Of a DNA stretch of 58,063 nt, positions 1-58,063 are shown piece by piece (the first letter of the stretch is position 1; each line of letters starts with the position of its first letter). Source of the stretch: Verrucomicrobiota bacterium. GTDB taxonomy: Bacteria > Verrucomicrobiota > Verrucomicrobiia > Opitutales > UBA2995. Made by a program: the position numbers and the translations under genes. Below the pieces are notes generated by a model, which had not been told where the DNA came from, ran no database searches, and saw nothing but the letters and a program-made list of their open reading frames with translations. Location of the stretch: assembly GCA_027622555.1 (NCBI GenBank), contig JAQBYJ010000029.1, forward strand, positions 1-58,063, given 5' to 3'.

Positions 1-27
1 CTGGCCTTACAACCCTACTGAGGTTGA

Positions 28-1149
28 TTATTGATGAAATGTTAGGCCACTTTGGTCTTCGATTTTGGCTTTCATTCCCCATCCGCCGACAACTTCTTTT
101 ATCGCAAAAACGATTTCGTTGTCTCCGGCTTCAAGATCCAGATAGATGGAGTCGAAATAGCCAATAGTGCCAAGGTAGCGGTAGTCTCTGGTTCTAAATT
201 CGTTGGTGCCGCTGTAGACCAGTTGCCCGTTTACAAATGCCAGGACTTCATCGCTGTAGCCGAAGTCGAATTTTTTAATTTGTTTTGTCCGAGACGAGAC
301 ATTGATTTTTACGAGGGCGGTGTTTTTGCCTTCTGATCGATCCACACCCTTAGATATGTTAATCGAACCTGTGTAGTCGGGCCATGCGGAATGCCGGGCG
401 AGCTCAGAAAAGTGCTTTTCTCTGAACCAGGTTTCGCCTTCCAGGGCCGTATCCTCAATGACGTTTGAGATTTGGTACCCAGCAATGACGCCTGCCTCAA
501 AATCTGGCACTTCTTTTATGGGAAGTTTCAGTGGAGGGTTGTCCGTCTGGACGTAGGAGAAGTTTGCGAAATGTGAGTTGGCGTTTCCTTTTAATAAAAT
601 GGGTCCTTCGACATCACCGTGTTTTAGCTCATAAATCTGGAAGAGTGGGGTCTCCATGTCATTCACGAAAACCTCGCCTACGGTTCCGCTGATCACCAGT
701 TTCACGTGATTCCATGCGTTGTATTTAAAATCCAAAGCCGCACCGTAACCGTCTCCATGATACAGCTGCCATGCTGCGGTCCGATTGAACCTGGGAGTGT
801 ATTGATTGGCGTCAGGATTTCCAGATTGGTGGGGTCTCACATAAAATTCTTCAGAGTTTCTATCGTCTTGTGATCGGAAGAATATCCCCGGAAATCCACG
901 CCCTTCCGGGAAGGCGATATCGAACTCAATTATTCCGTTGTGGAATACGACGTCGTTGAGGGTTGCGACACCGCTAGGTAAGTAAAGGCTCTGCGCGCCC
1001 AGGTGCTCCTCAAATTTGAAGCCTTCCGATTTGATGGTCCAGTGAGAGTCATCCATTGGTACCGCGGCCTTATGATGATTCGCTGAGAGACTGAGGCAGG
1101 ATTGAAAGAATGCGAAAGTGAGGATCAGGGTGTGTTTGATAGAATTCAT
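28..1149 (-). CDS. Secreted DUF1080/LamG-like lectin-fold protein
   Basis: A 373-residue protein with an N-terminal signal peptide (hydrophobic stretch about residues 7-22), so it is probably exported to the periplasm or outside. Residues about 35-200 resemble the concanavalin-A-like fold of DUF1080 (3-keto-disaccharide hydrolase-like) proteins: a GIIEFDIAFPEGRGFPGIFFR strand pair, a NAWNHVKLVISG segment and a short FVNDME turn. The last ~120 residues look like a second beta-sandwich (FVNGQLVYSG, then GDNEIVFAI), as in carbohydrate-active enzymes. The gene is divergent from the response regulator at 1329. Family assignment is by motif appearance only; substrate unknown. Confidence 0.6.
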   Translation of the reverse strand: MNSIKHTLILTFAFFQSCLSLSANHHKAAVPMDDSHWTIKSEGFKFEEHLGAQSLYLPSGVATLNDVVFHNGIIEFDIAFPEGRGFPGIFFRSQDDRNSEEFYVRPHQSGNPDANQYTPRFNRTAAWQLYHGDGYGAALDFKYNAWNHVKLVISGTVGEVFVNDMETPLFQIYELKHGDVEGPILLKGNANSHFANFSYVQTDNPPLKLPIKEVPDFEAGVIAGYQISNVIEDTALEGETWFREKHFSELARHSAWPDYTGSINISKGVDRSEGKNTALVKINVSSRTKQIKKFDFGYSDEVLAFVNGQLVYSGTNEFRTRDYRYLGTIGYFDSIYLDLEAGDNEIVFAIKEVVGGWGMKAKIEDQSGLTFHQ

Positions 1150-1328
1150 ACGTTTAGATAGTCTTTGAACTTCTTAAAAGTTGGATTGAGATTTCAAAAA
1201 TGTTTCCGTCATCAATGATTCATTTGTAGCACACCAAGATGAACTGTTGGGGTGGGTTGGATTAAAAGTTTTTCATCTTCGGTTTTTAGGTGTGTGTCCG
1301 AGCTCCGTTTCTGCCGAAATGAAGGCCG

Positions 1329-2000
1329 ATGAGAATACTGGTTGCAGAGGACGAGAAGAAAATCGCCGATTTTATCAAGAAAGGGCTTGAAGAGATGGGG
1401 CACTCGACAGAGGTATGCATGGATGGCGACACGGCCTATGCGCTAGTGACCACTATGCCTTTTGATGCATTGATTCTCGATATCATGCTACCCGGTAGAG
1501 ATGGGCTAAGTATTTTAAAAAACCTCCGGGCTCAAAAAAACGGAGTCCCCATCTTAATTCTTACGGCACGGTCCGAATTGAATGAACGGCTCGAAGGCTT
1601 TCAGTTGGGGGCCGATGATTACCTTACGAAACCATTTTACCTCGAAGAATTAATCGCTCGACTCCACTCCATAGTGAGGCGTTCGACCGGGCATGCGCAC
1701 AGCATTATTCAGGCGGGACCTTTGTTGCTGAATGTTGTTACTCGTGAAGCCACTTATCATGGTGAATCGATAGAGCTTACCAACCGAGAATTTGCCCTGC
1801 TCGAATATATGATCCAGTCTCCAGGGCGAGTGTTCACACGGTCGCAGATTTATGAGCACGTATGGGGTTTCGATTTTGACCCGGGAACCAATTTAGTTGA
1901 CGTATACATACGACGAATACGGGGAAAGTTTGAGGATGTTCAAGTAGGAGAACTCATAGAGACCGTTCGGGGAACGGGTTATCGAATCAAAGCTTCATAG
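1329..2000 (+). CDS. OmpR/PhoB-family response regulator
   Basis: A 223-residue two-component response regulator. The receiver domain (1-115) has the acidic pocket E7/D8/E9, phospho-acceptor D51 in ALILDIMLPGRDG, T79 and K101 in LTKPF. Residues ~128-222 are the winged-helix Trans_reg_C DNA-binding domain, with the typical LTNREFALLEYM and VDVYIRRIRGK segments. It ends one base before the sensor kinase start, so the two form an operon. Family knowledge places CusR/CopR-like metal or envelope-stress regulators closest in style; the actual signal is unknown. A weak GAAGG precedes the ATG. Confidence 0.93.
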   Translation: MRILVAEDEKKIADFIKKGLEEMGHSTEVCMDGDTAYALVTTMPFDALILDIMLPGRDGLSILKNLRAQKNGVPILILTARSELNERLEGFQLGADDYLTKPFYLEELIARLHSIVRRSTGHAHSIIQAGPLLLNVVTREATYHGESIELTNREFALLEYMIQSPGRVFTRSQIYEHVWGFDFDPGTNLVDVYIRRIRGKFEDVQVGELIETVRGTGYRIKAS

Positions 2001-2001
2001 T

Positions 2002-3447
2002 ATGCGATCCTTCCGATTAAAGACTGTCCTTCTAACCGTTCTTCTGAGTGGCACACTTCTTATTTCAACCGGTGTCATTGGTTGGCATTGGCTGGAAGGC
2101 GAGTTTCGGGATGCGCTGGATGCCAAGATCGTGTTACCAGGCCAGCGCATTACCGAATATCATGGCTGGAATTCGGATTGGAAACAGTTTGCTACCACCA
2201 TCGATACTTTGATTGGCGAAGACTGGAAAGCAGATCGTATACTCAAATTGCGATCCAATATGTATAGTAGAAACGCTGTCTATCAGTCGGACAATTGGCC
2301 TGAAGATTTTCCTTCCAAAGACCTCCCCCGCTTCGATGAATTGATTAAGAAGACCTCGATGGGGATGTGGGGAAAAAGCGAAGGATTTGTGAGATATCCA
2401 CTTCTTGATGAGCCGCATTTGTATACGGTTCCGGTTGGTAAAACCAAGTGGAGAATGGCAACTCTGGCCAATCCCGAATTATCGATTTATATCGGAATCA
2501 GCCTGGACAGTTATCAGTCGAGAATCCGAAACCTCAGAATGTATTATTTTGGAGCTTTGGGTTTTGTGATAATAGCCATTGGAGGAGGAGCGTATTTGAT
2601 CGCTAGCCGCGCCGTCGGTCCTGTAGCAGCGATTGCTCAGACAGCCAGAATGACTTCGTCCAAAGATCTCAGCCAACGGATTTCATCCACTCATAAATAC
2701 GATAAAGAATTTGATACCTTGGTTTCCGTAATCAATGAGATGATGGATCGTCTCGAAATTAGTTTTCACCAGGCAATGCGATTTAGTTCCGATGCATCGC
2801 ATGAACTCAAAACGCCGCTCACCATCATTCAAAGTGAGATTTCTTCCCGATTACAGCATTGCGCACCTGATTCGGTCGAACAGCAAACCCTCAACCGTCT
2901 CATGGAGGAAGTAGAGCGGCTTAGGCGAATCATTCGAAGTCTCTTCTTATTATCTCAAGCGGATGCGGGGAAAATGCCTTTAACCATCGAGCGCTATAAC
3001 TTTTCTGAAGAATTGGGATCCTTTGCGCGGGATGCAGAGATCCTGGCTGAAGAATTTGGATTGAGGATAGAAACAAGTATCGCAGCCGACATCCATGTGA
3101 TGGCGGACCGACTCATGCTTGGACAGGTTATTCAAAACCTTATTTCCAACGCGATTAAACACAATAAGGCGAATGGGTTTGTGAGGATGGAACTAAAGTC
3201 GGATCGAGGAATAATAAGTTTTTCCATTGAAAACTCTGGTCCGATGATTTCGTCGGAAGATCAAGGTCTTATCTTTGATCGTTTCTATCGCGGACATAAC
3301 TGTCGTTCGACTAATTCACCTGGCCTTGGTCTTGGGCTAAGTTTAGCCAGGGAAATTGGCTTGGCTCACAATGGGAAACTTTTCCTGACAAAGAGCACCT
3401 CGGACTCAACACTGTTTGAATTGGAAATACACGCTTCTGATTCTTGA
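2002..3447 (+). CDS. Membrane sensor histidine kinase
   Basis: A 481-residue inner-membrane kinase partnered with the response regulator directly upstream (1-nt gap). TM1 lies at about residues 8-28, followed by a ~150-residue periplasmic sensor region and TM2 at about 180-200. A HAMP linker comes next, then the dimerisation H-box SSDASHELKTPLT with phospho-acceptor H267, the N-box NLISNAIKHN near 379, a GPMISSEDQGLIFDRFYRG segment and the glycine-rich GLGLGLSLA lid near 440. The architecture matches the CusS/EnvZ class. The periplasmic domain was not recognised, so the stimulus cannot be named. Confidence 0.93.
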   Translation: MRSFRLKTVLLTVLLSGTLLISTGVIGWHWLEGEFRDALDAKIVLPGQRITEYHGWNSDWKQFATTIDTLIGEDWKADRILKLRSNMYSRNAVYQSDNWPEDFPSKDLPRFDELIKKTSMGMWGKSEGFVRYPLLDEPHLYTVPVGKTKWRMATLANPELSIYIGISLDSYQSRIRNLRMYYFGALGFVIIAIGGGAYLIASRAVGPVAAIAQTARMTSSKDLSQRISSTHKYDKEFDTLVSVINEMMDRLEISFHQAMRFSSDASHELKTPLTIIQSEISSRLQHCAPDSVEQQTLNRLMEEVERLRRIIRSLFLLSQADAGKMPLTIERYNFSEELGSFARDAEILAEEFGLRIETSIAADIHVMADRLMLGQVIQNLISNAIKHNKANGFVRMELKSDRGIISFSIENSGPMISSEDQGLIFDRFYRGHNCRSTNSPGLGLGLSLAREIGLAHNGKLFLTKSTSDSTLFELEIHASDS

Positions 3448-3685
3448 ATGAGCGAGGGGGTTACGGCTTTCTGCTGTTTCAAGGTCGCTGCCCTATAAAC
3501 CGCTTTTGCAACCGGGGGAGCTACGCTCAGGAGTGGGTTCGCTATCGAATGATGGCATCGACAGCCATGGTGCAAACGTCTTCAGCGGTTAACAGATTGC
3601 CTTTGCTTACTCCGATAAAGCGAAATAATTTCTTCCTTTTCTCATGCATGGTTTCTGCCAAGGTAACGTTGCTTACTGATCGACG

Positions 3686-4102
3686 ATGATTAAACGCAAA
3701 AAAAGATCCCAGCCTGAAGAGGAGTTTCAAATGGCTCCAATGATCGATATGGTTTTTCTGCTGTTGGTGTTTTTTATGTGTGTGAGTACCTTGGCTAAGG
3801 CGGACAAAGCTCAGGAAGTAGAGCTTCCTGAATCTCATGCCAGTGAGGTGCCTGAAGATGTTTCTGCGCGTGGAGTGGTTTCCGTTAAAGAAGACGGTAC
3901 CATTTATCTTGGGACGCAGTCCGTCAGTCTCGAAGCGCTGAAGGATCGTATCGGCGGCGAAATAAAAATGAATCCAGTGCTTAAAATTACCGTTCGGGCG
4001 GACAGGACCACTCCCTTTGCGGAAATAAAAAAAGTTTTAAAGGCGTGTGCAGAAGTAGGTGCGTACGAGGTCATCTACGCAACCTACGAAGCCAGGAGTT
4101 GA
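3686..4102 (+). CDS. ExbD/TolR-family biopolymer transport protein (first copy)
   Basis: A 138-residue protein with the ExbD/TolR layout: short basic N-terminus, one transmembrane helix (about residues 17-37) beginning APMIDMVFLLLVFF with the conserved intramembrane Asp at D21, and a periplasmic domain. In the family this Asp carries the proton-motive-force coupling of ExbB-ExbD/TolQ-TolR motors. It is followed one base later by a second ExbD-like gene. No ExbB/TolQ/MotA partner or TonB is adjacent, which is unusual. The ~240 bp upstream, after the kinase gene, contain no supportable gene. Confidence 0.85.
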   Translation: MIKRKKRSQPEEEFQMAPMIDMVFLLLVFFMCVSTLAKADKAQEVELPESHASEVPEDVSARGVVSVKEDGTIYLGTQSVSLEALKDRIGGEIKMNPVLKITVRADRTTPFAEIKKVLKACAEVGAYEVIYATYEARS

Positions 4103-4103
4103 G

Positions 4104-4550
4104 ATGGCCCGATTAAAAAAGAAACCAGGACCCAAGCCATCCATTCCTATCGCACCGATGATCGATATCGTGTTTTTGTTGCTCATGTATTACCTGGTGA
4201 CCTCGACGCTCGACAAACAGGAAGCGGACATCTCTTTCCAACTACCCGGAGTCGTTGAACAGAGCGAACCGATCGATATGCCGGATGAACAAATTATCGA
4301 AATCGACGATGCGGGTCAGGTTATTGTCAATGAGTATGCTTATGATTCACCTCAGTCGTCGCGGTTTTTGGAACTGACCGGAATGCTCACCCGATTTAAA
4401 GAATCCAGCGATGCCAACAAAGTGGAGGCATTGGTGACGATAGCGCCAAGCGATGGCACTACCCATCAAATGATCATCAAGGTTATGGACGCCTGTTCTA
4501 TCGCCGGGATTAAGGGCGTGAATTTTTCGGTGGGCGAGGAAACTCTTTAA
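4104..4550 (+). CDS. ExbD/TolR-family biopolymer transport protein (second copy)
   Basis: A 148-residue ExbD/TolR-like protein starting at the ATG one base after the previous stop; a longer in-frame start inside the upstream gene (4059) is less likely. The N-terminus is lysine/proline-rich, followed by a TM helix with IAPMIDIVFLLLMYYLV containing the conserved Asp, then a periplasmic domain. It is clearly a paralogue of the preceding gene, and two different ExbD subunits are common in motor operons of this phylum. The pair probably forms heteromers working with an ExbB encoded elsewhere; that last point is inference. Confidence 0.83.
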   Translation: MARLKKKPGPKPSIPIAPMIDIVFLLLMYYLVTSTLDKQEADISFQLPGVVEQSEPIDMPDEQIIEIDDAGQVIVNEYAYDSPQSSRFLELTGMLTRFKESSDANKVEALVTIAPSDGTTHQMIIKVMDACSIAGIKGVNFSVGEETL

Positions 4551-4670
4551 TTCCTGAATGTACTGTCTTTCAACCCAGACATACATGCCACCACCACTTC
4601 AATGTCACCAACCCTTCCCAAATAATAGGCGTTGTAATTCAGGGACTTATTGTTTTTTTCTTCGACCATT

Positions 4671-6074
4671 ATGAGTAAGCCATCCAAACAAGCGACCTGG
4701 GGTGGCCGGTTTTCCAACGGACCGGCGGAGCTTATGCTGCGTTTTAGTGAATCGGTGTCTTTTGACCAACGGCTCGCTCTCTTTGATATCCAATGCAGCG
4801 AAGCTCATTCGGCGATGCTGGCTGAGGTTGGTTTGCTAACTATCCCTGAAAAAGAGGCTATCCACGCCGGATTAGCTGAGATTCGCTCAGAAGTTGAAGC
4901 AGGATCGTTTATTTGGGACGTACGGTTTGAAGATGTTCACATGAATATCGAACAGGCGCTAACCGAGCGCGTGCCCGAAGCGGCCAAGCTGCATACCGCA
5001 CGTTCGCGTAATGACCAGATTGCCACCGACATGCGCTTGTTTTTCAAGGCCGCCTGTTCCGAACTGGAAGCTGGACTGAAAGCTGCCATAGCAGCATTGG
5101 TCGATCAGGCCGAAAAAAACCAATCAATTTACATTCCAGGTTACACTCACTTGCAACGGGCTCAGCCTGTCAGTGTTGCCCACCATTTATTGGCCTACGT
5201 TGAAATGCTGGGTCGGGACCTCGAGCGCGTAGGATCGGTAAAAGATCAGGCAAACTGGTGTCCGTTAGGATCCGGTGCTATTGCCGGCACTACTTTGCCT
5301 ATTGATCGGGAGTTGACTGCCGCGTTGCTCGGATTTGTAGACGACGCCGGTAACCCAAGAGTGACGCAAAATAGTATGGATGCGGTAAGCGACCGGGATG
5401 TCCACCTGGACTTTGTCTATGCCTGCTCGATGATTAGTCTGCATCTTTCCCGGTTATCGGAGGACTTTATTCTCTGGAGTAGCTCCGAGTTTGGTTTTGT
5501 CGTTTTACCGCAGAGTTTTTGCACAGGCTCATCCTTAATGCCGCAGAAGAAAAACTCGGACGCGATGGAGCTTGTCCGTGGAAAATCCGGCCGGATCGTA
5601 GGCGACCTTACCGCTTTATTGACGATGGTGAAAGGGCTGCCTTTGACCTATAACCGAGATCTTCAGGAAGACAAACCGCCTGTTTTCGATGCGCTCGACC
5701 AAACAATTCTATGTCTTCAAGTAGTTGAGGGTGTAGTCAGTGGATTGGCGATGGTCCCTGAAAAATGTGCAGTAGCGGTTTCGGATCCTGGGCTATTAGC
5801 TACGGACGTGGTAGATTATTTGGTAAACAAAGGTGTGCCATTTCGTGAAGCACACCATGTGATTGGAGCCCTGGTTGCTTTGGCCGAAGAAAAGACTGTT
5901 GGGCTAAATGCATTATCACTTGAAGACGTTCAATCTGTGGATCCACGGTTTGCTGCGGATTGGGTGAATTGTTTTGATGTTGAAAAGGCCTTAGCCGCGC
6001 GTGAAAAAACGGGCATGCCCGGCCCGGAACAAGTTCAACGTCAGATCAAAGCCTGGAAGAAACGTTTCGAGTAA
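4671..6074 (+). CDS. argH: Argininosuccinate lyase
   Basis: Cytoplasmic enzyme that cleaves argininosuccinate to arginine and fumarate, the last step of arginine synthesis. The 467-residue protein begins [14 protein letters not shown], the usual ArgH N-terminus; an upstream in-frame ATG at 4650 is less plausible. The fumarase/aspartase superfamily signature [20 protein letters not shown] is intact, as are the HTARSRNDQ and [10 protein letters not shown] motifs. Length is typical. It stands alone: the neighbours are exbD and the PPi-PEPCK-like gene rather than other arg genes. Confidence 0.96.
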
Positions 6075-6243
6075 AAATCCAAGTTTTTGCCCAGTCCGTT
6101 TTCCAAGCAATCTGATCGAATTCCGACTTTAAAAGGCTTTCTCATTGCATCGGCCCAAGACCTGCTAAAAATTTGAGCTTCGTACCTGGAAACCTACTCT
6201 TTAGAGGTGCGTGGTCACATCAAATTTCTACTCCAATCTCTGA

Positions 6244-9200
6244 ATGAACGAGCTAAAATACGCAATCGGCTTTGATCCTGAAACCTTAAGCGAGGTGGAA
6301 GGAGATATAAACCTGGTCGAATTTGTTAACCTGAAACTCGCTGCACGCGGTTTTCCTACCTACGGTAATCCCGACGATTTTCCCTTTTTAAAATTAGGTG
6401 AATCTTTGTTGGCAAATTTTGTGGAGAAAAATCGCCTTCTTCGCGATCACCTTTGCCCTGTGGATGCGCGTATTCATGATTTTATCAAGTCGTTCCTGGG
6501 TGAACATGCGAAAGAGATTGGAGAAACTACTTTTGTCCCCTCTCATAGTATGGTCTTGGAACGCCATGGCTTAGCCCGGGTACTCTCTCTGCCACCCGGC
6601 CAGGATCGATTCCAATCCGATATAATTGAATCCTACCGGGTAGTTAACGGCGTTTTGCATAACCCGAAAAGCGACAGGCGCACAACCAAAGGAGTATTTC
6701 ACGTGGTTGAAGGAGGTCTCCCGATTGCAGCCGATAAAAAGTCGGTTCCACAAATCGCGTTTGCACGGCTTTTAAGAGCTGCCCTAAATCCGCCGAAGGA
6801 GTTGATGCGAATTCCGTTTACTTCAACTCAGGAAAATCAGGCTGAATTGTTTGTATCCATAATGCTTCGTCCTGTTATTTGTCCCCATGTGGATGGAGCT
6901 ACTTCTCAGAAGACAATGGAGACACGATTTTTCGCTCCGGGTAATCTCGTCAGTAATTTGGATTTTGTGGAATCGATATTTGGAAATGCCGGGGATCCCT
7001 ATTTAGTCGAAAATGATTCTCAGTTGGATATTGAGCATTGGTCCGGACATACCGGCGCAGTGATATTGGCTCCTCATCTGACGAGCTTGAAAAAGAAAGA
7101 TCTTGGGCTTCCGAATGTTTCTGATGCTACGGAGCTCCAGAAACGAGACGGCATGTGTTGGGAGTCGGAAGAAGAACTCTACAATGATGGAGGTGCTTTT
7201 AAAGTCACCTGTCGAGATCACCGTGGTGTAATGGTGACTCTGATTGCTGACAATTACTTTGGGTACTGCAAAAAAGAAGTGAAGACGCAGATCAGTTATG
7301 CTGCCAACCTCTATGGGCAAGTTGAAGAAGAACATGCCGGAGGTGCTGTTGCATTTCCCAGTTATGATTTGGGGGAAGAGTTTCACCTTAGCAGCTATTT
7401 CCCGGAAGTGCACCACACCTTTGAAGATGTGGTAAAAAACTTTGGTGAGATCATGGATGTGAAGCCGGAAGGTTATGCGATTGATAAGAAGTACCCAAAT
7501 ATTGTGTACGTTCCGGCCGATGTGAATATCGCTCTTCGCGATCAGATTGTTACCTGGGAGAAGGAAGGGAAGAAACAGGAGATTCACCTGGTTCCCAATA
7601 CCACCTATGTGTTGCCATCCGGATACAAAGTAGAGATGGGTCGTCCAGCGGCAGGCTGGCGCTGGCGCTTATTCGGAACGACCGCGGAAGGTACCTTTTG
7701 CCACAAACCCTGTACCGTTTCCGGTGGAGGTAAGTCCGAGATCTCCAAGCCTATTTCAGACGCTATGGTTTTTGGCCCGGTATTCGTATCAGATTTCCAA
7801 AGTGATTTTGACCGAGTTGAACAAATTATTAACTATGAGTTTGGCCAACGTTTCAATAAAGCAGCTAGGAACCGTGAAAAGGGGCGACCCATTTTGAGTG
7901 TCGATCGTTCACTTGGATCGGTCGTAAAACTGTTTACGCCATCTTCCAAATATACCGACGAGCACAATGAATTTATTACCTCCATTCCGCGTTACATCCG
8001 CGACCTGGTTTTTGTTGTAAAACGGGTTTGGAAACCGGATTGGGGTGAAGATTGGCGCGGACGATTTGGTGTCGATGTTATCAATGGTATGTTCGGCAAT
8101 GAGCTGAAGTACCGGGAAACTAAATTAATTACTCACTACCTTCGTGTGGGTTTTATGCCTAATGGTTCTTGGCGAACTTTCAGTTTACGGAAGGATTTTA
8201 ATCCGTCTCAGAAGATCCAACGGGAAGACGATATTACCGCCTCTATTACGATTCCTGCTTCAACGGAGCTTAGGACGAATCCTCGGTTTAAGCATAGAGG
8301 GCTGAAGTTCACGCGAAACTGCGAGTATCGCTTTTTCCAGAGACCGGACGATGCCATTGTGCGTGGCTATGATAAACAAGCGGAGTTGGACTTTTCTGGC
8401 CCCAAAAACTTCTTTTCCAACTATGAGCCCATTACACGTGAGCGGGCGGAGGAAATTATGAAGGATATGATACGCTTTGATCAATTTACCGAGCCAATGC
8501 AGGAAATGATCAAACGCTTTGTCGCTGACGAAAGCGGCCCGGACTACATGGTCTGCACCGCTTTTCCCAGACTGGTTGATGGTGTGCCGACTAAGAATCC
8601 GCGATACCTTCAGGCGCGGCCAAACCTAATCAATCCGCGCAATATGTACCTATCCCATGTGGGTGCACGTTTGTTTCGTCGAATTCCACTGGATAAGGAA
8701 GTCCCGTTTCCAGTAAATGCTGTTCTTGCTGGCCGTCGTAACAACCCGCCTGACAAAGAAGCAGGAATTCGTCCTTTGTGTGTGTATAATCCTCTCCACT
8801 ATCAAGAGTTACCTGAGTTGTTTATGGACTTTATTGCGAGTCTGACAGGTAAATCTCCATCCACCACCGGTGCAGGATCTGAAGGGGCCTTAACGAAGGG
8901 ACCTTTCAATGCGTTGTCACCCATTGTGGATCTGAACAATGCGCTCGTATCCTATCTGATATCCGGGTACGCATGTTTTTCATCGGCTGCAGGTTGGATT
9001 GGTCCTAAATACCGCGTTGATCATGATATCAGTTTGTTAGTACCGGAAATCTGGTGCCGCATGACTCCGGAAGAACAGGATGTGAAGTTCCTTATCAGTG
9101 AAGGTCACTTGGAACCTGTGGAAGATTTTGAATATGATGGTAAAACTATTCCTGCCAGTCGCCTGGGTTACCGGATTACCAAAAAGTTTGTACACACGTT

Positions 9201-9717
9201 TTGCGGACGGATTCTTAGCAATCCTTCCAGTTTGTTTACGGAAGACATGTTGAAACCTGAATTACAGGACGAGGCTGTCTTTGTAGATGGAATAGAAAAT
9301 ATCATCGAGACTCAGAAGCGTGTAGCGAGGATGTATTTTGAGGATAAATCAATTGAGATGGCATGTCCGCCTCTTGCCGCTCTTTTAAACATTATGGCCT
9401 ACGGTCAGTTTGAAGGTAAAACGCTGGCCGATCCAGAGATCCGTGAATTGTTCACACCCGAAAATTGTTATGGTAGTGATTGGTATCAAGCCCGGCTCAT
9501 CACCAGGCACGAGGTCAGCGTGAAGTTAGCAAAACGTTCCGTGAATAGCATTAAGAAGTTTTTGGAAAAACCCGAATATGAAGACGAACGCGTCCGCCTC
9601 AAAATGGACGAGCGTTTGGCAGAGGCCCTGAGTTCATTGGAACAGATAAAGGGTCAACGCTCGCTCGTATTGTTTCGTGGAACCTTGGGTACAGATCCTT
9701 CTGTTACGGCCAAGTAA
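6244..9717 (+). CDS. Probable PPi-type phosphoenolpyruvate carboxykinase
   Basis: A very long cytosolic protein (1157 residues) that resembles the PPi-dependent PEP carboxykinase family (about 1100-1200 residues; described in Entamoeba and Propionibacterium), which interconverts oxaloacetate plus PPi with PEP, CO2 and phosphate. Supporting features are the overall length, the NYFGYCKKEVKTQISYAANL segment near residue 337, and CTVSGGGKSEISKP near 493, which occupies the place of the nucleotide-PEPCK P-loop but is glycine/serine-rich. No signal peptide or membrane helix is visible. Assigned from memory of family motifs; a conserved hypothetical is the alternative. Monocistronic in appearance, with 170 bp of non-coding DNA upstream. 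Confidence 0.65.
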   Translation: MNELKYAIGFDPETLSEVEGDINLVEFVNLKLAARGFPTYGNPDDFPFLKLGESLLANFVEKNRLLRDHLCPVDARIHDFIKSFLGEHAKEIGETTFVPSHSMVLERHGLARVLSLPPGQDRFQSDIIESYRVVNGVLHNPKSDRRTTKGVFHVVEGGLPIAADKKSVPQIAFARLLRAALNPPKELMRIPFTSTQENQAELFVSIMLRPVICPHVDGATSQKTMETRFFAPGNLVSNLDFVESIFGNAGDPYLVENDSQLDIEHWSGHTGAVILAPHLTSLKKKDLGLPNVSDATELQKRDGMCWESEEELYNDGGAFKVTCRDHRGVMVTLIADNYFGYCKKEVKTQISYAANLYGQVEEEHAGGAVAFPSYDLGEEFHLSSYFPEVHHTFEDVVKNFGEIMDVKPEGYAIDKKYPNIVYVPADVNIALRDQIVTWEKEGKKQEIHLVPNTTYVLPSGYKVEMGRPAAGWRWRLFGTTAEGTFCHKPCTVSGGGKSEISKPISDAMVFGPVFVSDFQSDFDRVEQIINYEFGQRFNKAARNREKGRPILSVDRSLGSVVKLFTPSSKYTDEHNEFITSIPRYIRDLVFVVKRVWKPDWGEDWRGRFGVDVINGMFGNELKYRETKLITHYLRVGFMPNGSWRTFSLRKDFNPSQKIQREDDITASITIPASTELRTNPRFKHRGLKFTRNCEYRFFQRPDDAIVRGYDKQAELDFSGPKNFFSNYEPITRERAEEIMKDMIRFDQFTEPMQEMIKRFVADESGPDYMVCTAFPRLVDGVPTKNPRYLQARPNLINPRNMYLSHVGARLFRRIPLDKEVPFPVNAVLAGRRNNPPDKEAGIRPLCVYNPLHYQELPELFMDFIASLTGKSPSTTGAGSEGALTKGPFNALSPIVDLNNALVSYLISGYACFSSAAGWIGPKYRVDHDISLLVPEIWCRMTPEEQDVKFLISEGHLEPVEDFEYDGKTIPASRLGYRITKKFVHTFCGRILSNPSSLFTEDMLKPELQDEAVFVDGIENIIETQKRVARMYFEDKSIEMACPPLAALLNIMAYGQFEGKTLADPEIRELFTPENCYGSDWYQARLITRHEVSVKLAKRSVNSIKKFLEKPEYEDERVRLKMDERLAEALSSLEQIKGQRSLVLFRGTLGTDPSVTAK

Positions 9718-9770
9718 AAAATAGTTTCCTTGGTGCCTCATTATTCATCCTAAGAAAATACCCGGGTCAT

Positions 9771-11762
9771 TTACTGGTATAGATTTTTGGGATCGAGTTC
9801 AGGTTGTAGACAGCGAGTACCGATACACTTTTGATAACCGGATGGTTGGTTTTCCAGCTCTGTAATGAGCGTGAACCGTCGGGCCCAAGGTTGATTTAGA
9901 AGCAGGGTTCGGAGTTCGTCCAAATTATCGACATCTTTAACTTTAATAACTTCGATGCCATTTTGGTCGGCCATAAACGCACTGAGGGCGTGGGGCACTC
10001 CAAATGGGTTTCTCGCAATCAATCCTGTGTAGCCATTTCGCAGGGCGGTGAGTTCTTCTTCATAAGTTGGATTAACCGTTATGTAGTAGAGTGATGAAAG
10101 GACATGGAGCATGGTGCCGTTACCCGAAGGAGTAGCGTTGTCCCACCATTCTTTTTTGCGAGCGATGAGATTTTCATGGTCTCCTGAGGTAAAATAAAAG
10201 CCAATGGCTTGATCATCTTTAAAATGTTTCAGGACACTTTGTGTAATGGCCTCACACTGCTCCAGGTATACTTTTGATTCACCTGGATGGAAGAAATCCA
10301 CGTAAGCCGCAATGCTCAGCAATGCTTCCGCAAAGTAAGCATAATCATCGAGATACCCATTGAGTTTTGACTCCGTGTAAAAAACAGACCGAAGGCGATT
10401 TTCGCTGGTTCTAAGATTATCCCAAATGAAATCAGCAGCACCTTTTGCCGCGTCGAATAAATCCTTCCGGCTGAGCGCAAACCCTGCTTCCGCAAGTCCA
10501 CGGATGAGCAGGCTGTTCCAGGAGGTTAACTGTTTCTTGTCTAATCCTGGCCACACTCGTTTTGCGCGGTGGGCATAGAGTTTTTCGCGTGCCTCTTTTA
10601 AGGACTCGCGAACTGAAAAATCACTTTCAGTCAGAGCAGGATTGGAGAAGCCATGTTCGAAGTTTCCAGTATCGGAAATATTATAAACGTCGCAGAATCG
10701 TGTACCTGCTTCTTCGCCAAGTACTTCTTTTATTTCTTCGGGTTTCCATACCGTAAACTTTCCTTCTTCTCCTTCGCTATCCGCATCGTAAGCCGAATAA
10801 AAGTTTCCACCTTCTGCGTGCATTTCGCGTAGTGCCCATGTGGCCGTCTCTTCCACGATGGCTTTGTAGAGAGGCTTTTGGTAGGTGGTCCAGGCCTTGG
10901 CATAGATGTCTAAAAGCAGCCCATTATCGTAAAGCATTTTTTCGAAGTGAGGGATCAACCAGAACCTATCTACACTGTAACGGGCGAAACCACCACCGAT
11001 TTGGTCATAAATTCCACCGTGGGCCATCGAGGTGAGAGTAGTATCAATCACTTCGTCAATGCGCGCCAATTCCCCCTTCTTGTCATCTTCCTTTAAACTG
11101 TTCCGTGCCTGAATCAGGAAATTCAAAGCCATGGATGGTGGGAACTTGGGTGCTTGGCCAAATCCGCCAAACTCGTCGTCGTGGCGCTTTGCAAACTCAA
11201 TAGCCGCTTGTTGGAGTGTTGTACCATCCACGAAACCTTCGCTGCTTACAGCGGGGTCATTGGAGGCCATCAGGTTCTTGATGATGCTATCGGCATTTTC
11301 CTCCAACTGATCGCGGTTTTTCTTATAGAAATCTATCACGCGAATGAGGACTTGCGGCCATGGAACCATACCGTTGCCTCGATCTTCAGGGGGAAAATAA
11401 GTGCCGCCAAAAAAAGGTTTTCCGTCGGGCAAACAAAATACATTGAGTGGCCAGCCTCCGTGTTGAGCGATCATCTGGACGGCTTCCATGTAGATCTGGT
11501 CCACATCAGGGCGTTCCTCCCGGTCTACCTTGATGCATACAAAGTGCTCGTTCATGAGGCCTGAAATGTATTCGTTTTCAAACGATTCATGTTCCATTAC
11601 GTGACACCAATGGCAGGAAGAGTAGCCAATACTTATCAGCAGCGGCTTATCTTCAGCCTTCGCTTTTGCAAACGCTTCGTCGCCCCAGGGATACCAGTCG
11701 ACCGGATTGTTGGCGTGCTGTTGTAGATAGAGACTTTTTTCGTTTACCAGATGATTAGGCAT
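9771..11762 (-). CDS. DUF255 thioredoxin-domain protein (YyaL/SSP411-like)
   Basis: A 663-residue protein of the YyaL/spermatogenesis-associated protein 20 family. The N-terminus ([20 protein letters not shown]) leads into a thioredoxin-like domain with the active pair C50-H-W-C53 in [10 protein letters not shown] and [11 protein letters not shown] further on. The remainder (from about 190) is an alpha/alpha-barrel resembling N-acylglucosamine 2-epimerases and glycosidases. Physiological function is not established for the family. It is convergent with the PPi-PEPCK-like gene. Confidence 0.9.
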
Positions 11763-11829
11763 AATGAAATAAATGGATAGGCCGCGGTTGGCGACGTGGG
11801 AATATACGCTACTTAGGCACTTTAATTAA

Positions 11830-12231
11830 TCAGCTTTCAAAAAAGCTGTCTAATTTCTTTATAGACCCACCTACTTTTTCAAGCTCCATGTGGAAACGCT
11901 CGATAGGTTCATCACTCAGATGGTTCGAGGAACTCAAATCTTTTTTGAGTTCACAGCAAATACCTGTCAGGTCGTGCAATCCCAAATTACCAGCGGTACC
12001 TTTCACATTATGAAGCAACCAGGTCTGTTGGTCTACTGAGCCATCAAGCTCGCGCAGTTCTTCCCAAGAGTTTTGATAATCTGTCCAGAATCTATGTAGC
12101 AGGCCCTGAAACACTTCTGGCTTTCCAACACACTGTTTCAAGCCAAACGCAACGTCAACGCCGGGAAGTGTTTCCGGAATGGTTACTTGAAATTCTCTCA
12201 TGTGGGGTGTGACTGCAAAATTTTTGAACAT
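11830..12231 (-). CDS. Stand-alone HPt phosphotransfer protein
   Basis: A 133-residue (or ~123 if the second Met at 12201 is used) helical protein matching the histidine-containing phosphotransfer domain: the motif HNVKGTAGNLG with H74 as presumed phospho-acceptor, preceded by LPGVDVAFGLKQCVGKPEVFQGLLHRF, which is typical of HPt modules at the end of hybrid kinases. Here no kinase or receiver is fused or adjacent. In phosphorelays HPt proteins shuttle phosphate between a hybrid kinase and a response regulator. Partners must lie elsewhere. It is divergent from mutL. Confidence 0.8.
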   Translation of the reverse strand: MFKNFAVTPHMREFQVTIPETLPGVDVAFGLKQCVGKPEVFQGLLHRFWTDYQNSWEELRELDGSVDQQTWLLHNVKGTAGNLGLHDLTGICCELKKDLSSSNHLSDEPIERFHMELEKVGGSIKKLDSFFES

Positions 12232-12368
12232 CTTGAAATGTTCTTTGAGGACAATATTTCTTATCCAAACAATTTATTTATACCTTGTCCATTCTGATTA
12301 TTTGCCATTGCCAGGAAAAATTAGAAAATGCTTTAGCTTAGCCTCCTGATTTCCCACACTGACTTCTC

Positions 12369-14144
12369 ATGCCCGAAATCCGAGTTTTACCTGATAAAGT
12401 TGCCAATCAAATTGCTGCTGGCGAAGTGATTGAGCGCCCGGCTGCTGTCGTTAAGGAACTCTTGGAAAACAGTTTGGATGCGGGAGCCACACGAGTTGAA
12501 ATTGAATTTAAAAACGGGGGCCGATCTTATATTCGCATTGAAGACAATGGTTGTGGGATGACGAAGGATCAGGCACTTTTGTCTATCGAACGTCACGCGA
12601 CCAGTAAAATTCGGCTTGCTGAAGATTTGCTAAGGATTGCTTCGTTTGGGTTTCGCGGGGAGGCCCTTCCATCGATCGCGAGTGTGTCGCGGTTTCAGCT
12701 GCGAAGCCGGCCCCAGGAGACCGATGGTGGTACTGAATTGATGATCAACGGGGGCAAACTGGTCCACGTCAAAGAGTGTGGCATGCCCACGGGTTCTCGG
12801 ATCGAGGTTTCTCATCTTTTTAATTCGGTGCCCGCCCGGCGTAAATTTCTTAAGGCTGATTCAACAGAAGCTGCCCATATCATCCAGCTCGCCCGGATTT
12901 ACGCGATCGCGAATCCTGAAACAGCGTTTACACTTATTGAAGACGGGCGTCTTCTGTTTAATTCGCCTGCCTGTCCTTCGTTAAAAGATCGCGTGCTGGA
13001 AATCTTCGGAAACTCGATCGCAGACGGCTTGGTAACAGTGGAAATGGCAGAACCTGGTTTTGGTCTGCATGGATTGATCAGCTTGCCAGGTAGGGGGCGA
13101 TCAACCCGACACGAGATGATCACCATCGTAAATAATCGACCAGTTACTAGCCCCACGCTAAACCAGGCTTTGTTGGAGTCCTATCACTCCTATTTACCAC
13201 GTGGCCGTTACCCGATCGCATTTTTATTTCTAGAGCTCGATCCTGCGGCTGTGGATGTAAATGTGCATCCTTCGAAACGCGAGATTCGTTTTCGCGACGC
13301 TGCTCGGGTAAGGGGTTTTATCATTCGGAGCTTGTTGGAGCGACTGCGCGCGGCCACCGAGCAGAATAAGCCCGCGAATATCACAGGAAAAACCTCGGAT
13401 GAATTTAAATCAACACTGATTCCTGAGCCTGTGGTCGCAGGCGGCAGCTTAGTAAAGCCAGCCGCAACTATTCCATCCCGAACAACTCCCGCCCTTGCCT
13501 CAAACGCGACCGTAATTCGCCCAGGAACACTCCCTAAAACGAAACCAGAGAATCCAGAAAAATCCTGGGAATTGGAGTGGAAATTTGTCGGCCATGTAAA
13601 AAGAGGACTCGCAGTTTTTGACTCCTCAAAAGGGATCATCGTGCTGGATAGAAGAGCGACGCATCAACGCATTTTGTACGAAGAACTGGATGCACAGTAC
13701 CTCCACGAAAAAGTGCCCGCACAGCAATTGCTTCTTCCTGTCCCCCTGGAACTCGATGCTTTGGGAGCCTCGCTGATGTTGGAGAATCTGGATTTTTTAA
13801 ACCAAAGCGGCTTTAAAATCTCCGAGTTTGGGCGCAATTTTTTCCGAATTGAGGCGGTGCCCGTCTGGACGACTCCCGAGCAGGCTGAGTCCTTAATCGT
13901 AGACTTGGTTGGTATGATGAAAGACGGAACTTTGCGGAAAAATAAGCCGGTGGAAGCTTTTGATAAGATTGCCCGACTGGCTTGCATGAAATCGGTTCGC
14001 TTGGACGATTCGGTCAGTGAGGGTGAAATGGTTGGGTTGGTATCTCAGCTATTCAAATGCAAGAATCCGCTTATTAGTCCCCTGGGAAAACCGACTTATT
14101 TTGAGATTGGCCTTAATGAGCTAGATCGTCGATTTATGAAGTAA
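12369..14144 (+). CDS. mutL: DNA mismatch repair protein MutL with degenerate endonuclease/metal motifs
   Basis: A 591-residue mismatch-repair matchmaker. The GHKL ATPase half is intact: ELLENSLDAGA, DNGCGM, HATSK and GFRGEALPSIASV, and the transducer domain carries DVNVHPSKREIRF. A low-complexity linker (about 335-395) joins the C-terminal dimerisation domain. There the latent-endonuclease motif DQHAxxE is replaced by DRRATHQ starting at D427, and the zinc motif CPHGRP is replaced by SPLGKP at 570-575. The protein therefore probably lacks the nicking activity of most non-enteric MutLs. Start ATG at 12369 gives the standard MPEIRVLPDKVANQIAAGEV N-terminus. Confidence 0.95.
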   Translation: MPEIRVLPDKVANQIAAGEVIERPAAVVKELLENSLDAGATRVEIEFKNGGRSYIRIEDNGCGMTKDQALLSIERHATSKIRLAEDLLRIASFGFRGEALPSIASVSRFQLRSRPQETDGGTELMINGGKLVHVKECGMPTGSRIEVSHLFNSVPARRKFLKADSTEAAHIIQLARIYAIANPETAFTLIEDGRLLFNSPACPSLKDRVLEIFGNSIADGLVTVEMAEPGFGLHGLISLPGRGRSTRHEMITIVNNRPVTSPTLNQALLESYHSYLPRGRYPIAFLFLELDPAAVDVNVHPSKREIRFRDAARVRGFIIRSLLERLRAATEQNKPANITGKTSDEFKSTLIPEPVVAGGSLVKPAATIPSRTTPALASNATVIRPGTLPKTKPENPEKSWELEWKFVGHVKRGLAVFDSSKGIIVLDRRATHQRILYEELDAQYLHEKVPAQQLLLPVPLELDALGASLMLENLDFLNQSGFKISEFGRNFFRIEAVPVWTTPEQAESLIVDLVGMMKDGTLRKNKPVEAFDKIARLACMKSVRLDDSVSEGEMVGLVSQLFKCKNPLISPLGKPTYFEIGLNELDRRFMK

Positions 14145-14306
14145 TCCTGCGATTTTGAGGAATTCTTTCATAAAAAGTATGAAAAACTCGATTGAATTAA
14201 TAGGTTTTGGTGCTCGTCATCCATTACCTTCACTTTAATAAGGACCTTCAAAAACTCGAGGACTTGGATTTTCAAGTCTTCACCAAACTCAATAATTAGA
14301 GTTTCA

Positions 14307-16820
14307 ATGGCAAAGAATATGAGTGTCACCAAGGCAAAAACTAAAAATAGCAAAGCCAAGAACGGATTTCATTTTAATACGGATGATACGGTGGATGGTC
14401 TGAAAACCTCCATACTAAATCATCTCAAATATACTTTGGCGCGCGATCTAAACAGCGCAGGGAATCGTGATTACTGGGTTTCCACCTGCATGGCTGTGCG
14501 GGACCGGATTCTTGAGCGTATGATCATTACGCAGGAGACGCATTACGAAAAAGATGTTCGGCGTGTATATTACCTATCCCTCGAGTATTTGATGGGGCGC
14601 CTGTTGAACAACAATTTGTTCAATACCGGTTTGGAAGGTCAAGCACGCCAGGCGTTGCAGGAGTTGGGATACAATCTGGATGAAATTCGTGAAGAGGAAC
14701 CCGACATGGGTCTCGGCAATGGTGGCCTCGGTCGCTTAGCCGCGTGTTTTTTAGATTCGTTGGCGAGCCTGGATTATCCAGCCATTGGTTACGGTATTCA
14801 CTACGAGTATGGGCTTTTTCGGCAGGAGTTTGTAAACGGTCACCAGGTGGAGCATCCAGATAATTGGTTGCAGTTTGCGAATCCATGGGAAGTCGTTCGC
14901 CCTGAGTATTCCATGGAAGTAAATTTGTACGGTCGAGTAGAGACGCATTTTGACAATTTTGGAAATCCCACTTCTGTTTGGGTTAATCCTAAAACGATGG
15001 TTGGCGTCCCGTTTGACATTCCCATTTGTGGATACGGGGCGGAAACAGTGAATTTTTTACGACTCTGGGCTTGTAAGTCTTCGGAAGAGTTTGATCTCGA
15101 TACCTTCAACCAAGGAGGTTACGTGGAAGCAGTTCAGGAGAAGGCAGTGAGCGAAACCATATCCAAAGTGCTCTACCCAAACGATTCTACCGAAAGTGGA
15201 AAAGAGCTTCGCTTAGTACAACAGTATTTCTTCGTCTGTTGCTCGTTGCAGGATATCATTCGCAGATATAAATTAAGCCATTCTGGTTGGGCCCAATTCT
15301 CAGATAAGGCGGCGATACAGTTGAACGATACACATCCTGCATTGGCTATTGTTGAATTGTTACGTATCCTTTTGGACGAAGAAAAAATGGAGTGGAGTCA
15401 GGCTTGGGATATCATTGTTAAAACATTTGGTTACACCAACCACACACTTTTGCCAGAAGCACTCGAAAAGTGGAGTGTTCCTTTACTCAAGAAGGTTTTA
15501 CCGCGTCACTTAATGTTGATCTACGATATCAATCAATGGTTTCTGGATATCGAAGTGGAGGCAAAATGGCCTGGAAACGATGCTAAAAAATCCGCGGTGT
15601 CGATTATCGAAGAAGGCGATGTTCAGATGATTCGAATGGCTCATTTATCCGTGATAGGAAGCCATAGTACGAATGGCGTTGCTGCCCTCCATACAGATCT
15701 CTTGAAAAAGAATATTCTCAAAGACTTCTTTGAGCTCTATCCGGACCGCTTCAACAACAAGACCAATGGGATTACACCCCGCCGCTGGTTGTTAGCTTGT
15801 AACCCTAGGCTTTCTAACTTGATTTCCGAGAAAATTGGAAAGGATTGGCCATCCGATCTCGATAGGTTACAAAAACTTGGACCGTTCGCTAAAGATCCAG
15901 ATTTCCAGAAGAAGTTTATGGAAATAAAACGGGAGAACAAGGTCGAGCTGGCAGCTATCATCAAGCGTCTTTGTCATATCGACGTAAACCCGGATGCATT
16001 ATTCGATGTGCAAATCAAACGCCTGCATGAATACAAACGACAGCATTTGAACTTACTTCATATTCTTACATTGTATTACCGGATACTGCATGATCCGGAT
16101 TATGATATGGTGCCTCGGGTATTTATTTTCGGAGCAAAGGCTGCACCTGGTTACTACTTGGCCAAGACAATCATTAAAGCCATAAATTCTGTCGGGAAGG
16201 TGATTAATAACGACCCCCGCGTTAAGGATCGGATCAAAGTGGTTTTTATTCCCAATTATGGAGTATCGTTGAGTGAAAAAATAATTCCAGCATCCGACTT
16301 ATCCGAACAGATTTCAACCGCTGGCAAGGAAGCTTCCGGAACTGGAAATATGAAACTTGCCTTGAACGGATCGCTTACGATCGGAACGCTCGATGGGGCA
16401 AATGTGGAGATCCTCGAGGAAGTCGGGGAAGAAAACATTTTCATCTTTGGCCTAACTGTTGAAGGGGTAGAAGCTCTCAGAAAAAAAGGATATAATCCCT
16501 ACGACCCGTACTACAAGAATCAGGAGCTTCGCAATATTGTCGATTGGCTTGGGAGTGACTCGTTCACGCCTCATGAACCAGGAGTTTTATCTCCGCTACG
16601 CCACAGTTTACTCGATGGCGGAGATCCATTTCTTGTCATGGCAGACTACGAGGCATACTTAAGTGCGCAGAAGGAAGTTGATAAGGCATTTCGTGACAAG
16701 GAAAGGTGGGCACGTATGGCTGTTCTGAATACTGCACGGGTTGGAAAGTTTTCTTCAGATCGCACCATTCACCAATATTCAAAGGAAATATGGAATTTGG
16801 AGCCCGTGAAGATCAGTTGA
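14307..16820 (+). CDS. glgP: Glycogen/starch/alpha-glucan phosphorylase
   Basis: An 837-residue GT35 phosphorylase that releases glucose-1-phosphate from alpha-1,4-glucans. It contains the PLP-binding signature [14 protein letters not shown] with Schiff-base lysine K683, followed by [10 protein letters not shown], and the N-terminal [29 protein letters not shown] region. The first ~25 residues are a Lys/Ser-rich extension. Length is standard. It is separated from mutL by ~160 bp and is followed by the DUF3108 gene after a short stem-loop. No other glycogen genes are nearby. Confidence 0.96.
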
Positions 16821-16836
16821 CCCACAGGGCTGTGGG
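16821..16836 (+). other. Short perfect stem-loop after glgP
   Basis: CCCACA and TGTGGG form a six-base-pair stem around GGGC, beginning immediately after the glgP stop codon. No T-run follows, so it is not a classical intrinsic terminator; it could stabilise the 3' end of the glgP message or attenuate read-through into the next gene. Weak evidence. Confidence 0.3.
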
Positions 16837-16863
16837 AACTCCAACTTCTAAAGCTAGTCGTAG

Positions 16864-17679
16864 ATGCGTATGCCATTCTCCAAAACACGCGTAGTTTTAA
16901 ATTTCCCCTACGACAAGGTGCGGATGACACCACTGGTGTTGGCGGTGTTGTTCATGTTACCAAGCTGGGTGACCGCCGAGGTAGGAGATGAAAGGCCTTT
17001 CAATGCAGGGGACCATTTTCTTTACGATATAAAGTGGGGATTTTTTAAGGTTGGAGAGGCCGAGCTAATAGTTGAAGAACCGGGTGAAAAAGATCTTGGG
17101 GATTTAAAGTTTATTATTTTAGTTCGAACGACCTCTTGGGCGGACACTTTTTATAGTGTTCGAAATCGCATCGAAAGCTGTACGAATGCCCAAGTGACCC
17201 AATCGCTAAGTTACATGAAAAGTCAGAGCGAAGGTGGTCGAAAGCGTGAAGTAACTGTAACCTTTGATTGGGATAACAAGACCGCTCAGTATAAAAACTT
17301 CGATGATCAGTTGGCCCCCATTAGCATACCCGAGGGCTGCCACGATCCATTCTCGGTACTTTTTGCATTCAGGATGGGTGAATTTGCCCTGGGTGAGCAT
17401 ATAAGCGTGCCGGTAACCGATGGGAAAAAAAGCCTGAAAGCAGACATTGTTGTGGCCGGAGAGGAGAGTATTAAAGTTAAGGCAGGGCAGTTTGATTGCC
17501 TTCGTGTGGTACCTGATACAAAAGACCTCGGTGGAATTTTCAGCAAAAGCAAAGACGCGTCCATGGACATCTGGTTTTCAAACGACAAACATAAATTGAT
17601 CGTTAAAATGTCCAGTGCGGTGAGTGTTGGACGCTTTAAAGTTGAGTTAAGGGAGTATGTACTTGGGGATTCTAAGTAG
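16864..17679 (+). CDS. DUF3108-domain secreted protein
   Basis: A 271-residue exported protein. A hydrophobic signal segment at about 21-39 (MTPLVLAVLFMLPSWVTA) precedes the mature part; starting at M21 (16924) would give a conventional signal peptide, so the first 20 residues are doubtful. The mature region follows the DUF3108 pattern: FNAGDHFLYDIKWGFFKVGEAEL near the start, a VRNRIES segment, a HDPFSVLFAFR segment, and a final IWFSNDKHKLIVKM strand. Function of DUF3108 proteins is unknown; they are predicted periplasmic beta-rich proteins. Convergent with the metallophosphoesterase. Confidence 0.75.
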   Translation: MRMPFSKTRVVLNFPYDKVRMTPLVLAVLFMLPSWVTAEVGDERPFNAGDHFLYDIKWGFFKVGEAELIVEEPGEKDLGDLKFIILVRTTSWADTFYSVRNRIESCTNAQVTQSLSYMKSQSEGGRKREVTVTFDWDNKTAQYKNFDDQLAPISIPEGCHDPFSVLFAFRMGEFALGEHISVPVTDGKKSLKADIVVAGEESIKVKAGQFDCLRVVPDTKDLGGIFSKSKDASMDIWFSNDKHKLIVKMSSAVSVGRFKVELREYVLGDSK

Positions 17680-17800
17680 ATTTTCGCTACACGAAATCAT
17701 TTCTTCCATTCTAATAGGTTTTTAACCCGTGCGAAAATCCGACTTTAAAACGGTATTGGACACGTGGTTACCGGAAGCGGTCGTTGCTAGACCTTAAGTG

Positions 17801-18778
17801 CTATTTCGTTTTTCGAAGAATATGGACCGTTATTTCCGGAGGGCAAAAAAAGCGTATAGGTAGCCGACAACCTCCAGATCCGCGGGAGGTGTATCCTTTT
17901 AGGGATTTATACCGCCAGTTTCCCGCTAGCATGTAGCTTGGGCAATCGCCATTATGAATTACAATGATGCCCCCGGGCAAACAAATCTGTCCTCCGTGGG
18001 TATGACCGGCTAACACAAAATCGTATCCCAGTTCCGCAGCTTGTATATGCGTCTCTGGTGCATGTGATAACAGAATGCTAAACGCTCCTTCAGGGACGGT
18101 TCCCCGCAGTTTTTCAAAATCATCACCTTCGTAATAATGAGGATCATCGATACCTGAGATAAACAATTTCCCGCCATTTTTCTCGAAGATAACCGTTTCG
18201 TTCATAAGCATTGGAAGCCCCATTTCTTCTAAGGCAGGCACTAGTTCGATGGGATCATGATTTCCCAGGATCCCATAAACGGGTTGTTTCATAGCTCCGC
18301 AAATATGCTCCATGTATTTTAAGCAGTCGGTAATGCTTCCTTTGGTATCGTCTCGATAATCACCTGTTACCACGGCGACATCATAGCTTACACCTTCCAA
18401 AAGTTTCACAATGACCGGCGTCAATTCCGGCTCAAGATCGAGATGCAAATCCGAAATTTGCAGTAATTTTAATCCATCTAATTCCGGCGGTAAGTTATCA
18501 AAAAAAATCTCATTGGTGACTATTCGCACATCGAGAAAATGACGTCGGCCTTTGTCGTACAATCCTGTTATTCTAAGACAAAATCGGACGATTTCGAAAA
18601 AGAAAGGTATCCTGTCCGGATTAAACAAATTCTTCCCCTGGAATACCTGCTTGCTTTCTTGCTGTGCTTGTTTAGCCATGCGACGTTTTAAAGCGTCTTC
18701 ACCAATGCGTTCGCTCAGGTCTTTAAAAATGGTGTTTTGGTCTTCTGCAATTGGGTTAGTCAAGTCGCCTCCGGTCAT
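17801..18778 (-). CDS. Metallophosphoesterase (YkuE/YaeI-like)
   Basis: A 325-residue calcineurin-like phosphoesterase. All metal-binding blocks are visible in order: ISDLHLD (DxH), VVTGDY (GD), GILGNHDP (GNHD), LLSHAPE and AGHTHGGQ (GHxH). The N-terminal ~100 residues are an uncharacterised, partly basic extension with a short hydrophobic patch (IPFFFEIVRFCLRI) that may associate with the membrane. Close relatives hydrolyse UDP-2,3-diacylglucosamine or act as broad phosphodiesterases; substrate here is undetermined. Divergent from ribBA. Confidence 0.88.
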   Translation of the reverse strand: MTGGDLTNPIAEDQNTIFKDLSERIGEDALKRRMAKQAQQESKQVFQGKNLFNPDRIPFFFEIVRFCLRITGLYDKGRRHFLDVRIVTNEIFFDNLPPELDGLKLLQISDLHLDLEPELTPVIVKLLEGVSYDVAVVTGDYRDDTKGSITDCLKYMEHICGAMKQPVYGILGNHDPIELVPALEEMGLPMLMNETVIFEKNGGKLFISGIDDPHYYEGDDFEKLRGTVPEGAFSILLSHAPETHIQAAELGYDFVLAGHTHGGQICLPGGIIVIHNGDCPSYMLAGNWRYKSLKGYTSRGSGGCRLPIRFFCPPEITVHILRKTK

Positions 18779-18887
18779 GATTTAGGCTTGTTATGGATCT
18801 GCCTTTTTTCGAAAACAACTTCTAAATGTTTATACTGGCCAAGACAGACATTTAGTGAAGAGTCTGGTCCTCACTTTTTAAACTGTT

Positions 18888-19979
18888 ATGTCCGAAAATT
18901 TACAGGATTCCTTTGATCCGGTGGAAGATGCTATTGCTGCCATTGCGGCTGGCAAAATAGTTATTGTTACCGACGATGAGGATCGCGAAAACGAAGGAGA
19001 TCTCATCTTCGCCGCCGAGAAGGCGACTCCTGAGTTGGTAAACATGATGATTCGTTACTGCAGTGGCGTCGTTTGTGTCCCGTGTTCCGAACCTCAACTC
19101 AGGCGTCTGGGGATTAATCCCATGGTTCCTTACAACCGTGAATCCTACCGTACCGACTACACCGTTTCGGTGGATGCGGCCGAGGGGATTACAACCGGAA
19201 TAAGTGCCTTCGACCGGGCTGAAACGATTCGATTGTTGGCAAGTGGTCAAAGTACTTCAAATGACTTTGTGCAACCAGGACATGTATTTCCACTGAGGTC
19301 TCGTCCAGGCGGCGTGTTGGAGCGTAGTGGTCATACCGAAGCTGCCGTAGACCTGGCGGCTCTTGCTGGCTTGTTTCCTGCGGGTGTCCTTTGTGAAGTG
19401 GTCAATGAGGACGGGACTATGGCCCGACTCCCCGATTTGGTGAAGTTTAAGAAGCGTTTTAATATGCCCCTGATATCCATCGCTTCCTTGATCGAGTATC
19501 GTCATCAGCGGGACAAGTTGGTGGAGAAGGTAGCCGAGCGACCATTCAAGTCTGAATTCGGCGAGTTCAATTTAGTGGTCTACCGCAGTCTGGTGGATCA
19601 GCGGCACCATATGGCGTTTGTAAAAGGAACCATCTCAAGGAATCCAACTTTAGTGCGTGTTCAAAGCGAGAATCTACTCGATGATGTCTTTCGTGAAGAA
19701 GGCGGCGATGGATTGAAGAATCTATCCGCTTCTTTTAAACGACTTTCAGAAGAGGAAAGCGGAGTGCTTCTTTACATGGAACAACCCCATGGAGGAATGG
19801 ATTTCAAACAAGGCAAATTGGGATCTTCGCGAATGGGATTCCGCGATTTTGGAATTGGTGCTCAAATCCTGGTAGCGCTTGGTTTAAAAAAGATTCGATT
19901 GTTGTCCAGTACGACACGCAAAGTTGTAGCCCTCGAAGGTTACAATCTTGAAATTGTTGAGCAAGTGCCACTGACCTAA
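18888..19979 (+). CDS. ribBA: DHBP synthase fused to a degenerate GTP cyclohydrolase II domain
   Basis: A 363-residue riboflavin-synthesis protein. Residues 1-205 form an intact 3,4-dihydroxy-2-butanone-4-phosphate synthase (DDEDRENEGDL, GHVFPLRSRPGGVLERSGHTEA, EVVNEDGTMAR), which converts ribulose-5-phosphate. The C-terminal half aligns with GTP cyclohydrolase II but the three zinc cysteines, at the exact expected spacing, are N262, G273 and G275, and the catalytic RQEGRG segment is EQPHGG. The second activity is therefore probably lost and must be supplied by another gene. First gene of a ribBA-ribH-nusB run; no FMN riboswitch was seen upstream. Confidence 0.92.
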   Translation: MSENLQDSFDPVEDAIAAIAAGKIVIVTDDEDRENEGDLIFAAEKATPELVNMMIRYCSGVVCVPCSEPQLRRLGINPMVPYNRESYRTDYTVSVDAAEGITTGISAFDRAETIRLLASGQSTSNDFVQPGHVFPLRSRPGGVLERSGHTEAAVDLAALAGLFPAGVLCEVVNEDGTMARLPDLVKFKKRFNMPLISIASLIEYRHQRDKLVEKVAERPFKSEFGEFNLVVYRSLVDQRHHMAFVKGTISRNPTLVRVQSENLLDDVFREEGGDGLKNLSASFKRLSEEESGVLLYMEQPHGGMDFKQGKLGSSRMGFRDFGIGAQILVALGLKKIRLLSSTTRKVVALEGYNLEIVEQVPLT

Positions 19980-20003
19980 ACGCGTTTTAACTTCTTTGAA
20001 TTG

Positions 20004-20495
20004 ATGAGCACTTATAAACCTGATTACGATCCTATCGATGGAAGTCCATTTTCCTTTGGCGTAGTTTGCTCGCGCTTTAATCCTGAGGCCGTAGAGGCAT
20101 TATTGGAAAATACGCTAAAGAAACTCCGGGAATCCGGCGTACGAGAAGAGAATATAAGCGTGATGCGTGTTCCGGGATCGAACGAAGTCCCCTGGGGTAT
20201 TCAAGTTCTCGCCGGGACGGGTGAATTCGACTGCTGTATTGCGCTTGGAGTTCTCCTTCGAGGTGGAACGGTCCACTTTGAAGTGGTTGCCCAGAGCGCA
20301 TCCGATGCTCTGCAGATGATTACGTTAAACGAATTGATACCTGTAATTAATGGTATTGTCGTTGCTGATACACCGGAGCAAGCTATTGAACGAACCCAAG
20401 GAGAAATCAATCGTGGCCTTGAATTTGGCGAGGCCGCTCTCGAGATGGCCAAGTTGAAAAATCACTATATTTCCGCAGATGAGCAAGACGCCTAG
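20004..20495 (+). CDS. ribH: 6,7-dimethyl-8-ribityllumazine synthase
   Basis: A 163-residue lumazine synthase that condenses the RibB product with 5-amino-6-ribitylaminouracil, the penultimate riboflavin step. It has the family core SRFNPEAVEALLENT, RVPGSNEVPWG and LGVLLRGGTVHFEVVAQ, whose His is the catalytic residue. The ATG at 20004 is preferred over an overlapping TTG at 20001. It follows ribBA by about 25 bp, and its last 17 bases overlap nusB, indicating co-transcription and probable translational coupling. Confidence 0.94.
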   Translation: MSTYKPDYDPIDGSPFSFGVVCSRFNPEAVEALLENTLKKLRESGVREENISVMRVPGSNEVPWGIQVLAGTGEFDCCIALGVLLRGGTVHFEVVAQSASDALQMITLNELIPVINGIVVADTPEQAIERTQGEINRGLEFGEAALEMAKLKNHYISADEQDA

Positions 20496-20922
20496 AAGAC
20501 GCGAAAACAGAATTGCTGCTTTGCAGTTCCTCTATGCGTGTAGCTTGAATCCGCCGGATGATTTGGTGGATCAATTGTCCTTATTTTTTTCCGGCAAAGA
20601 CCGGGAGCGTGATTATTATGCTTTCTCCGAGGAGTTGATTCATGGCGTCCTCGAGAATCTTGATGAGGTGGACGAGGTAATTAAAACTTATGCGGAAAAC
20701 TGGGATTTTGACCGGATAGCTAAAATGGATCTTTCCATACTCCGGTTAGCAATCTTCGAGCTACAAAAGCGATTGGACATTCCGCCCATAGTTTCGATCA
20801 ATGAGGCGATAGAACTGAGCAAAGAGTTTTCAGGCCCGGACTCAAAACGTTTCATCAACGGCATTTTGGACAAAATGAAGAGCACCATTCAACGCCCTTT
20901 GAGAGAAGCGACAGAACTGTAA
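20479..20922 (+). CDS. nusB: Transcription antitermination factor NusB
   Basis: A 147-residue all-helical NusB, which binds boxA RNA together with NusE/S10 in rRNA antitermination. Typical features are RRRENRIAALQFLYAC at the N-terminus, NWDFDRIAKMDLSILRLAIFEL in the middle and INEAIELSKEFSGPDSKRFINGILDKM near the end. It overlaps the end of ribH by 17 nt; ribH-nusB adjacency is widely conserved in bacteria, which supports both calls. Confidence 0.95.
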   Translation: MSKTPRRRENRIAALQFLYACSLNPPDDLVDQLSLFFSGKDRERDYYAFSEELIHGVLENLDEVDEVIKTYAENWDFDRIAKMDLSILRLAIFELQKRLDIPPIVSINEAIELSKEFSGPDSKRFINGILDKMKSTIQRPLREATEL

Positions 20923-20937
20923 TCGAGTAGTTTTCGC

Positions 20938-21870
20938 ATGTTTGGACTTTTTAAGAAATTCAAGTCGGGCTTTGCCCGGACCACCCAATCTTTATTTGGC
21001 GCTGTTGGAGGTATCTTCGGCAGGAAAAAGCTCGATCCTGATTCTATCGATGCTTTGGAGGAGGCTCTTTACGGTGCTGATTTTGGAGTAGAGACAACTG
21101 AAGAAATCATTCAGGAAATCCAATCGACTTTCAAATCAGACAAAGAGCTGAGAGGTCTGGATGCGGCTGAGATAGGTGCTCGCGTGCTTCGACGAGTTTT
21201 AGAAGGTGCGGAAGGCACGTTTGCAGACGAAACTCCACTCCGTGAAGTTATCATGCTTCTGGGAGTCAATGGTTCCGGTAAAACCACCACCACCGCAAAG
21301 TTGGGCCATCTCTACAAAGGAGACGGTCGGTCTGTTTTGTTGGCGGCCTGCGACACGTTTAGAGCAGCTGCAAACGAGCAGATCAAGTCCTGGTCCGATC
21401 GTTTGGAAATCGATTTGATCTCAAGTAAGCACGGAGCTGATGCAGCGTCGGTCGCTTTTGACGCCTATCAGGCCGCAGAAAGTCGTAACCATGATCTGGT
21501 GATTCTAGATACGGCCGGCCGTTTGCATAATAAGAGCCACCTGATGGGTGAGTTGGAAAAAATAATCCGAGTGTTAAAAAAGAAAGATGAATCGGCTCCT
21601 CATCACCGCTGGCTCGTTGTTGATGGTAGCCTGGGTTCCAATTCAATAGAGCAAGCAAGGACATTCCATAAAGCTATCAACCTGACAGGTCTTATCATAA
21701 CCAAGCTCGATGGAACGAGTCGTGGGGGCGCTTTGGTCGGTATTTACCGTGAACTAAAAATCCCCATTTACTTCGTTGGTTTAGGCGAACAACCCGATGA
21801 CCTGCAACCTTTCACGATTGATAATTATGTCTCAGCGGTTTTTGGTCTACAGGAGGATGAGACTGAATGA
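20938..21870 (+). CDS. ftsY: Signal recognition particle receptor FtsY
   Basis: A 310-residue SRP-receptor GTPase that docks SRP-ribosome complexes at the inner membrane. The NG domain is complete: GVNGSGKTTTTAKLG (G1), DTFRAAANEQ, DTAGRLHNKSHLMGEL (G3) and TKLDGTSRGGALVGI (G4/G5). The acidic A-domain of enterobacterial FtsY is absent; instead a short amphipathic basic/aromatic N-terminus (MFGLFKKFKSGFARTTQS) probably provides membrane contact. It overlaps aroB by the 4-base ATGA. Confidence 0.96.
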   Translation: MFGLFKKFKSGFARTTQSLFGAVGGIFGRKKLDPDSIDALEEALYGADFGVETTEEIIQEIQSTFKSDKELRGLDAAEIGARVLRRVLEGAEGTFADETPLREVIMLLGVNGSGKTTTTAKLGHLYKGDGRSVLLAACDTFRAAANEQIKSWSDRLEIDLISSKHGADAASVAFDAYQAAESRNHDLVILDTAGRLHNKSHLMGELEKIIRVLKKKDESAPHHRWLVVDGSLGSNSIEQARTFHKAINLTGLIITKLDGTSRGGALVGIYRELKIPIYFVGLGEQPDDLQPFTIDNYVSAVFGLQEDETE

Positions 21871-22967
21871 GCTGGCATGAAACATCTGTAGACGTCGAAT
21901 TAGGCGACCGAAGCTACACCATTTGGATTGGTGCAGAGGCAGGGGCGGGTGTTTTGGAAAGAGCCTCGACCTTGACCGAAAACAAACGGAAATGCGCCTT
22001 TGTCGTTGATTCAGGTTTTGGTGAAATGCAACCGACTTTCCTTGCAAGTATGAAATTGCTTGGTCCTGTCCTCCTTTTGGAAGCCGGGGAAACCACGAAG
22101 AGCATTTCGCAGCTGGCTCGTATTTATGATTTTCTTGCCGACCATAAACTGGATCGTTCGTCCTGCCTTTTTGCTGTTGGCGGTGGAGTGATTGGTGATC
22201 TCGCAGGATTTGCGGCGGCTAGTTATCTGCGTGGAATCGATTTTTACCAAGTGCCCACAACCCTACTTTCCATGGTGGACAGTTCAGTGGGAGGTAAGAC
22301 CGGAATTAATATAAATGCTGGCAAAAATCTTGTGGGTGCATTTTTCCAGCCTCAAGGTGTTTACTCTAGCACTGGCTTCCTAACTACACTTCCCAAGCGT
22401 GACTTTAATTCAGGCATGGCAGAGATCATCAAGCACGGAATGCTTTATGACCTGTCGTTGTTCGAAAGACTGGAACAACTGGATGTGTTGCACGCTGAAC
22501 ATCCGGAGCTTCCCGATATTATTCGTCGTAACTGCGAGATAAAAGCTGCAGTTGTGCAAGCGGATGAAAAGGAGCAAGCTTCCTCGGAAGGAAGGGCGTT
22601 GCTGAACCTGGGTCATACATTCGGTCATGCGATTGAGAATGTTTCTGGATACGGAGAGTACATGCACGGCGAGGCCATTGCGATTGGCCTTGTGATGGCT
22701 GGTGAGCTTTCATTGCGCTTGGGAAACTTGTCCCAGCAGGATGTTGAGCGCATTCAGACGTTAATTAGCCGCTATTCGCTGCCTACAAAATTAGAAGCTC
22801 CTTTGGCGGTAAACGACTTATTGGCGGCCATGCTGCGGGACAAAAAAGTGGATCGAGGCACTTTGCGCTTTGTGGGGATGAAAAGTATAGGTCAAGCTTA
22901 CACCATCCCCGAGGTAGAAACTGAACTTGTGGTGGAGATTCTTCTTAAGTATGGAGCCGCAGAGTAG
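21867..22967 (+). CDS. aroB: 3-dehydroquinate synthase
   Basis: A 366-residue shikimate-pathway enzyme converting DAHP to 3-dehydroquinate with NAD and a metal ion. It shows GGGVIGDLAGFAAASYLRGI (NAD binding), PTTLLSMVDSSVGGKTGIN, and the metal-ligand segments AEIIKHGM and NLGHTFGHAIE with both histidines. The ATG overlaps the ftsY stop, and an AGGAGG lies upstream within ftsY, one of the few clear ribosome-binding sites in the window. Confidence 0.95.
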   Translation: MSWHETSVDVELGDRSYTIWIGAEAGAGVLERASTLTENKRKCAFVVDSGFGEMQPTFLASMKLLGPVLLLEAGETTKSISQLARIYDFLADHKLDRSSCLFAVGGGVIGDLAGFAAASYLRGIDFYQVPTTLLSMVDSSVGGKTGININAGKNLVGAFFQPQGVYSSTGFLTTLPKRDFNSGMAEIIKHGMLYDLSLFERLEQLDVLHAEHPELPDIIRRNCEIKAAVVQADEKEQASSEGRALLNLGHTFGHAIENVSGYGEYMHGEAIAIGLVMAGELSLRLGNLSQQDVERIQTLISRYSLPTKLEAPLAVNDLLAAMLRDKKVDRGTLRFVGMKSIGQAYTIPEVETELVVEILLKYGAAE

Positions 22968-23039
22968 GGGAATTCTTCATACGAAGGGCAGGCTGTTTTT
23001 AGATGGCAATTTTTCTGAAACCTGAGGTATCTATTTTGT

Positions 23040-23657
23040 ATGTCATCCGTAGATGAAAGTATTGTGCGTGAGTATTTCGAACAGAATGGATTTCTTGTTC
23101 GGCAGCTACGCAAATACCAAGTTCAGTCCCGCAAGAAGACAACGGACGAAGAAGTGGACCTACTTGTTTACAATCCATCCTTTGATCCGAATTCAAGAAA
23201 ACCGGACTTTATGCTATTTCCCAGCGAGCTGAAATTCATTCATAAGGCTGTCGTAGTGGTGAAAGGGTGGCATACCTTGCGGTTCACCCCTGCCATGCTT
23301 AAAAGTAGCCCCGAAATATTTAGATTCCTGGAAAAGACAGTAGTAAAGAAGGTGAGTGACCTTTTCTTCGAAGATTCGGCGAAGGGTCAAAATCGAAACG
23401 GGGAACCCAGGGACGAATTGATGAAAATTCTGGTCCTACCCGGCTTGCCTACTGAAAATCCTTACCGTGAGCAAAGCATTCAATTGCTACAGGAAAAAGG
23501 AGTAGATGGTATTATTTCCTTTCGATCCATGCTTCTGGATATTTTGGCCAAAATTGAAATTAATCGGAATTACCAGAAATCTGAGATTTTGCAGGTGTTA
23601 CGGATATTGAAAAACTACGATATGCTCGGGAAACCTCAATTGGAGTTGTTTAAATAA
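23040..23657 (+). CDS. Conserved hypothetical, possible PD-(D/E)XK nuclease-like fold
   Basis: A 205-residue soluble protein of unrecognised family. The first half has the look of a restriction-endonuclease-like fold: helix IVREYFEQNGFLVRQ, then strand EEVDLLVYNP with a candidate metal Asp, then strand AVVVVKGWH where the (D/E)xK acid would be a Val. If the resemblance is real, catalysis may be compromised. The second half is helical and lysine-rich. It sits between aroB and pdxA, only 10 bp before pdxA, so it is probably co-transcribed. Function unknown. Confidence 0.6.
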   Translation: MSSVDESIVREYFEQNGFLVRQLRKYQVQSRKKTTDEEVDLLVYNPSFDPNSRKPDFMLFPSELKFIHKAVVVVKGWHTLRFTPAMLKSSPEIFRFLEKTVVKKVSDLFFEDSAKGQNRNGEPRDELMKILVLPGLPTENPYREQSIQLLQEKGVDGIISFRSMLLDILAKIEINRNYQKSEILQVLRILKNYDMLGKPQLELFK

Positions 23658-23667
23658 GCAACGCATC

Positions 23668-24639
23668 ATGAGTGAAGGTAGTGAATTGTCCAAACTCCCG
23701 TTGGCCATAACCAGTGGCGACCCTGCGGGCGTGGGCCCTGAAGTGATACTTGAGTGGGCTAAAGCCTTTGAAGGCGATCGAAAGGGCTTTGTATTTTTTG
23801 GGCCGGAAATTTGGGTCGAAACACTCAGGAAACTAGGTTATTCTGGTCGTGGCCTTGGGTTTGCCGATTATCAAGCGGTAGCCGGCGAGCCTAATCGTGA
23901 GGGAAGCCTTATTGCCAGAGATGCCTTAATGAAGGCTGCGCTTTGTTGTTCGCAAGGTAAGTGTTCTGGAGCAGTCACTGGACCCGTCAGCAAGGAACTC
24001 CTTAAAAATACTGGTTTCGATCATCCAGGGCAGACCGAGTATTTTGCGGCACAATGGGGTGGGGTTCCTGGCATGTGTTTTGTTGGGAAAAAACTCAAAA
24101 TTGTATTGGCGACCTGGCATGTTGCATTGCATGACGTCTTTGAGGCATTGAGCCCTGTAAGCCTAATCCGGGCGGTTTCTCACGCCGATCATTTGGCGAG
24201 AGCTTACGGATGCTCGGAGCCTCGAATTGGTGTCTGTGGCCTCAATCCGCATGCGGGCGAGGCGGGGTTATTGGGCCTAGAAGAACAGGAGTGGATCGAT
24301 CCTTTATTGGATGACCTCCGCGAAAAGCACCCAGGAGTTAGTAATGCGCTTCCCGCAGATTCTCTATTTTGGCGGGCTGTCCAAGGTGAGTTTGACGTTG
24401 TTGTAGCTCTTTATCATGACCAAGGTCTCATTCCGATAAAAACCCTAGAGTTTGACCAAGCTGTTAATGTGACCTTGGGGCTACCATTTATTCGAACGAG
24501 CCCCGACCATGGGACCGGTTTTAATATTGCAGGTAAGGGAGTTGCTCATTCTTCCAGTTTCTCCCATGCTGTGGAAGTCGCTCGACGATTAGTGGCGTTT
24601 AATTCTTCAACTTTAGGCCAAGGCGAAAGTGAAAATTAA
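23668..24639 (+). CDS. pdxA: 4-hydroxythreonine-4-phosphate dehydrogenase
   Basis: A 323-residue PdxA, an NAD-dependent oxidative decarboxylase in the DXP-dependent pyridoxal-phosphate pathway. It begins with the diagnostic ITSGDPAGVGPEV and contains TGPVSKELL, DHPGQTEYFA, CGLNPHAGE, LYHDQGLIPIK and TSPDHGTGFNIAGKG, which supply the metal-binding histidines. It closes the run that starts at ribBA. Confidence 0.95.
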   Translation: MSEGSELSKLPLAITSGDPAGVGPEVILEWAKAFEGDRKGFVFFGPEIWVETLRKLGYSGRGLGFADYQAVAGEPNREGSLIARDALMKAALCCSQGKCSGAVTGPVSKELLKNTGFDHPGQTEYFAAQWGGVPGMCFVGKKLKIVLATWHVALHDVFEALSPVSLIRAVSHADHLARAYGCSEPRIGVCGLNPHAGEAGLLGLEEQEWIDPLLDDLREKHPGVSNALPADSLFWRAVQGEFDVVVALYHDQGLIPIKTLEFDQAVNVTLGLPFIRTSPDHGTGFNIAGKGVAHSSSFSHAVEVARRLVAFNSSTLGQGESEN

Positions 24640-24711
24640 ATTAAGAACCCGAATTTATTACCTATTCCACTTGATTCTGGTCTGGAATAGGTACATTGGT
24701 GCCTAATCTTA

Positions 24712-25077
24712 ATGAATACCACTCTTCCAGAAGGCGTACGCCTGGGTAATGAAAGACTTGTCAAACTTACCGACACTGCAGCTGAAAAAGTCAACGAACT
24801 GATTACCAGAGATTCCAACAACAGCATGCTGCGTGTTAAGATCTCTGGCGGCGGCTGTAATGGACTCAGCTACAAGTTGAAATTTGTCGATTCTTTCAAG
24901 CGAGGAGATATAATGGTCGAATCTTCAGGAGCTCAGGTGGTGGTCGATTCAAAAAGCGCCCTTTATCTTCGGGGAACGGTTCTTAATTATTCGAACGCTT
25001 TGGTAGCTGGAGGCTTTAAGTTCGAAAATCCGAATGCGAAATCCAGCTGCTCTTGTGGCGAAAGTTTTAGTGTTTGA
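24712..25077 (+). CDS. A-type Fe-S cluster carrier (IscA/ErpA/SufA family)
   Basis: A 121-residue HesB-family protein that accepts and delivers iron-sulfur clusters. The three conserved cysteines are present: C49 in GGGCNGL and C113/C115 in SSCSCGESF. An N-terminal extension of ~15 residues precedes the core. It is not in the suf operon, which lies ~5 kb away on the other strand, but probably works with it. No Shine-Dalgarno is visible before the ATG. Confidence 0.9.
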   Translation: MNTTLPEGVRLGNERLVKLTDTAAEKVNELITRDSNNSMLRVKISGGGCNGLSYKLKFVDSFKRGDIMVESSGAQVVVDSKSALYLRGTVLNYSNALVAGGFKFENPNAKSSCSCGESFSV

Positions 25078-25223
25078 AGGGGGCTTTAATGCGCTTGCAA
25101 ACCGCGATTTATACGTGCTTGAATCCCAAACTCTCAATTATTCTCTGATTGATTGAAACTAGATATGGTAACTGCATTCGTAAACAATCTCGTCCAAAAC
25201 AGCTAATGGCTGATTGGAGGAAT

Positions 25224-25295
25224 ATGTCTATAAGTTTCCGAAGCGTTCACTCAGTTGCCGAACACTTGCCTAATTTAACCAAGGTTTACTCTTAA
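25224..25295 (+). CDS. Putative 23-codon leader ORF coupled to infC
   Basis: A short ORF starts with ATG behind a strong GGAGG (TTGGAGGAATATG), rare in this window, and runs 23 codons (peptide beginning [10 protein letters not shown]) to a TAA that shares its last base with the A of the infC ATG (TAATG). infC has only a weak AAGG. The arrangement suggests translational coupling, the ribosome finishing the leader and restarting on infC. The peptide itself resembles nothing known. It could be a chance ORF, so confidence is moderate. Confidence 0.4.
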
Positions 25296-25897
25296 TGCCA
25301 AGAAAAGGCTCTCGTCCAAAAAGGAACTATGTTCCTAAAATTCGTAAGAATGATAAAATTCGATCCCGAGAAATTCGGGTAATCGGTCCCGATTCCAAAC
25401 AAATCGGTATCATGACTCCTGCTGAAGCACTAATAATTGCGAAGAAAGTAGGCTTGGATCTGGTAGAGATTTCTCCCTCCGCGCGTCCTCCCGTCTGCCG
25501 TATCCTCGACTTTGGAAAATTTCAATACGAGTTATCCAAGAAGGAGAAGGAGAGTAAGACAAAGAAAACCTCTTCGGGTAAGGTTAAGGAAATAAAATTC
25601 CGCGTTCGTATTGAAGAGCATGACTTTATGTTCAAGATCAAGCATGCCGAGGAATTTCTCGGAAAAGGGAACAAGGTAAAATTATCCCTTATGTTCCGTG
25701 GTCGGGAAATGGAGCATAAAGACCTCGGTTTTGCAGCGATCAATCGTGCTGTGACCGAGTTAAAGCATATGGGGCATCAAGATTCCGAGGCACGACTGTC
25801 AGGACGAATGATCAGCACAATGCTTTCGCCGTTACCTGAAAAGGATCGAGTATATAAGTTCAACAAAATTGAGGAAGCCAAAGAGGAGGAGGCATAG
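25295..25897 (+). CDS. infC: Translation initiation factor IF-3
   Basis: A 200-residue IF-3, which binds the 30S subunit and checks initiator tRNA and start-codon pairing. The N-domain is [22 protein letters not shown] with [15 protein letters not shown]; the C-domain has [24 protein letters not shown] and [14 protein letters not shown] basic ~20-residue extension precedes it. The start is ATG, not the rare AUU/AUA used for autoregulation in many bacteria, and an in-frame stop lies 8 codons upstream. rpmI and rplT, usual partners, are absent; an amidase gene follows. Confidence 0.95.
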
Positions 25898-25921
25898 TCT
25901 CCTGAGGTTGTAGCCTGATTT

Positions 25922-26956
25922 ATGGATACAACGTTTAGGCATTTGGTAAGTAGGCGAGATTGGCTACTGGGCCTGTCAGGGTGTGCATCTTTTTCTTTGA
26001 GCTCGTTTGGAGATCCGCCACCAACCAGGCCCGATTTCACTTTATACAATACTCCTTATGTTGACTTGGCTAAAGTCGCCGGTGCGTTGGGTATGAAATA
26101 TCAGCTCTCAAATGACCTGAAGGATGGAGTATTTTCCAGTCAATGGACTAAAGTTCGGTTTAAACAGGACAGTCGCTTATTGTTGCTCAATAATTACAAA
26201 ATCTACCTGGGCTACGCGGTAGCCCTACACCAGGGTAGATTGTTTCTATCCACCCATGATTTCGATAAGGCCATAAAACCCTTACTCACACCGCAGGTGT
26301 TTACCGATGTCCCGAGCCTAAAAACCATTGTCATCGATCTAGGGCATGGGGGAAAAAATCCTGGTTGCATAAACAATGCCCTTGGGATGATCGAGAAGGA
26401 TATGACCCTTGATCTTTCAAAACGTCTTCAACAGCTGCTCGAGTCTCGAGGTTACCGTGTATATCTCACCCGGACAACCGATCAGACGGTTGAAAATGGG
26501 AATCGGCCACTTTTCGCCAGCAAAATGAAGGCCGATCTTTTTGTCTGTTTGCACTTCAACGCAGTTGAGTCGAGATCAGTACATGGAATTGAGACTTATA
26601 CCTTCACTCCTAAAAATCAGCCTTCCACGGCTCGCAGCCGATTGGTGGACGAGGACCGAAAAGCTTTTCCAGCAAATAGGGACGATCCTTGGAGCACGTT
26701 GTCAGGTTTTTATGTTCAGAGGCAAATGATCAAAACCCTGGGCGGTGTTGACCGTGGGCTTAAAAAGGCCCGGTTTTCTATGATGATCGATTTACAATGC
26801 CCTGGATTTTTAGTCGAAGGGGGATTTTTCAGTAACTTCGAAGAGGCTAAAAAGATAAAAACGGTAAGCTATCGCACTCGATTGGCCGAAGCTGTTATGC
26901 AAGGAATTACTACCTATCATAAAACGCTATCACGGATTTCAAATCCTGGTGCCTGA
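25922..26956 (+). CDS. N-acetylmuramoyl-L-alanine amidase (Amidase_3), Tat-type signal
   Basis: A 344-residue peptidoglycan hydrolase that cuts the amide between N-acetylmuramic acid and L-alanine. The N-terminus carries a twin-arginine-like SRRDWLLGLSGCAS with a lipobox-like LSGC, suggesting Tat export and possibly lipid anchoring. The catalytic domain (from about 137) shows VIDLGHGGKNPG with zinc ligand H142, a Glu in MIEKDMTLDL, CLHFNAVESR with the second His, and the terminal VEGGFFSN Glu. It is likely involved in daughter-cell separation, by analogy with the Tat-exported AmiA/AmiC. Confidence 0.9.
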   Translation: MDTTFRHLVSRRDWLLGLSGCASFSLSSFGDPPPTRPDFTLYNTPYVDLAKVAGALGMKYQLSNDLKDGVFSSQWTKVRFKQDSRLLLLNNYKIYLGYAVALHQGRLFLSTHDFDKAIKPLLTPQVFTDVPSLKTIVIDLGHGGKNPGCINNALGMIEKDMTLDLSKRLQQLLESRGYRVYLTRTTDQTVENGNRPLFASKMKADLFVCLHFNAVESRSVHGIETYTFTPKNQPSTARSRLVDEDRKAFPANRDDPWSTLSGFYVQRQMIKTLGGVDRGLKKARFSMMIDLQCPGFLVEGGFFSNFEEAKKIKTVSYRTRLAEAVMQGITTYHKTLSRISNPGA

Positions 26957-26958
26957 CT

Positions 26959-27339
26959 ATGAGCCTTATCGGACTATTCTGGATTGGTTTGGGAGGTGCC
27001 ATAGGGTCGATTCTACGCGCTTTGTTTGCCATAAGTATCAAGTCCGATTTCCCTTGGGCTACATTGTTAGCGAATGTCTCTGGCTGCCTAATCATCGGCC
27101 TGGTCATCGGTCATGAATCAATAACTGCCGATTGGGCTGAACATTCACGCGGTTTTGTGGTGATTGGTTTTTGCGGCGGATTCACAACCTTCTCCACATT
27201 TAGTCTCCAAACTTTCAAGCAACTGGAGGGAGGAAATTTCTTGGGAGCCTTCTCCAATATCCTTCTTTCATTCGTGGTGTGCTTGTTGGCTGTTTGGGCA
27301 GGAATCAAACTCGCAAAATTAATCTTTCATAGTGTATGA
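26959..27339 (+). CDS. crcB: Fluoride ion channel CrcB/FEX
   Basis: A 126-residue membrane protein with four predicted helices. It matches CrcB (Fluc), which exports fluoride as a dual-topology dimer: GLGGAIGSILRALF near the N-terminus, a LLANVSGCLIIG helix and the pore motif GFCGGFTTFSTFSLQTF. It begins 2 bases after the amidase stop and overlaps the next gene by 4 bases, so it is embedded in an operon. No fluoride riboswitch precedes it. Confidence 0.94.
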   Translation: MSLIGLFWIGLGGAIGSILRALFAISIKSDFPWATLLANVSGCLIIGLVIGHESITADWAEHSRGFVVIGFCGGFTTFSTFSLQTFKQLEGGNFLGAFSNILLSFVVCLLAVWAGIKLAKLIFHSV

Positions 27340-28955
27340 AGGCGGTTCGTATGATTCTGACAGCCTGCTGCTTCTGGTGGTTACAGGGGGCAGCGATTGA
27401 TCCGAAAAACGTGGTGATTTTGGTGAATCATTCCGACCATGAATCAATAGAGTTAGGTTACTATTATGCTCTCAAGCGGGATGTGCCTATTGAGAATATC
27501 GTTCACCTGGATTTACCACCCGATGAGAATATTTCCTGGGATGTATATTTAGAAAAACTATATAATCCATTGATGACCTGGCTGCTGGAGGCCAATTGGA
27601 TGGACGGTTTCGGATCTAAACGAAAAGACGCGGTGGGCCGTCAAATCGCCTTAATTGAATCGCATAAAATTGAGGCATTGGTGATTTGCATAGGCGTGCC
27701 CCTCAGGATTCAAAATGATCCGGACCGGCTCCCCGCCAAAGACGCATATCCCAAAGAGAAACTTCAATTTTATACCAACCGGTCCTCCGTCGATTCTGAA
27801 TTAGCACTGTTGCCATTTCCAAAAGCTGCTATCGATGGCTTTTACGCCAATCCGATTTTTAGCCGTACTGAACCCAGAAATTTATTCGATCTAAAACCTT
27901 TGGTTATTGGTCGTTTGGATGGGCCATCCTACGAATCAGCCACTGCCTTGATCGATAATGCAATCTTGGCTGAGAGCGAGGGAATCGCTGGGAGAGCCTA
28001 CGTAGATATCAAAGGACCACATGAGGCGGGAGATAAATGGTTGGAAGACACGGTTGATAAATTTAACGCAAACGGTTACGATGTTGAAGCAAACCGGGAA
28101 GAAGAACGGTTCAACCTGGTAGATCGATTTGACGAACCTCTATTCTACTTTGGATGGTATTCAAGCGCGATTGATGGGCCGTTCACGCATTATGATTTCA
28201 AATTCCCTGTTGGTGCTATCGCGCTGCATATCCATAGCTATTCTGCTTCGACCATAAGGACGGGAAGCAAATACTGGTTGGGTCCGTTTGTGGCTCGAGG
28301 AGTTACTGCAACTTTTGGCAATACCTCGGAACCATATTTAGGACTGACCCACCAGCCTCACCTAATTATGGATGCATTGTTTAAAGGGATGTCCACCGGT
28401 GAAGCTGCGTTATATTCTATCGCCGGTCTTAGTTGGATGGGTGTGTTTATAGGAGACCCCCTTTACCAACCTCCCTTAGGTCTTAAAATGTCGCCCAAAA
28501 ATGAATACGATATTCTAAGAACAGCGAATAAAGCCCGTAAAGCCGGAGACAAGTCCGCTTATAAGGCGGTTCTTTTCCAGCATGCAGAATCGCAACACTT
28601 CTCGACTGGTTTGTGGTTGTATGAATACTACCTCGAATTGGATGATCGTGAAAAGGCCTACGATTTTCTAAGTTCAATAAATCAACCTTCCTCTGACGAA
28701 ACTCGAAATTGGGGCATCCTGCTTGATATCGCAGAAGGCTTTTTTGAACTTGGACACCCGAAGAAAGCGGAAGCCTTGTTCGAAAACTTACTGAAGCGAA
28801 CCCAATCGAAGCGGCAGCTTAAATTGCAGTTACTCAAACGAGGCGTGCAGTCCGCTGAAAAGTATCAGCAAGCTGAGATGCTCTCGAGCTGGAACAAGGA
28901 GTTGGAAATGCTTACCAAACCTGCGGAAGACTCCGCCAAGCAAAAGAATAACTAA
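27336..28955 (+). CDS. TIGR03790-family protein
   Basis: A 539-residue protein with a short hydrophobic N-terminus (probable signal peptide). The sequence then follows the TIGR03790 family pattern: VVILVNHSDHESIELGYYYALKRDVPIENIVHLDLP, then ALVICIGVPLRI, and later a block around GPFVARGVTATFGNTSEPYLGLTHQPHL. The last ~120 residues look like TPR-type helices. Function of the family is unknown. It overlaps crcB (ATGA) and its 3' end overlaps the end of convergent clpP by 4 bases. Confidence 0.75.
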   Translation: MKAVRMILTACCFWWLQGAAIDPKNVVILVNHSDHESIELGYYYALKRDVPIENIVHLDLPPDENISWDVYLEKLYNPLMTWLLEANWMDGFGSKRKDAVGRQIALIESHKIEALVICIGVPLRIQNDPDRLPAKDAYPKEKLQFYTNRSSVDSELALLPFPKAAIDGFYANPIFSRTEPRNLFDLKPLVIGRLDGPSYESATALIDNAILAESEGIAGRAYVDIKGPHEAGDKWLEDTVDKFNANGYDVEANREEERFNLVDRFDEPLFYFGWYSSAIDGPFTHYDFKFPVGAIALHIHSYSASTIRTGSKYWLGPFVARGVTATFGNTSEPYLGLTHQPHLIMDALFKGMSTGEAALYSIAGLSWMGVFIGDPLYQPPLGLKMSPKNEYDILRTANKARKAGDKSAYKAVLFQHAESQHFSTGLWLYEYYLELDDREKAYDFLSSINQPSSDETRNWGILLDIAEGFFELGHPKKAEALFENLLKRTQSKRQLKLQLLKRGVQSAEKYQQAEMLSSWNKELEMLTKPAEDSAKQKNN

Positions 28956-29530
28956 ACGCCTTCTACGATTGCATCTGCAAGACCGTAGGCGATGGCCTCT
29001 TGAGCATTCATATAGAAATCTCGGTCTGTGTCCTCAGTTATTTTCTCAAGACTTTGTCCGGAAGCTTCTGCCAAAATCTTGTTCAGCTCTTCTCGGGTAC
29101 GTTCCATTTCCTGAGCCTGAATGTTGATGTCAACGGCTGGTCCTTGAAAGCGTCCCTGAATTAGGGGTTGGTGAATTAGAACCCGTGCATGAGGATAAAG
29201 TAAGCGACTGCCTTTGGGAGCACCGCAAAGAAGAATGGAGCCCATACTCGCAGCCAATGCTGTTACGACCACTTTAACCGGTGAAGTTATCAACTTCATT
29301 GTGTCATAGATCGCCATGCCCGCAGTGATGCTGCCACCAGGAGTGTTGATATAGAATGTTATCTCCTTGCCCGGGTCACTCCACTCAAGAAAAAGTAATT
29401 TCTCGGTTACCTCCCTTGCGGACTTTTCGTTTACGTCGGTCCATAGGAATAGCTTTCGCTCTTCTAAAAATTTCTTTTGCACAATCTCCGTTAATGGAGT
29501 CGGACTTTTTGATTCTTGTTCTTCAGACAT
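28952..29530 (-). CDS. clpP: ATP-dependent Clp protease proteolytic subunit
   Basis: A 192-residue serine protease ring subunit. The catalytic triad is recognisable: S95 in ALAASMGS, H120 in RVLIHQP and D167 in TEDTDRD. The oxyanion strand INTPGGSITAG is present. It lacks neighbouring clpX or tig genes, which often accompany clpP; many lineages carry several ClpP paralogues, so this may not be the only one. No clear ribosome-binding site is visible. Confidence 0.93.
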   Translation of the reverse strand: MSEEQESKSPTPLTEIVQKKFLEERKLFLWTDVNEKSAREVTEKLLFLEWSDPGKEITFYINTPGGSITAGMAIYDTMKLITSPVKVVVTALAASMGSILLCGAPKGSRLLYPHARVLIHQPLIQGRFQGPAVDINIQAQEMERTREELNKILAEASGQSLEKITEDTDRDFYMNAQEAIAYGLADAIVEGV

Positions 29531-29779
29531 AGGTAGGTATCAAAACCGGTATTTGCGAAAATTCCAGTGGAATCTGGACTTTATTTAAGAGTTCGATACC
29601 CAAGGTTTACCAGTTTTCTAAAAACTCAAGCCTATGAACACTTTTAACAGCTCAAACCTCTTCAGGTTTTCGAGTCTCAATGGGTGGCTTATTTCCTTCA
29701 AGGTCTACAATAACCTGAATTAGTAGGCAGATTTCCCGGATTTGGATAAGCCAACCGGTTATGGCCCATAATAAGTTTT

Positions 29780-30328
29780 TTAGACCAGGCCCAGAATCAT
29801 CCTTCCTTCTTCGGTAATCATGTCCTGATTCCAGGGCGGATCCCAAACGATATCCACATTTGCTTCTGCCACGCCTGGTAGAGACATGATCTTGCTGCGT
29901 GCGTCGTCTGCGATGACAGGCCCCATTCCACAGCCTGGAGCTGTAAGGGTCATCTTTACATCGACGTGGTGAGTTCCATTACTCTGCTCTATTGAATCGC
30001 AGGAATAAACCAGCCCAAGATCTACAATATTTACAGGTATCTCCGGATCATAGACGGTTTTCAATTGTTCCCAAATGGAGTTTTCCTGCAAAACTGCGGC
30101 CTCCACAATTTTTTCAGGATTTTCCTGAGCTTCGTTAGGAATATCAAGTCCGAGCGCATCTGCGTCGGCTCCTGCAATACGACTCATGCCAAATTGAGAA
30201 ACTACCGTAAAGGTACCACCTAATTGTTGGGTTATCGTAACCGAAGTACCTGAAGGTATGGTTAGTAGATTTCCTTCAGGAATAACCCGTGCTTCTACGT
30301 CGCGATTAATTACGATTTGTTCAGCCAT
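29780..30328 (-). CDS. sufT: Fe-S assembly protein SufT (MIP18/DUF59 family)
   Basis: A 182-residue SufT-like protein involved in iron-sulfur cluster maturation. An N-terminal ~70-residue beta-rich extension (VIPEGNLLTIPSGTSVTITQQLGGTFTV) is typical of SufT. The MIP18/DUF59 domain follows with LKTVYDPEIPVNIVDLGLVYS, a DVKMTLTAPGCGMG segment containing the conserved Cys, and VDIVWDPPWNQDMI. Last gene of the suf operon on this strand, 17 bp after sufD. Confidence 0.93.
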   Translation of the reverse strand: MAEQIVINRDVEARVIPEGNLLTIPSGTSVTITQQLGGTFTVVSQFGMSRIAGADADALGLDIPNEAQENPEKIVEAAVLQENSIWEQLKTVYDPEIPVNIVDLGLVYSCDSIEQSNGTHHVDVKMTLTAPGCGMGPVIADDARSKIMSLPGVAEANVDIVWDPPWNQDMITEEGRMILGLV

Positions 30329-30345
30329 ACTGCGAATAGTTTTTG

Positions 30346-31680
30346 CTAAGCGTTTCCAAATTTCTGTTGAACGAGTTGGCGGTGATAGTCGGCCAATTCC
30401 TCATTCTTTATCTGTTCAAGAATCTCTTCGAAGAATCCAAACACCAACAGCTTTTCAGCCGTAGATTTACTTACGCCACGGGCGAGCAGATAGAATAGTT
30501 GTTCTCCGTCAATTTGCCCGGTGGTTGCTCCGTGACTACACTTCACATCGTTGGCAAGAATCTCAAGCCCAGGTAGTGAATTAGCTTCCGCGGATGAATT
30601 TAGCAGGAGATTGCGGTTGGTTTGGTACGCATCGGTTTGCTGCGCTTCTTCAGCGACTTTGATTAAACCAGAAAAGATGGTTTTAGATTTATCCTGGAGC
30701 GCGTTTTTAAAGAGTAAATTTGACCTTGAGTTGGGTGCATTGTGTGACTGCAGCGTTCTCTGGTCCATTTCCTGACTATCGTGTGCAACGGTCATCGAGA
30801 AGAGTTCTGCATTGCTTCCAGCACCGTCTATGATGGTGTGTCCTTCACTGCGTGCGTGTTTACTACCAATGTTTATTCCAAAGGCACGAATGTTCGCATC
30901 GCGCTGAGTAATCGTGGTGAGTCGGTTGAAAGACAGCGATGACTCATTCCAGTTTTGCACGTAGTGATATTCCACATTTGCACCAGGACCCGCATACAAG
31001 GTGCTGACTCCGCAGGCTAGTTGTGCAGCGTCTTTGTCGTCTGATCCGTATACATCGACAAAGGTTACCTTACTATTATCTTTAGCGATAACCAGTGTAT
31101 GGGGAAAGACCGCGGACTCTTTGCCTTTTGCCCAATGGTAACTTACGAAAGGGAGTGCGACTTCAACATTCTCAGGAACAAACAACAACGTGCCGTTCCG
31201 ATTCAACGCGGTGTGCAAAGCTGTGAACTTCTCAGAGCCCAAGGCGGACTCTTGCGCCATGAAGAATTCTTCAAGGATTTCTGAGTGCTTTGAGAAGGCT
31301 CGTTCCAGCGGTTCGAATACGACCCCCTTTTCGCTTAACTCTGCCGAAAGTGCCACCTCGTCAACCAGGTCGTCATTTCCGAATACCAGTTTCCCCGCCG
31401 TGCTTCCAATACGTTTGGATGCCTCGATTAGTGAATGGGTTTCACTTGATTCCAGGGAAGGTGCGAGTCGAAATCCTTCAACTCCTAAGCCCTTAACGTT
31501 GGCGAAGCGCCAGCTCTCCATATTTTTACTTGGCGCTGGCAGGGCTAAGTATTCTGCCCAGCTTTTTTCTTTTTGTTTCACGAGCCAACCAGGCAACTCG
31601 GTGTGTCTCGCAAGGAAGTGTTCGAATACCGCCTCCGATAAAAATTCAGTTTCACTATTCACTGTAACGATGGATTGCAT
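30346..31680 (-). CDS. sufD: Fe-S cluster assembly protein SufD
   Basis: A 444-residue SufD, scaffold partner of SufB in the SufBC2D complex. The beta-helix core and C-terminal helical domain are recognisable: SNLLFKNALQDKSKTIFSGLIKV, TDAYQTNRNLLLNSSAEANSLPGLEILANDVKCSHGATTGQID and LFYLLARGVSKSTAEKLLVFGF. The conserved C and H in VKCSHGATTG are present. It follows sufB by 24 bp in the same operon. Confidence 0.95.
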   Translation of the reverse strand: MQSIVTVNSETEFLSEAVFEHFLARHTELPGWLVKQKEKSWAEYLALPAPSKNMESWRFANVKGLGVEGFRLAPSLESSETHSLIEASKRIGSTAGKLVFGNDDLVDEVALSAELSEKGVVFEPLERAFSKHSEILEEFFMAQESALGSEKFTALHTALNRNGTLLFVPENVEVALPFVSYHWAKGKESAVFPHTLVIAKDNSKVTFVDVYGSDDKDAAQLACGVSTLYAGPGANVEYHYVQNWNESSLSFNRLTTITQRDANIRAFGINIGSKHARSEGHTIIDGAGSNAELFSMTVAHDSQEMDQRTLQSHNAPNSRSNLLFKNALQDKSKTIFSGLIKVAEEAQQTDAYQTNRNLLLNSSAEANSLPGLEILANDVKCSHGATTGQIDGEQLFYLLARGVSKSTAEKLLVFGFFEEILEQIKNEELADYHRQLVQQKFGNA

Positions 31681-31704
31681 TAGAATGGATTGAACAAGGA
31701 TTAA

Positions 31705-33111
31705 TTAACCTACCGACCCTTCCATCTCCATATCGATGAGTCGCTTCAGTTCCACACTGTACTCCATAGGGAATTGTTTCACTAGATCGTTGATGAATCC
31801 ATTAACAGCAAGACTCATGGCTTCTCCTTCGTTGAGGCCACGTTGCATTAAATAGAAAATTTGTTCCGCGTTCACCTTGGAGACACTCGCCTCGTGTTGA
31901 ACCGAATTGTTATCCCCTCGGACTGTAATTGCGGGATAGGTATCGGTGCGGCTGTTGGTGTTTATTAACAGCGCGTCACATTCGGTGTTATTGCGGCAGC
32001 CTTTCAGGTGCTTGGGAATGTGGACTTGCCCGCGGTAGGTAGACCGACCCTGCCCAACAGAAATGCTTTTTGCTATGATGTTGCTGGTTGTATCGTCAGC
32101 GGCGTGAATCATTTTGGCCCCGGTATCCTGGTGCTGACCGTCTCCCGCGAGGGCTATGGAAAGTACTTCCCCGCGAGCTCCTCGACCTTTGAGGATTACT
32201 CCGGGATACTTCATCGTTAGGCGCGAACCAATATTGCAATCGATCCATTTGATCTCAGCGTCTTCTTCAGCCAATCCGCGTTTGGTAACGAGGTTAAATA
32301 CGTTGGAGCTCCAATTCTGAACAGTGATGTACTGAATTTTGGCACCTTTCAGAGCAACAAGCTCTACTACAGCCGAGTGAAGTGTTGTCGTCTCAAATTT
32401 TGGAGCGGTACAACCTTCCATGTAAGTCACCTCAGCTCCTTCATCAGCAATGATCAGCGTCCGTTCAAACTGGCCGAAGTTTTCAGCGTTGATGCGAAAG
32501 TAGGCCTGGAGTGGTTGTTTAACTTTCACACCGGGCGGAATGTAGATGAAGCTTCCGCCGGAAAATACGGCGCTGTTCAATGCACTGAATTTATTGTCTC
32601 CGGTAGGAATTACTTTTCCAAAGTACTTACGGAAAATCTCCGGATGTTTTTTCAAACCTTCAGTTGATCCGACAAAGATGACCCCTTCCTTGGAAAGTTC
32701 GTCCTTCATTCTGGAATACGCCGCTTCACTATCGAACTGCGCTTCAACCCCAGCGAGGAATGCACGTTCTTGCTGGGGAATACCGAGACGTTCGAAGGTT
32801 TCCTTTATATCGTCTGGTACATCGTCCCAGGTGCGGCTCGGTTGTTGTCCTTTGGATAAATAATAACGGAATTTATCAAAGTCGATATTCTCAAGGTCTT
32901 TGGTTGCCCAGTGAGTGGGTAAAGGCTTGGAGTAAAAAATATCCAGGGCTTTCAAGCGAAATTCGCGGACCCAATCGTCTTCACCTTTTACGTCGGTGAT
33001 GTAGTTGACGGTATCCTTGCTCAAGCCGATGCCAGCGTCGTAGTCGTAGGTAGTATCGTAGCTGAAATTTCCTTTTTCTCTATCAATATCTATTGCGGCT
33101 TTTGTGCTCAT
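31705..33111 (-). CDS. sufB: Fe-S cluster assembly protein SufB
   Basis: A 468-residue SufB, the scaffold on which nascent clusters form. Its typical segments are [72 protein letters not shown] and [24 protein letters not shown]. Length matches the family. It is 13 bp downstream of sufC. The cysteine desulfurase SufS and sulfur carrier SufE/SufU that would feed it are not encoded in this window. Confidence 0.97.
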
Positions 33112-33124
33112 AATGGTTTTGAAG

Positions 33125-33883
33125 TTAGACGGTTGCGGCGAGTTCCTCTTTGATCCAATCGTAGCCGCGTTCTTCGACTTCGAGGGCTAGGGATTTGTCC
33201 CCGCTCTTTACGATACGGCCTTCCATCATGATATGGACGTAATCCGGCACGATGTAGTTTAACAATCTTTGATAGTGGGTAATGACTAGAATGCCGCGAT
33301 CTTTGCTCCGCATATGGTTAACGCCATCCGCCACAATTTTTAGTGCATCGATGTCTAACCCTGAATCGGTTTCATCGAGTATACAGTATTTTGGCTTCAA
33401 CATCGCCATTTGTAAAATTTCACAACGCTTTTTCTCGCCACCTGAGAAACCTTCATTAACCGAACGACTGGTAAACTTGCGATCTATGTCCAGGCGTTCC
33501 ATTTCTGAATACAGGTCCTTGTAATAAGCCACAGCGTCGATATCTTCTCCTTTCGGAAGGCGGGAATTTAATGCTGCACGAATGAAATTGGCGATGCTAA
33601 CTCCGGGAATTTCTGTGGGATATTGAAAAGCCAAAAAGAGACCGGCTCTGGAGATTTCATCGACTTCCATCGCCAAGATATCTTGGCCATCCATGGTCGC
33701 ACTTCCTGAGTCGATTGTGTAATCGTCATGGCCTGCCAGTGCCTTTGCCAGGGTTGATTTCCCGGTTCCATTGGGACCCATGATCGTGTGCACCTCACCT
33801 TTTGGAAGGGTTAAAGAGAAATTATTGAGAATCTGCTTCTCATTGATGCTCACATTCAGCGATTCTATTTTTAATTCGTTCAT
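33125..33883 (-). CDS. sufC: Fe-S assembly ATPase SufC
   Basis: A 252-residue ABC-type ATPase that drives SufBD conformational change. Walker A is GPNGTGKST (36-44), the signature is [14 protein letters not shown], Walker B is [12 protein letters not shown], and the H-loop is VITHYQRLL. It is the first structural gene after the Fur-type regulator, about 40 bp downstream. Order C-B-D, rather than the enterobacterial A-B-C-D-S-E, is common outside the Proteobacteria. Confidence 0.97.
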
Positions 33884-33922
33884 GTCAAAGTGGTAAGTAT
33901 TAGAAAGGAGTGATTGTTGAAG

Positions 33923-34357
33923 TTAGCTGATCGCGTGGTCGGGCATACTCCCTCGAAAATTTAGTTCGATGCTGGAAACGGATGCGGTTTGCGGAAGAAG
34001 CCTCGCGAGACTTGCATACACATCTTCCGGGAGGTGTACGTCTACAACTTCGCCGGTTTTGTCGCAGTAAAAGTGTGCGTGAGGCTGCAAATTCGGTTCA
34101 TAACGAGTCGATTCACGGACGAAATTAACCTGCCGAATGAGTGAGCACTCAAGAAGCGTTTCCAAGCAGTTGTAGACCGTGGCTAAGGAAATCGTAGGCA
34201 TCTCCTGTCGACTTCGTACAAAAATCTCATCAGCTGTAGGATGGTCTTTTGCCTCAGCGACGACGGAGTAAACCACTTCCCGTTGGCGAGTTGAACGCAG
34301 GCCCAATTTATCCAGCGCCTGGTTTAAGGTTTCTAAATGATTGTGTAGTATCGGCAT
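33923..34357 (-). CDS. Fur-family transcriptional regulator of the suf operon
   Basis: A 144-residue Fur-family repressor (start at the second Met, MPILHNHLETL; a longer start at 34378 is possible). The winged-helix half has LRSTRQREVVYSVV and ISLATVYNCLETL, the classic DNA-recognition helix. The dimerisation half has PHAHFYCDKTGEVVDVHLP with the H-x-H sensory ligands, but the structural-zinc CxxC pairs are lost: C98-D-K-T101, and no C-terminal CxxC. It leads the sufCBD-sufT operon and probably controls it in response to iron or redox state. Confidence 0.88.
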   Translation of the reverse strand: MPILHNHLETLNQALDKLGLRSTRQREVVYSVVAEAKDHPTADEIFVRSRQEMPTISLATVYNCLETLLECSLIRQVNFVRESTRYEPNLQPHAHFYCDKTGEVVDVHLPEDVYASLARLLPQTASVSSIELNFRGSMPDHAIS

Positions 34358-34414
34358 GATATTGAGACTGAGTAACAATAGGGAATTGGAACTATTCTAA
34401 AAAGCAACCAGTAA

Positions 34415-34431
34415 TTGAGAAAAAGTCTCAA
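34415..34431. promoter_or_regulatory. Candidate 17-bp palindromic operator upstream of fur-suf
   Basis: TTGAGA-N5-TCTCAA is a perfect six-base inverted repeat, 58 bp upstream of the preferred start of the Fur-type regulator and between that gene and trxB. Its size and position fit an autoregulatory site for a dimeric Fur-family protein. A further TTGAGACT half-site lies nearer the start codon (around 34363). Inference only; no consensus for this regulator is known to me. Confidence 0.35.
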
Positions 34432-34471
34432 AAATGAAAATACCCTGAAAATACAGGAAATTTTACCTATT

Positions 34472-35401
34472 TTATTCTCGTTCGGCCAGCCAACGCTCGG
34501 CTTCTATGGCTGCTTGGCAGCCCATCCCGGCGGCAGTAATCGCTTGCCGATAGACATGATCCACACAATCGCCTGCTACATAGATACCGCCAATGCTGGA
34601 TTTTACCTGACTTCCGGCCTCAGCAACGAAATACCCGTTACCATCCAGTTTTAAAGTATCGGCGAATGCTTTGGTGTTTGGGATGTGTCCGATCGCTATG
34701 AATGCCCCTTTGCAAGGAATTGTCTTTTCTTCGCCTGTTTTCAGATTTTTGACCGATACTCCTGAAACCGCCTTTTCCTCTACGCCTTCGATATTGGTAA
34801 CGGCAGAATCCCAGCACATTTCGATTTTCTCATTCGCCAGCGTCCGATCTGCCATAATCTTGGAAGCCCTCAATTCATCGCGACGGTGAATCAAAGTAAC
34901 TTTGGATGCAAATCTCGTAAGAAAGATTGCCTCTTCACAGGCAGAATCTCCTCCGCCAACCACTACCACATCCATGCCCCGGTAAAATGCGCCGTCGCAG
35001 GTAGCGCATGTTGAAACTCCGCCAGTCCCAAACAGTCGTTTTTCTGACTCGAGACCAATAAGTCGAGGTGAAGCACCGGTTGAAATGATAACCGTTTTGG
35101 CTTCGAAGGTTTTGCTGCCAGCTCGGAGAATCTTTACGTCGCCGGAAAAATCTACCGAATCAATCATGTTATTTTCAAAACGCGTGCCGAACCGCGCAGC
35201 CTGTTTCCGCAAATTATCCATTAACGAATAGCCATCGATCCCTTCAGGCCAGCCTGGGAAATTTTCTACCTCTGAGGTTGTCGTAAGCTGACCACCAGGT
35301 TGATTACCTTCGATGACCAGCGGGTTCAGGTTAGCTCTAGCTGTATAGATTGCAGCTGTTAGGCCCGCACAACCTGTTCCGACAATAATAACATTTTCCA
35401 T
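34472..35401 (-). CDS. trxB: Thioredoxin reductase
   Basis: A 309-residue FAD/NADPH enzyme that reduces thioredoxin. FAD-binding [18 protein letters not shown] opens the protein; the redox-active disulfide C132-A-T-C135 is in [10 protein letters not shown], and the NADPH site [15 protein letters not shown] follows. The FAD-closing motif is [23 protein letters not shown]. It lies upstream of the fur-suf operon on the same strand and is divergent from tatD. Length is standard. Confidence 0.95.
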
Positions 35402-35598
35402 AGATTAATTGATAAAGAGAAAGTCGCTAATAAGAGTGCTTTGCCAGGGGAGGTCAAAGAATTTTGATGACCTATTTTATCCCGTCAGGTCCCTGTTTGA
35501 AATTGTTTGAAGAGGATTGGTCGGGGAACATTTCAGCTCCTTTCGAATGGCTTCTAAGGTTGATTTATACTGCGCCCTTCGCCAGCGTTTCGAATTGT

Positions 35599-36414
35599 AT
35601 GTCGGATGCCTTCTCCATTATAGACAGTCATTGCCATCTGGATCGGTTTTTCCACAAGGAAGAATTGGACAGAACAATAGGAGATGCTCGCGAGGCAGGT
35701 GTGGATCGATTGGTAACGATAGGGACGAGTGATGAGGATTGGCAACTCTACCAGGATCTAAGCTCACAGCATCCTGGAATTATTGATTATACCGTCGGAC
35801 TGCATCCTTGCAATGTGGATGAAAATTGGGAGCAACAGATTCAGCAACTAAAAGCCTTTTTTCAAAAGGATGGGCCACGGCCTGTGGCCCTTGGGGAGAT
35901 TGGTCTTGATCATTTTCATTTACCCAAAAATGACGAAGAAAAGGCTGGTGAGTTAAAGGCATTTCAAGTCGCCGCCTTCCGAGTCCAATTGAAAATTGCA
36001 AATGAGCTGGATTGCCCCGTAGTCATTCATTCCAGAGGTGCATTTGATGATTGTATGGAGGAACTGGATGCTGCGGAAATCAATTGGAGCAAAGTTGTTT
36101 TTCATTGTTTCGTCGAAAATGTCCGAGCAATCCGGATATTAAATGAGCGGGGAGGGCGCGGCTCTTTTACAGGAATCATCACCTTTAAAAATGCAGAAGA
36201 TGTTCGTGAAGCGGCGTTGGCTCAAGGAATAGAAAAGCTCATGGTCGAAACCGATGCCCCTTATCTTGCTCCCATACCACATCGCGGGAAGCTCTGTTTA
36301 CCTTCCTATACCGCCCTGACCGCAAAATATTGCGCGAAACTTTTCAATGTCTCAGAGGTAGATCTGGCTAATATAACTCGAAACAATACCGAGGCCTTTT
36401 ACGGACTTGAATGA
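35599..36414 (+). CDS. TatD-family metal-dependent hydrolase
   Basis: A 271-residue TIM-barrel DNase/hydrolase, starting at MSDAFSIIDSHCHLD; a longer in-frame start at 35464 is unlikely because TatD proteins begin just before the HxH motif. Metal ligands are intact: DSHCHLD, GEIGLDHF, VIHSRGAF, FHCFVEN and ETDAPYLAP. Family members act as 3'-5' exonucleases or D-Tyr-tRNA-related hydrolases. Its 3' end is 1 bp from the convergent HPr gene. Confidence 0.92.
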   Translation: MSDAFSIIDSHCHLDRFFHKEELDRTIGDAREAGVDRLVTIGTSDEDWQLYQDLSSQHPGIIDYTVGLHPCNVDENWEQQIQQLKAFFQKDGPRPVALGEIGLDHFHLPKNDEEKAGELKAFQVAAFRVQLKIANELDCPVVIHSRGAFDDCMEELDAAEINWSKVVFHCFVENVRAIRILNERGGRGSFTGIITFKNAEDVREAALAQGIEKLMVETDAPYLAPIPHRGKLCLPSYTALTAKYCAKLFNVSEVDLANITRNNTEAFYGLE

Positions 36415-36415
36415 T

Positions 36416-36706
36416 TTAGCCTTCGTTGAATTTGTCTTTGAACAGTTTCTCGATATCGTCGAGAACTTCTTGGGCGCCTGGCCCATTTGCGATGAACTTG
36501 AGCTTAGATCCTTGGCCTGCTGCCAGCATCATTAACCCCATGATACTTTTACCGTTAACCATCTCACCATCCTTTTCGACGTAGACTTCTGCGTTATGTC
36601 TGTTCGATATGCGGACAATCATAGCAGCGGGACGGGCGTGAATGCCCATCTTGTTGATGACTTCAACCAATCTTTCTTTCGAGTCGTTTTCTGCAGTCTG
36701 ATCCAT
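36416..36706 (-). CDS. HPr-family phosphocarrier protein
   Basis: A 96-residue HPr/NPr-like protein. The phosphorylatable histidine is H23 in MGIHARPAAM, and a regulatory serine S54 in NGKSIMGLMMLAAG has the canonical 31-residue spacing. An N-terminal extension of ~10 acidic/polar residues is present. No enzyme I, HPr kinase or EII gene is adjacent, so it may serve a regulatory rather than a sugar-transport role; that is inference. Confidence 0.92.
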   Translation of the reverse strand: MDQTAENDSKERLVEVINKMGIHARPAAMIVRISNRHNAEVYVEKDGEMVNGKSIMGLMMLAAGQGSKLKFIANGPGAQEVLDDIEKLFKDKFNEG

Positions 36707-36880
36707 AAATGAATATGCTTATCTAGGTTGAAAGAGTCACTCATCCCTAAAACGAACCGAGTAAAGATCGAAAGGATTTTGCGTCAAGGGATATTCTTGA
36801 GATTTCAAAGCGCAACCCGGAAGATTCCCTTCATTAAGCACCGGTCGTCAAATATTTCCAGTGTGCTCTTCAATTATTCA

Positions 36881-39349
36881 ATGGATTCAACCCTCCAACC
36901 TGATCTTTTAATCCCGGACCTGTGGCAACAGGAAGCGGTGCGGCACCTGTTAGCAGGAAACGACGTGGTTGTTCACGCTCCAACGGGTGCAGGAAAGACA
37001 TTTATTTTTGAAATGTTCGTTTCCCAAGGGTTAAAGAAACAGGCGATATTTACAGTGCCTACGAGAGCGTTGGCGAACGACAAATTGATGGAATGGCGTG
37101 AGCATGGATGGGATGTGGGAATCTGCACGGGTGACGTGGTTGAAAATCCCCATGCACGAATTCTTGTCGCCACGCTTGAAACTCAGAAAGGCAATTTTTT
37201 GCGCGGAAAGGGACCAAGCTTGTTGGTGATAGATGAGTATCAGATGCTCGGAGATCCGGTTCGGGGAGTGAATTATGAGTTAGCCTTAGCCATGGCTCCT
37301 CCTGAAACACAAATTCTGATCATGAGTGGTAGTGTTTCGAATCCTCAGGATATTGTGAGTTGGTTGAAACGTCTCGGGCGAGACGCCATTCTTTTGCGTC
37401 ATATGCAACGTTCGGTTCCTCAGGAGGAAGTATTTATTGAGCAATTAAAAATAAAGGTGCCGACAAGGATTCGTGGCTATTGGCCTCGAATAGTATCCAA
37501 GGCATTGGCTGCGAATCTGGGTCCGTTGTTAATTTTTGCCCCTCATCGAAGTGCGGCTGAAATGTTAGCCAAACAACTCGGGAAGGAGCTTTCTGTAGAA
37601 GATTTCCTGACGCTTAGCCCTGAACAGCAACATTTTGCCGGCCGATCATTGTCGCGTTTGTTGAAAACACGCGTTGCGTATCACCATAGCGGGCTCAGTT
37701 ATTTGCAACGCGCCGGCGTTATTGAACCTTTGGCAAAGGCTGGTCAACTTAGAGTTGTGGTTGCGACCATGGGATTGGCCTCCGGCATTAATTTTTCGAT
37801 GCGTTCTGTGGCGGTTGCCGACATGGAATACCGCGTAGGTCATCATATTCATCGGGTTCGTCCCGACGAGCTCTTGCAAATGTTTGGTCGAGCCGGTCGG
37901 CGTGGACGAGATTCACGAGGATATACTTTGGTAATTCCTGAAAAACCTCGCCTTTATATGGCATCTGCTTTGAAGCTGCGGAGAGTTAACCAAGTTGATT
38001 GGCCCAGCTTGATTGGTGTTATGGCGGCAGCTCAGGATCGCGGGGAAAATCCGTTAGAGGCAGCACGAAAGCTAACCGAACGACTTTTCAGCGAACAAGC
38101 GGTATCATTGGGTCTTGAGAACTTCATCGCCCGCAAAGAAAGAAATCGGATGGCGCAACCCAAATTGAGGGAAGCCAGGCAGAACAGAACCATCGAGGAG
38201 TTCAAAAATGTGGCAGGCGTATGGGAAAGAAAGCGAGCTGCGGTGAAGGTCCCGCTAGGAAAGAGTCTACTTTTCCAAAAAGACAAATGGGTGCCGGCCT
38301 TGTCTGTTGATAAAACTTTGCGGGTAGCCGGCGAAGGACAAGTTTGCCTGGTTTCAAAAAGTCCGGAAAAACGCTATGGCCGCGAGATTCCTTTGGCGAC
38401 GTGGGCAAAAGAGGGAGATAAAAAGGACATCGTTTTGACGAAATGGCTACGTAAACGACTCGAGGTAATAAATCCTTCTGCTAAGAAAACGAGGCCAGTC
38501 TCGCGCTACTGGTTTTACGACCCGTTTGAGCGTATCATCCTTCCCAAGATTCCCGCCCTGACTGGTGGAGGTAAGTTAGTTGAGGTCGTTGATCGTCAAG
38601 GTACGCTGTACGGGCGTATTGATTTTGCTGATGCAGTCGTGTTTGCCTCGAAAGACGCGGATGGGAATTTTTTGTTGGGAGCTCCTCGTCGAGAGCGGGT
38701 GATCCAAGACATCGGCTCGTTTGCTGCCCATGTCCAGGAACAGGAATCTGGCGACATGGGAGGTCTTTCACCTACACAAGCTTGGTTTCGATTGGGTCTT
38801 ATCGATTGGGAAGGCCATCCTACAGTACGCGGAAAAATATTCAGTTTTTTCAATCATGGCGAAGGCCTCGCTATTGCGTCCGCATTGGAAGAAAAATCTT
38901 ACGAGATTTCGGATCTGGTCTTTGATATAGCCAACCTTCGTGCCGGTCATCGATTTGGAAATTTTGAAGGCTTAAGTTCACGCTTAGGAAATATATGCCG
39001 AGCTTCCTGTGGTAATTCGACCTTTGAAGGTTATTTGGAGAAAGGGTTGCCATCTGAGTATGGAGAAGGCGCAGCAGAAGTCCTGGCACGTTACGAAGCA
39101 CAGCAGGGCGAACTCTCTTCGGGAGAAGGATTGTCGCTTGGAGACGTTGAAAGAATCCGTCTTGAATGGATCAGTTTGCTTAGGCATGTGACTCATGCTC
39201 CTGATTATCCCTGGGACCGTTGGCGGGAATTTCAGGCAGAAGCACAAAAATTGCTATTCAAGAGGGAGACAAAGCAGGCGATGATGGAGATTCCTCCTTT
39301 AACTCCAGCGCAGAGACTGCGTACGGAACATCGACTTCGATTTCACTAA
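36881..39349 (+). CDS. Ski2-like DEAD/DEAH-box helicase
   Basis: An 822-residue superfamily 2 helicase (start MDSTLQPDLLIPDLW; an upstream in-frame TTG at 36728 is less likely). Motif I is HAPTGAGKT (33-40), Ia TVPTRALANDK, Ib VATLETQKG, II DEYQ (118-121), III MSGSVSNPQ, IV LLIFAPHRSAAEML, V MGLASGINFSM and VI QMFGRAGRRGRD near 333. Motif II reads DEYQ rather than DEVH. A ~450-residue C-terminal region, partly basic then helical, is not assigned. Probable role in RNA remodelling. Confidence 0.88.
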   Translation: MDSTLQPDLLIPDLWQQEAVRHLLAGNDVVVHAPTGAGKTFIFEMFVSQGLKKQAIFTVPTRALANDKLMEWREHGWDVGICTGDVVENPHARILVATLETQKGNFLRGKGPSLLVIDEYQMLGDPVRGVNYELALAMAPPETQILIMSGSVSNPQDIVSWLKRLGRDAILLRHMQRSVPQEEVFIEQLKIKVPTRIRGYWPRIVSKALAANLGPLLIFAPHRSAAEMLAKQLGKELSVEDFLTLSPEQQHFAGRSLSRLLKTRVAYHHSGLSYLQRAGVIEPLAKAGQLRVVVATMGLASGINFSMRSVAVADMEYRVGHHIHRVRPDELLQMFGRAGRRGRDSRGYTLVIPEKPRLYMASALKLRRVNQVDWPSLIGVMAAAQDRGENPLEAARKLTERLFSEQAVSLGLENFIARKERNRMAQPKLREARQNRTIEEFKNVAGVWERKRAAVKVPLGKSLLFQKDKWVPALSVDKTLRVAGEGQVCLVSKSPEKRYGREIPLATWAKEGDKKDIVLTKWLRKRLEVINPSAKKTRPVSRYWFYDPFERIILPKIPALTGGGKLVEVVDRQGTLYGRIDFADAVVFASKDADGNFLLGAPRRERVIQDIGSFAAHVQEQESGDMGGLSPTQAWFRLGLIDWEGHPTVRGKIFSFFNHGEGLAIASALEEKSYEISDLVFDIANLRAGHRFGNFEGLSSRLGNICRASCGNSTFEGYLEKGLPSEYGEGAAEVLARYEAQQGELSSGEGLSLGDVERIRLEWISLLRHVTHAPDYPWDRWREFQAEAQKLLFKRETKQAMMEIPPLTPAQRLRTEHRLRFH

Positions 39350-39410
39350 TGGTTCCCAGGAGTTGACTTGTTGCAGTGAATTTAGTGAACAAATAGAGTT
39401 CAAAATTGAT

Positions 39411-39935
39411 ATGGCTATTTTCGAGTTTTATTGTCCCGATAATCACAAAATATACCAATTCTACGCACGCAATGCGTCGCAAGCAGAGCTAATCCCGAAA
39501 TGCCCTGATAATCCTGAATATCGGATGGTCAAAAAAGTGACCGGATTTGCTATCGGAGGGGTCGATAAAAAATCCGGCTCCGAGGGAGGGAGAGATGGCG
39601 CAGATATGGACGACCCTAAAATGATGGCGGCTATGGCCCAATTGGAAAAGGCCATGTCAGGAATGGACGAGGACAATCCTGATCCTCGCCAAATGGGGAA
39701 GCTGATGAGGCAGATGGCTGAAATGACCGGAGAACCATTGACTGGTGAAATGGAAGAAATGGTTCGGAAGTTAGAGGAGGGAGCGGATCCCGAAGGAATT
39801 GAAGAGCAGTTTGGCGATTTGATGGGAGGGGATGAAGGCGGAGAGGGGATGGGATCTGCTGAAGAAACTGAGGAATCAGGTGGAACCTTTCGAGGACCTC
39901 CACTCAAGGATGATACCCTCTACGACTTCGATTAA
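39411..39935 (+). CDS. FmdB-like protein with degenerate zinc ribbon and acidic Met-rich tail
   Basis: A 174-residue protein starting MAIFEFYCPDNHK. The first ~42 residues resemble the FmdB/CxxC zinc-ribbon family, but the second Cys of each pair is Asn: C8-P-D-N11 and C31-P-D-N34, so it probably binds no zinc. The rest is glycine-, aspartate-, glutamate- and methionine-rich (for example MDDPKMMAAMAQLEKAMSGM), predicted mostly disordered or helical. It follows the helicase closely (about 60 bp). Function unknown. Confidence 0.6.
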   Translation: MAIFEFYCPDNHKIYQFYARNASQAELIPKCPDNPEYRMVKKVTGFAIGGVDKKSGSEGGRDGADMDDPKMMAAMAQLEKAMSGMDEDNPDPRQMGKLMRQMAEMTGEPLTGEMEEMVRKLEEGADPEGIEEQFGDLMGGDEGGEGMGSAEETEESGGTFRGPPLKDDTLYDFD

Positions 39936-40263
39936 TCGTTCGATTTTGCAGGTTTTTCTAAATGGAAAGAACTGAAGTGATGATCGTATCCTTCTGAACG
40001 CGGCCCCAGGATCTCTTTTATTTCTCGTGAGGCGAATCAGTTGCACGCCGGACGAACTGCTGGTCTGGTGGGAAAGCTACCGGAAACTGGCGAAGGTGGC
40101 GTGATATTAGGCAAATTGGCTGCTTCTCGTGTTTAAATGCTATACTGAGTTGCAGCGAATGTCGCCAAACAGAGGTGTAAATTTCCGCTGAATTTTCGAT
40201 TTTTGATCGACGTTTGCTTTCATCCGTCCGATACGCATTCAAGGTAGCTAATAATAGTTAATT
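39936..40263. other. 328-bp gap with no supportable gene
   Basis: Neither strand has an ORF with recognisable coding character; the longest are about 70 codons and not protein-like. No intrinsic terminator, tRNA or known riboswitch was seen. It presumably holds the promoter of the downstream small membrane protein gene. Confidence 0.5.
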
Positions 40264-40560
40264 ATGAATCGCACGATTGAGTCTCTACAGCTTTGGTTTT
40301 CACAAAATGCCTCGGCAGAGAATGTTTCAACGTTTGGTATCATTATTGTTGGGATATTCTTGGTTTTCAGTATCTACAAGATGCTAAAATCGTTCCATAT
40401 TTCCATGGTGATTTTCGTCCTTGGACTTTTGTGGACCGGGTTATTCTTATACTGGGTACATAACAGAAATGAGCCTGATTTTATGACACCGGCTGTTGAA
40501 GCTGTCGCTGGTTTCTTGCCCAAAAAAGGTGAGTTAAGAGAGATTCCTACACCTCAATAA
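40264..40560 (+). CDS. Small two-helix membrane protein, hypothetical
   Basis: A 98-residue protein with two predicted transmembrane segments (about 22-41 and 45-66) separated by a short basic turn, an N-terminal polar region and a C-terminal tail (PAVEAVAGFLPKK). No family recognised. The start ATG follows TAATT without a Shine-Dalgarno. The coding look (clean helices, plausible composition) supports a real gene. Flanked by the 328-bp gap and a 238-bp gap, so likely monocistronic. Confidence 0.6.
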   Translation: MNRTIESLQLWFSQNASAENVSTFGIIIVGIFLVFSIYKMLKSFHISMVIFVLGLLWTGLFLYWVHNRNEPDFMTPAVEAVAGFLPKKGELREIPTPQ

Positions 40561-40798
40561 AGATCAGCATTTTTTAGTTTCCGAATCGACCAAACAATAA
40601 ATCGGATAAGGGTGTTCTCGAATGTGAATAATCCTTGGACTCCGTTGAATCATTCACTTACTGACGGCTAATTGTTCCGGAGATTAGCGCTTTAAATTGC
40701 CTGTTCTGATCCGGAAGAGCGGTGTGTGAGTTAGGTTAAGCTCACGTCAAATTCACTATCCCGCCGATTAATTTGATACAGGTTGGCTCTGTTCCTTA

Positions 40799-42640
40799 TC
40801 AACTTTTTTTAAGACTGATTGTCGGTCTCTCAGTGGAGGTATTTATCTCTGAGTTTCTGGAATGCTCCGTAGATGCAGTCGTATCCACTTTTCTTGGTTC
40901 TTTCCCTATGGATCTCGACCGCATAAGGCGCGATGCAAGTTGGGCTTTTATCTCTTCGGTTGATAGTTGCCTGGGGCTTGCTTGATTACCATCGTCTGAA
41001 TTAGCAGTAGCGGTTGAATTTTCCGGTGTCGACAGGTGATCTTTTCGAGCAAGACGATTTCTTATAACGTCTTTCTGTTCTTCTGAAATAGGTTGTGATG
41101 GGATGGGTTTTCTCGTCGCAACCGGTTTTAGTACAGGACTTGGCGTTTCTTCGATTTGGACATGCGCCTCGACAGATTCTTTGTCTCCGGCCTTAGTCTT
41201 TGTCGATTTCATAACGACTTTCCGTCGGGGTAATGACATGATCGGCGATGGAACATTCGCATCTACTGTATTCATTGGAATGGTTCGCATGGAATTTTCG
41301 CCATCGAGTCCAAGGTCTTCCCCGTTTTCGGATTCAGCTAGTTCCCCTTCTACTTTTTCTTCAGCCTTACTCTTTTTGTTTTTTCCTAAAGAGAGTCGGT
41401 CCACGCGCTTCAACGAGGCGATAAGTGCTGAAGTAAAACATACGATTGTGATGGCCGCTGTTGTCAAATAATTGGACGAATCGACAGGTGCTTCGCTCAA
41501 AAGTATTTGGAAACCTGCTATTCCTGCAAAGGCCGCATACGCGCCCAAAGACCATAGTCGGCTTTGGGGAAATTTGAAAGTGGGTCTAACCACCAGCATA
41601 GTCACCAATAATGAAGCAAAGGCGACAAAAGTGGTGGCTTCCATCAGTATTGATTGAACTTCAATTAGAACCGAGCTCAGAAAAGCCACCAGTAATACAG
41701 AACCGAAGAAATTGAATAGACCAAGGCTGAGAAATAGAGCACTATCGTACTTGGCAGTAGGGCAGGGTGACGGAACTTTTACTTTGGCAACTCGCTCTGT
41801 CTTTTTCTTTTTTGACCCAGATTTCAATTTACTGAGGAACGACTTTTTTACTGGCCTGGGTTTCTCGGCTATAATGACAGAATTTGATTTCGGCTTTTCC
41901 TCGGGTTGAGTCGTTGATGGAGTGGGTTCCGAGGAGTCATCGTAGACGACATAGTTAAAATTTTCCTTTGCCGCAATTTTTGTCCGGGACTCACTTGGCT
42001 TGGCCGGTTCGGGATGGGTTTTGTGTGCATCCTGATTTTCCTCCTCAAAGGCTACCCTTTTTTCTGTATTTTCCAAAGTCTTCTTTGCCTGGGTTGTCGC
42101 TGGCTTTGGGATCTCAAGATAAGATTTTGGAACACTAACCCAAATGCAGTATGATTCCCTGCTAATGGTGTTTTTGATAAACAAGTAGTTTATCAAAGAT
42201 TCGAGTTCCAAGGTATCCAGAGCTTTTTGAATACTTCCGAGGAAAGGGAGGGCGAATCCTTTCTGATCCTCCATTTCCTGGTGAGATAGGCGTTTCTCTG
42301 CAAGATGCCGTTTAACGTCCTCGTATTGGTCGGGGTGTACTATCAGGTGTACCGTTATCGGCGTTTTGAGGTCTTTTTTTGGGTCTTCATAGATTTCTTT
42401 ATTTATAAAGCAAATAGCTACATGGACGCCAAGTAGTCCGAGTTCACTTGTGAATCGTTGAAGAAAATCGGTTGGGTTTAGTTGAACGTAGTTCCATTGA
42501 GCGCGTGCTGTCGGAGGTAGTTGTTCTTTTTCATCAAAGCTATCCAGAGTGCCTGGAACGAAAGGCAATGACTCCAACTGCTTCGGAGTTAGCTCCGAAA
42601 GCTGAATGCATTGGTCTGAACTGTTCATATGGTTACTCAT
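40799..42640 (-). CDS. Large uncharacterised membrane protein with disordered flanks
   Basis: A 613-residue protein. Residues 1-180 form a soluble N-terminal domain of unrecognised fold (LSELTPKQLESLPFVPGTLDSF, then TVHLIVHPDQYEDVKRHL). Residues 180-295 are Lys/Glu/Pro/Ser-rich. Four hydrophobic helices lie at about 300-322, 328-350, 362-382 and 390-412. The C-terminal 200 residues are again polar and low-complexity. Its start lies only 4 bases after the stop of the 700-residue gene, so the two are co-transcribed. Function unknown. Confidence 0.72.
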   Translation of the reverse strand: MSNHMNSSDQCIQLSELTPKQLESLPFVPGTLDSFDEKEQLPPTARAQWNYVQLNPTDFLQRFTSELGLLGVHVAICFINKEIYEDPKKDLKTPITVHLIVHPDQYEDVKRHLAEKRLSHQEMEDQKGFALPFLGSIQKALDTLELESLINYLFIKNTISRESYCIWVSVPKSYLEIPKPATTQAKKTLENTEKRVAFEEENQDAHKTHPEPAKPSESRTKIAAKENFNYVVYDDSSEPTPSTTQPEEKPKSNSVIIAEKPRPVKKSFLSKLKSGSKKKKTERVAKVKVPSPCPTAKYDSALFLSLGLFNFFGSVLLVAFLSSVLIEVQSILMEATTFVAFASLLVTMLVVRPTFKFPQSRLWSLGAYAAFAGIAGFQILLSEAPVDSSNYLTTAAITIVCFTSALIASLKRVDRLSLGKNKKSKAEEKVEGELAESENGEDLGLDGENSMRTIPMNTVDANVPSPIMSLPRRKVVMKSTKTKAGDKESVEAHVQIEETPSPVLKPVATRKPIPSQPISEEQKDVIRNRLARKDHLSTPENSTATANSDDGNQASPRQLSTEEIKAQLASRLMRSRSIGKEPRKVDTTASTEHSRNSEINTSTERPTISLKKS

Positions 42641-42644
42641 TAAA

Positions 42645-44747
42645 TCAGGATTTGCTTGGCGGTGCGGCCTTTCTTAATGCGAAGAATCCGGTGTTAGCGA
42701 CCATAATGATGAACAGCCAGGATCCGGCAGCTACCCATGGCGCTTCCGGTCTGTTTAACAGTCCAGAAGTTTCTTCAATTTGAAACGCTTTAGCAGCCGT
42801 CACGCGTTGTCTGGCAATTTCTAATTTACGTTCTTTCTCGGCTGCTGCTTTTTCTTGAATGGCCAACCAATAGGCTGGGTCTTGAACCTCTTCCAATCTT
42901 GCGATTATTGCCTTTTGCCACAGTCCAAGGGCATCGATATCCAAAAGCCAGTTGCTGGCAATGGACTCTTTGATATTTGAGCTTCTAGCTGCTATGGAGG
43001 CAGTATCGATGGTAATTGGCTCTAATCCTCCAGGATTGAGCTTAAAGCATTGATCCAAAGGAAAATCAAAGACCATCAGTTTGCTCGCTGAAACGGGAGG
43101 ATCTGACTCGAGATAGTTAATTCTGTTTAATGGTGCAGGAAGAAAATTGGAGTAGGTATATATTTGGGAGGATAAGAAATCCACCAGTGCTGGGTTCTGG
43201 GTTTCACTTACTAATATTTTCGAACGTAATATCTGTTTTCTTAGAATGTCTTGATTGCGTTCGTGCGCCGCCTGTCCATTGACATCGTTAAACGCTTTTT
43301 CCCAATACCAGAAATAACATTCATACTGCGCAGGAAAAAGGCTCCTTTGGGGGTTTTGCTGTAAGGACAGACCTAAGGTCCCAGCTTTTAACTCCAAGCT
43401 CATCAAAGATCGAAGCAGGGCATGAACATCTGCATTTTCTGACGGGGCTACCTCTTTAACAATTGCAGCCAAAGTCTTTAAGTTTTCGAGCGCACTCCAT
43501 TCGCTTTCGGATCTTACTTTAGCCGGTATTTCAAATTTTAAGAGTTCTTCGTAGAGAGAGTCACCAGGGCTTAAATCATTTTTAATGGTTTCATCCCTCC
43601 ACATTTGCATGAACCCTCTCGGCGTAGTGAGTTGTATGTTTTTGTCTTCGACTCCGTACTCGCCGTCTTTTGCCGCCAGGTAGTGACCTGCGTAGCCTTT
43701 TCTTACCGCAATAATTTCACCTGGAGAGAGGAAGTGGAAATTTGGGTAGAATTCGACAGATGTATTCTCAGTGATTTCAAGAAAGCGATTTTTGCCCCCT
43801 TCCAGTGATGCGACTCTAACCACTTTGCTGTATCCATCAGATCCTTTCTCAAGCTTGAAGTCATTTATCAAAACCGGCCGTTCGAACCCGCGCATCTTCA
43901 CAAAATAGAATGAGTTGTCTTCCGTTTCATGAGTGAATAGAACGGGGACGACCAAGAGTTTCTGTTGATTCACCCAAATTTCTGTTATTACACCTTCTAT
44001 GTCTGTCGCAGGGGCTTTAAGCAAAGTTTGATAGTCGCCTGCAAGAATCGAGGTTTCCACCAAACCAACATGAGTCGGGCTTTCTAGAGAAGGTGCTGCT
44101 TGGTTTTGTAATTTGTGCGATTTCCACGTGCTTGGGTGGCTTTCACGTATTTGAAATGCACTGTAGGATTGTCTTACTTCTGCCAGGGATTCTTCGAGGT
44201 GGTAATCGAATCCGGACTTTACGAGAAATTGAGATTCAGGAACTTCAACAATTTTACTGAATCCCTTTAAGTGATAATCGACGAATAGATTACCTTTTTC
44301 TTTTTTAACCACTTCATAGTATTTGTCGGCCGAGAAAGGAAGATAGCCTTCTGTGAATGACAAATAGGCGGTGTAGGTAACTCCCACCCCTTTGTGTTTT
44401 CTTTCTGCTACTTTGCGATCACGACTTTCCAAGGGCAGTAAAACTAATTTCGGCTTACCACCCAATTGCATCATAACTATGAAACCGTCTTCTGTCTCCA
44501 GGATCGGTTCAAATTGTTCTGAACGAAACAGCGTTGTCTCATATTCATTTTCCAAGGTGTAGATGTAAATGTAATCTTCTTTCGGCTTTGCGTAAGCAGT
44601 TACTTCTTTCCCAAGTCCCGGAATCATTCCTCCGACTAGAAGCAGAAAAAGCACAAGCCCTCTCACCAACCAGCCATTGACCATGGAGGCATTTGGAAAA
44701 ATTTGGGAAGTAGACATTACAGAGGAAAAATTTGTTATGAGAAACAA
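42645..44747 (-). CDS. Large exported envelope protein with C-terminal membrane anchor
   Basis: A 700-residue protein of unrecognised family. A hydrophobic signal/anchor at about residues 28-45 follows several candidate starts (44747, 44717, 44684), so the exact N-terminus is uncertain. The body is mixed alpha/beta with many Glu/Tyr/Phe strands and no cysteine-rich motifs. Residues ~640-665 are Glu/Lys/Arg/Ala-rich, suggesting a coiled coil, and a hydrophobic helix (APWVAAGSWLFIIMVANTGFFAL) ends the protein with a short basic tail. First gene of a two-gene operon with the 613-residue membrane protein. Confidence 0.7.
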   Translation of the reverse strand: MFLITNFSSVMSTSQIFPNASMVNGWLVRGLVLFLLLVGGMIPGLGKEVTAYAKPKEDYIYIYTLENEYETTLFRSEQFEPILETEDGFIVMMQLGGKPKLVLLPLESRDRKVAERKHKGVGVTYTAYLSFTEGYLPFSADKYYEVVKKEKGNLFVDYHLKGFSKIVEVPESQFLVKSGFDYHLEESLAEVRQSYSAFQIRESHPSTWKSHKLQNQAAPSLESPTHVGLVETSILAGDYQTLLKAPATDIEGVITEIWVNQQKLLVVPVLFTHETEDNSFYFVKMRGFERPVLINDFKLEKGSDGYSKVVRVASLEGGKNRFLEITENTSVEFYPNFHFLSPGEIIAVRKGYAGHYLAAKDGEYGVEDKNIQLTTPRGFMQMWRDETIKNDLSPGDSLYEELLKFEIPAKVRSESEWSALENLKTLAAIVKEVAPSENADVHALLRSLMSLELKAGTLGLSLQQNPQRSLFPAQYECYFWYWEKAFNDVNGQAAHERNQDILRKQILRSKILVSETQNPALVDFLSSQIYTYSNFLPAPLNRINYLESDPPVSASKLMVFDFPLDQCFKLNPGGLEPITIDTASIAARSSNIKESIASNWLLDIDALGLWQKAIIARLEEVQDPAYWLAIQEKAAAEKERKLEIARQRVTAAKAFQIEETSGLLNRPEAPWVAAGSWLFIIMVANTGFFALRKAAPPSKS

Positions 44748-45260
44748 ATGATTAGCTTCGAAATTGATAGTTGAGATAGGTGGTTCTAGAAAATGTCTTT
44801 GAAAACTAGTGGAACTACACGAATCTTTGACATGACTTGACCCCGTCTAAGGCTATTTTCACATTTATTTAAAAGCTATCCGCGCCACTGCTCTTAAATA
44901 GGCCTAATCCCTTGGTAACAGTGGTGTTTTCGCCCAGGCTGCATACCTACTAAAATGAATAATTCAGACCTCTCCTTTGAAATTGAGAATATAAGAGTCT
45001 TTCGATTAATTTTTCCAAAAAATTGGAATAGTTGTTTCGCATATTCTAATTCACCTAATAGATATATTTTTACTTTACGTAAATTTCTCCGAAATCCGAG
45101 TTTCATATTGTTCACTATTGGGCCAACATGGATCTTATTTAATTGGGTTGCATTTATTAAAGTGCTTTCATTCTGTAACTCGCTCTTTTTTGGTGGTCTG
45201 TGGAAACAAAGTTTTCAACTGCTTTACCAAGAATAGAGTATACTTAAAACTAATATAATT
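44748..45260. other. AT-rich 513-bp intergenic region
   Basis: The stretch between the divergent envelope-protein gene and the histone-like gene is clearly more AT-rich than its surroundings (roughly a quarter GC in 45001-45120). ORFs of 93 codons (+, 44955-45236) and 73 codons (-) exist, but both are low in complexity and unsupported. A TATACT at 45239-45244 could be a -10 for the downstream gene. It may serve as a binding region for nucleoid proteins. Confidence 0.45.
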
Positions 45261-45671
45261 ATGCCCAGTGATAAACTAAAAGAGATTGCTGCTTATAAAG
45301 CAAAAATTGCAGCTTTGGAAAAAGCTGTTGCAGCAGAACAAAATAAAAAACTAATTGGCTTGCACAAAGAAGTTGGCCTGGAATCGACCGAAGCATTAAT
45401 TGCGGCACTCAAAGGCTTGAGCAAACCAGCTCGTAAAGGCAAAGCGACTGCAAAGGCTTCTGGTAGAGCAAGTCGCACTCGTATTACTTCCGCTATTAAA
45501 GCAGGCGTAGGTACAGCTGTCAAAGCCGGTAAGAAGGGATCTGAAATCGCAACTGAGTTCGGTATCTCCATTCCCTCGATACAAAATATTAAAAAAGAGC
45601 TCGGCCTCGTGAAAACGCGCTCTGCCAATAAGGCTGCGAAGAAAAAAACCAAAGCTGCAGCCAAGAAATAA
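45261..45671 (+). CDS. Small histone-like/HTH nucleoid-associated protein
   Basis: A 136-residue basic protein. Residues 4-31 form an Ala/Lys/Glu amphipathic helix resembling the H-NS dimerisation coiled coil. Residues 56-90 are Lys/Arg/Ala/Gly-rich. Residues ~93-116 (GSEIATEFGISIPSIQNIKKELG) look like a resolvase-type helix-turn-helix, and residues 121-136 form a lysine/alanine tail like bacterial H1 homologues. It probably binds DNA as a chromatin protein. No Shine-Dalgarno before the ATG, and an AT-rich region lies upstream. It ends at a strong terminator. Confidence 0.75.
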   Translation: MPSDKLKEIAAYKAKIAALEKAVAAEQNKKLIGLHKEVGLESTEALIAALKGLSKPARKGKATAKASGRASRTRITSAIKAGVGTAVKAGKKGSEIATEFGISIPSIQNIKKELGLVKTRSANKAAKKKTKAAAKK

Positions 45672-45688
45672 ACCCCATTTTATTTTCC

Positions 45689-45720
45689 AAAAAAGAGGCC
45701 AATTTATTGGTCTCTTTTTT
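45689..45720. terminator. Bidirectional intrinsic terminator
   Basis: Arms AAAAAAGAGGCCAA and TTGGTCTCTTTTTT enclose a TTTA loop, with a single G-T wobble in the stem. The T-run on the plus strand and the A-run read as T on the minus strand make it work in both directions, serving the histone-like gene (+) and the ABC transporter (-), whose stop codon touches it. Confidence 0.85.
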
Positions 45721-47480
45721 TATGCCTCTTCTTCAGGCGGTTGTTCGTCTACCACATCATATTGCATTCGCCAAAAGTTGTAGTATTCGCCCTTTTCCTT
45801 TATCAGGGAGTGGTGTGTGCCTTTTTCCGCTACTTGCCCCTTTTTTAATACTACTATCTGGTTCGCCTTTCGAACGGTGGATAGTCTGTGTGCAATGACT
45901 AACACAGTCCGATTGGACATTACATTATCCAAGGCCTCCTGGATTTTTCTTTCCGTTGCAGTGTCTACACTTGAAGTAGCCTCATCCAATATTACAACTC
46001 TCGGATTTTTTAATAGTACCCGGGCAATGGTAATTCGTTGTTTTTCACCCATACTCAAACGTATGCCGCGTTCTCCAATAACTGTTTCCAACTGTTTGGG
46101 AAGCTGTTCCACAAATTCGTGGATGTGCGCGCCAGTTAATGCGTCCCAAATGTCATTTTCTGTCGCGTCTTCTTTTGCCAGTAAAAGATTTTCGCGAATG
46201 GTACCGTCAAATAAAAAGGGATCCTGAGCCACAATTCCGACTGACCCGCGCAGTGAATTTAAATCTAATTCTCTTACATCCAGGCCGTTGATTTTAACGG
46301 AACCACCGGTCACATCGTAGTAGCGAAGAAGCAGATTCGCGATAGTTGATTTTCCTGCACCCGTATGGCCAACCAAGGCGGTGACTTGACCGGGAGGAAG
46401 CTTCAGATCAAGTTTATTCATTATGGCCGAACGTGTTTCGTAAGCAAAGGAAACCTGATTGTAGGAGATTTCGATCGGGCCTTCTGGAAACTGTTTTGCT
46501 GCCTCTGGGCTTTTGATAGGGATCTCGTGATCAAGGATTTCGAACACCCGATCGCCCGACGCTTTCGCTGCGCTCAGCAAATTATTAAGGCCGTTCAATC
46601 GTGAAATAGGCTCCAGTAATAAACCGCTGTACAAAAGGAATGTGGTTAGCTCACCGATACTCAAAACGCCTTGGATATATTGATGACCCCCAATGCCCAA
46701 TACGGCAATCATGCTTAAACTGCTCACGAAGCGTGTGTTCGAGCTGTAATAGGCCCACCGGTACATGGCCTTCAGCGTTTTAACGCGGAGATCCTCTGCT
46801 TGATTGTTAAAACGTTCCTGTTCCCTTCCCTGAAGCGCAAAGGAGCTAATGAGCCTATGGCCTGCAATATCTTCTACCAGGATGCCATTCATAATCCCGG
46901 TACTGTTTCGAACTGCTTTCCAATTTTTGCGATTTATCTTAAAATGATTCATGGCCAGCACGATCAGTAATGGAATCGGGAGTACCACAAATGTAGCCAG
47001 GAATGGATTTGAAATAAATAGATAGATGGTAATCCCAAGTAAGGTGAAGATCGCTGTCAGTCCTCCCTCGGTACCGTCAAGAATGGCTCTTTCAACATTC
47101 ACAACGTCCTCGGTAACCCGTGAAGATATTTCTCCTGCCTTTCGCTTATCGAAAAAGCTGACGGGCAAATGCATCAGTTTCACGTGTAGAGCACCGCGGA
47201 TATCTATCAGCACTTTTTGCTCAATCACATTGTTCAACCTTATCCTCAGATAATTTAAAACGTCTCTAAAAATGTACGCGCCGGTGATCAAGCTCAGACC
47301 GATCCACATGAGGTCTTCCTTTTTTGTTACAATGACATCGTCTATCAGGTAGCCAACCAGGTAAGGAATGCACAACAAGAATGCGGTACTGCCAACTGCC
47401 AGGAGCATGTTTAGGACAAACAACAGTCGGTACCGGGTGAAATACTCTGCGATGCGAATAATACTGCTTTTTTCTGTCAT
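45720..47480 (-). CDS. MsbA-like ABC exporter (fused permease-ATPase)
   Basis: A 586-residue half-transporter starting at MTEKSSIIRIAEYF; the upstream start at 47513 would overlap the preceding terminator. Six transmembrane helices occupy roughly residues 15-310 (YRLLFVLNMLLAVGSTAFLL first). The nucleotide-binding domain has Walker A GHTGAGKST, Q-loop VGIVAQDPFLFDGT, a modified signature LSMGEKQR (usually LSGGQ), Walker B VVILDEATSSVD and H-loop VIAHRLSTV. Substrate unknown; lipid or drug export is typical of the class. Confidence 0.92.
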   Translation of the reverse strand: MTEKSSIIRIAEYFTRYRLLFVLNMLLAVGSTAFLLCIPYLVGYLIDDVIVTKKEDLMWIGLSLITGAYIFRDVLNYLRIRLNNVIEQKVLIDIRGALHVKLMHLPVSFFDKRKAGEISSRVTEDVVNVERAILDGTEGGLTAIFTLLGITIYLFISNPFLATFVVLPIPLLIVLAMNHFKINRKNWKAVRNSTGIMNGILVEDIAGHRLISSFALQGREQERFNNQAEDLRVKTLKAMYRWAYYSSNTRFVSSLSMIAVLGIGGHQYIQGVLSIGELTTFLLYSGLLLEPISRLNGLNNLLSAAKASGDRVFEILDHEIPIKSPEAAKQFPEGPIEISYNQVSFAYETRSAIMNKLDLKLPPGQVTALVGHTGAGKSTIANLLLRYYDVTGGSVKINGLDVRELDLNSLRGSVGIVAQDPFLFDGTIRENLLLAKEDATENDIWDALTGAHIHEFVEQLPKQLETVIGERGIRLSMGEKQRITIARVLLKNPRVVILDEATSSVDTATERKIQEALDNVMSNRTVLVIAHRLSTVRKANQIVVLKKGQVAEKGTHHSLIKEKGEYYNFWRMQYDVVDEQPPEEEA

Positions 47481-47512
47481 ACCTACTTTGCCCGTAGTGG
47501 TGAAGAAAAACA

Positions 47513-47539
47513 AAAGCCGCCTATTTACAAGGCGGCTTT
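47513..47539 (-). terminator. Intrinsic terminator after the lipoprotein gene
   Basis: A nine-base-pair stem (AAAGCCGCC / GGCGGCTTT) is followed on the minus strand by TTTTGTTTTTC. It lies between the lipoprotein gene stop (47563) and the ABC exporter start (47480), so it ends the upstream transcript and argues that the exporter has its own promoter. Confidence 0.8.
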
Positions 47540-47562
47540 CGCATTAAAAAGGGTTGGCCAGC

Positions 47563-48474
47563 TTAGTTGCTTACCTGGACTGGCACTTGAAGAGGCGAGA
47601 AACCGGGTGTTTCTACATAGAGAACACCAATTCCGGGTGTGCCGCCTTCTAAAGGAACGCTCACAGACTTACTGCCTGAAGGAATCGTCACCTCTGGTAA
47701 AATGATACTATCGGGGATGTTGGTAGTGATATCCACCGGTAATCCGCCCATTGGAGCTTCCGTAGGAATCGTGAAGATCAAGGTGGCCCGGCCTCCAGAT
47801 ACGACGCTCACTGAGGCTGGCAGCACTTGCATCTGAGCCGCATCTACGCGAAATGATCCCACAACGATTTCTCCATTTTCGCCGCGAAGGGTCACATTGT
47901 ATGAACTTCCTGCCGGAAGGCTGGGAACGAAAAAGCTTAACGCATTAGGCGAAAAGAATTCCGAGTTTGCGAGCTGGCCACCTATGTAAACCCTATCGTT
48001 TGGAGAGAAACCTCTTCCATTGAAAGGGATCTTCGCGCCAACGGGTCCTCGATTTGACTCCAGGCTGACAATGTACCGGTTTACCAAAGTAAATTTCAGC
48101 AACCCATCTTTAGGTAGAGTGATAGACTTAACCTTACTCGATTGAGCGGTGTAGACCTCGTACTCGATGTCATAGTAATAAACCGCATTACGGCTGCCTG
48201 ACGGCATCTTATACTCGTAATCCCAAATGTGGTCTCCCAGTGGACTTGGCGTCATCATTCGAGATTCTCCGTCAATTACGACTTTAGGTCTCAATGAGCC
48301 TTTAACCACCCCCATATCCTTCTTTTCACGGACCTCAACGCTCAAGGTGTAAATATTGGATGGGTTCTGCGGAAATTCCGAAGGCGTGAGATTTTTTACT
48401 GACTTGGCGCAGCCAGATAAAAAAAGAACCGCCGCAAATAGGGCGAGGACTGAAAGGTTTGATTTGATTTTCAT
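47563..48474 (-). CDS. Lipoprotein with IPT/TIG-like beta-sandwich
   Basis: A 303-residue exported lipoprotein: the signal ends with LFLSGC (C22 lipidated). The mature protein is beta-rich; residues ~140-205 look like an IPT/TIG immunoglobulin-like domain (VGAKIPFNGRGFSPNDRVYIGGQLANSEFFSPNALSFFVPSL), followed by a second Ig-like region. Such domains mediate extracellular binding. Specific function unknown. Followed by a strong terminator. Confidence 0.75.
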   Translation of the reverse strand: MKIKSNLSVLALFAAVLFLSGCAKSVKNLTPSEFPQNPSNIYTLSVEVREKKDMGVVKGSLRPKVVIDGESRMMTPSPLGDHIWDYEYKMPSGSRNAVYYYDIEYEVYTAQSSKVKSITLPKDGLLKFTLVNRYIVSLESNRGPVGAKIPFNGRGFSPNDRVYIGGQLANSEFFSPNALSFFVPSLPAGSSYNVTLRGENGEIVVGSFRVDAAQMQVLPASVSVVSGGRATLIFTIPTEAPMGGLPVDITTNIPDSIILPEVTIPSGSKSVSVPLEGGTPGIGVLYVETPGFSPLQVPVQVSN

Positions 48475-48573
48475 AATTAAAGGGAGGTTCTAATAGTGTG
48501 ACTTTTAGAAAACTACAAGAGTTTCCATGGAGAAGAAAAGCATTCTTTAGTTTCTTATTCAATCTTTGGGTAT

Positions 48574-48903
48574 TTAATAACGGACCAGGGACGGTTCAAC
48601 AGTGTATGCCCACGCGTCAATTCCGCCTGCTACATTAACTGCGTTGTCGAATCCTTGGGTTCGGAGAAAGGAGCTTACTTGTCCGCTTCTTGAGCCATGA
48701 TGACAAAGGACTAGTAAACAACCTTCCTTGGGCAGTTCTTCAAGCCGGCCGGGAATTTGCCCCATCGGTATATCCAGGGATCCCTCGATCTTACATATGC
48801 CTAATTCCATCGGTTCACGAACATCCAGCAAGATGGCACCGTTTTTGAAATCGGCCTCAGCCGTCAACACATCAACTTCGAGTGGATAAGTATTTTCTTC
48901 CAT
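48574..48903 (-). CDS. Single-domain rhodanese
   Basis: A 109-residue protein (start MEENTYPLEV; a longer in-frame start at 49002 would add a doubtful tail overlapping manC). It has the rhodanese layout ILLDVREPMELGICKIEGSLDIPMGQI and the active-site cysteine in LVLCHHGSRS. Rhodaneses transfer sulfane sulfur from thiosulfate or protein persulfides. Divergent from manC. Confidence 0.88.
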   Translation of the reverse strand: MEENTYPLEVDVLTAEADFKNGAILLDVREPMELGICKIEGSLDIPMGQIPGRLEELPKEGCLLVLCHHGSRSGQVSSFLRTQGFDNAVNVAGGIDAWAYTVEPSLVRY

Positions 48904-49007
48904 GGTTTTAACCTTGATACCGACTTTTCTGGTGGCAAACAGGAACTGAAGTAAAAAGTCTTTGCCCCAGCGGTAAATTGAAACCATCAATGCCTGCACC
49001 ATTTATT

Positions 49008-50096
49008 ATGAGTAATCGCTTTATTATCATTATGGCCGGTGGACGCGGTGAGCGTTTTTGGCCCAAGAGTCGTTTGGCCAGGCCAAAGCACTTACAGTCA
49101 ATCGTTGGCGATAAAACCATGCTTGCTCAGACGGTCGAGCGTGTAGCTGCTTTGGTCCCTGCTGAAAACCTGATGGTTATCACTAATGCTGAACAGCGGG
49201 CCATTGTCCTTGAAGATTTGCCTCAATTAGCTCCCGAGCAAGTTGTCGGAGAACCCATTGGTCGCGATACAGCTGCAGCAGTTGGATTGGCCACGGTGCT
49301 GGTTATGGCCAAAAATCCGGATGCGACTTACGCAATTTTACCTGCTGATCATGTTATCCATGACGGAGTTGCCTACCGCACCGTTCTGGATCGGGCATTT
49401 TCCGCGGCCGAGCAAACGGGTTCACTTGTTACGATTGGTATCAAGCCGACGGAGCCTGCGACCGGCTATGGCTACATTCATGTAGGTGATTCTCAAAGCG
49501 AAGTTGAAGGGGCTCCGGTTTATGACGTTCAACGATTTGTTGAAAAGCCGACCTTAGCAACTGCCCAAGGCTATATCGAATCCGGCGAATATTTTTGGAA
49601 CGCCGGCATGTTTATTTGGAAAGCATCGGCAATCGATCAGGCCCTCAAGCTTCATACACCCATTTTGTATGAAGGCTTACAACAGATTTCATCGGGATTG
49701 GAAGCTGGCGAATCAGTGGAAGCTTTGATGGAAACGATTTATCCTACACTTGAAAAAATCTCCGTTGATTTTGCGATAATGGAAAAAGCTTCCAATGTAA
49801 CCATGGTGGAATCCGCTTTCGATTGGGACGATGTCGGCGCGTGGCCCGCCATTGAGCGTCACTATCCAAAAGACGAAGCGGGCAACGTGACGAAGGGAAC
49901 GGCGATATTTGAGCAATCGGCCAACAATATCGTTGTATCCGAGAACGGACATCTCACCGCTATCATTGGGGTGGAGGACTTAATCGTAGTTCACACCGCC
50001 GATGCGACGCTGGTTTGTCACAAAGATAAAGCTCAGGAAATCAAAGGTATTGTTAAACAACTGGGTGAAAATGAAAAATTTAAGCACCTGATTTAA
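49008..50096 (+). CDS. manC: Mannose-1-phosphate guanylyltransferase
   Basis: A 362-residue nucleotidyltransferase that makes GDP-mannose from GTP and mannose-1-phosphate for glycan and lipopolysaccharide synthesis. The pyrophosphorylase signature MAGGRGERFWPKSRLARPKHL is at the N-terminus, with ILPADHVI and FVEKPTLATAQ further on. Length fits the stand-alone enzyme without the fused isomerase domain. The start at 49008 gives the standard N-terminus; an earlier ATG at 48978 is less likely. Confidence 0.92.
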   Translation: MSNRFIIIMAGGRGERFWPKSRLARPKHLQSIVGDKTMLAQTVERVAALVPAENLMVITNAEQRAIVLEDLPQLAPEQVVGEPIGRDTAAAVGLATVLVMAKNPDATYAILPADHVIHDGVAYRTVLDRAFSAAEQTGSLVTIGIKPTEPATGYGYIHVGDSQSEVEGAPVYDVQRFVEKPTLATAQGYIESGEYFWNAGMFIWKASAIDQALKLHTPILYEGLQQISSGLEAGESVEALMETIYPTLEKISVDFAIMEKASNVTMVESAFDWDDVGAWPAIERHYPKDEAGNVTKGTAIFEQSANNIVVSENGHLTAIIGVEDLIVVHTADATLVCHKDKAQEIKGIVKQLGENEKFKHLI

Positions 50097-50107
50097 CCAA
50101 GTCTGTT

Positions 50108-50554
50108 GTGAATTGTTTAGGAATCGATTGGGGAGAGAGGCGCATTGGGCTCAGTTTTGGGGATGCGCTCGGCCTCGCCATACCTATTCCTGCAGCCGTG
50201 GAAGCAACCGAAGAAGCGCGTTTCGACCATATTCAGGCGGTGATTGCCGAAAGAGGAATTAAACACCTGGTCGTAGGCATGCCTTATAACATGAATGGGT
50301 CGGCTGGATTTAAAGCCAAAGAAGTGCAGGCCTTTATTGAAAAGCTGAAAACAAGGGTTGATCTACCTGTTTCGACGGTGGACGAGCGATTGACCTCACA
50401 CCAGGTAGAACAGCAACTCAAGGCGCAGAATCGAAAGCCGGACCGGCGTTCCGGTGAGGTGGATTCGAGGGCCGCTTCTCTTATTTTGCAGGATTATCTG
50501 GATCAATCACTTGGGCAAAGCTTCGAGTTTCCGTTGGACGAAGACGAGTCATGA
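50108..50554 (+). CDS. ruvX: Putative Holliday junction resolvase RuvX/YqgF
   Basis: A 148-residue RNase H-fold protein beginning with a GTG codon: LGIDWGERRIGLSFGD with the catalytic Asp, VVGMPYNMNGS, and VSTVDERLTSHQVE. In E. coli the protein also contributes to 16S rRNA 5'-end maturation. It follows manC by 11 bp and overlaps truA by 4 bp. Confidence 0.93.
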   Translation: MNCLGIDWGERRIGLSFGDALGLAIPIPAAVEATEEARFDHIQAVIAERGIKHLVVGMPYNMNGSAGFKAKEVQAFIEKLKTRVDLPVSTVDERLTSHQVEQQLKAQNRKPDRRSGEVDSRAASLILQDYLDQSLGQSFEFPLDEDES

Positions 50555-51285
50555 ATCGCTGGAAGTGCCTATGCGCCTATGATGGTACCGACTTTGCAGG
50601 TTGGCAAACGCAGCCTACCCTGGATGCAGTCCAGGATGTGATCGAGGCTGCATTGAGCAAATTGTTGAAAATCTCCATTCGCATCCATGGCAGTGGCAGG
50701 ACGGATGCCGGGGTTCACGCATTGGGCCAAGTATTTCATTTTGATGCTGATTGGAAACACGACAGCTCGGTTCTGTTAAAGGCAATCAATACCCATCTGC
50801 CCAAAAGCATCCAAATACTTTCAGTGACAGACATTTTCCCCGAATTTCACGCCCGTTATTCCGCTCAAGGGAAATGTTACCAGTACCAAATCTATTTGGG
50901 ACATGCCGGTCCGTTTGAAACCCGCTATTGGTTGTCCGTGCCCTATGCTCTGGATGTGGATCTTATTTCGAAAACGGGTCAATGCCTGCTTGGTCAGCAT
51001 GACTTCTCTGCCTTCGCCGCAGAACTCGGCAAAGAAAATCCGGTCAAAGAATTCCGGCGTTTCGACGCATCCCTTGTCGGTAATCACCTTACCTTAATTT
51101 TCGAAGCGAGCGGTTTTATGTATAAAATGGTCCGATCTCTTACGGGTGCCTTGCTCAAAGTAGGTAGTGGGAAATTAAGTCCTCAAAGCTTTGAACAGAT
51201 CCTCAAATCCGGAGTTCGAACCAAAGATGTGGTTACCGCCGGTGCTCGCGGTCTATTCCTTAAAGAAGTCTTTTACGACGAATAA
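50551..51285 (+). CDS. truA: tRNA pseudouridine synthase A
   Basis: A 244-residue TruA, which converts uridines 38-40 of the anticodon arm to pseudouridine. It starts CLCAYDGTDFAGWQTQP and has the catalytic Asp in GSGRTDAGVHALGQVFHF, plus FHARYSAQGKCYQYQI. It overlaps ruvX (ATGA), so it is translationally coupled. Confidence 0.95.
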   Translation: MNRWKCLCAYDGTDFAGWQTQPTLDAVQDVIEAALSKLLKISIRIHGSGRTDAGVHALGQVFHFDADWKHDSSVLLKAINTHLPKSIQILSVTDIFPEFHARYSAQGKCYQYQIYLGHAGPFETRYWLSVPYALDVDLISKTGQCLLGQHDFSAFAAELGKENPVKEFRRFDASLVGNHLTLIFEASGFMYKMVRSLTGALLKVGSGKLSPQSFEQILKSGVRTKDVVTAGARGLFLKEVFYDE

Positions 51286-51394
51286 CCCTTTCAGCTCCAG
51301 TACTTCTTGGTACTTGAGTTTTGGATAAGAGTCTTGCGGAATGAAGGCTAACCCCTGACTCACGGGGGCAATTTTCCTGAAACACGTTTTATCA

Positions 51395-52381
51395 ATGTCT
51401 GGATTTTCAAGAGACTCCTTCCATGTCCTGTTCAACGGTGACGAGTATCAGTTCAGTCTAAAGGGATTGAAGGTCTTGGTCGTAGCTATGCTGCTGTTGC
51501 ATTTGATCGCCGCATTGTTGGCACCAGCTGCTTACAAAACCATATTATGGTGGAATGTTCACTTTCCTAACTCCCTGAATGAGTCCCTCATCGCAAAACC
51601 GTTTCCTGTGTATTTTGACCGAGCTCGATGGTTCGTTCTGCTACTTTCGATTCCCTGGATGTTTATTCAGTGTCGGCTGCTCTCATTTCGAAAAATAGGA
51701 TATAGCGGAAACTACCCCTGGATTTCCTACTTTCTTCGTTTTTACATGCTTGGGTTGATTGGGGCGGTTTGTGTTTTTGGTATACTGATTGCGGCAGGCG
51801 TGGTGGAAGTCGCAAGCTCCCTTTCTTTTGGTGCCTTGCTTTGGGGGATGGTCATGGCATTTGTTGCCGCCCTTATCCTTGCGTCGTTTGAGGAACTTGT
51901 ATTTCGAGGATTATTGTTCCGAATGTTCTATACGGCATTCACACCCATTATCAGTGTGGTTTTTTCCTCTCTGTTTTTTGCCTACCTACACTTTAAGGAT
52001 CCTATAGGTCTTTGGGATTATGACATGCCTCCAGCGGATGTTAGCTGGTTCGATGGACTAACCACAGGCTTCTGGGTACTTGCCGGAATCGTAGTTAATT
52101 TTGATTTAGTGCTATTTCTAAATCTCAGTTTGGTTGGCTTCATCTTGACTGTCGTTTTTTTGAAAAGCCGCTCTCTTTGGGCAGCGGTGGGATTACACGC
52201 CGGTTGGGTTACGCCGATTTTACTATTTACGCGCATCGCAGCTCCTGACGCTGGAACGCATTCCCTTTGGTGGGGCTCGTTCAGACTTACCGATGGATAT
52301 TTTGTGACGGTCTGTTTACTTATCCTGGCGATTTATTTTTCACTCATTTACAACCCTCGAACACCTTCTGGGTATTCATGA
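51395..52381 (+). CDS. CPBP-family intramembrane metalloprotease
   Basis: A 328-residue polytopic membrane protein with about eight hydrophobic segments. Abortive-phage/CAAX-prenyl-protease-like motifs are present: ASFEELVFRGLLFR (the EExxxR motif) and later FFAYLHF and GLHAGW. Such glutamate proteases cleave within the membrane; substrates vary from prenylated proteins to bacteriocins. A ~110-bp gap separates it from truA, and the comF start lies 6 bp after its stop. Confidence 0.85.
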   Translation: MSGFSRDSFHVLFNGDEYQFSLKGLKVLVVAMLLLHLIAALLAPAAYKTILWWNVHFPNSLNESLIAKPFPVYFDRARWFVLLLSIPWMFIQCRLLSFRKIGYSGNYPWISYFLRFYMLGLIGAVCVFGILIAAGVVEVASSLSFGALLWGMVMAFVAALILASFEELVFRGLLFRMFYTAFTPIISVVFSSLFFAYLHFKDPIGLWDYDMPPADVSWFDGLTTGFWVLAGIVVNFDLVLFLNLSLVGFILTVVFLKSRSLWAAVGLHAGWVTPILLFTRIAAPDAGTHSLWWGSFRLTDGYFVTVCLLILAIYFSLIYNPRTPSGYS

Positions 52382-52387
52382 TTTGTT

Positions 52388-53125
52388 GTGGCTTTCGATT
52401 TCAAAACCTTGGTTCACCCATTTCTCGATGTTGTATTTCCACGGAACTGCGTCATCACAGGTGAACCGGTCGATGAGCTTAGTCCTTACCAGTTTATAAG
52501 CGAAGCGGCCGCCTCGAAAATCTTTCAAGTTAATCCACCGCATTGCCAGACTTGTGGTTATCCTTATTTCGGTGCAGTCATGGCGAGTGACAGGGCCTGT
52601 CCAAAATGTAAGGAATTGAAACCCGTCTATCGGCAGGGCAAGACGGTGATTCTTGTGGAAGGAGTAGGTCGCGAACTAGTCCATAAATTTAAATATGAAG
52701 GCGCTGAGTACCTGCTGCAGGATTTTTATACCCTGTTTGCAAACAGTCCTGGCCTTATCGATTATGTGGATGGTGCCCAGCTTGTTCCGGTGCCGCTCCA
52801 TCCGCGCAAATACCGGGAACGTGGATTCAACCAAAGCGAGGCACTTTGCCGGGCGTTGATCCGACTACAACCGTCTGCTCGAATGGCCAATATTCTGGTT
52901 CGAACCATCGACACGCCGAGTCAGACACTTTTTTCCAGAAAAGAACGAATGCGAAATCTTCGTTCAGTTTTTAAAATAAATCCAACTTCGGAAATCAAAG
53001 CGGATGATCGTCATATCCTTGTAGACGACGTGTTTACTACGGGATCTACCCTTAACGCCTGCGCCCGGGCCATGAAAAAGGATGGAATCCATCGTATTGA
53101 CATCCTTACCCTCGGACATGGATAA
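52388..53125 (+). CDS. comF: ComF-family phosphoribosyltransferase
   Basis: A 245-residue ComF-like protein. It keeps the PRTase PRPP-binding segment HILVDDVFTTGSTLNACARA and the family-specific VPVPLHPRKYRERGFNQSEAL. The N-terminal zinc region is partly degenerate: C21-V-I-T24 where the first CxxC is expected, while C53/C56 and C71/C74 remain. The start is GTG at 52388. ComF is linked to competence in some bacteria, but the homologue is widespread and its role here is unproven. Confidence 0.88.
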   Translation: MAFDFKTLVHPFLDVVFPRNCVITGEPVDELSPYQFISEAAASKIFQVNPPHCQTCGYPYFGAVMASDRACPKCKELKPVYRQGKTVILVEGVGRELVHKFKYEGAEYLLQDFYTLFANSPGLIDYVDGAQLVPVPLHPRKYRERGFNQSEALCRALIRLQPSARMANILVRTIDTPSQTLFSRKERMRNLRSVFKINPTSEIKADDRHILVDDVFTTGSTLNACARAMKKDGIHRIDILTLGHG

Positions 53126-53134
53126 TCCCTCACT

Positions 53135-53989
53135 ATGCCGCTTTTTAGTAAGCCCAAATATTCGACGGTAACCGTTAAGAAGAAAGATATCCCTCACGGT
53201 CTCTGGACGAAGGACCCTATTACAGGTGATCTCATCTATAACAAAGAGCTGGAGCAAAATCTGCTGGTTGCACCCAAGAGTGGATATCATTTCCCCATAG
53301 ATGCGTATACACGCATGAACTCTTTGTTGGATGAAGGTATTTTTGAAGAATGGGATGCAGATATCTCGTCAGTTGATCCATTATCATTTGCCGACAGCAA
53401 ACCCTACATTGAACGTCTGGAGACGTACCGCAAGAAAACCAATTTAACCGATGCCGTGGTCTGCGGATCGGGAAAGCTGCATGATATACCGATTGAAATT
53501 TCTGTTATGGATTTTCGTTTTATTGGTGCGAGCATGGGATCAGTCGTTGGAGAAAAAATCACGCGTAGTATCGAACGGGCTACGGAGCGTGGAGTTCCCG
53601 GTATTATTATTTGTTCCTCTGGAGGTGCCCGTATGCAGGAAGGTATTTTAAGCTTAATGCAAATGGCGAAAACGAGTGCTGCACTTGCGCGACACGCAAA
53701 AGCGAAACTCCCTTACATTTCAGTTCTGACTAATCCAACATTCGCTGGAGTTATGGCGAGCTTTGCATCCTTAGGCGATTTGATCATTGCTGAGCCAGGG
53801 GCATTGATTGGTTTTGCGGGTGCTCGTGTGATCAAGGAGACCACCAAAGAAGAATTGCCCAAAGGATTTCAGACGGCCGAATTTTTGTTGGAGCACGGAC
53901 TCATCGATCAGATTGTTCACCGCCATGAGTTGAAGGGGCGTTTGAAATCCTTTCTATCGGTGATGTGGTCAGCTGACCGTCCTGCCTAG
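53135..53989 (+). CDS. accD: Acetyl-CoA carboxylase carboxyltransferase subunit beta without zinc cysteines
   Basis: A 284-residue AccD, which with AccA transfers CO2 from biotin to acetyl-CoA, the first step of fatty-acid synthesis. The crotonase-like core is normal: [54 protein letters not shown] and [12 protein letters not shown]. The N-terminal four-cysteine zinc ribbon is gone: positions expected to be Cys are D27, T30, A46 and S49 although the surrounding framework [14 protein letters not shown] and PK-G is retained. accD-folC order is a conserved bacterial arrangement. Confidence 0.95.
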
Positions 53990-54018
53990 GATCAATTTGA
54001 TTTTACCCGCATCCTCCT

Positions 54019-55311
54019 GTGAATTTTTCTCAGACCAGGGATTATCTGTTTAGCCTGCGCAACAAAGGTTCCACTTTCGGAATCGATCGCATGGCAACCT
54101 TCATTGAAGCTTTGGGGAGGCCCGACAAGGCTTATCCAATAATTCATATTGCTGGTACGAATGGCAAAGGATCAACCGCTGCGATGCTCGAAAAGATATT
54201 CCGATCGGCTGGTTACAAAACGGGGCTCTTTACTTCACCGCACCTTGTTTTTTTAGGAGAACGCATTCAGGTAAATCGCACTTCAATTACTCCCGAAACA
54301 ATTACATCGCTGATCGGTGATCTCGATATTCACGCCAAAGCCATTGCTGGAGAAGGGGAAGAAAATCATCCTACGTTTTTCGAATTCATGGCGGCCATGG
54401 CCATGGTTCATTTCAAGAATGAAGCGGTGGATATTGCTATTATTGAGACCGGCTTGGGAGGTAGATTGGATGCGACCAACGTGGTAGATCCACTGATCTC
54501 TGTGATCACCTCCATTGGCTTGGACCACACCGAAATTCTTGGCGATACGATTGAGAAAATTGCGGGAGAAAAGGCAGGTATCATTAAGCAGAACAAACCG
54601 GTGGTGATAGGTCGGGTGCCCGATTCAGCAGCTGATGTTTTAATCAATGTTGCGGCTGAAAAGAATGCTTCAGTGATTTCGGTCCGACAAAAATTTGGCG
54701 ATGAGGTGGAAGCCTATCCGCTCACAAACCTATTTGGAACATTTCAACGGTGGAATGCTGCTACAGCGATCACCACCTGCGAGTATTTGGAGAAATCGTT
54801 TCCTGGTCTTCTGGAAATTTCGAATTCTGCCTTGGAACAAGTCGATTGGCCGGGGCGGTGGCAGCGGATGATTCTCCCCTGCGGAAGGACCGTAATCCTG
54901 GATGCAACCCACAACTCGGAAGGGGCGCAGTTTCTTGAGGAAAATCTGGGGACACTCGAACGGGAGCTCGGTCAAAAACCATGGATTGTCGTGGGGACGC
55001 TTGGAGATCTTCGCGCCCAATATCTTATTCCCGCCGTAGCCAGGTATGCCCGTGCGCTTTATTTCCTGGAGCCAAAACAGCCTAGAGCTGCTACCTTTGA
55101 GGATCTGCAAAAGTACATTCCTGAAAGATCGAAATGCCCGAGCGAAAATGCTTTTATTGAGCAACTCTTCCCCGACAAAGAAACCTGCTCCATTGGTCAG
55201 CCGGGCGATACGATCGTGGTAACGGGCTCCATTTACCTGCTGGGTGAAGTGCTGGAAAGACTTACCGGACAACAAAAGGAAATCGGTGCAGCCTTGCAGG
55301 ATCTGATCTAG
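54019..55311 (+). CDS. folC: Folylpolyglutamate/dihydrofolate synthase
   Basis: A 430-residue FolC, which adds glutamates to folates and, in bifunctional forms, makes dihydrofolate. The Mur-ligase ATP-binding loop is HIAGTNGKGSTAAMLEKIF, with TSPHLVFLGERIQVN, ETGLGGRLDATNVV and GLDHTEILGDTIEKIAGEKAGII. The start is GTG at 54019. It ends 8 bp from the convergent purA. Confidence 0.94.
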   Translation: MNFSQTRDYLFSLRNKGSTFGIDRMATFIEALGRPDKAYPIIHIAGTNGKGSTAAMLEKIFRSAGYKTGLFTSPHLVFLGERIQVNRTSITPETITSLIGDLDIHAKAIAGEGEENHPTFFEFMAAMAMVHFKNEAVDIAIIETGLGGRLDATNVVDPLISVITSIGLDHTEILGDTIEKIAGEKAGIIKQNKPVVIGRVPDSAADVLINVAAEKNASVISVRQKFGDEVEAYPLTNLFGTFQRWNAATAITTCEYLEKSFPGLLEISNSALEQVDWPGRWQRMILPCGRTVILDATHNSEGAQFLEENLGTLERELGQKPWIVVGTLGDLRAQYLIPAVARYARALYFLEPKQPRAATFEDLQKYIPERSKCPSENAFIEQLFPDKETCSIGQPGDTIVVTGSIYLLGEVLERLTGQQKEIGAALQDLI

Positions 55312-55319
55312 GTTTGGGT

Positions 55320-56882
55320 TTAAACTCCAACCGGGCTTGTGAGCAGACCGATTAATTCTTCGGTCTCTGGAATATCCTTGATGATTTGTTCCGGGTCAGG
55401 ACCAACTCCTACATAACGAAGGTTAACCAGTTTTTTTGGTGTGATACCCTCGTAAGCTACATCGCAGGTAGCTTTTACCATTCCGGCGATGTACCTTTGT
55501 GCATTCAAGGGCAGATCTGCAAAACTTCTGATTGAAGAAATATCTTCTTCCCAACCTTCATACTCTTCATAAATCGCGGTCAATTCTTGTCGGTAGGAAT
55601 CATCACGCGGCACATGGTTCACGCGTTTCCCTGCTTTGTCCCGATAAGCCACACAGATTTTCAGCGACCCGCTCCATTCGTCATTATGGCTTAACGCATC
55701 CAGCTTGTTTATCATCAAGTCCTGCAAACCTCCATAGCGAAGCGCATCTCCTTTTTCAACCGCATCGTACCAACCGACCATGCGTTGGCGTCCGGTAGAG
55801 GTTCCGAATTCCAGGGTTTTCAAAAAATTGCCGAGTGCATCCTCTTCGTCAAACTGCGTAATAAAAAGATGGGTGCCTACTTTGGTATCGTAAGCCTTGG
55901 CTACACCGATGGTGTGAACCGGTTGCACTGGAATTCCGGCTGAATTAAAAATCTCCGGAGTAAAACTGTGCGAGGCTGTTACGTTTGGGCTAAATCCCTG
56001 GCGTTTATCCAACCAGTAAGCTTGGCCAAATTCTCCGATGATATATTTTTCATCTTCCAGTGCCTTGATTACTAGTTCCCTGATATCCTTAACTTGGGAA
56101 ACCAGCTTTTGTCCTGCTTCCCAATAGACATCGACGAGTTTATCCACGTTGATCGTGAAAGGCGTCTCTCCTTTGAAGATTCCAAAATCGAATTCCGAGG
56201 CATCAAATATTCCTGCATCGATACTCTCCTGATTCGCTCTCACTTCGGCTGTTGTCAGTGTGTCGAAAAATTTCGCCCACTCTTCCTCTGGAACCTGACA
56301 AACGTGTTGAATCGTACGGACGGCTCTGTCGCATTTCTGGGCCAGTTTTTTGTGAAACGCTTCCTTTGAATCACGGAACGCCGCGTAGTGGATTTGCCAT
56401 TGTCCGGTCTCGTCCTGAAAAGAGGGAGTAATACCGCGCCCCGTCGAACCACGTGGAGTTTCGCCAAGGATGTTTGCCCGGTAATATTCGAATGCGAGGT
56501 CTAGCAGCCTGTGAGTCAGGTCCGAAACCATGGTTCGCTCATCTATCGCCAAACGATTTATTATATCGTAACCACGCGCCTCCAAAGGAATAGCTTCCCA
56601 TAAAAATTTGCGGGGATCAGCAACCACCCCGGCACCGATGCCCAGGTGAGGGACCTCTTTGGCTATGACGCCGGCTGGAAGCAGGTTGAGTTTCAACCCC
56701 CCGGCTGTATGACCTGAGTTTGCGCCTCCATTTACTTTTAGAACGATCGCCACAGGATCCTCTTGCCCAGTGGTTTCTTTCAATTCGGAAATGGCCTCAT
56801 AAATGAGTCTACCTTTTCCCTCATCACCGAAACTGATTCCGGTGTCTGCGATTATCTTACTAGAGAATGCGGGGGTCGCCAT
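55320..56882 (-). CDS. purA: Divergent adenylosuccinate synthetase
   Basis: A 520-residue PurA-like enzyme, about 90 residues longer than typical, for the GTP-dependent first step from IMP to AMP. The GTP loop is GDEGKGR, and [40 protein letters not shown] and INKLDALS are recognisable, but several family blocks are altered (EFGQAYWLD where QGT(L)LD is usual). An alternative is a PurA-related paralogue with a changed role. Convergent with folC. Confidence 0.8.
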
Positions 56883-57114
56883 GGACTGTTGTGTTGCTCC
56901 GTTATTTCAAACAAAGCGACTTGGTGTATCTCCCGACACGTTTCTAGTAAACAAAATTCGGGAACGAAATGCTCTCCTGTTTAGATTTATCAACCTCTAT
57001 GTCTCTTTCACAGTGTCAGTGACTGAAGCGAATATTTGAAACCCTTGGTTTGCCCAAAACCATAGGAATGGCTTTCTTCAGTACTCCACAACTTTTAAGC
57101 GACGGATGGAACGC

Positions 57115-57243
57115 CGCGATTTCCTTGTACCGCTCTCCAAGCTATCGGAGCAACTTACGGTAAATACCGAAGTCGTGACAACGCGCCGTGATCTTGAAAC
57201 GACCGCTTAGTTCCAAGAGAACAAATCGTTGTTTCTCATCCAT
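57115..57243 (-). pseudogene. IS481-type transposase N-terminal fragment, nonsense-interrupted
   Basis: From an ATG on the minus strand (57243-57241) the reading frame gives MDEKQRFVLLELSGRF, then HDFGIYRK, then after an in-frame TAG, LGERYKE. This matches, without gaps, the N-terminal helix-turn-helix of IS481-family transposases (FVsLvnSGrF...FGISRKtGyKwLeRYkeeG). The integrase core is absent, so it is a dead fragment. Resemblance judged from family knowledge. Confidence 0.6.
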
Positions 57244-57336
57244 TAGGTCCAAATTGTCCCAAGGCATAACGGTTTTTAGCGTACCATGTGTGCCCGGCCT
57301 TTTGACCTCTTTCTACCAAATATGAAATATGAACAT

Positions 57337-57376
57337 CGACCCTTTTTTCTGCTTTTCGACCCTTTTTTCTGCTTTT
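57337..57376. repeat. 20-bp tandem duplication
   Basis: The unit CGACCCTTTTTTCTGCTTTT occurs twice head-to-tail without a gap. It lies between the transposase fragment and the presumed end of the neighbouring IS, so slippage or an insertion scar are both possible. Confidence 0.8.
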
Positions 57377-57398
57377 CTTCTTCCTACGGTATAACAGG

Positions 57399-57434
57399 GA
57401 CATCGGTAACACTTTATCTAAAGACATCGGTTAC
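57399..57434. repeat. Paired GACATCGGTWAC motifs, likely IS end
   Basis: GACATCGGTAAC (57399-57410) and GACATCGGTTAC (57423-57434) are 24 bp apart in direct orientation. Such repeated motifs are typical of transposase-binding ends of IS481-type elements and here lie downstream of the partial transposase, marking the probable IS edge. Boundary not proven. Confidence 0.5.
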
Positions 57435-57486
57435 AGTTAGGAGGTATATGTTTGAGTTGAGGATGTGGGTCAAGGTTTGGTTGGTC

Positions 57487-57571
57487 AGCAGCTTGCGTCG
57501 CTTCGTGGAGGCCGTCCTCCGTAGGAGGTGCCGCGTAGCGGCAAGGCCGGAGCGAAGCGACGCAAGCTGCT
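57487..57571. repeat. 85-bp branched palindrome (cruciform-like)
   Basis: Perfect 19-bp outer arms (AGCAGCTTGCGTCGCTTCG and its complement) enclose two further hairpins, CCTCC-GTA-GGAGG and TGCCGC-GTA-GCGGCA, with identical three-base loops. The unit is GC-rich in otherwise AT-leaning surroundings and sits 18 bp past the transposase stop. It could be a REP-like mobile repeat or an IS-associated terminator. Confidence 0.75.
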
Positions 57572-57588
57572 CTTGCAATGCAATCATG

Positions 57589-58063
57589 TTATTTTCTTCT
57601 GGTTTGTTTTCTGCGCTCTCGACTCGACCGCGGGGTTTGGTCTGGCTTTACGATTATGCAGTCAGGGCGATATGGATCGTTGCAGTTAAATTCAAGATTT
57701 CCTAGATGCAGGTTGGCATAGTGCAGCTCAGTAATTGCTTTTTCATTTTCAAACAACCCTACATTACAGCCTGCGAAGATCTCACTCATATAGAAGCATT
57801 TGCCTAGATGAGAGATATGTCCCGACCCGCTCACGCGCTTTAGCTCATAACCATCCGGATAGAGCATTTTGTACTTCTCGCCAAGACGCCTGGAACTCTT
57901 GCGGTAAATTTCGGCGGGTCGGAGCATGTCCAGACCCTCATGGGGACGATCATGATTATACTCATATCTCCAGCGTTCGAAACGCTTCTTCTGCGCCGAT
58001 AGATTGCGCGAGGGCGGCTGGGTGGCTTCTGCTTTCAGATCGCGATGCATGCGCTCATGGGAG
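57589..58063 (-). CDS. IS481-type transposase, partial (continues past right edge)
   Basis: The frame is open to the window end and contains the C-terminal part of a DDE integrase core: SHERMHRDLKAEATQPPS, then RFERWRYEYNHDRPHEGLDMLRPAEIYRKS, where the Glu in the SHERMH region is the likely last catalytic acid. A C-terminal beta-rich domain follows (SGSGHISHLGKCFYMSEIF, VGLFENEKAITELHYANLHLG). The visible part is undamaged, so the element may be intact beyond the edge. Confidence 0.8.
   Translation of the reverse strand, partial: SHERMHRDLKAEATQPPSRNLSAQKKRFERWRYEYNHDRPHEGLDMLRPAEIYRKSSRRLGEKYKMLYPDGYELKRVSGSGHISHLGKCFYMSEIFAGCNVGLFENEKAITELHYANLHLGNLEFNCNDPYRPDCIIVKPDQTPRSSRERRKQTRRK

Follow-up and report, generated by a model that had tools for sequence, protein, structure and literature searches.

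Large orphan membrane proteins constitute a common and poorly explained share of bacterial genomes. The described systems closest to the locus considered here are taxonomically restricted (orphan) genes, two-part inner-membrane complexes and, as to possible folds, Propep_M14 and PII, both of which are ferredoxin-like. The window, i.e., the whole analysed stretch of 58,063 nucleotides from a member of Verrucomicrobiota, harbors two adjacent genes, designated here P1 and P2. We tentatively regard them as a lineage-restricted accessory operon encoding an inner-membrane complex of the two products, and consider the probability of this reading to be somewhat short of even. A literature search found no paper on the pair, which does not prove that none exists; PMC10367259 lists KW1-S08_24, the bin behind L065, as a genome of Verrucomicrobiota, with ferromanganese nodule sediment of the deep sea as its origin.

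Organization of P1 and P2

The two genes are as follows:
42645..44717, minus strand: P1, exported protein of 690 aa (open frame, hydropathy, low-confidence model)
40799..42640, minus strand: P2, membrane protein of 613 aa (open frame, hydropathy, low-confidence model)

Both frames proved to be open where the original prediction had placed them, with a gap of 4 bp on the minus strand between the stop codon of P1 (42645-42647) and the ATG of P2 (42640). As to the predicted length of 700 residues for P1, the frame is open over all of it but starts with TTG; the ATG at 44717, ten codons inside, lines up with the starts of the relatives and appears better placed, giving 690 aa. The structure models were built from alignments of three and two sequences and reached a mean pLDDT of 42.6 for P1 and 37.8 for P2; as they are poor, the topology rests on hydropathy, and we claim no fold from them for either protein.

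Hydropathy bears out the predicted export of P1 and its C-terminal membrane helix. The protein consists of an N-terminal hydrophobic export signal, an ectodomain of about 600 residues, a single hydrophobic helix close to the C terminus (residues 672-690 as counted from the 700-aa start) and a short tail. In the low-confidence model the ectodomain has a strand-rich front, a helical part at approximately 366-535 and a helix at approximately 594-644 (690-aa numbering). The blocks of 431-520 reach pLDDT 71-85; the best structural matches of this region (Z 7.1 and below) were helical bundles and repeats of various sorts, which are commonly returned, and no fold was adopted from them. Internal duplication of the front was also considered and dropped, the profile comparison of 50-205 with 235-395 having given a probability of 0.5%.

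P2 comprises a conserved N-terminal domain (approximately 1-180), a variable arm, a membrane core (approximately 296-415) bordered on either side by lysine/arginine-rich stretches, and a variable C-terminal arm. Three of the four central helices predicted earlier are strongly hydrophobic (308-326, 333-351, and 392-410), while the stretch at approximately 363-383 is below the hydropathy threshold, yet a helix in the low-confidence model, so that the count of four is fair, not proven. The long arms, initially described as disordered, are indeed mostly variable (4-36% identity in most 20-residue bins, 45-52% at 261-300), but the same binned comparison reveals conserved islands inside them, namely 62% at 221-240 (19-35% beside it), 72% at 521-540 and 55% at 561-580 (4-36% around these two). 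The two islands of the C-terminal arm are short (519-532 and 562-574), and the second is missing in G005; their helical moments are low (0.05-0.26), which does not favor amphipathic binding helices.

Searches of P1 and P2 against Pfam, NCBIfam, PHROGs, PADLOC, and the PDB sequences returned nothing above the family thresholds, and the original statement that neither protein has a recognised domain is thus confirmed at the level of curated thresholds. PHROGs and PADLOC gave no family for either protein at E 1, and no PADLOC model matched P1 or P2 as a component of known anti-phage defence. The P1 profile had no match among PDB sequences at E 10, and the P2 profile none better than E 0.16; this best match, SinR, was dropped because a single-sequence search with the P2 N-terminal domain failed to return it. 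Foldseek against the PDB at E 0.001 found no match for either model, the first rows for the low-pLDDT P2 model being PII proteins at E 0.5 and worse. Among the sub-threshold rows, Propep_M14 matched residues 96-126 of the P2 N-terminal domain in G000, G002, and G005 (E 0.01-0.16), and was not accepted at 12.6-16.4 bits against the Pfam gathering score of 22.1; NLE matched this domain in G005 (E 0.017), and P2 relatives gave isolated weak membrane-protein rows. Likewise below threshold, the middle part of P1 matched DUF6201 (E 0.013) and SH3_6 (E 0.1), the helical part CTD4 (E 0.11), and the front of the G001 protein DUF7271 (E 0.13). The SH3-type assignment of P1 was rejected as well (12.6 bits, cut-off 27).

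Such hints (P2 to Propep_M14 and PII, P1 to DUF6201 and SH3_6) would be in line with the pair being a known envelope system, e.g., a sensor/transducer or a cell-wall binding pair, that has diverged past profile detection. Its rate of divergence fits this as well: with the close pair G001/G005 excluded, identity among the relatives is 46-58% for P1 and 39-61% for P2, in contrast to 76-82% for the flanking helicase and 78-87% for the lipoprotein, i.e., by identity P1 and P2 evolve faster than these neighbours. However, every hint is sub-threshold, and neither the PDB, PHROGs nor PADLOC searches described above produced a relative, so we consider such an origin clearly unlikely. As to the label of an "undescribed system," it should be understood as the absence of homology and nothing further.

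Coupling, distribution, and genomic site

In all four readable junctions (G000, G002, G004, and G005) P1 precedes P2 on the same strand at -4 to +4 bp, a spread that turns on the choice of the G004 start; the fifth carrier, G001, has no junction. This spacing favors coupled translation, and the two genes are probably co-translated. Among 53 genomes, counting 52 relatives and the one that the window belongs to, P1 occurs in 5 and P2 in 4, the odd carrier being G001, where a truncated P1 is fused onto the P2 tail, and none has an intact P1 or P2 without its partner. The predicted tight coupling therefore stood, and independent occurrence of the genes was not seen in this synteny and co-occurrence check. 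In general, adjacent fast-evolving genes may be co-transcribed without formation of a complex.

Profile searches covered 372 genomes of Opitutales and 387 of the phylum, both sets being samples of larger groups with the own genome counted. P1 was found in 5 and 1 of them, respectively, while P2 was reported in 6 (4 credible) and 3 (1 credible). Weak P2 matches in G072, G323, and G599 (E 0.003-0.007, 15-17 bits) were taken as chance; the one in G599 contains four internal stops. At the family level, P2 is present in 4 of the 8 genomes examined, and 3 lack both genes. All credible matches fall within one Opitutales genus, so that the supposed Verrucomicrobiota-wide breadth was not borne out in the sampled genomes, and the pair is, as judged from these searches, taxonomically restricted.

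Conservation of the relatives' proteins at the levels given above places P1 and P2 beyond chance, and comparison of their sequences indicates that they are real genes under purifying selection. For P1 of G001 and G005, dN is 0.060 and dS 0.507 (391 codons); this dN/dS figure concerns P1 of this pair alone, P2 being judged by protein identity. In the other comparisons dN is 0.30-0.57, and dS exceeds the range in which the method yields an estimate.

The site of the pair is bordered by a ferredoxin-type gene on one side and by a histone-like gene on the other. In the window its surroundings are:
40011..40100, plus strand: 30-aa remnant of the ferredoxin-type/FAD gene, 70% identical to the protein of G004
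40264..40560, plus strand: small 98-aa membrane protein, its gene oriented convergently to P2
45261..45671, plus strand: histone-like gene (named by eye), flanking and divergent, bounding the insertion site on the opposite side

No intact ferredoxin-type/FAD gene is present at 40011..40100, though relatives carry one flanking the site. In G003, G006, and G007 the site is empty: the ferredoxin-type gene adjoins the histone-like gene with no P1/P2-like sequence between them. The pair was probably gained in the genus after the G003 branch had split off; the uncertainty comes from the histone-like gene at the empty site of G003, which is itself broken, and from one smaller tree that grouped G003 with G002 at 49%. 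The five genomes that carry P1 are also those with the 98-aa protein. It is directly seen at this site in G000, G001, G004, and G005; in G002 its gene is the last on a contig, next to the ferredoxin-type one. Other members of Opitutales contain weak, distant relatives of this protein, so that it is not pair-specific. Its match to DUF2427 is sub-threshold (E 0.0018, 18.5 bits, cut-off 23.8).

In the single-contig relative G001, an in-frame deletion removed most of P1 and of P2, joining the P1 front to the P2 tail, which indicates that the pair is dispensable there. G001 keeps about 377 of the 690 aa of P1, without the N-terminal domain or membrane core of P2. This remainder is not accelerated (4 G001-specific and 5 G005-specific changes, 17 unresolved, in 377 columns); hence the P1 front may not need P2 for its function, or else the deletion happened recently. 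The former would suit an explanation by which P1 and P2 are unrelated fast-evolving orphan envelope proteins that arrived in a single insertion and merely have a promoter in common, each acting by itself, P1 in the periplasm and P2 in the inner membrane, and the lack of a recognisable interaction domain in both agrees with it. We nevertheless find it rather unlikely, since the G001 deletion hit most of both genes together, intact singletons are absent from the 53 genomes, and the near-overlapping frames have been retained despite divergence to 39-61% identity.

The lineage-restricted insertion, the G001 deletion, and the frames disrupted in P1 of G004 and at the end of P2 in G005 (both draft genomes, where assembly errors are possible) may also suggest the decaying rest of a cassette of mobile or phage origin, devoid of current function. 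The purifying selection and the conserved upstream block (see below) speak against this. Besides, no integrase or transposase was found among the frames of at least 90 aa around the pair, the repeats there are chance-like (the best flanking pair is 15 nt, 87%), PHROGs gave nothing, P1 had no match in phages or plasmids, and neither gene had one in viral contigs. We consider such decay highly improbable.

Upstream region of P1

Two elements precede P1:
44722..44748, minus strand: inverted repeat TTTGTT/AACAAA with a conserved TCCTC just ahead of the P1 start
44821..44874, minus strand: conserved non-coding block, promoter or operator candidate (five-genome alignment)

The inverted repeat is imperfect in G004. 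In the block, whose bounds were set once the alignment had been seen, 22 of 44 columns are invariant in the five genomes, compared with 32/396 before it and 23/90 after it; its pattern is TGTGAAAAT-N20-CATGTCMAA. No RNA element was found upstream of P1 in Rfam at E 1, the folding of this region is no better than that of shuffles (z 0.47), and the five-genome consensus forms only a 6-pair hairpin without covariation. We read the block as probably acting as DNA rather than RNA. Scans for sigma-70 promoters and terminators gave no more hits than in shuffled sequences.

Proposed role and comparison with known systems

A joint membrane assembly of P1 and P2, as originally suggested, is plausible from the gene arrangement and predicted topology. 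In the proposed inner-membrane complex, P1 would be exported and held by its C-terminal helix, these two features placing the ectodomain on the periplasmic side, while P2 would be seated in the membrane with both termini in the cytosol, as the lysine/arginine-rich stretches on either side of the core suggest. The single helix of P1 could pack against the helical core of P2, and the pair would relay or scaffold from the periplasmic ectodomain to cytosolic partners, recruited through the P2 N-terminal domain and the conserved islands of the variable tail. We suppose that this would be an optional envelope function, lost again in G001.

A more specific version, a previously undescribed trans-membrane scaffold with P1 as a periplasmic sensor or anchor whose C-terminal helix is plugged into a four-helix P2 platform, seems unlikely to us. 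In it, the long disordered P2 tail would bear two short motifs, E-E-x-K...R-L-x-R, recruiting a cytosolic partner, and a dedicated conserved promoter element would control the pair and mark a genus-specific regulon. The first pattern for the tail motif matched 0 of 5 rows. A looser one, fitted by eye, recovered the two copies from two rows; a third row has the first copy plus a diverged version of the second, a fourth has the first only, and the row without a match stops ahead of the tail.

Whatever the role of the accessory operon, full carriers, relatives whose site is empty, and the single-contig genome of G001, where an in-frame deletion spans both genes, make up a natural experiment. It would allow asking what purpose an envelope function serves when newly gained, and for what reason it may disappear again.

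As for Propep_M14 and PII, the likeness consists in the weak repeated matches of P2 residues 96-126 to the former and in the leading Foldseek rows of the latter; the differences are the sub-threshold scores, the uncovered remainder of the N-terminal domain, and the unreliable model. Two-part inner-membrane complexes in which a C-terminally anchored periplasmic protein is combined with a multi-helix partner resemble the pair in predicted topology, with an exported, C-terminally anchored P1, a helical, cytosol-facing P2, and adjacent genes. In contrast to them, the searches revealed for P1 and P2 neither a sequence or reliable fold relation to named systems nor an enzymatic or channel family above threshold. 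With taxonomically restricted genes the pair has in common the absence of detectable homologues beyond the genus, evolution faster than that of its neighbours, conserved position, and dispensability in one relative, but it differs from them in that P1 and P2 are large (690 and 613 aa), near-overlapping, and preceded by a conserved upstream block of their own.

The genes of the pair and their state in the carriers

The original prediction placed two open reading frames in the window, and both are present there. They encode P1, an exported protein with a C-terminal membrane helix, and P2, the membrane protein encoded directly after it; both are genuine genes. The features at their site are as follows.

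42645-44747, minus strand: P1, as listed from TTG; 690 aa from the preferred start, ATG at 44717
40799-42640: P2, 613 aa, starting 4 bp past the P1 stop
40264-40560: small membrane protein, 98 aa
40011-40100: ferredoxin-type gene remnant, 30 aa, the sole trace of this gene here

P1 was taken as 690 aa since in the alignment the proteins of its relatives start at its residue eleven, the ATG at 44717. Immediately ahead of this start, at the place expected to hold a GGAGG-type ribosome site, TCCTC (44722-44726) is conserved in all five genomes.

The pair evolves fast and yet is constrained, as follows from the conservation of the proteins and the dN and dS values, compared with the better-conserved flanking proteins. 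Among relatives of the same genus, excluding the close pair G001/G005 and the half-versus-half comparison for G004, where P2 is split and its halves cover separate regions, identity is 46-58% for P1 and 39-61% for P2, with dN of 0.30-0.57 and dS exceeding the range the method can return. Also excluding G001/G005, the flanking helicase shows 76-82% (G003 included, G002 omitted) and the lipoprotein 78-87%. For P1 of G001 versus G005 (391 codons), dN is 0.060 and dS 0.507.

At the four readable junctions (those of G000, which is the window's own genome, and of G002, G004 and G005) P2 follows P1 with anything from a 4-bp overlap to a 4-bp gap; the genes are thus adjacent, and presumably co-translated. 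The window itself is one contig (C29) of a draft genome (6.0 Mb, 238 contigs). Contig ends interrupt P1 in G002 and P2 in G004, P1 of G004 is frameshifted, the frame of G005 P2 shifts close to its end, and G005 P1 is divided between two contigs with its middle part missing; as these are draft genomes, we do not take such breaks as biology. The G001 assembly is a single 4.8-Mb contig, where the first ~377 residues of P1 continue in frame into the extreme tail of P2, giving a fused frame of 433 aa. A deletion removed most of P1 and of P2 in G001, and the pair is dispensable in this organism. The 377 columns of the remaining P1 front hold 4 G001-specific, 5 G005-specific and 17 unresolved changes, i.e., no excess.

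Distribution and the insertion site

Counting the window's own genome throughout, P1 was found in 5/53 genomes, 5/372 genomes of the order and 1/387 of the phylum (the window's own). P2 occurs in 4/53 genomes, 4/8 of the family, 6/372 of the order at E 0.01 (four from the pair's genus, two weak) and 3/387 of the phylum (the window's own and two weak). The public bacterial genome collection yielded two matching loci, both being contigs already counted in G002 and G005; P1 had no match among phage or plasmid records, and neither protein among viral contigs. Within the genomes searched the pair is therefore restricted to one genus, and the wider spread suggested originally does not hold.

In the carriers, the space between a ferredoxin-type/FAD gene and a histone-like gene holds the small membrane protein, P2 and P1. 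These two flanking genes adjoin each other in G006 and G007 (another genus of the family) and in G003 (the same genus, read over two contigs), with no P1- or P2-like sequence between them, and the surroundings are as in the window: helicase, ABC transporter and IPT lipoprotein. The lipoprotein (47563-48474), an envelope protein with an IPT/TIG domain, is spread far more widely than the pair (14/14 order genomes tested, 33-78% identity). The intact counterpart of the remnant, an FAD/ferredoxin-type membrane oxidoreductase of ~777 aa, has full-length matches at the site in G001 and G003-G007; the gene is lost there in the window's genome. A 153-aa frame close to the contig end (57589-58050) resembles, by eye, the final part of a transposase from an insertion sequence.

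In trees built from seven, nine and two flanking proteins (the last without G002), G003 falls outside the carriers, with ultrafast bootstrap of 70, 78 and 68 and FastTree support of 0.99, 1.00 and 0.86, so a single gain of the pair after G003 would be the simplest account. Loss in G003 may be considered as well, because for an initial two-protein tree IQ-TREE joined G003 to G002 (49%), FastTree again placing G003 outside (0.73), and because the histone-like gene, which has a lysine-rich tail, is broken at this site in G003 into two overlapping frames (locus L063, 870-1192).

The five genomes with P1 are also those with the small membrane protein, which lies directly at the pair site in four and, in G002, beside the ferredoxin-type gene at a contig end. 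By eye, it carries an RNEPxFxTP motif. Four more of the 53 genomes have weak relatives of it (E 4e-8 to 3e-4), and the three of these loci that were read are all at unrelated places. Two of the relatives (G019, G040) sit, by eye, between moaE-like and 6-phosphogluconate dehydrogenase-like genes, and the protein thus seems to be one member of a broader, unnamed Opitutales family.

Upstream region and protein anatomy

The stretch of about 500 bp directly upstream of P1 is largely unconserved, except for the block 44821-44874, whose bounds were chosen with the alignment already in view: 22 of 44 columns are invariant in five genomes, versus 32/396 before it and 23/90 between it and the P1 start. 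Its core pattern occurs once without mismatches in the window (0.19 matches expected with three mismatches allowed) and in 16 of 86 loci examined, every one a copy of the pair's upstream site; as the pattern was derived from the same sequences, this is not independent. Folding and a five-genome consensus gave no RNA structure in the block.

Structure models of both proteins were too poor for naming folds. From N to C, P1 comprises an export signal, a predicted strand-rich front, a helical part (~366-535) and a helix (594-644), in a model of low confidence for folds; the C-terminal part holds the membrane helix and a short tail. By 20-residue bins in the 700-aa numbering, it is best conserved at 61-180 (68-82%) and 521-560 (78-88%, from only two other sequences). 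In P2, the N-domain (residues 1-180) is 50-87% conserved per bin, the following arm has a conserved island FNYV-YDD (221-240), and the membrane core is flanked by basic residues. The variable tail has two conserved islands, SEEQKDVIRNRLAR and EEIKAQLASRLMR, both with low helical moments. In the window's protein and in G004 the two islands resemble repeats of a single short motif, under a pattern relaxed by eye once the initial one had matched none; the second is diverged in G002 and absent in G005.

A proposed accessory membrane complex

The pair is best read as an accessory operon of one genus, for an inner-membrane complex. The joint assembly proposed originally withstands the search for independent occurrence of the two genes, though not in the breadth suggested for it. 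With the topology predicted from hydropathy, P1 would be the exported, anchored, outer-facing part of this complex, presumably interacting with P2, which would act as a platform in the membrane and a recruiter in the cytosol.
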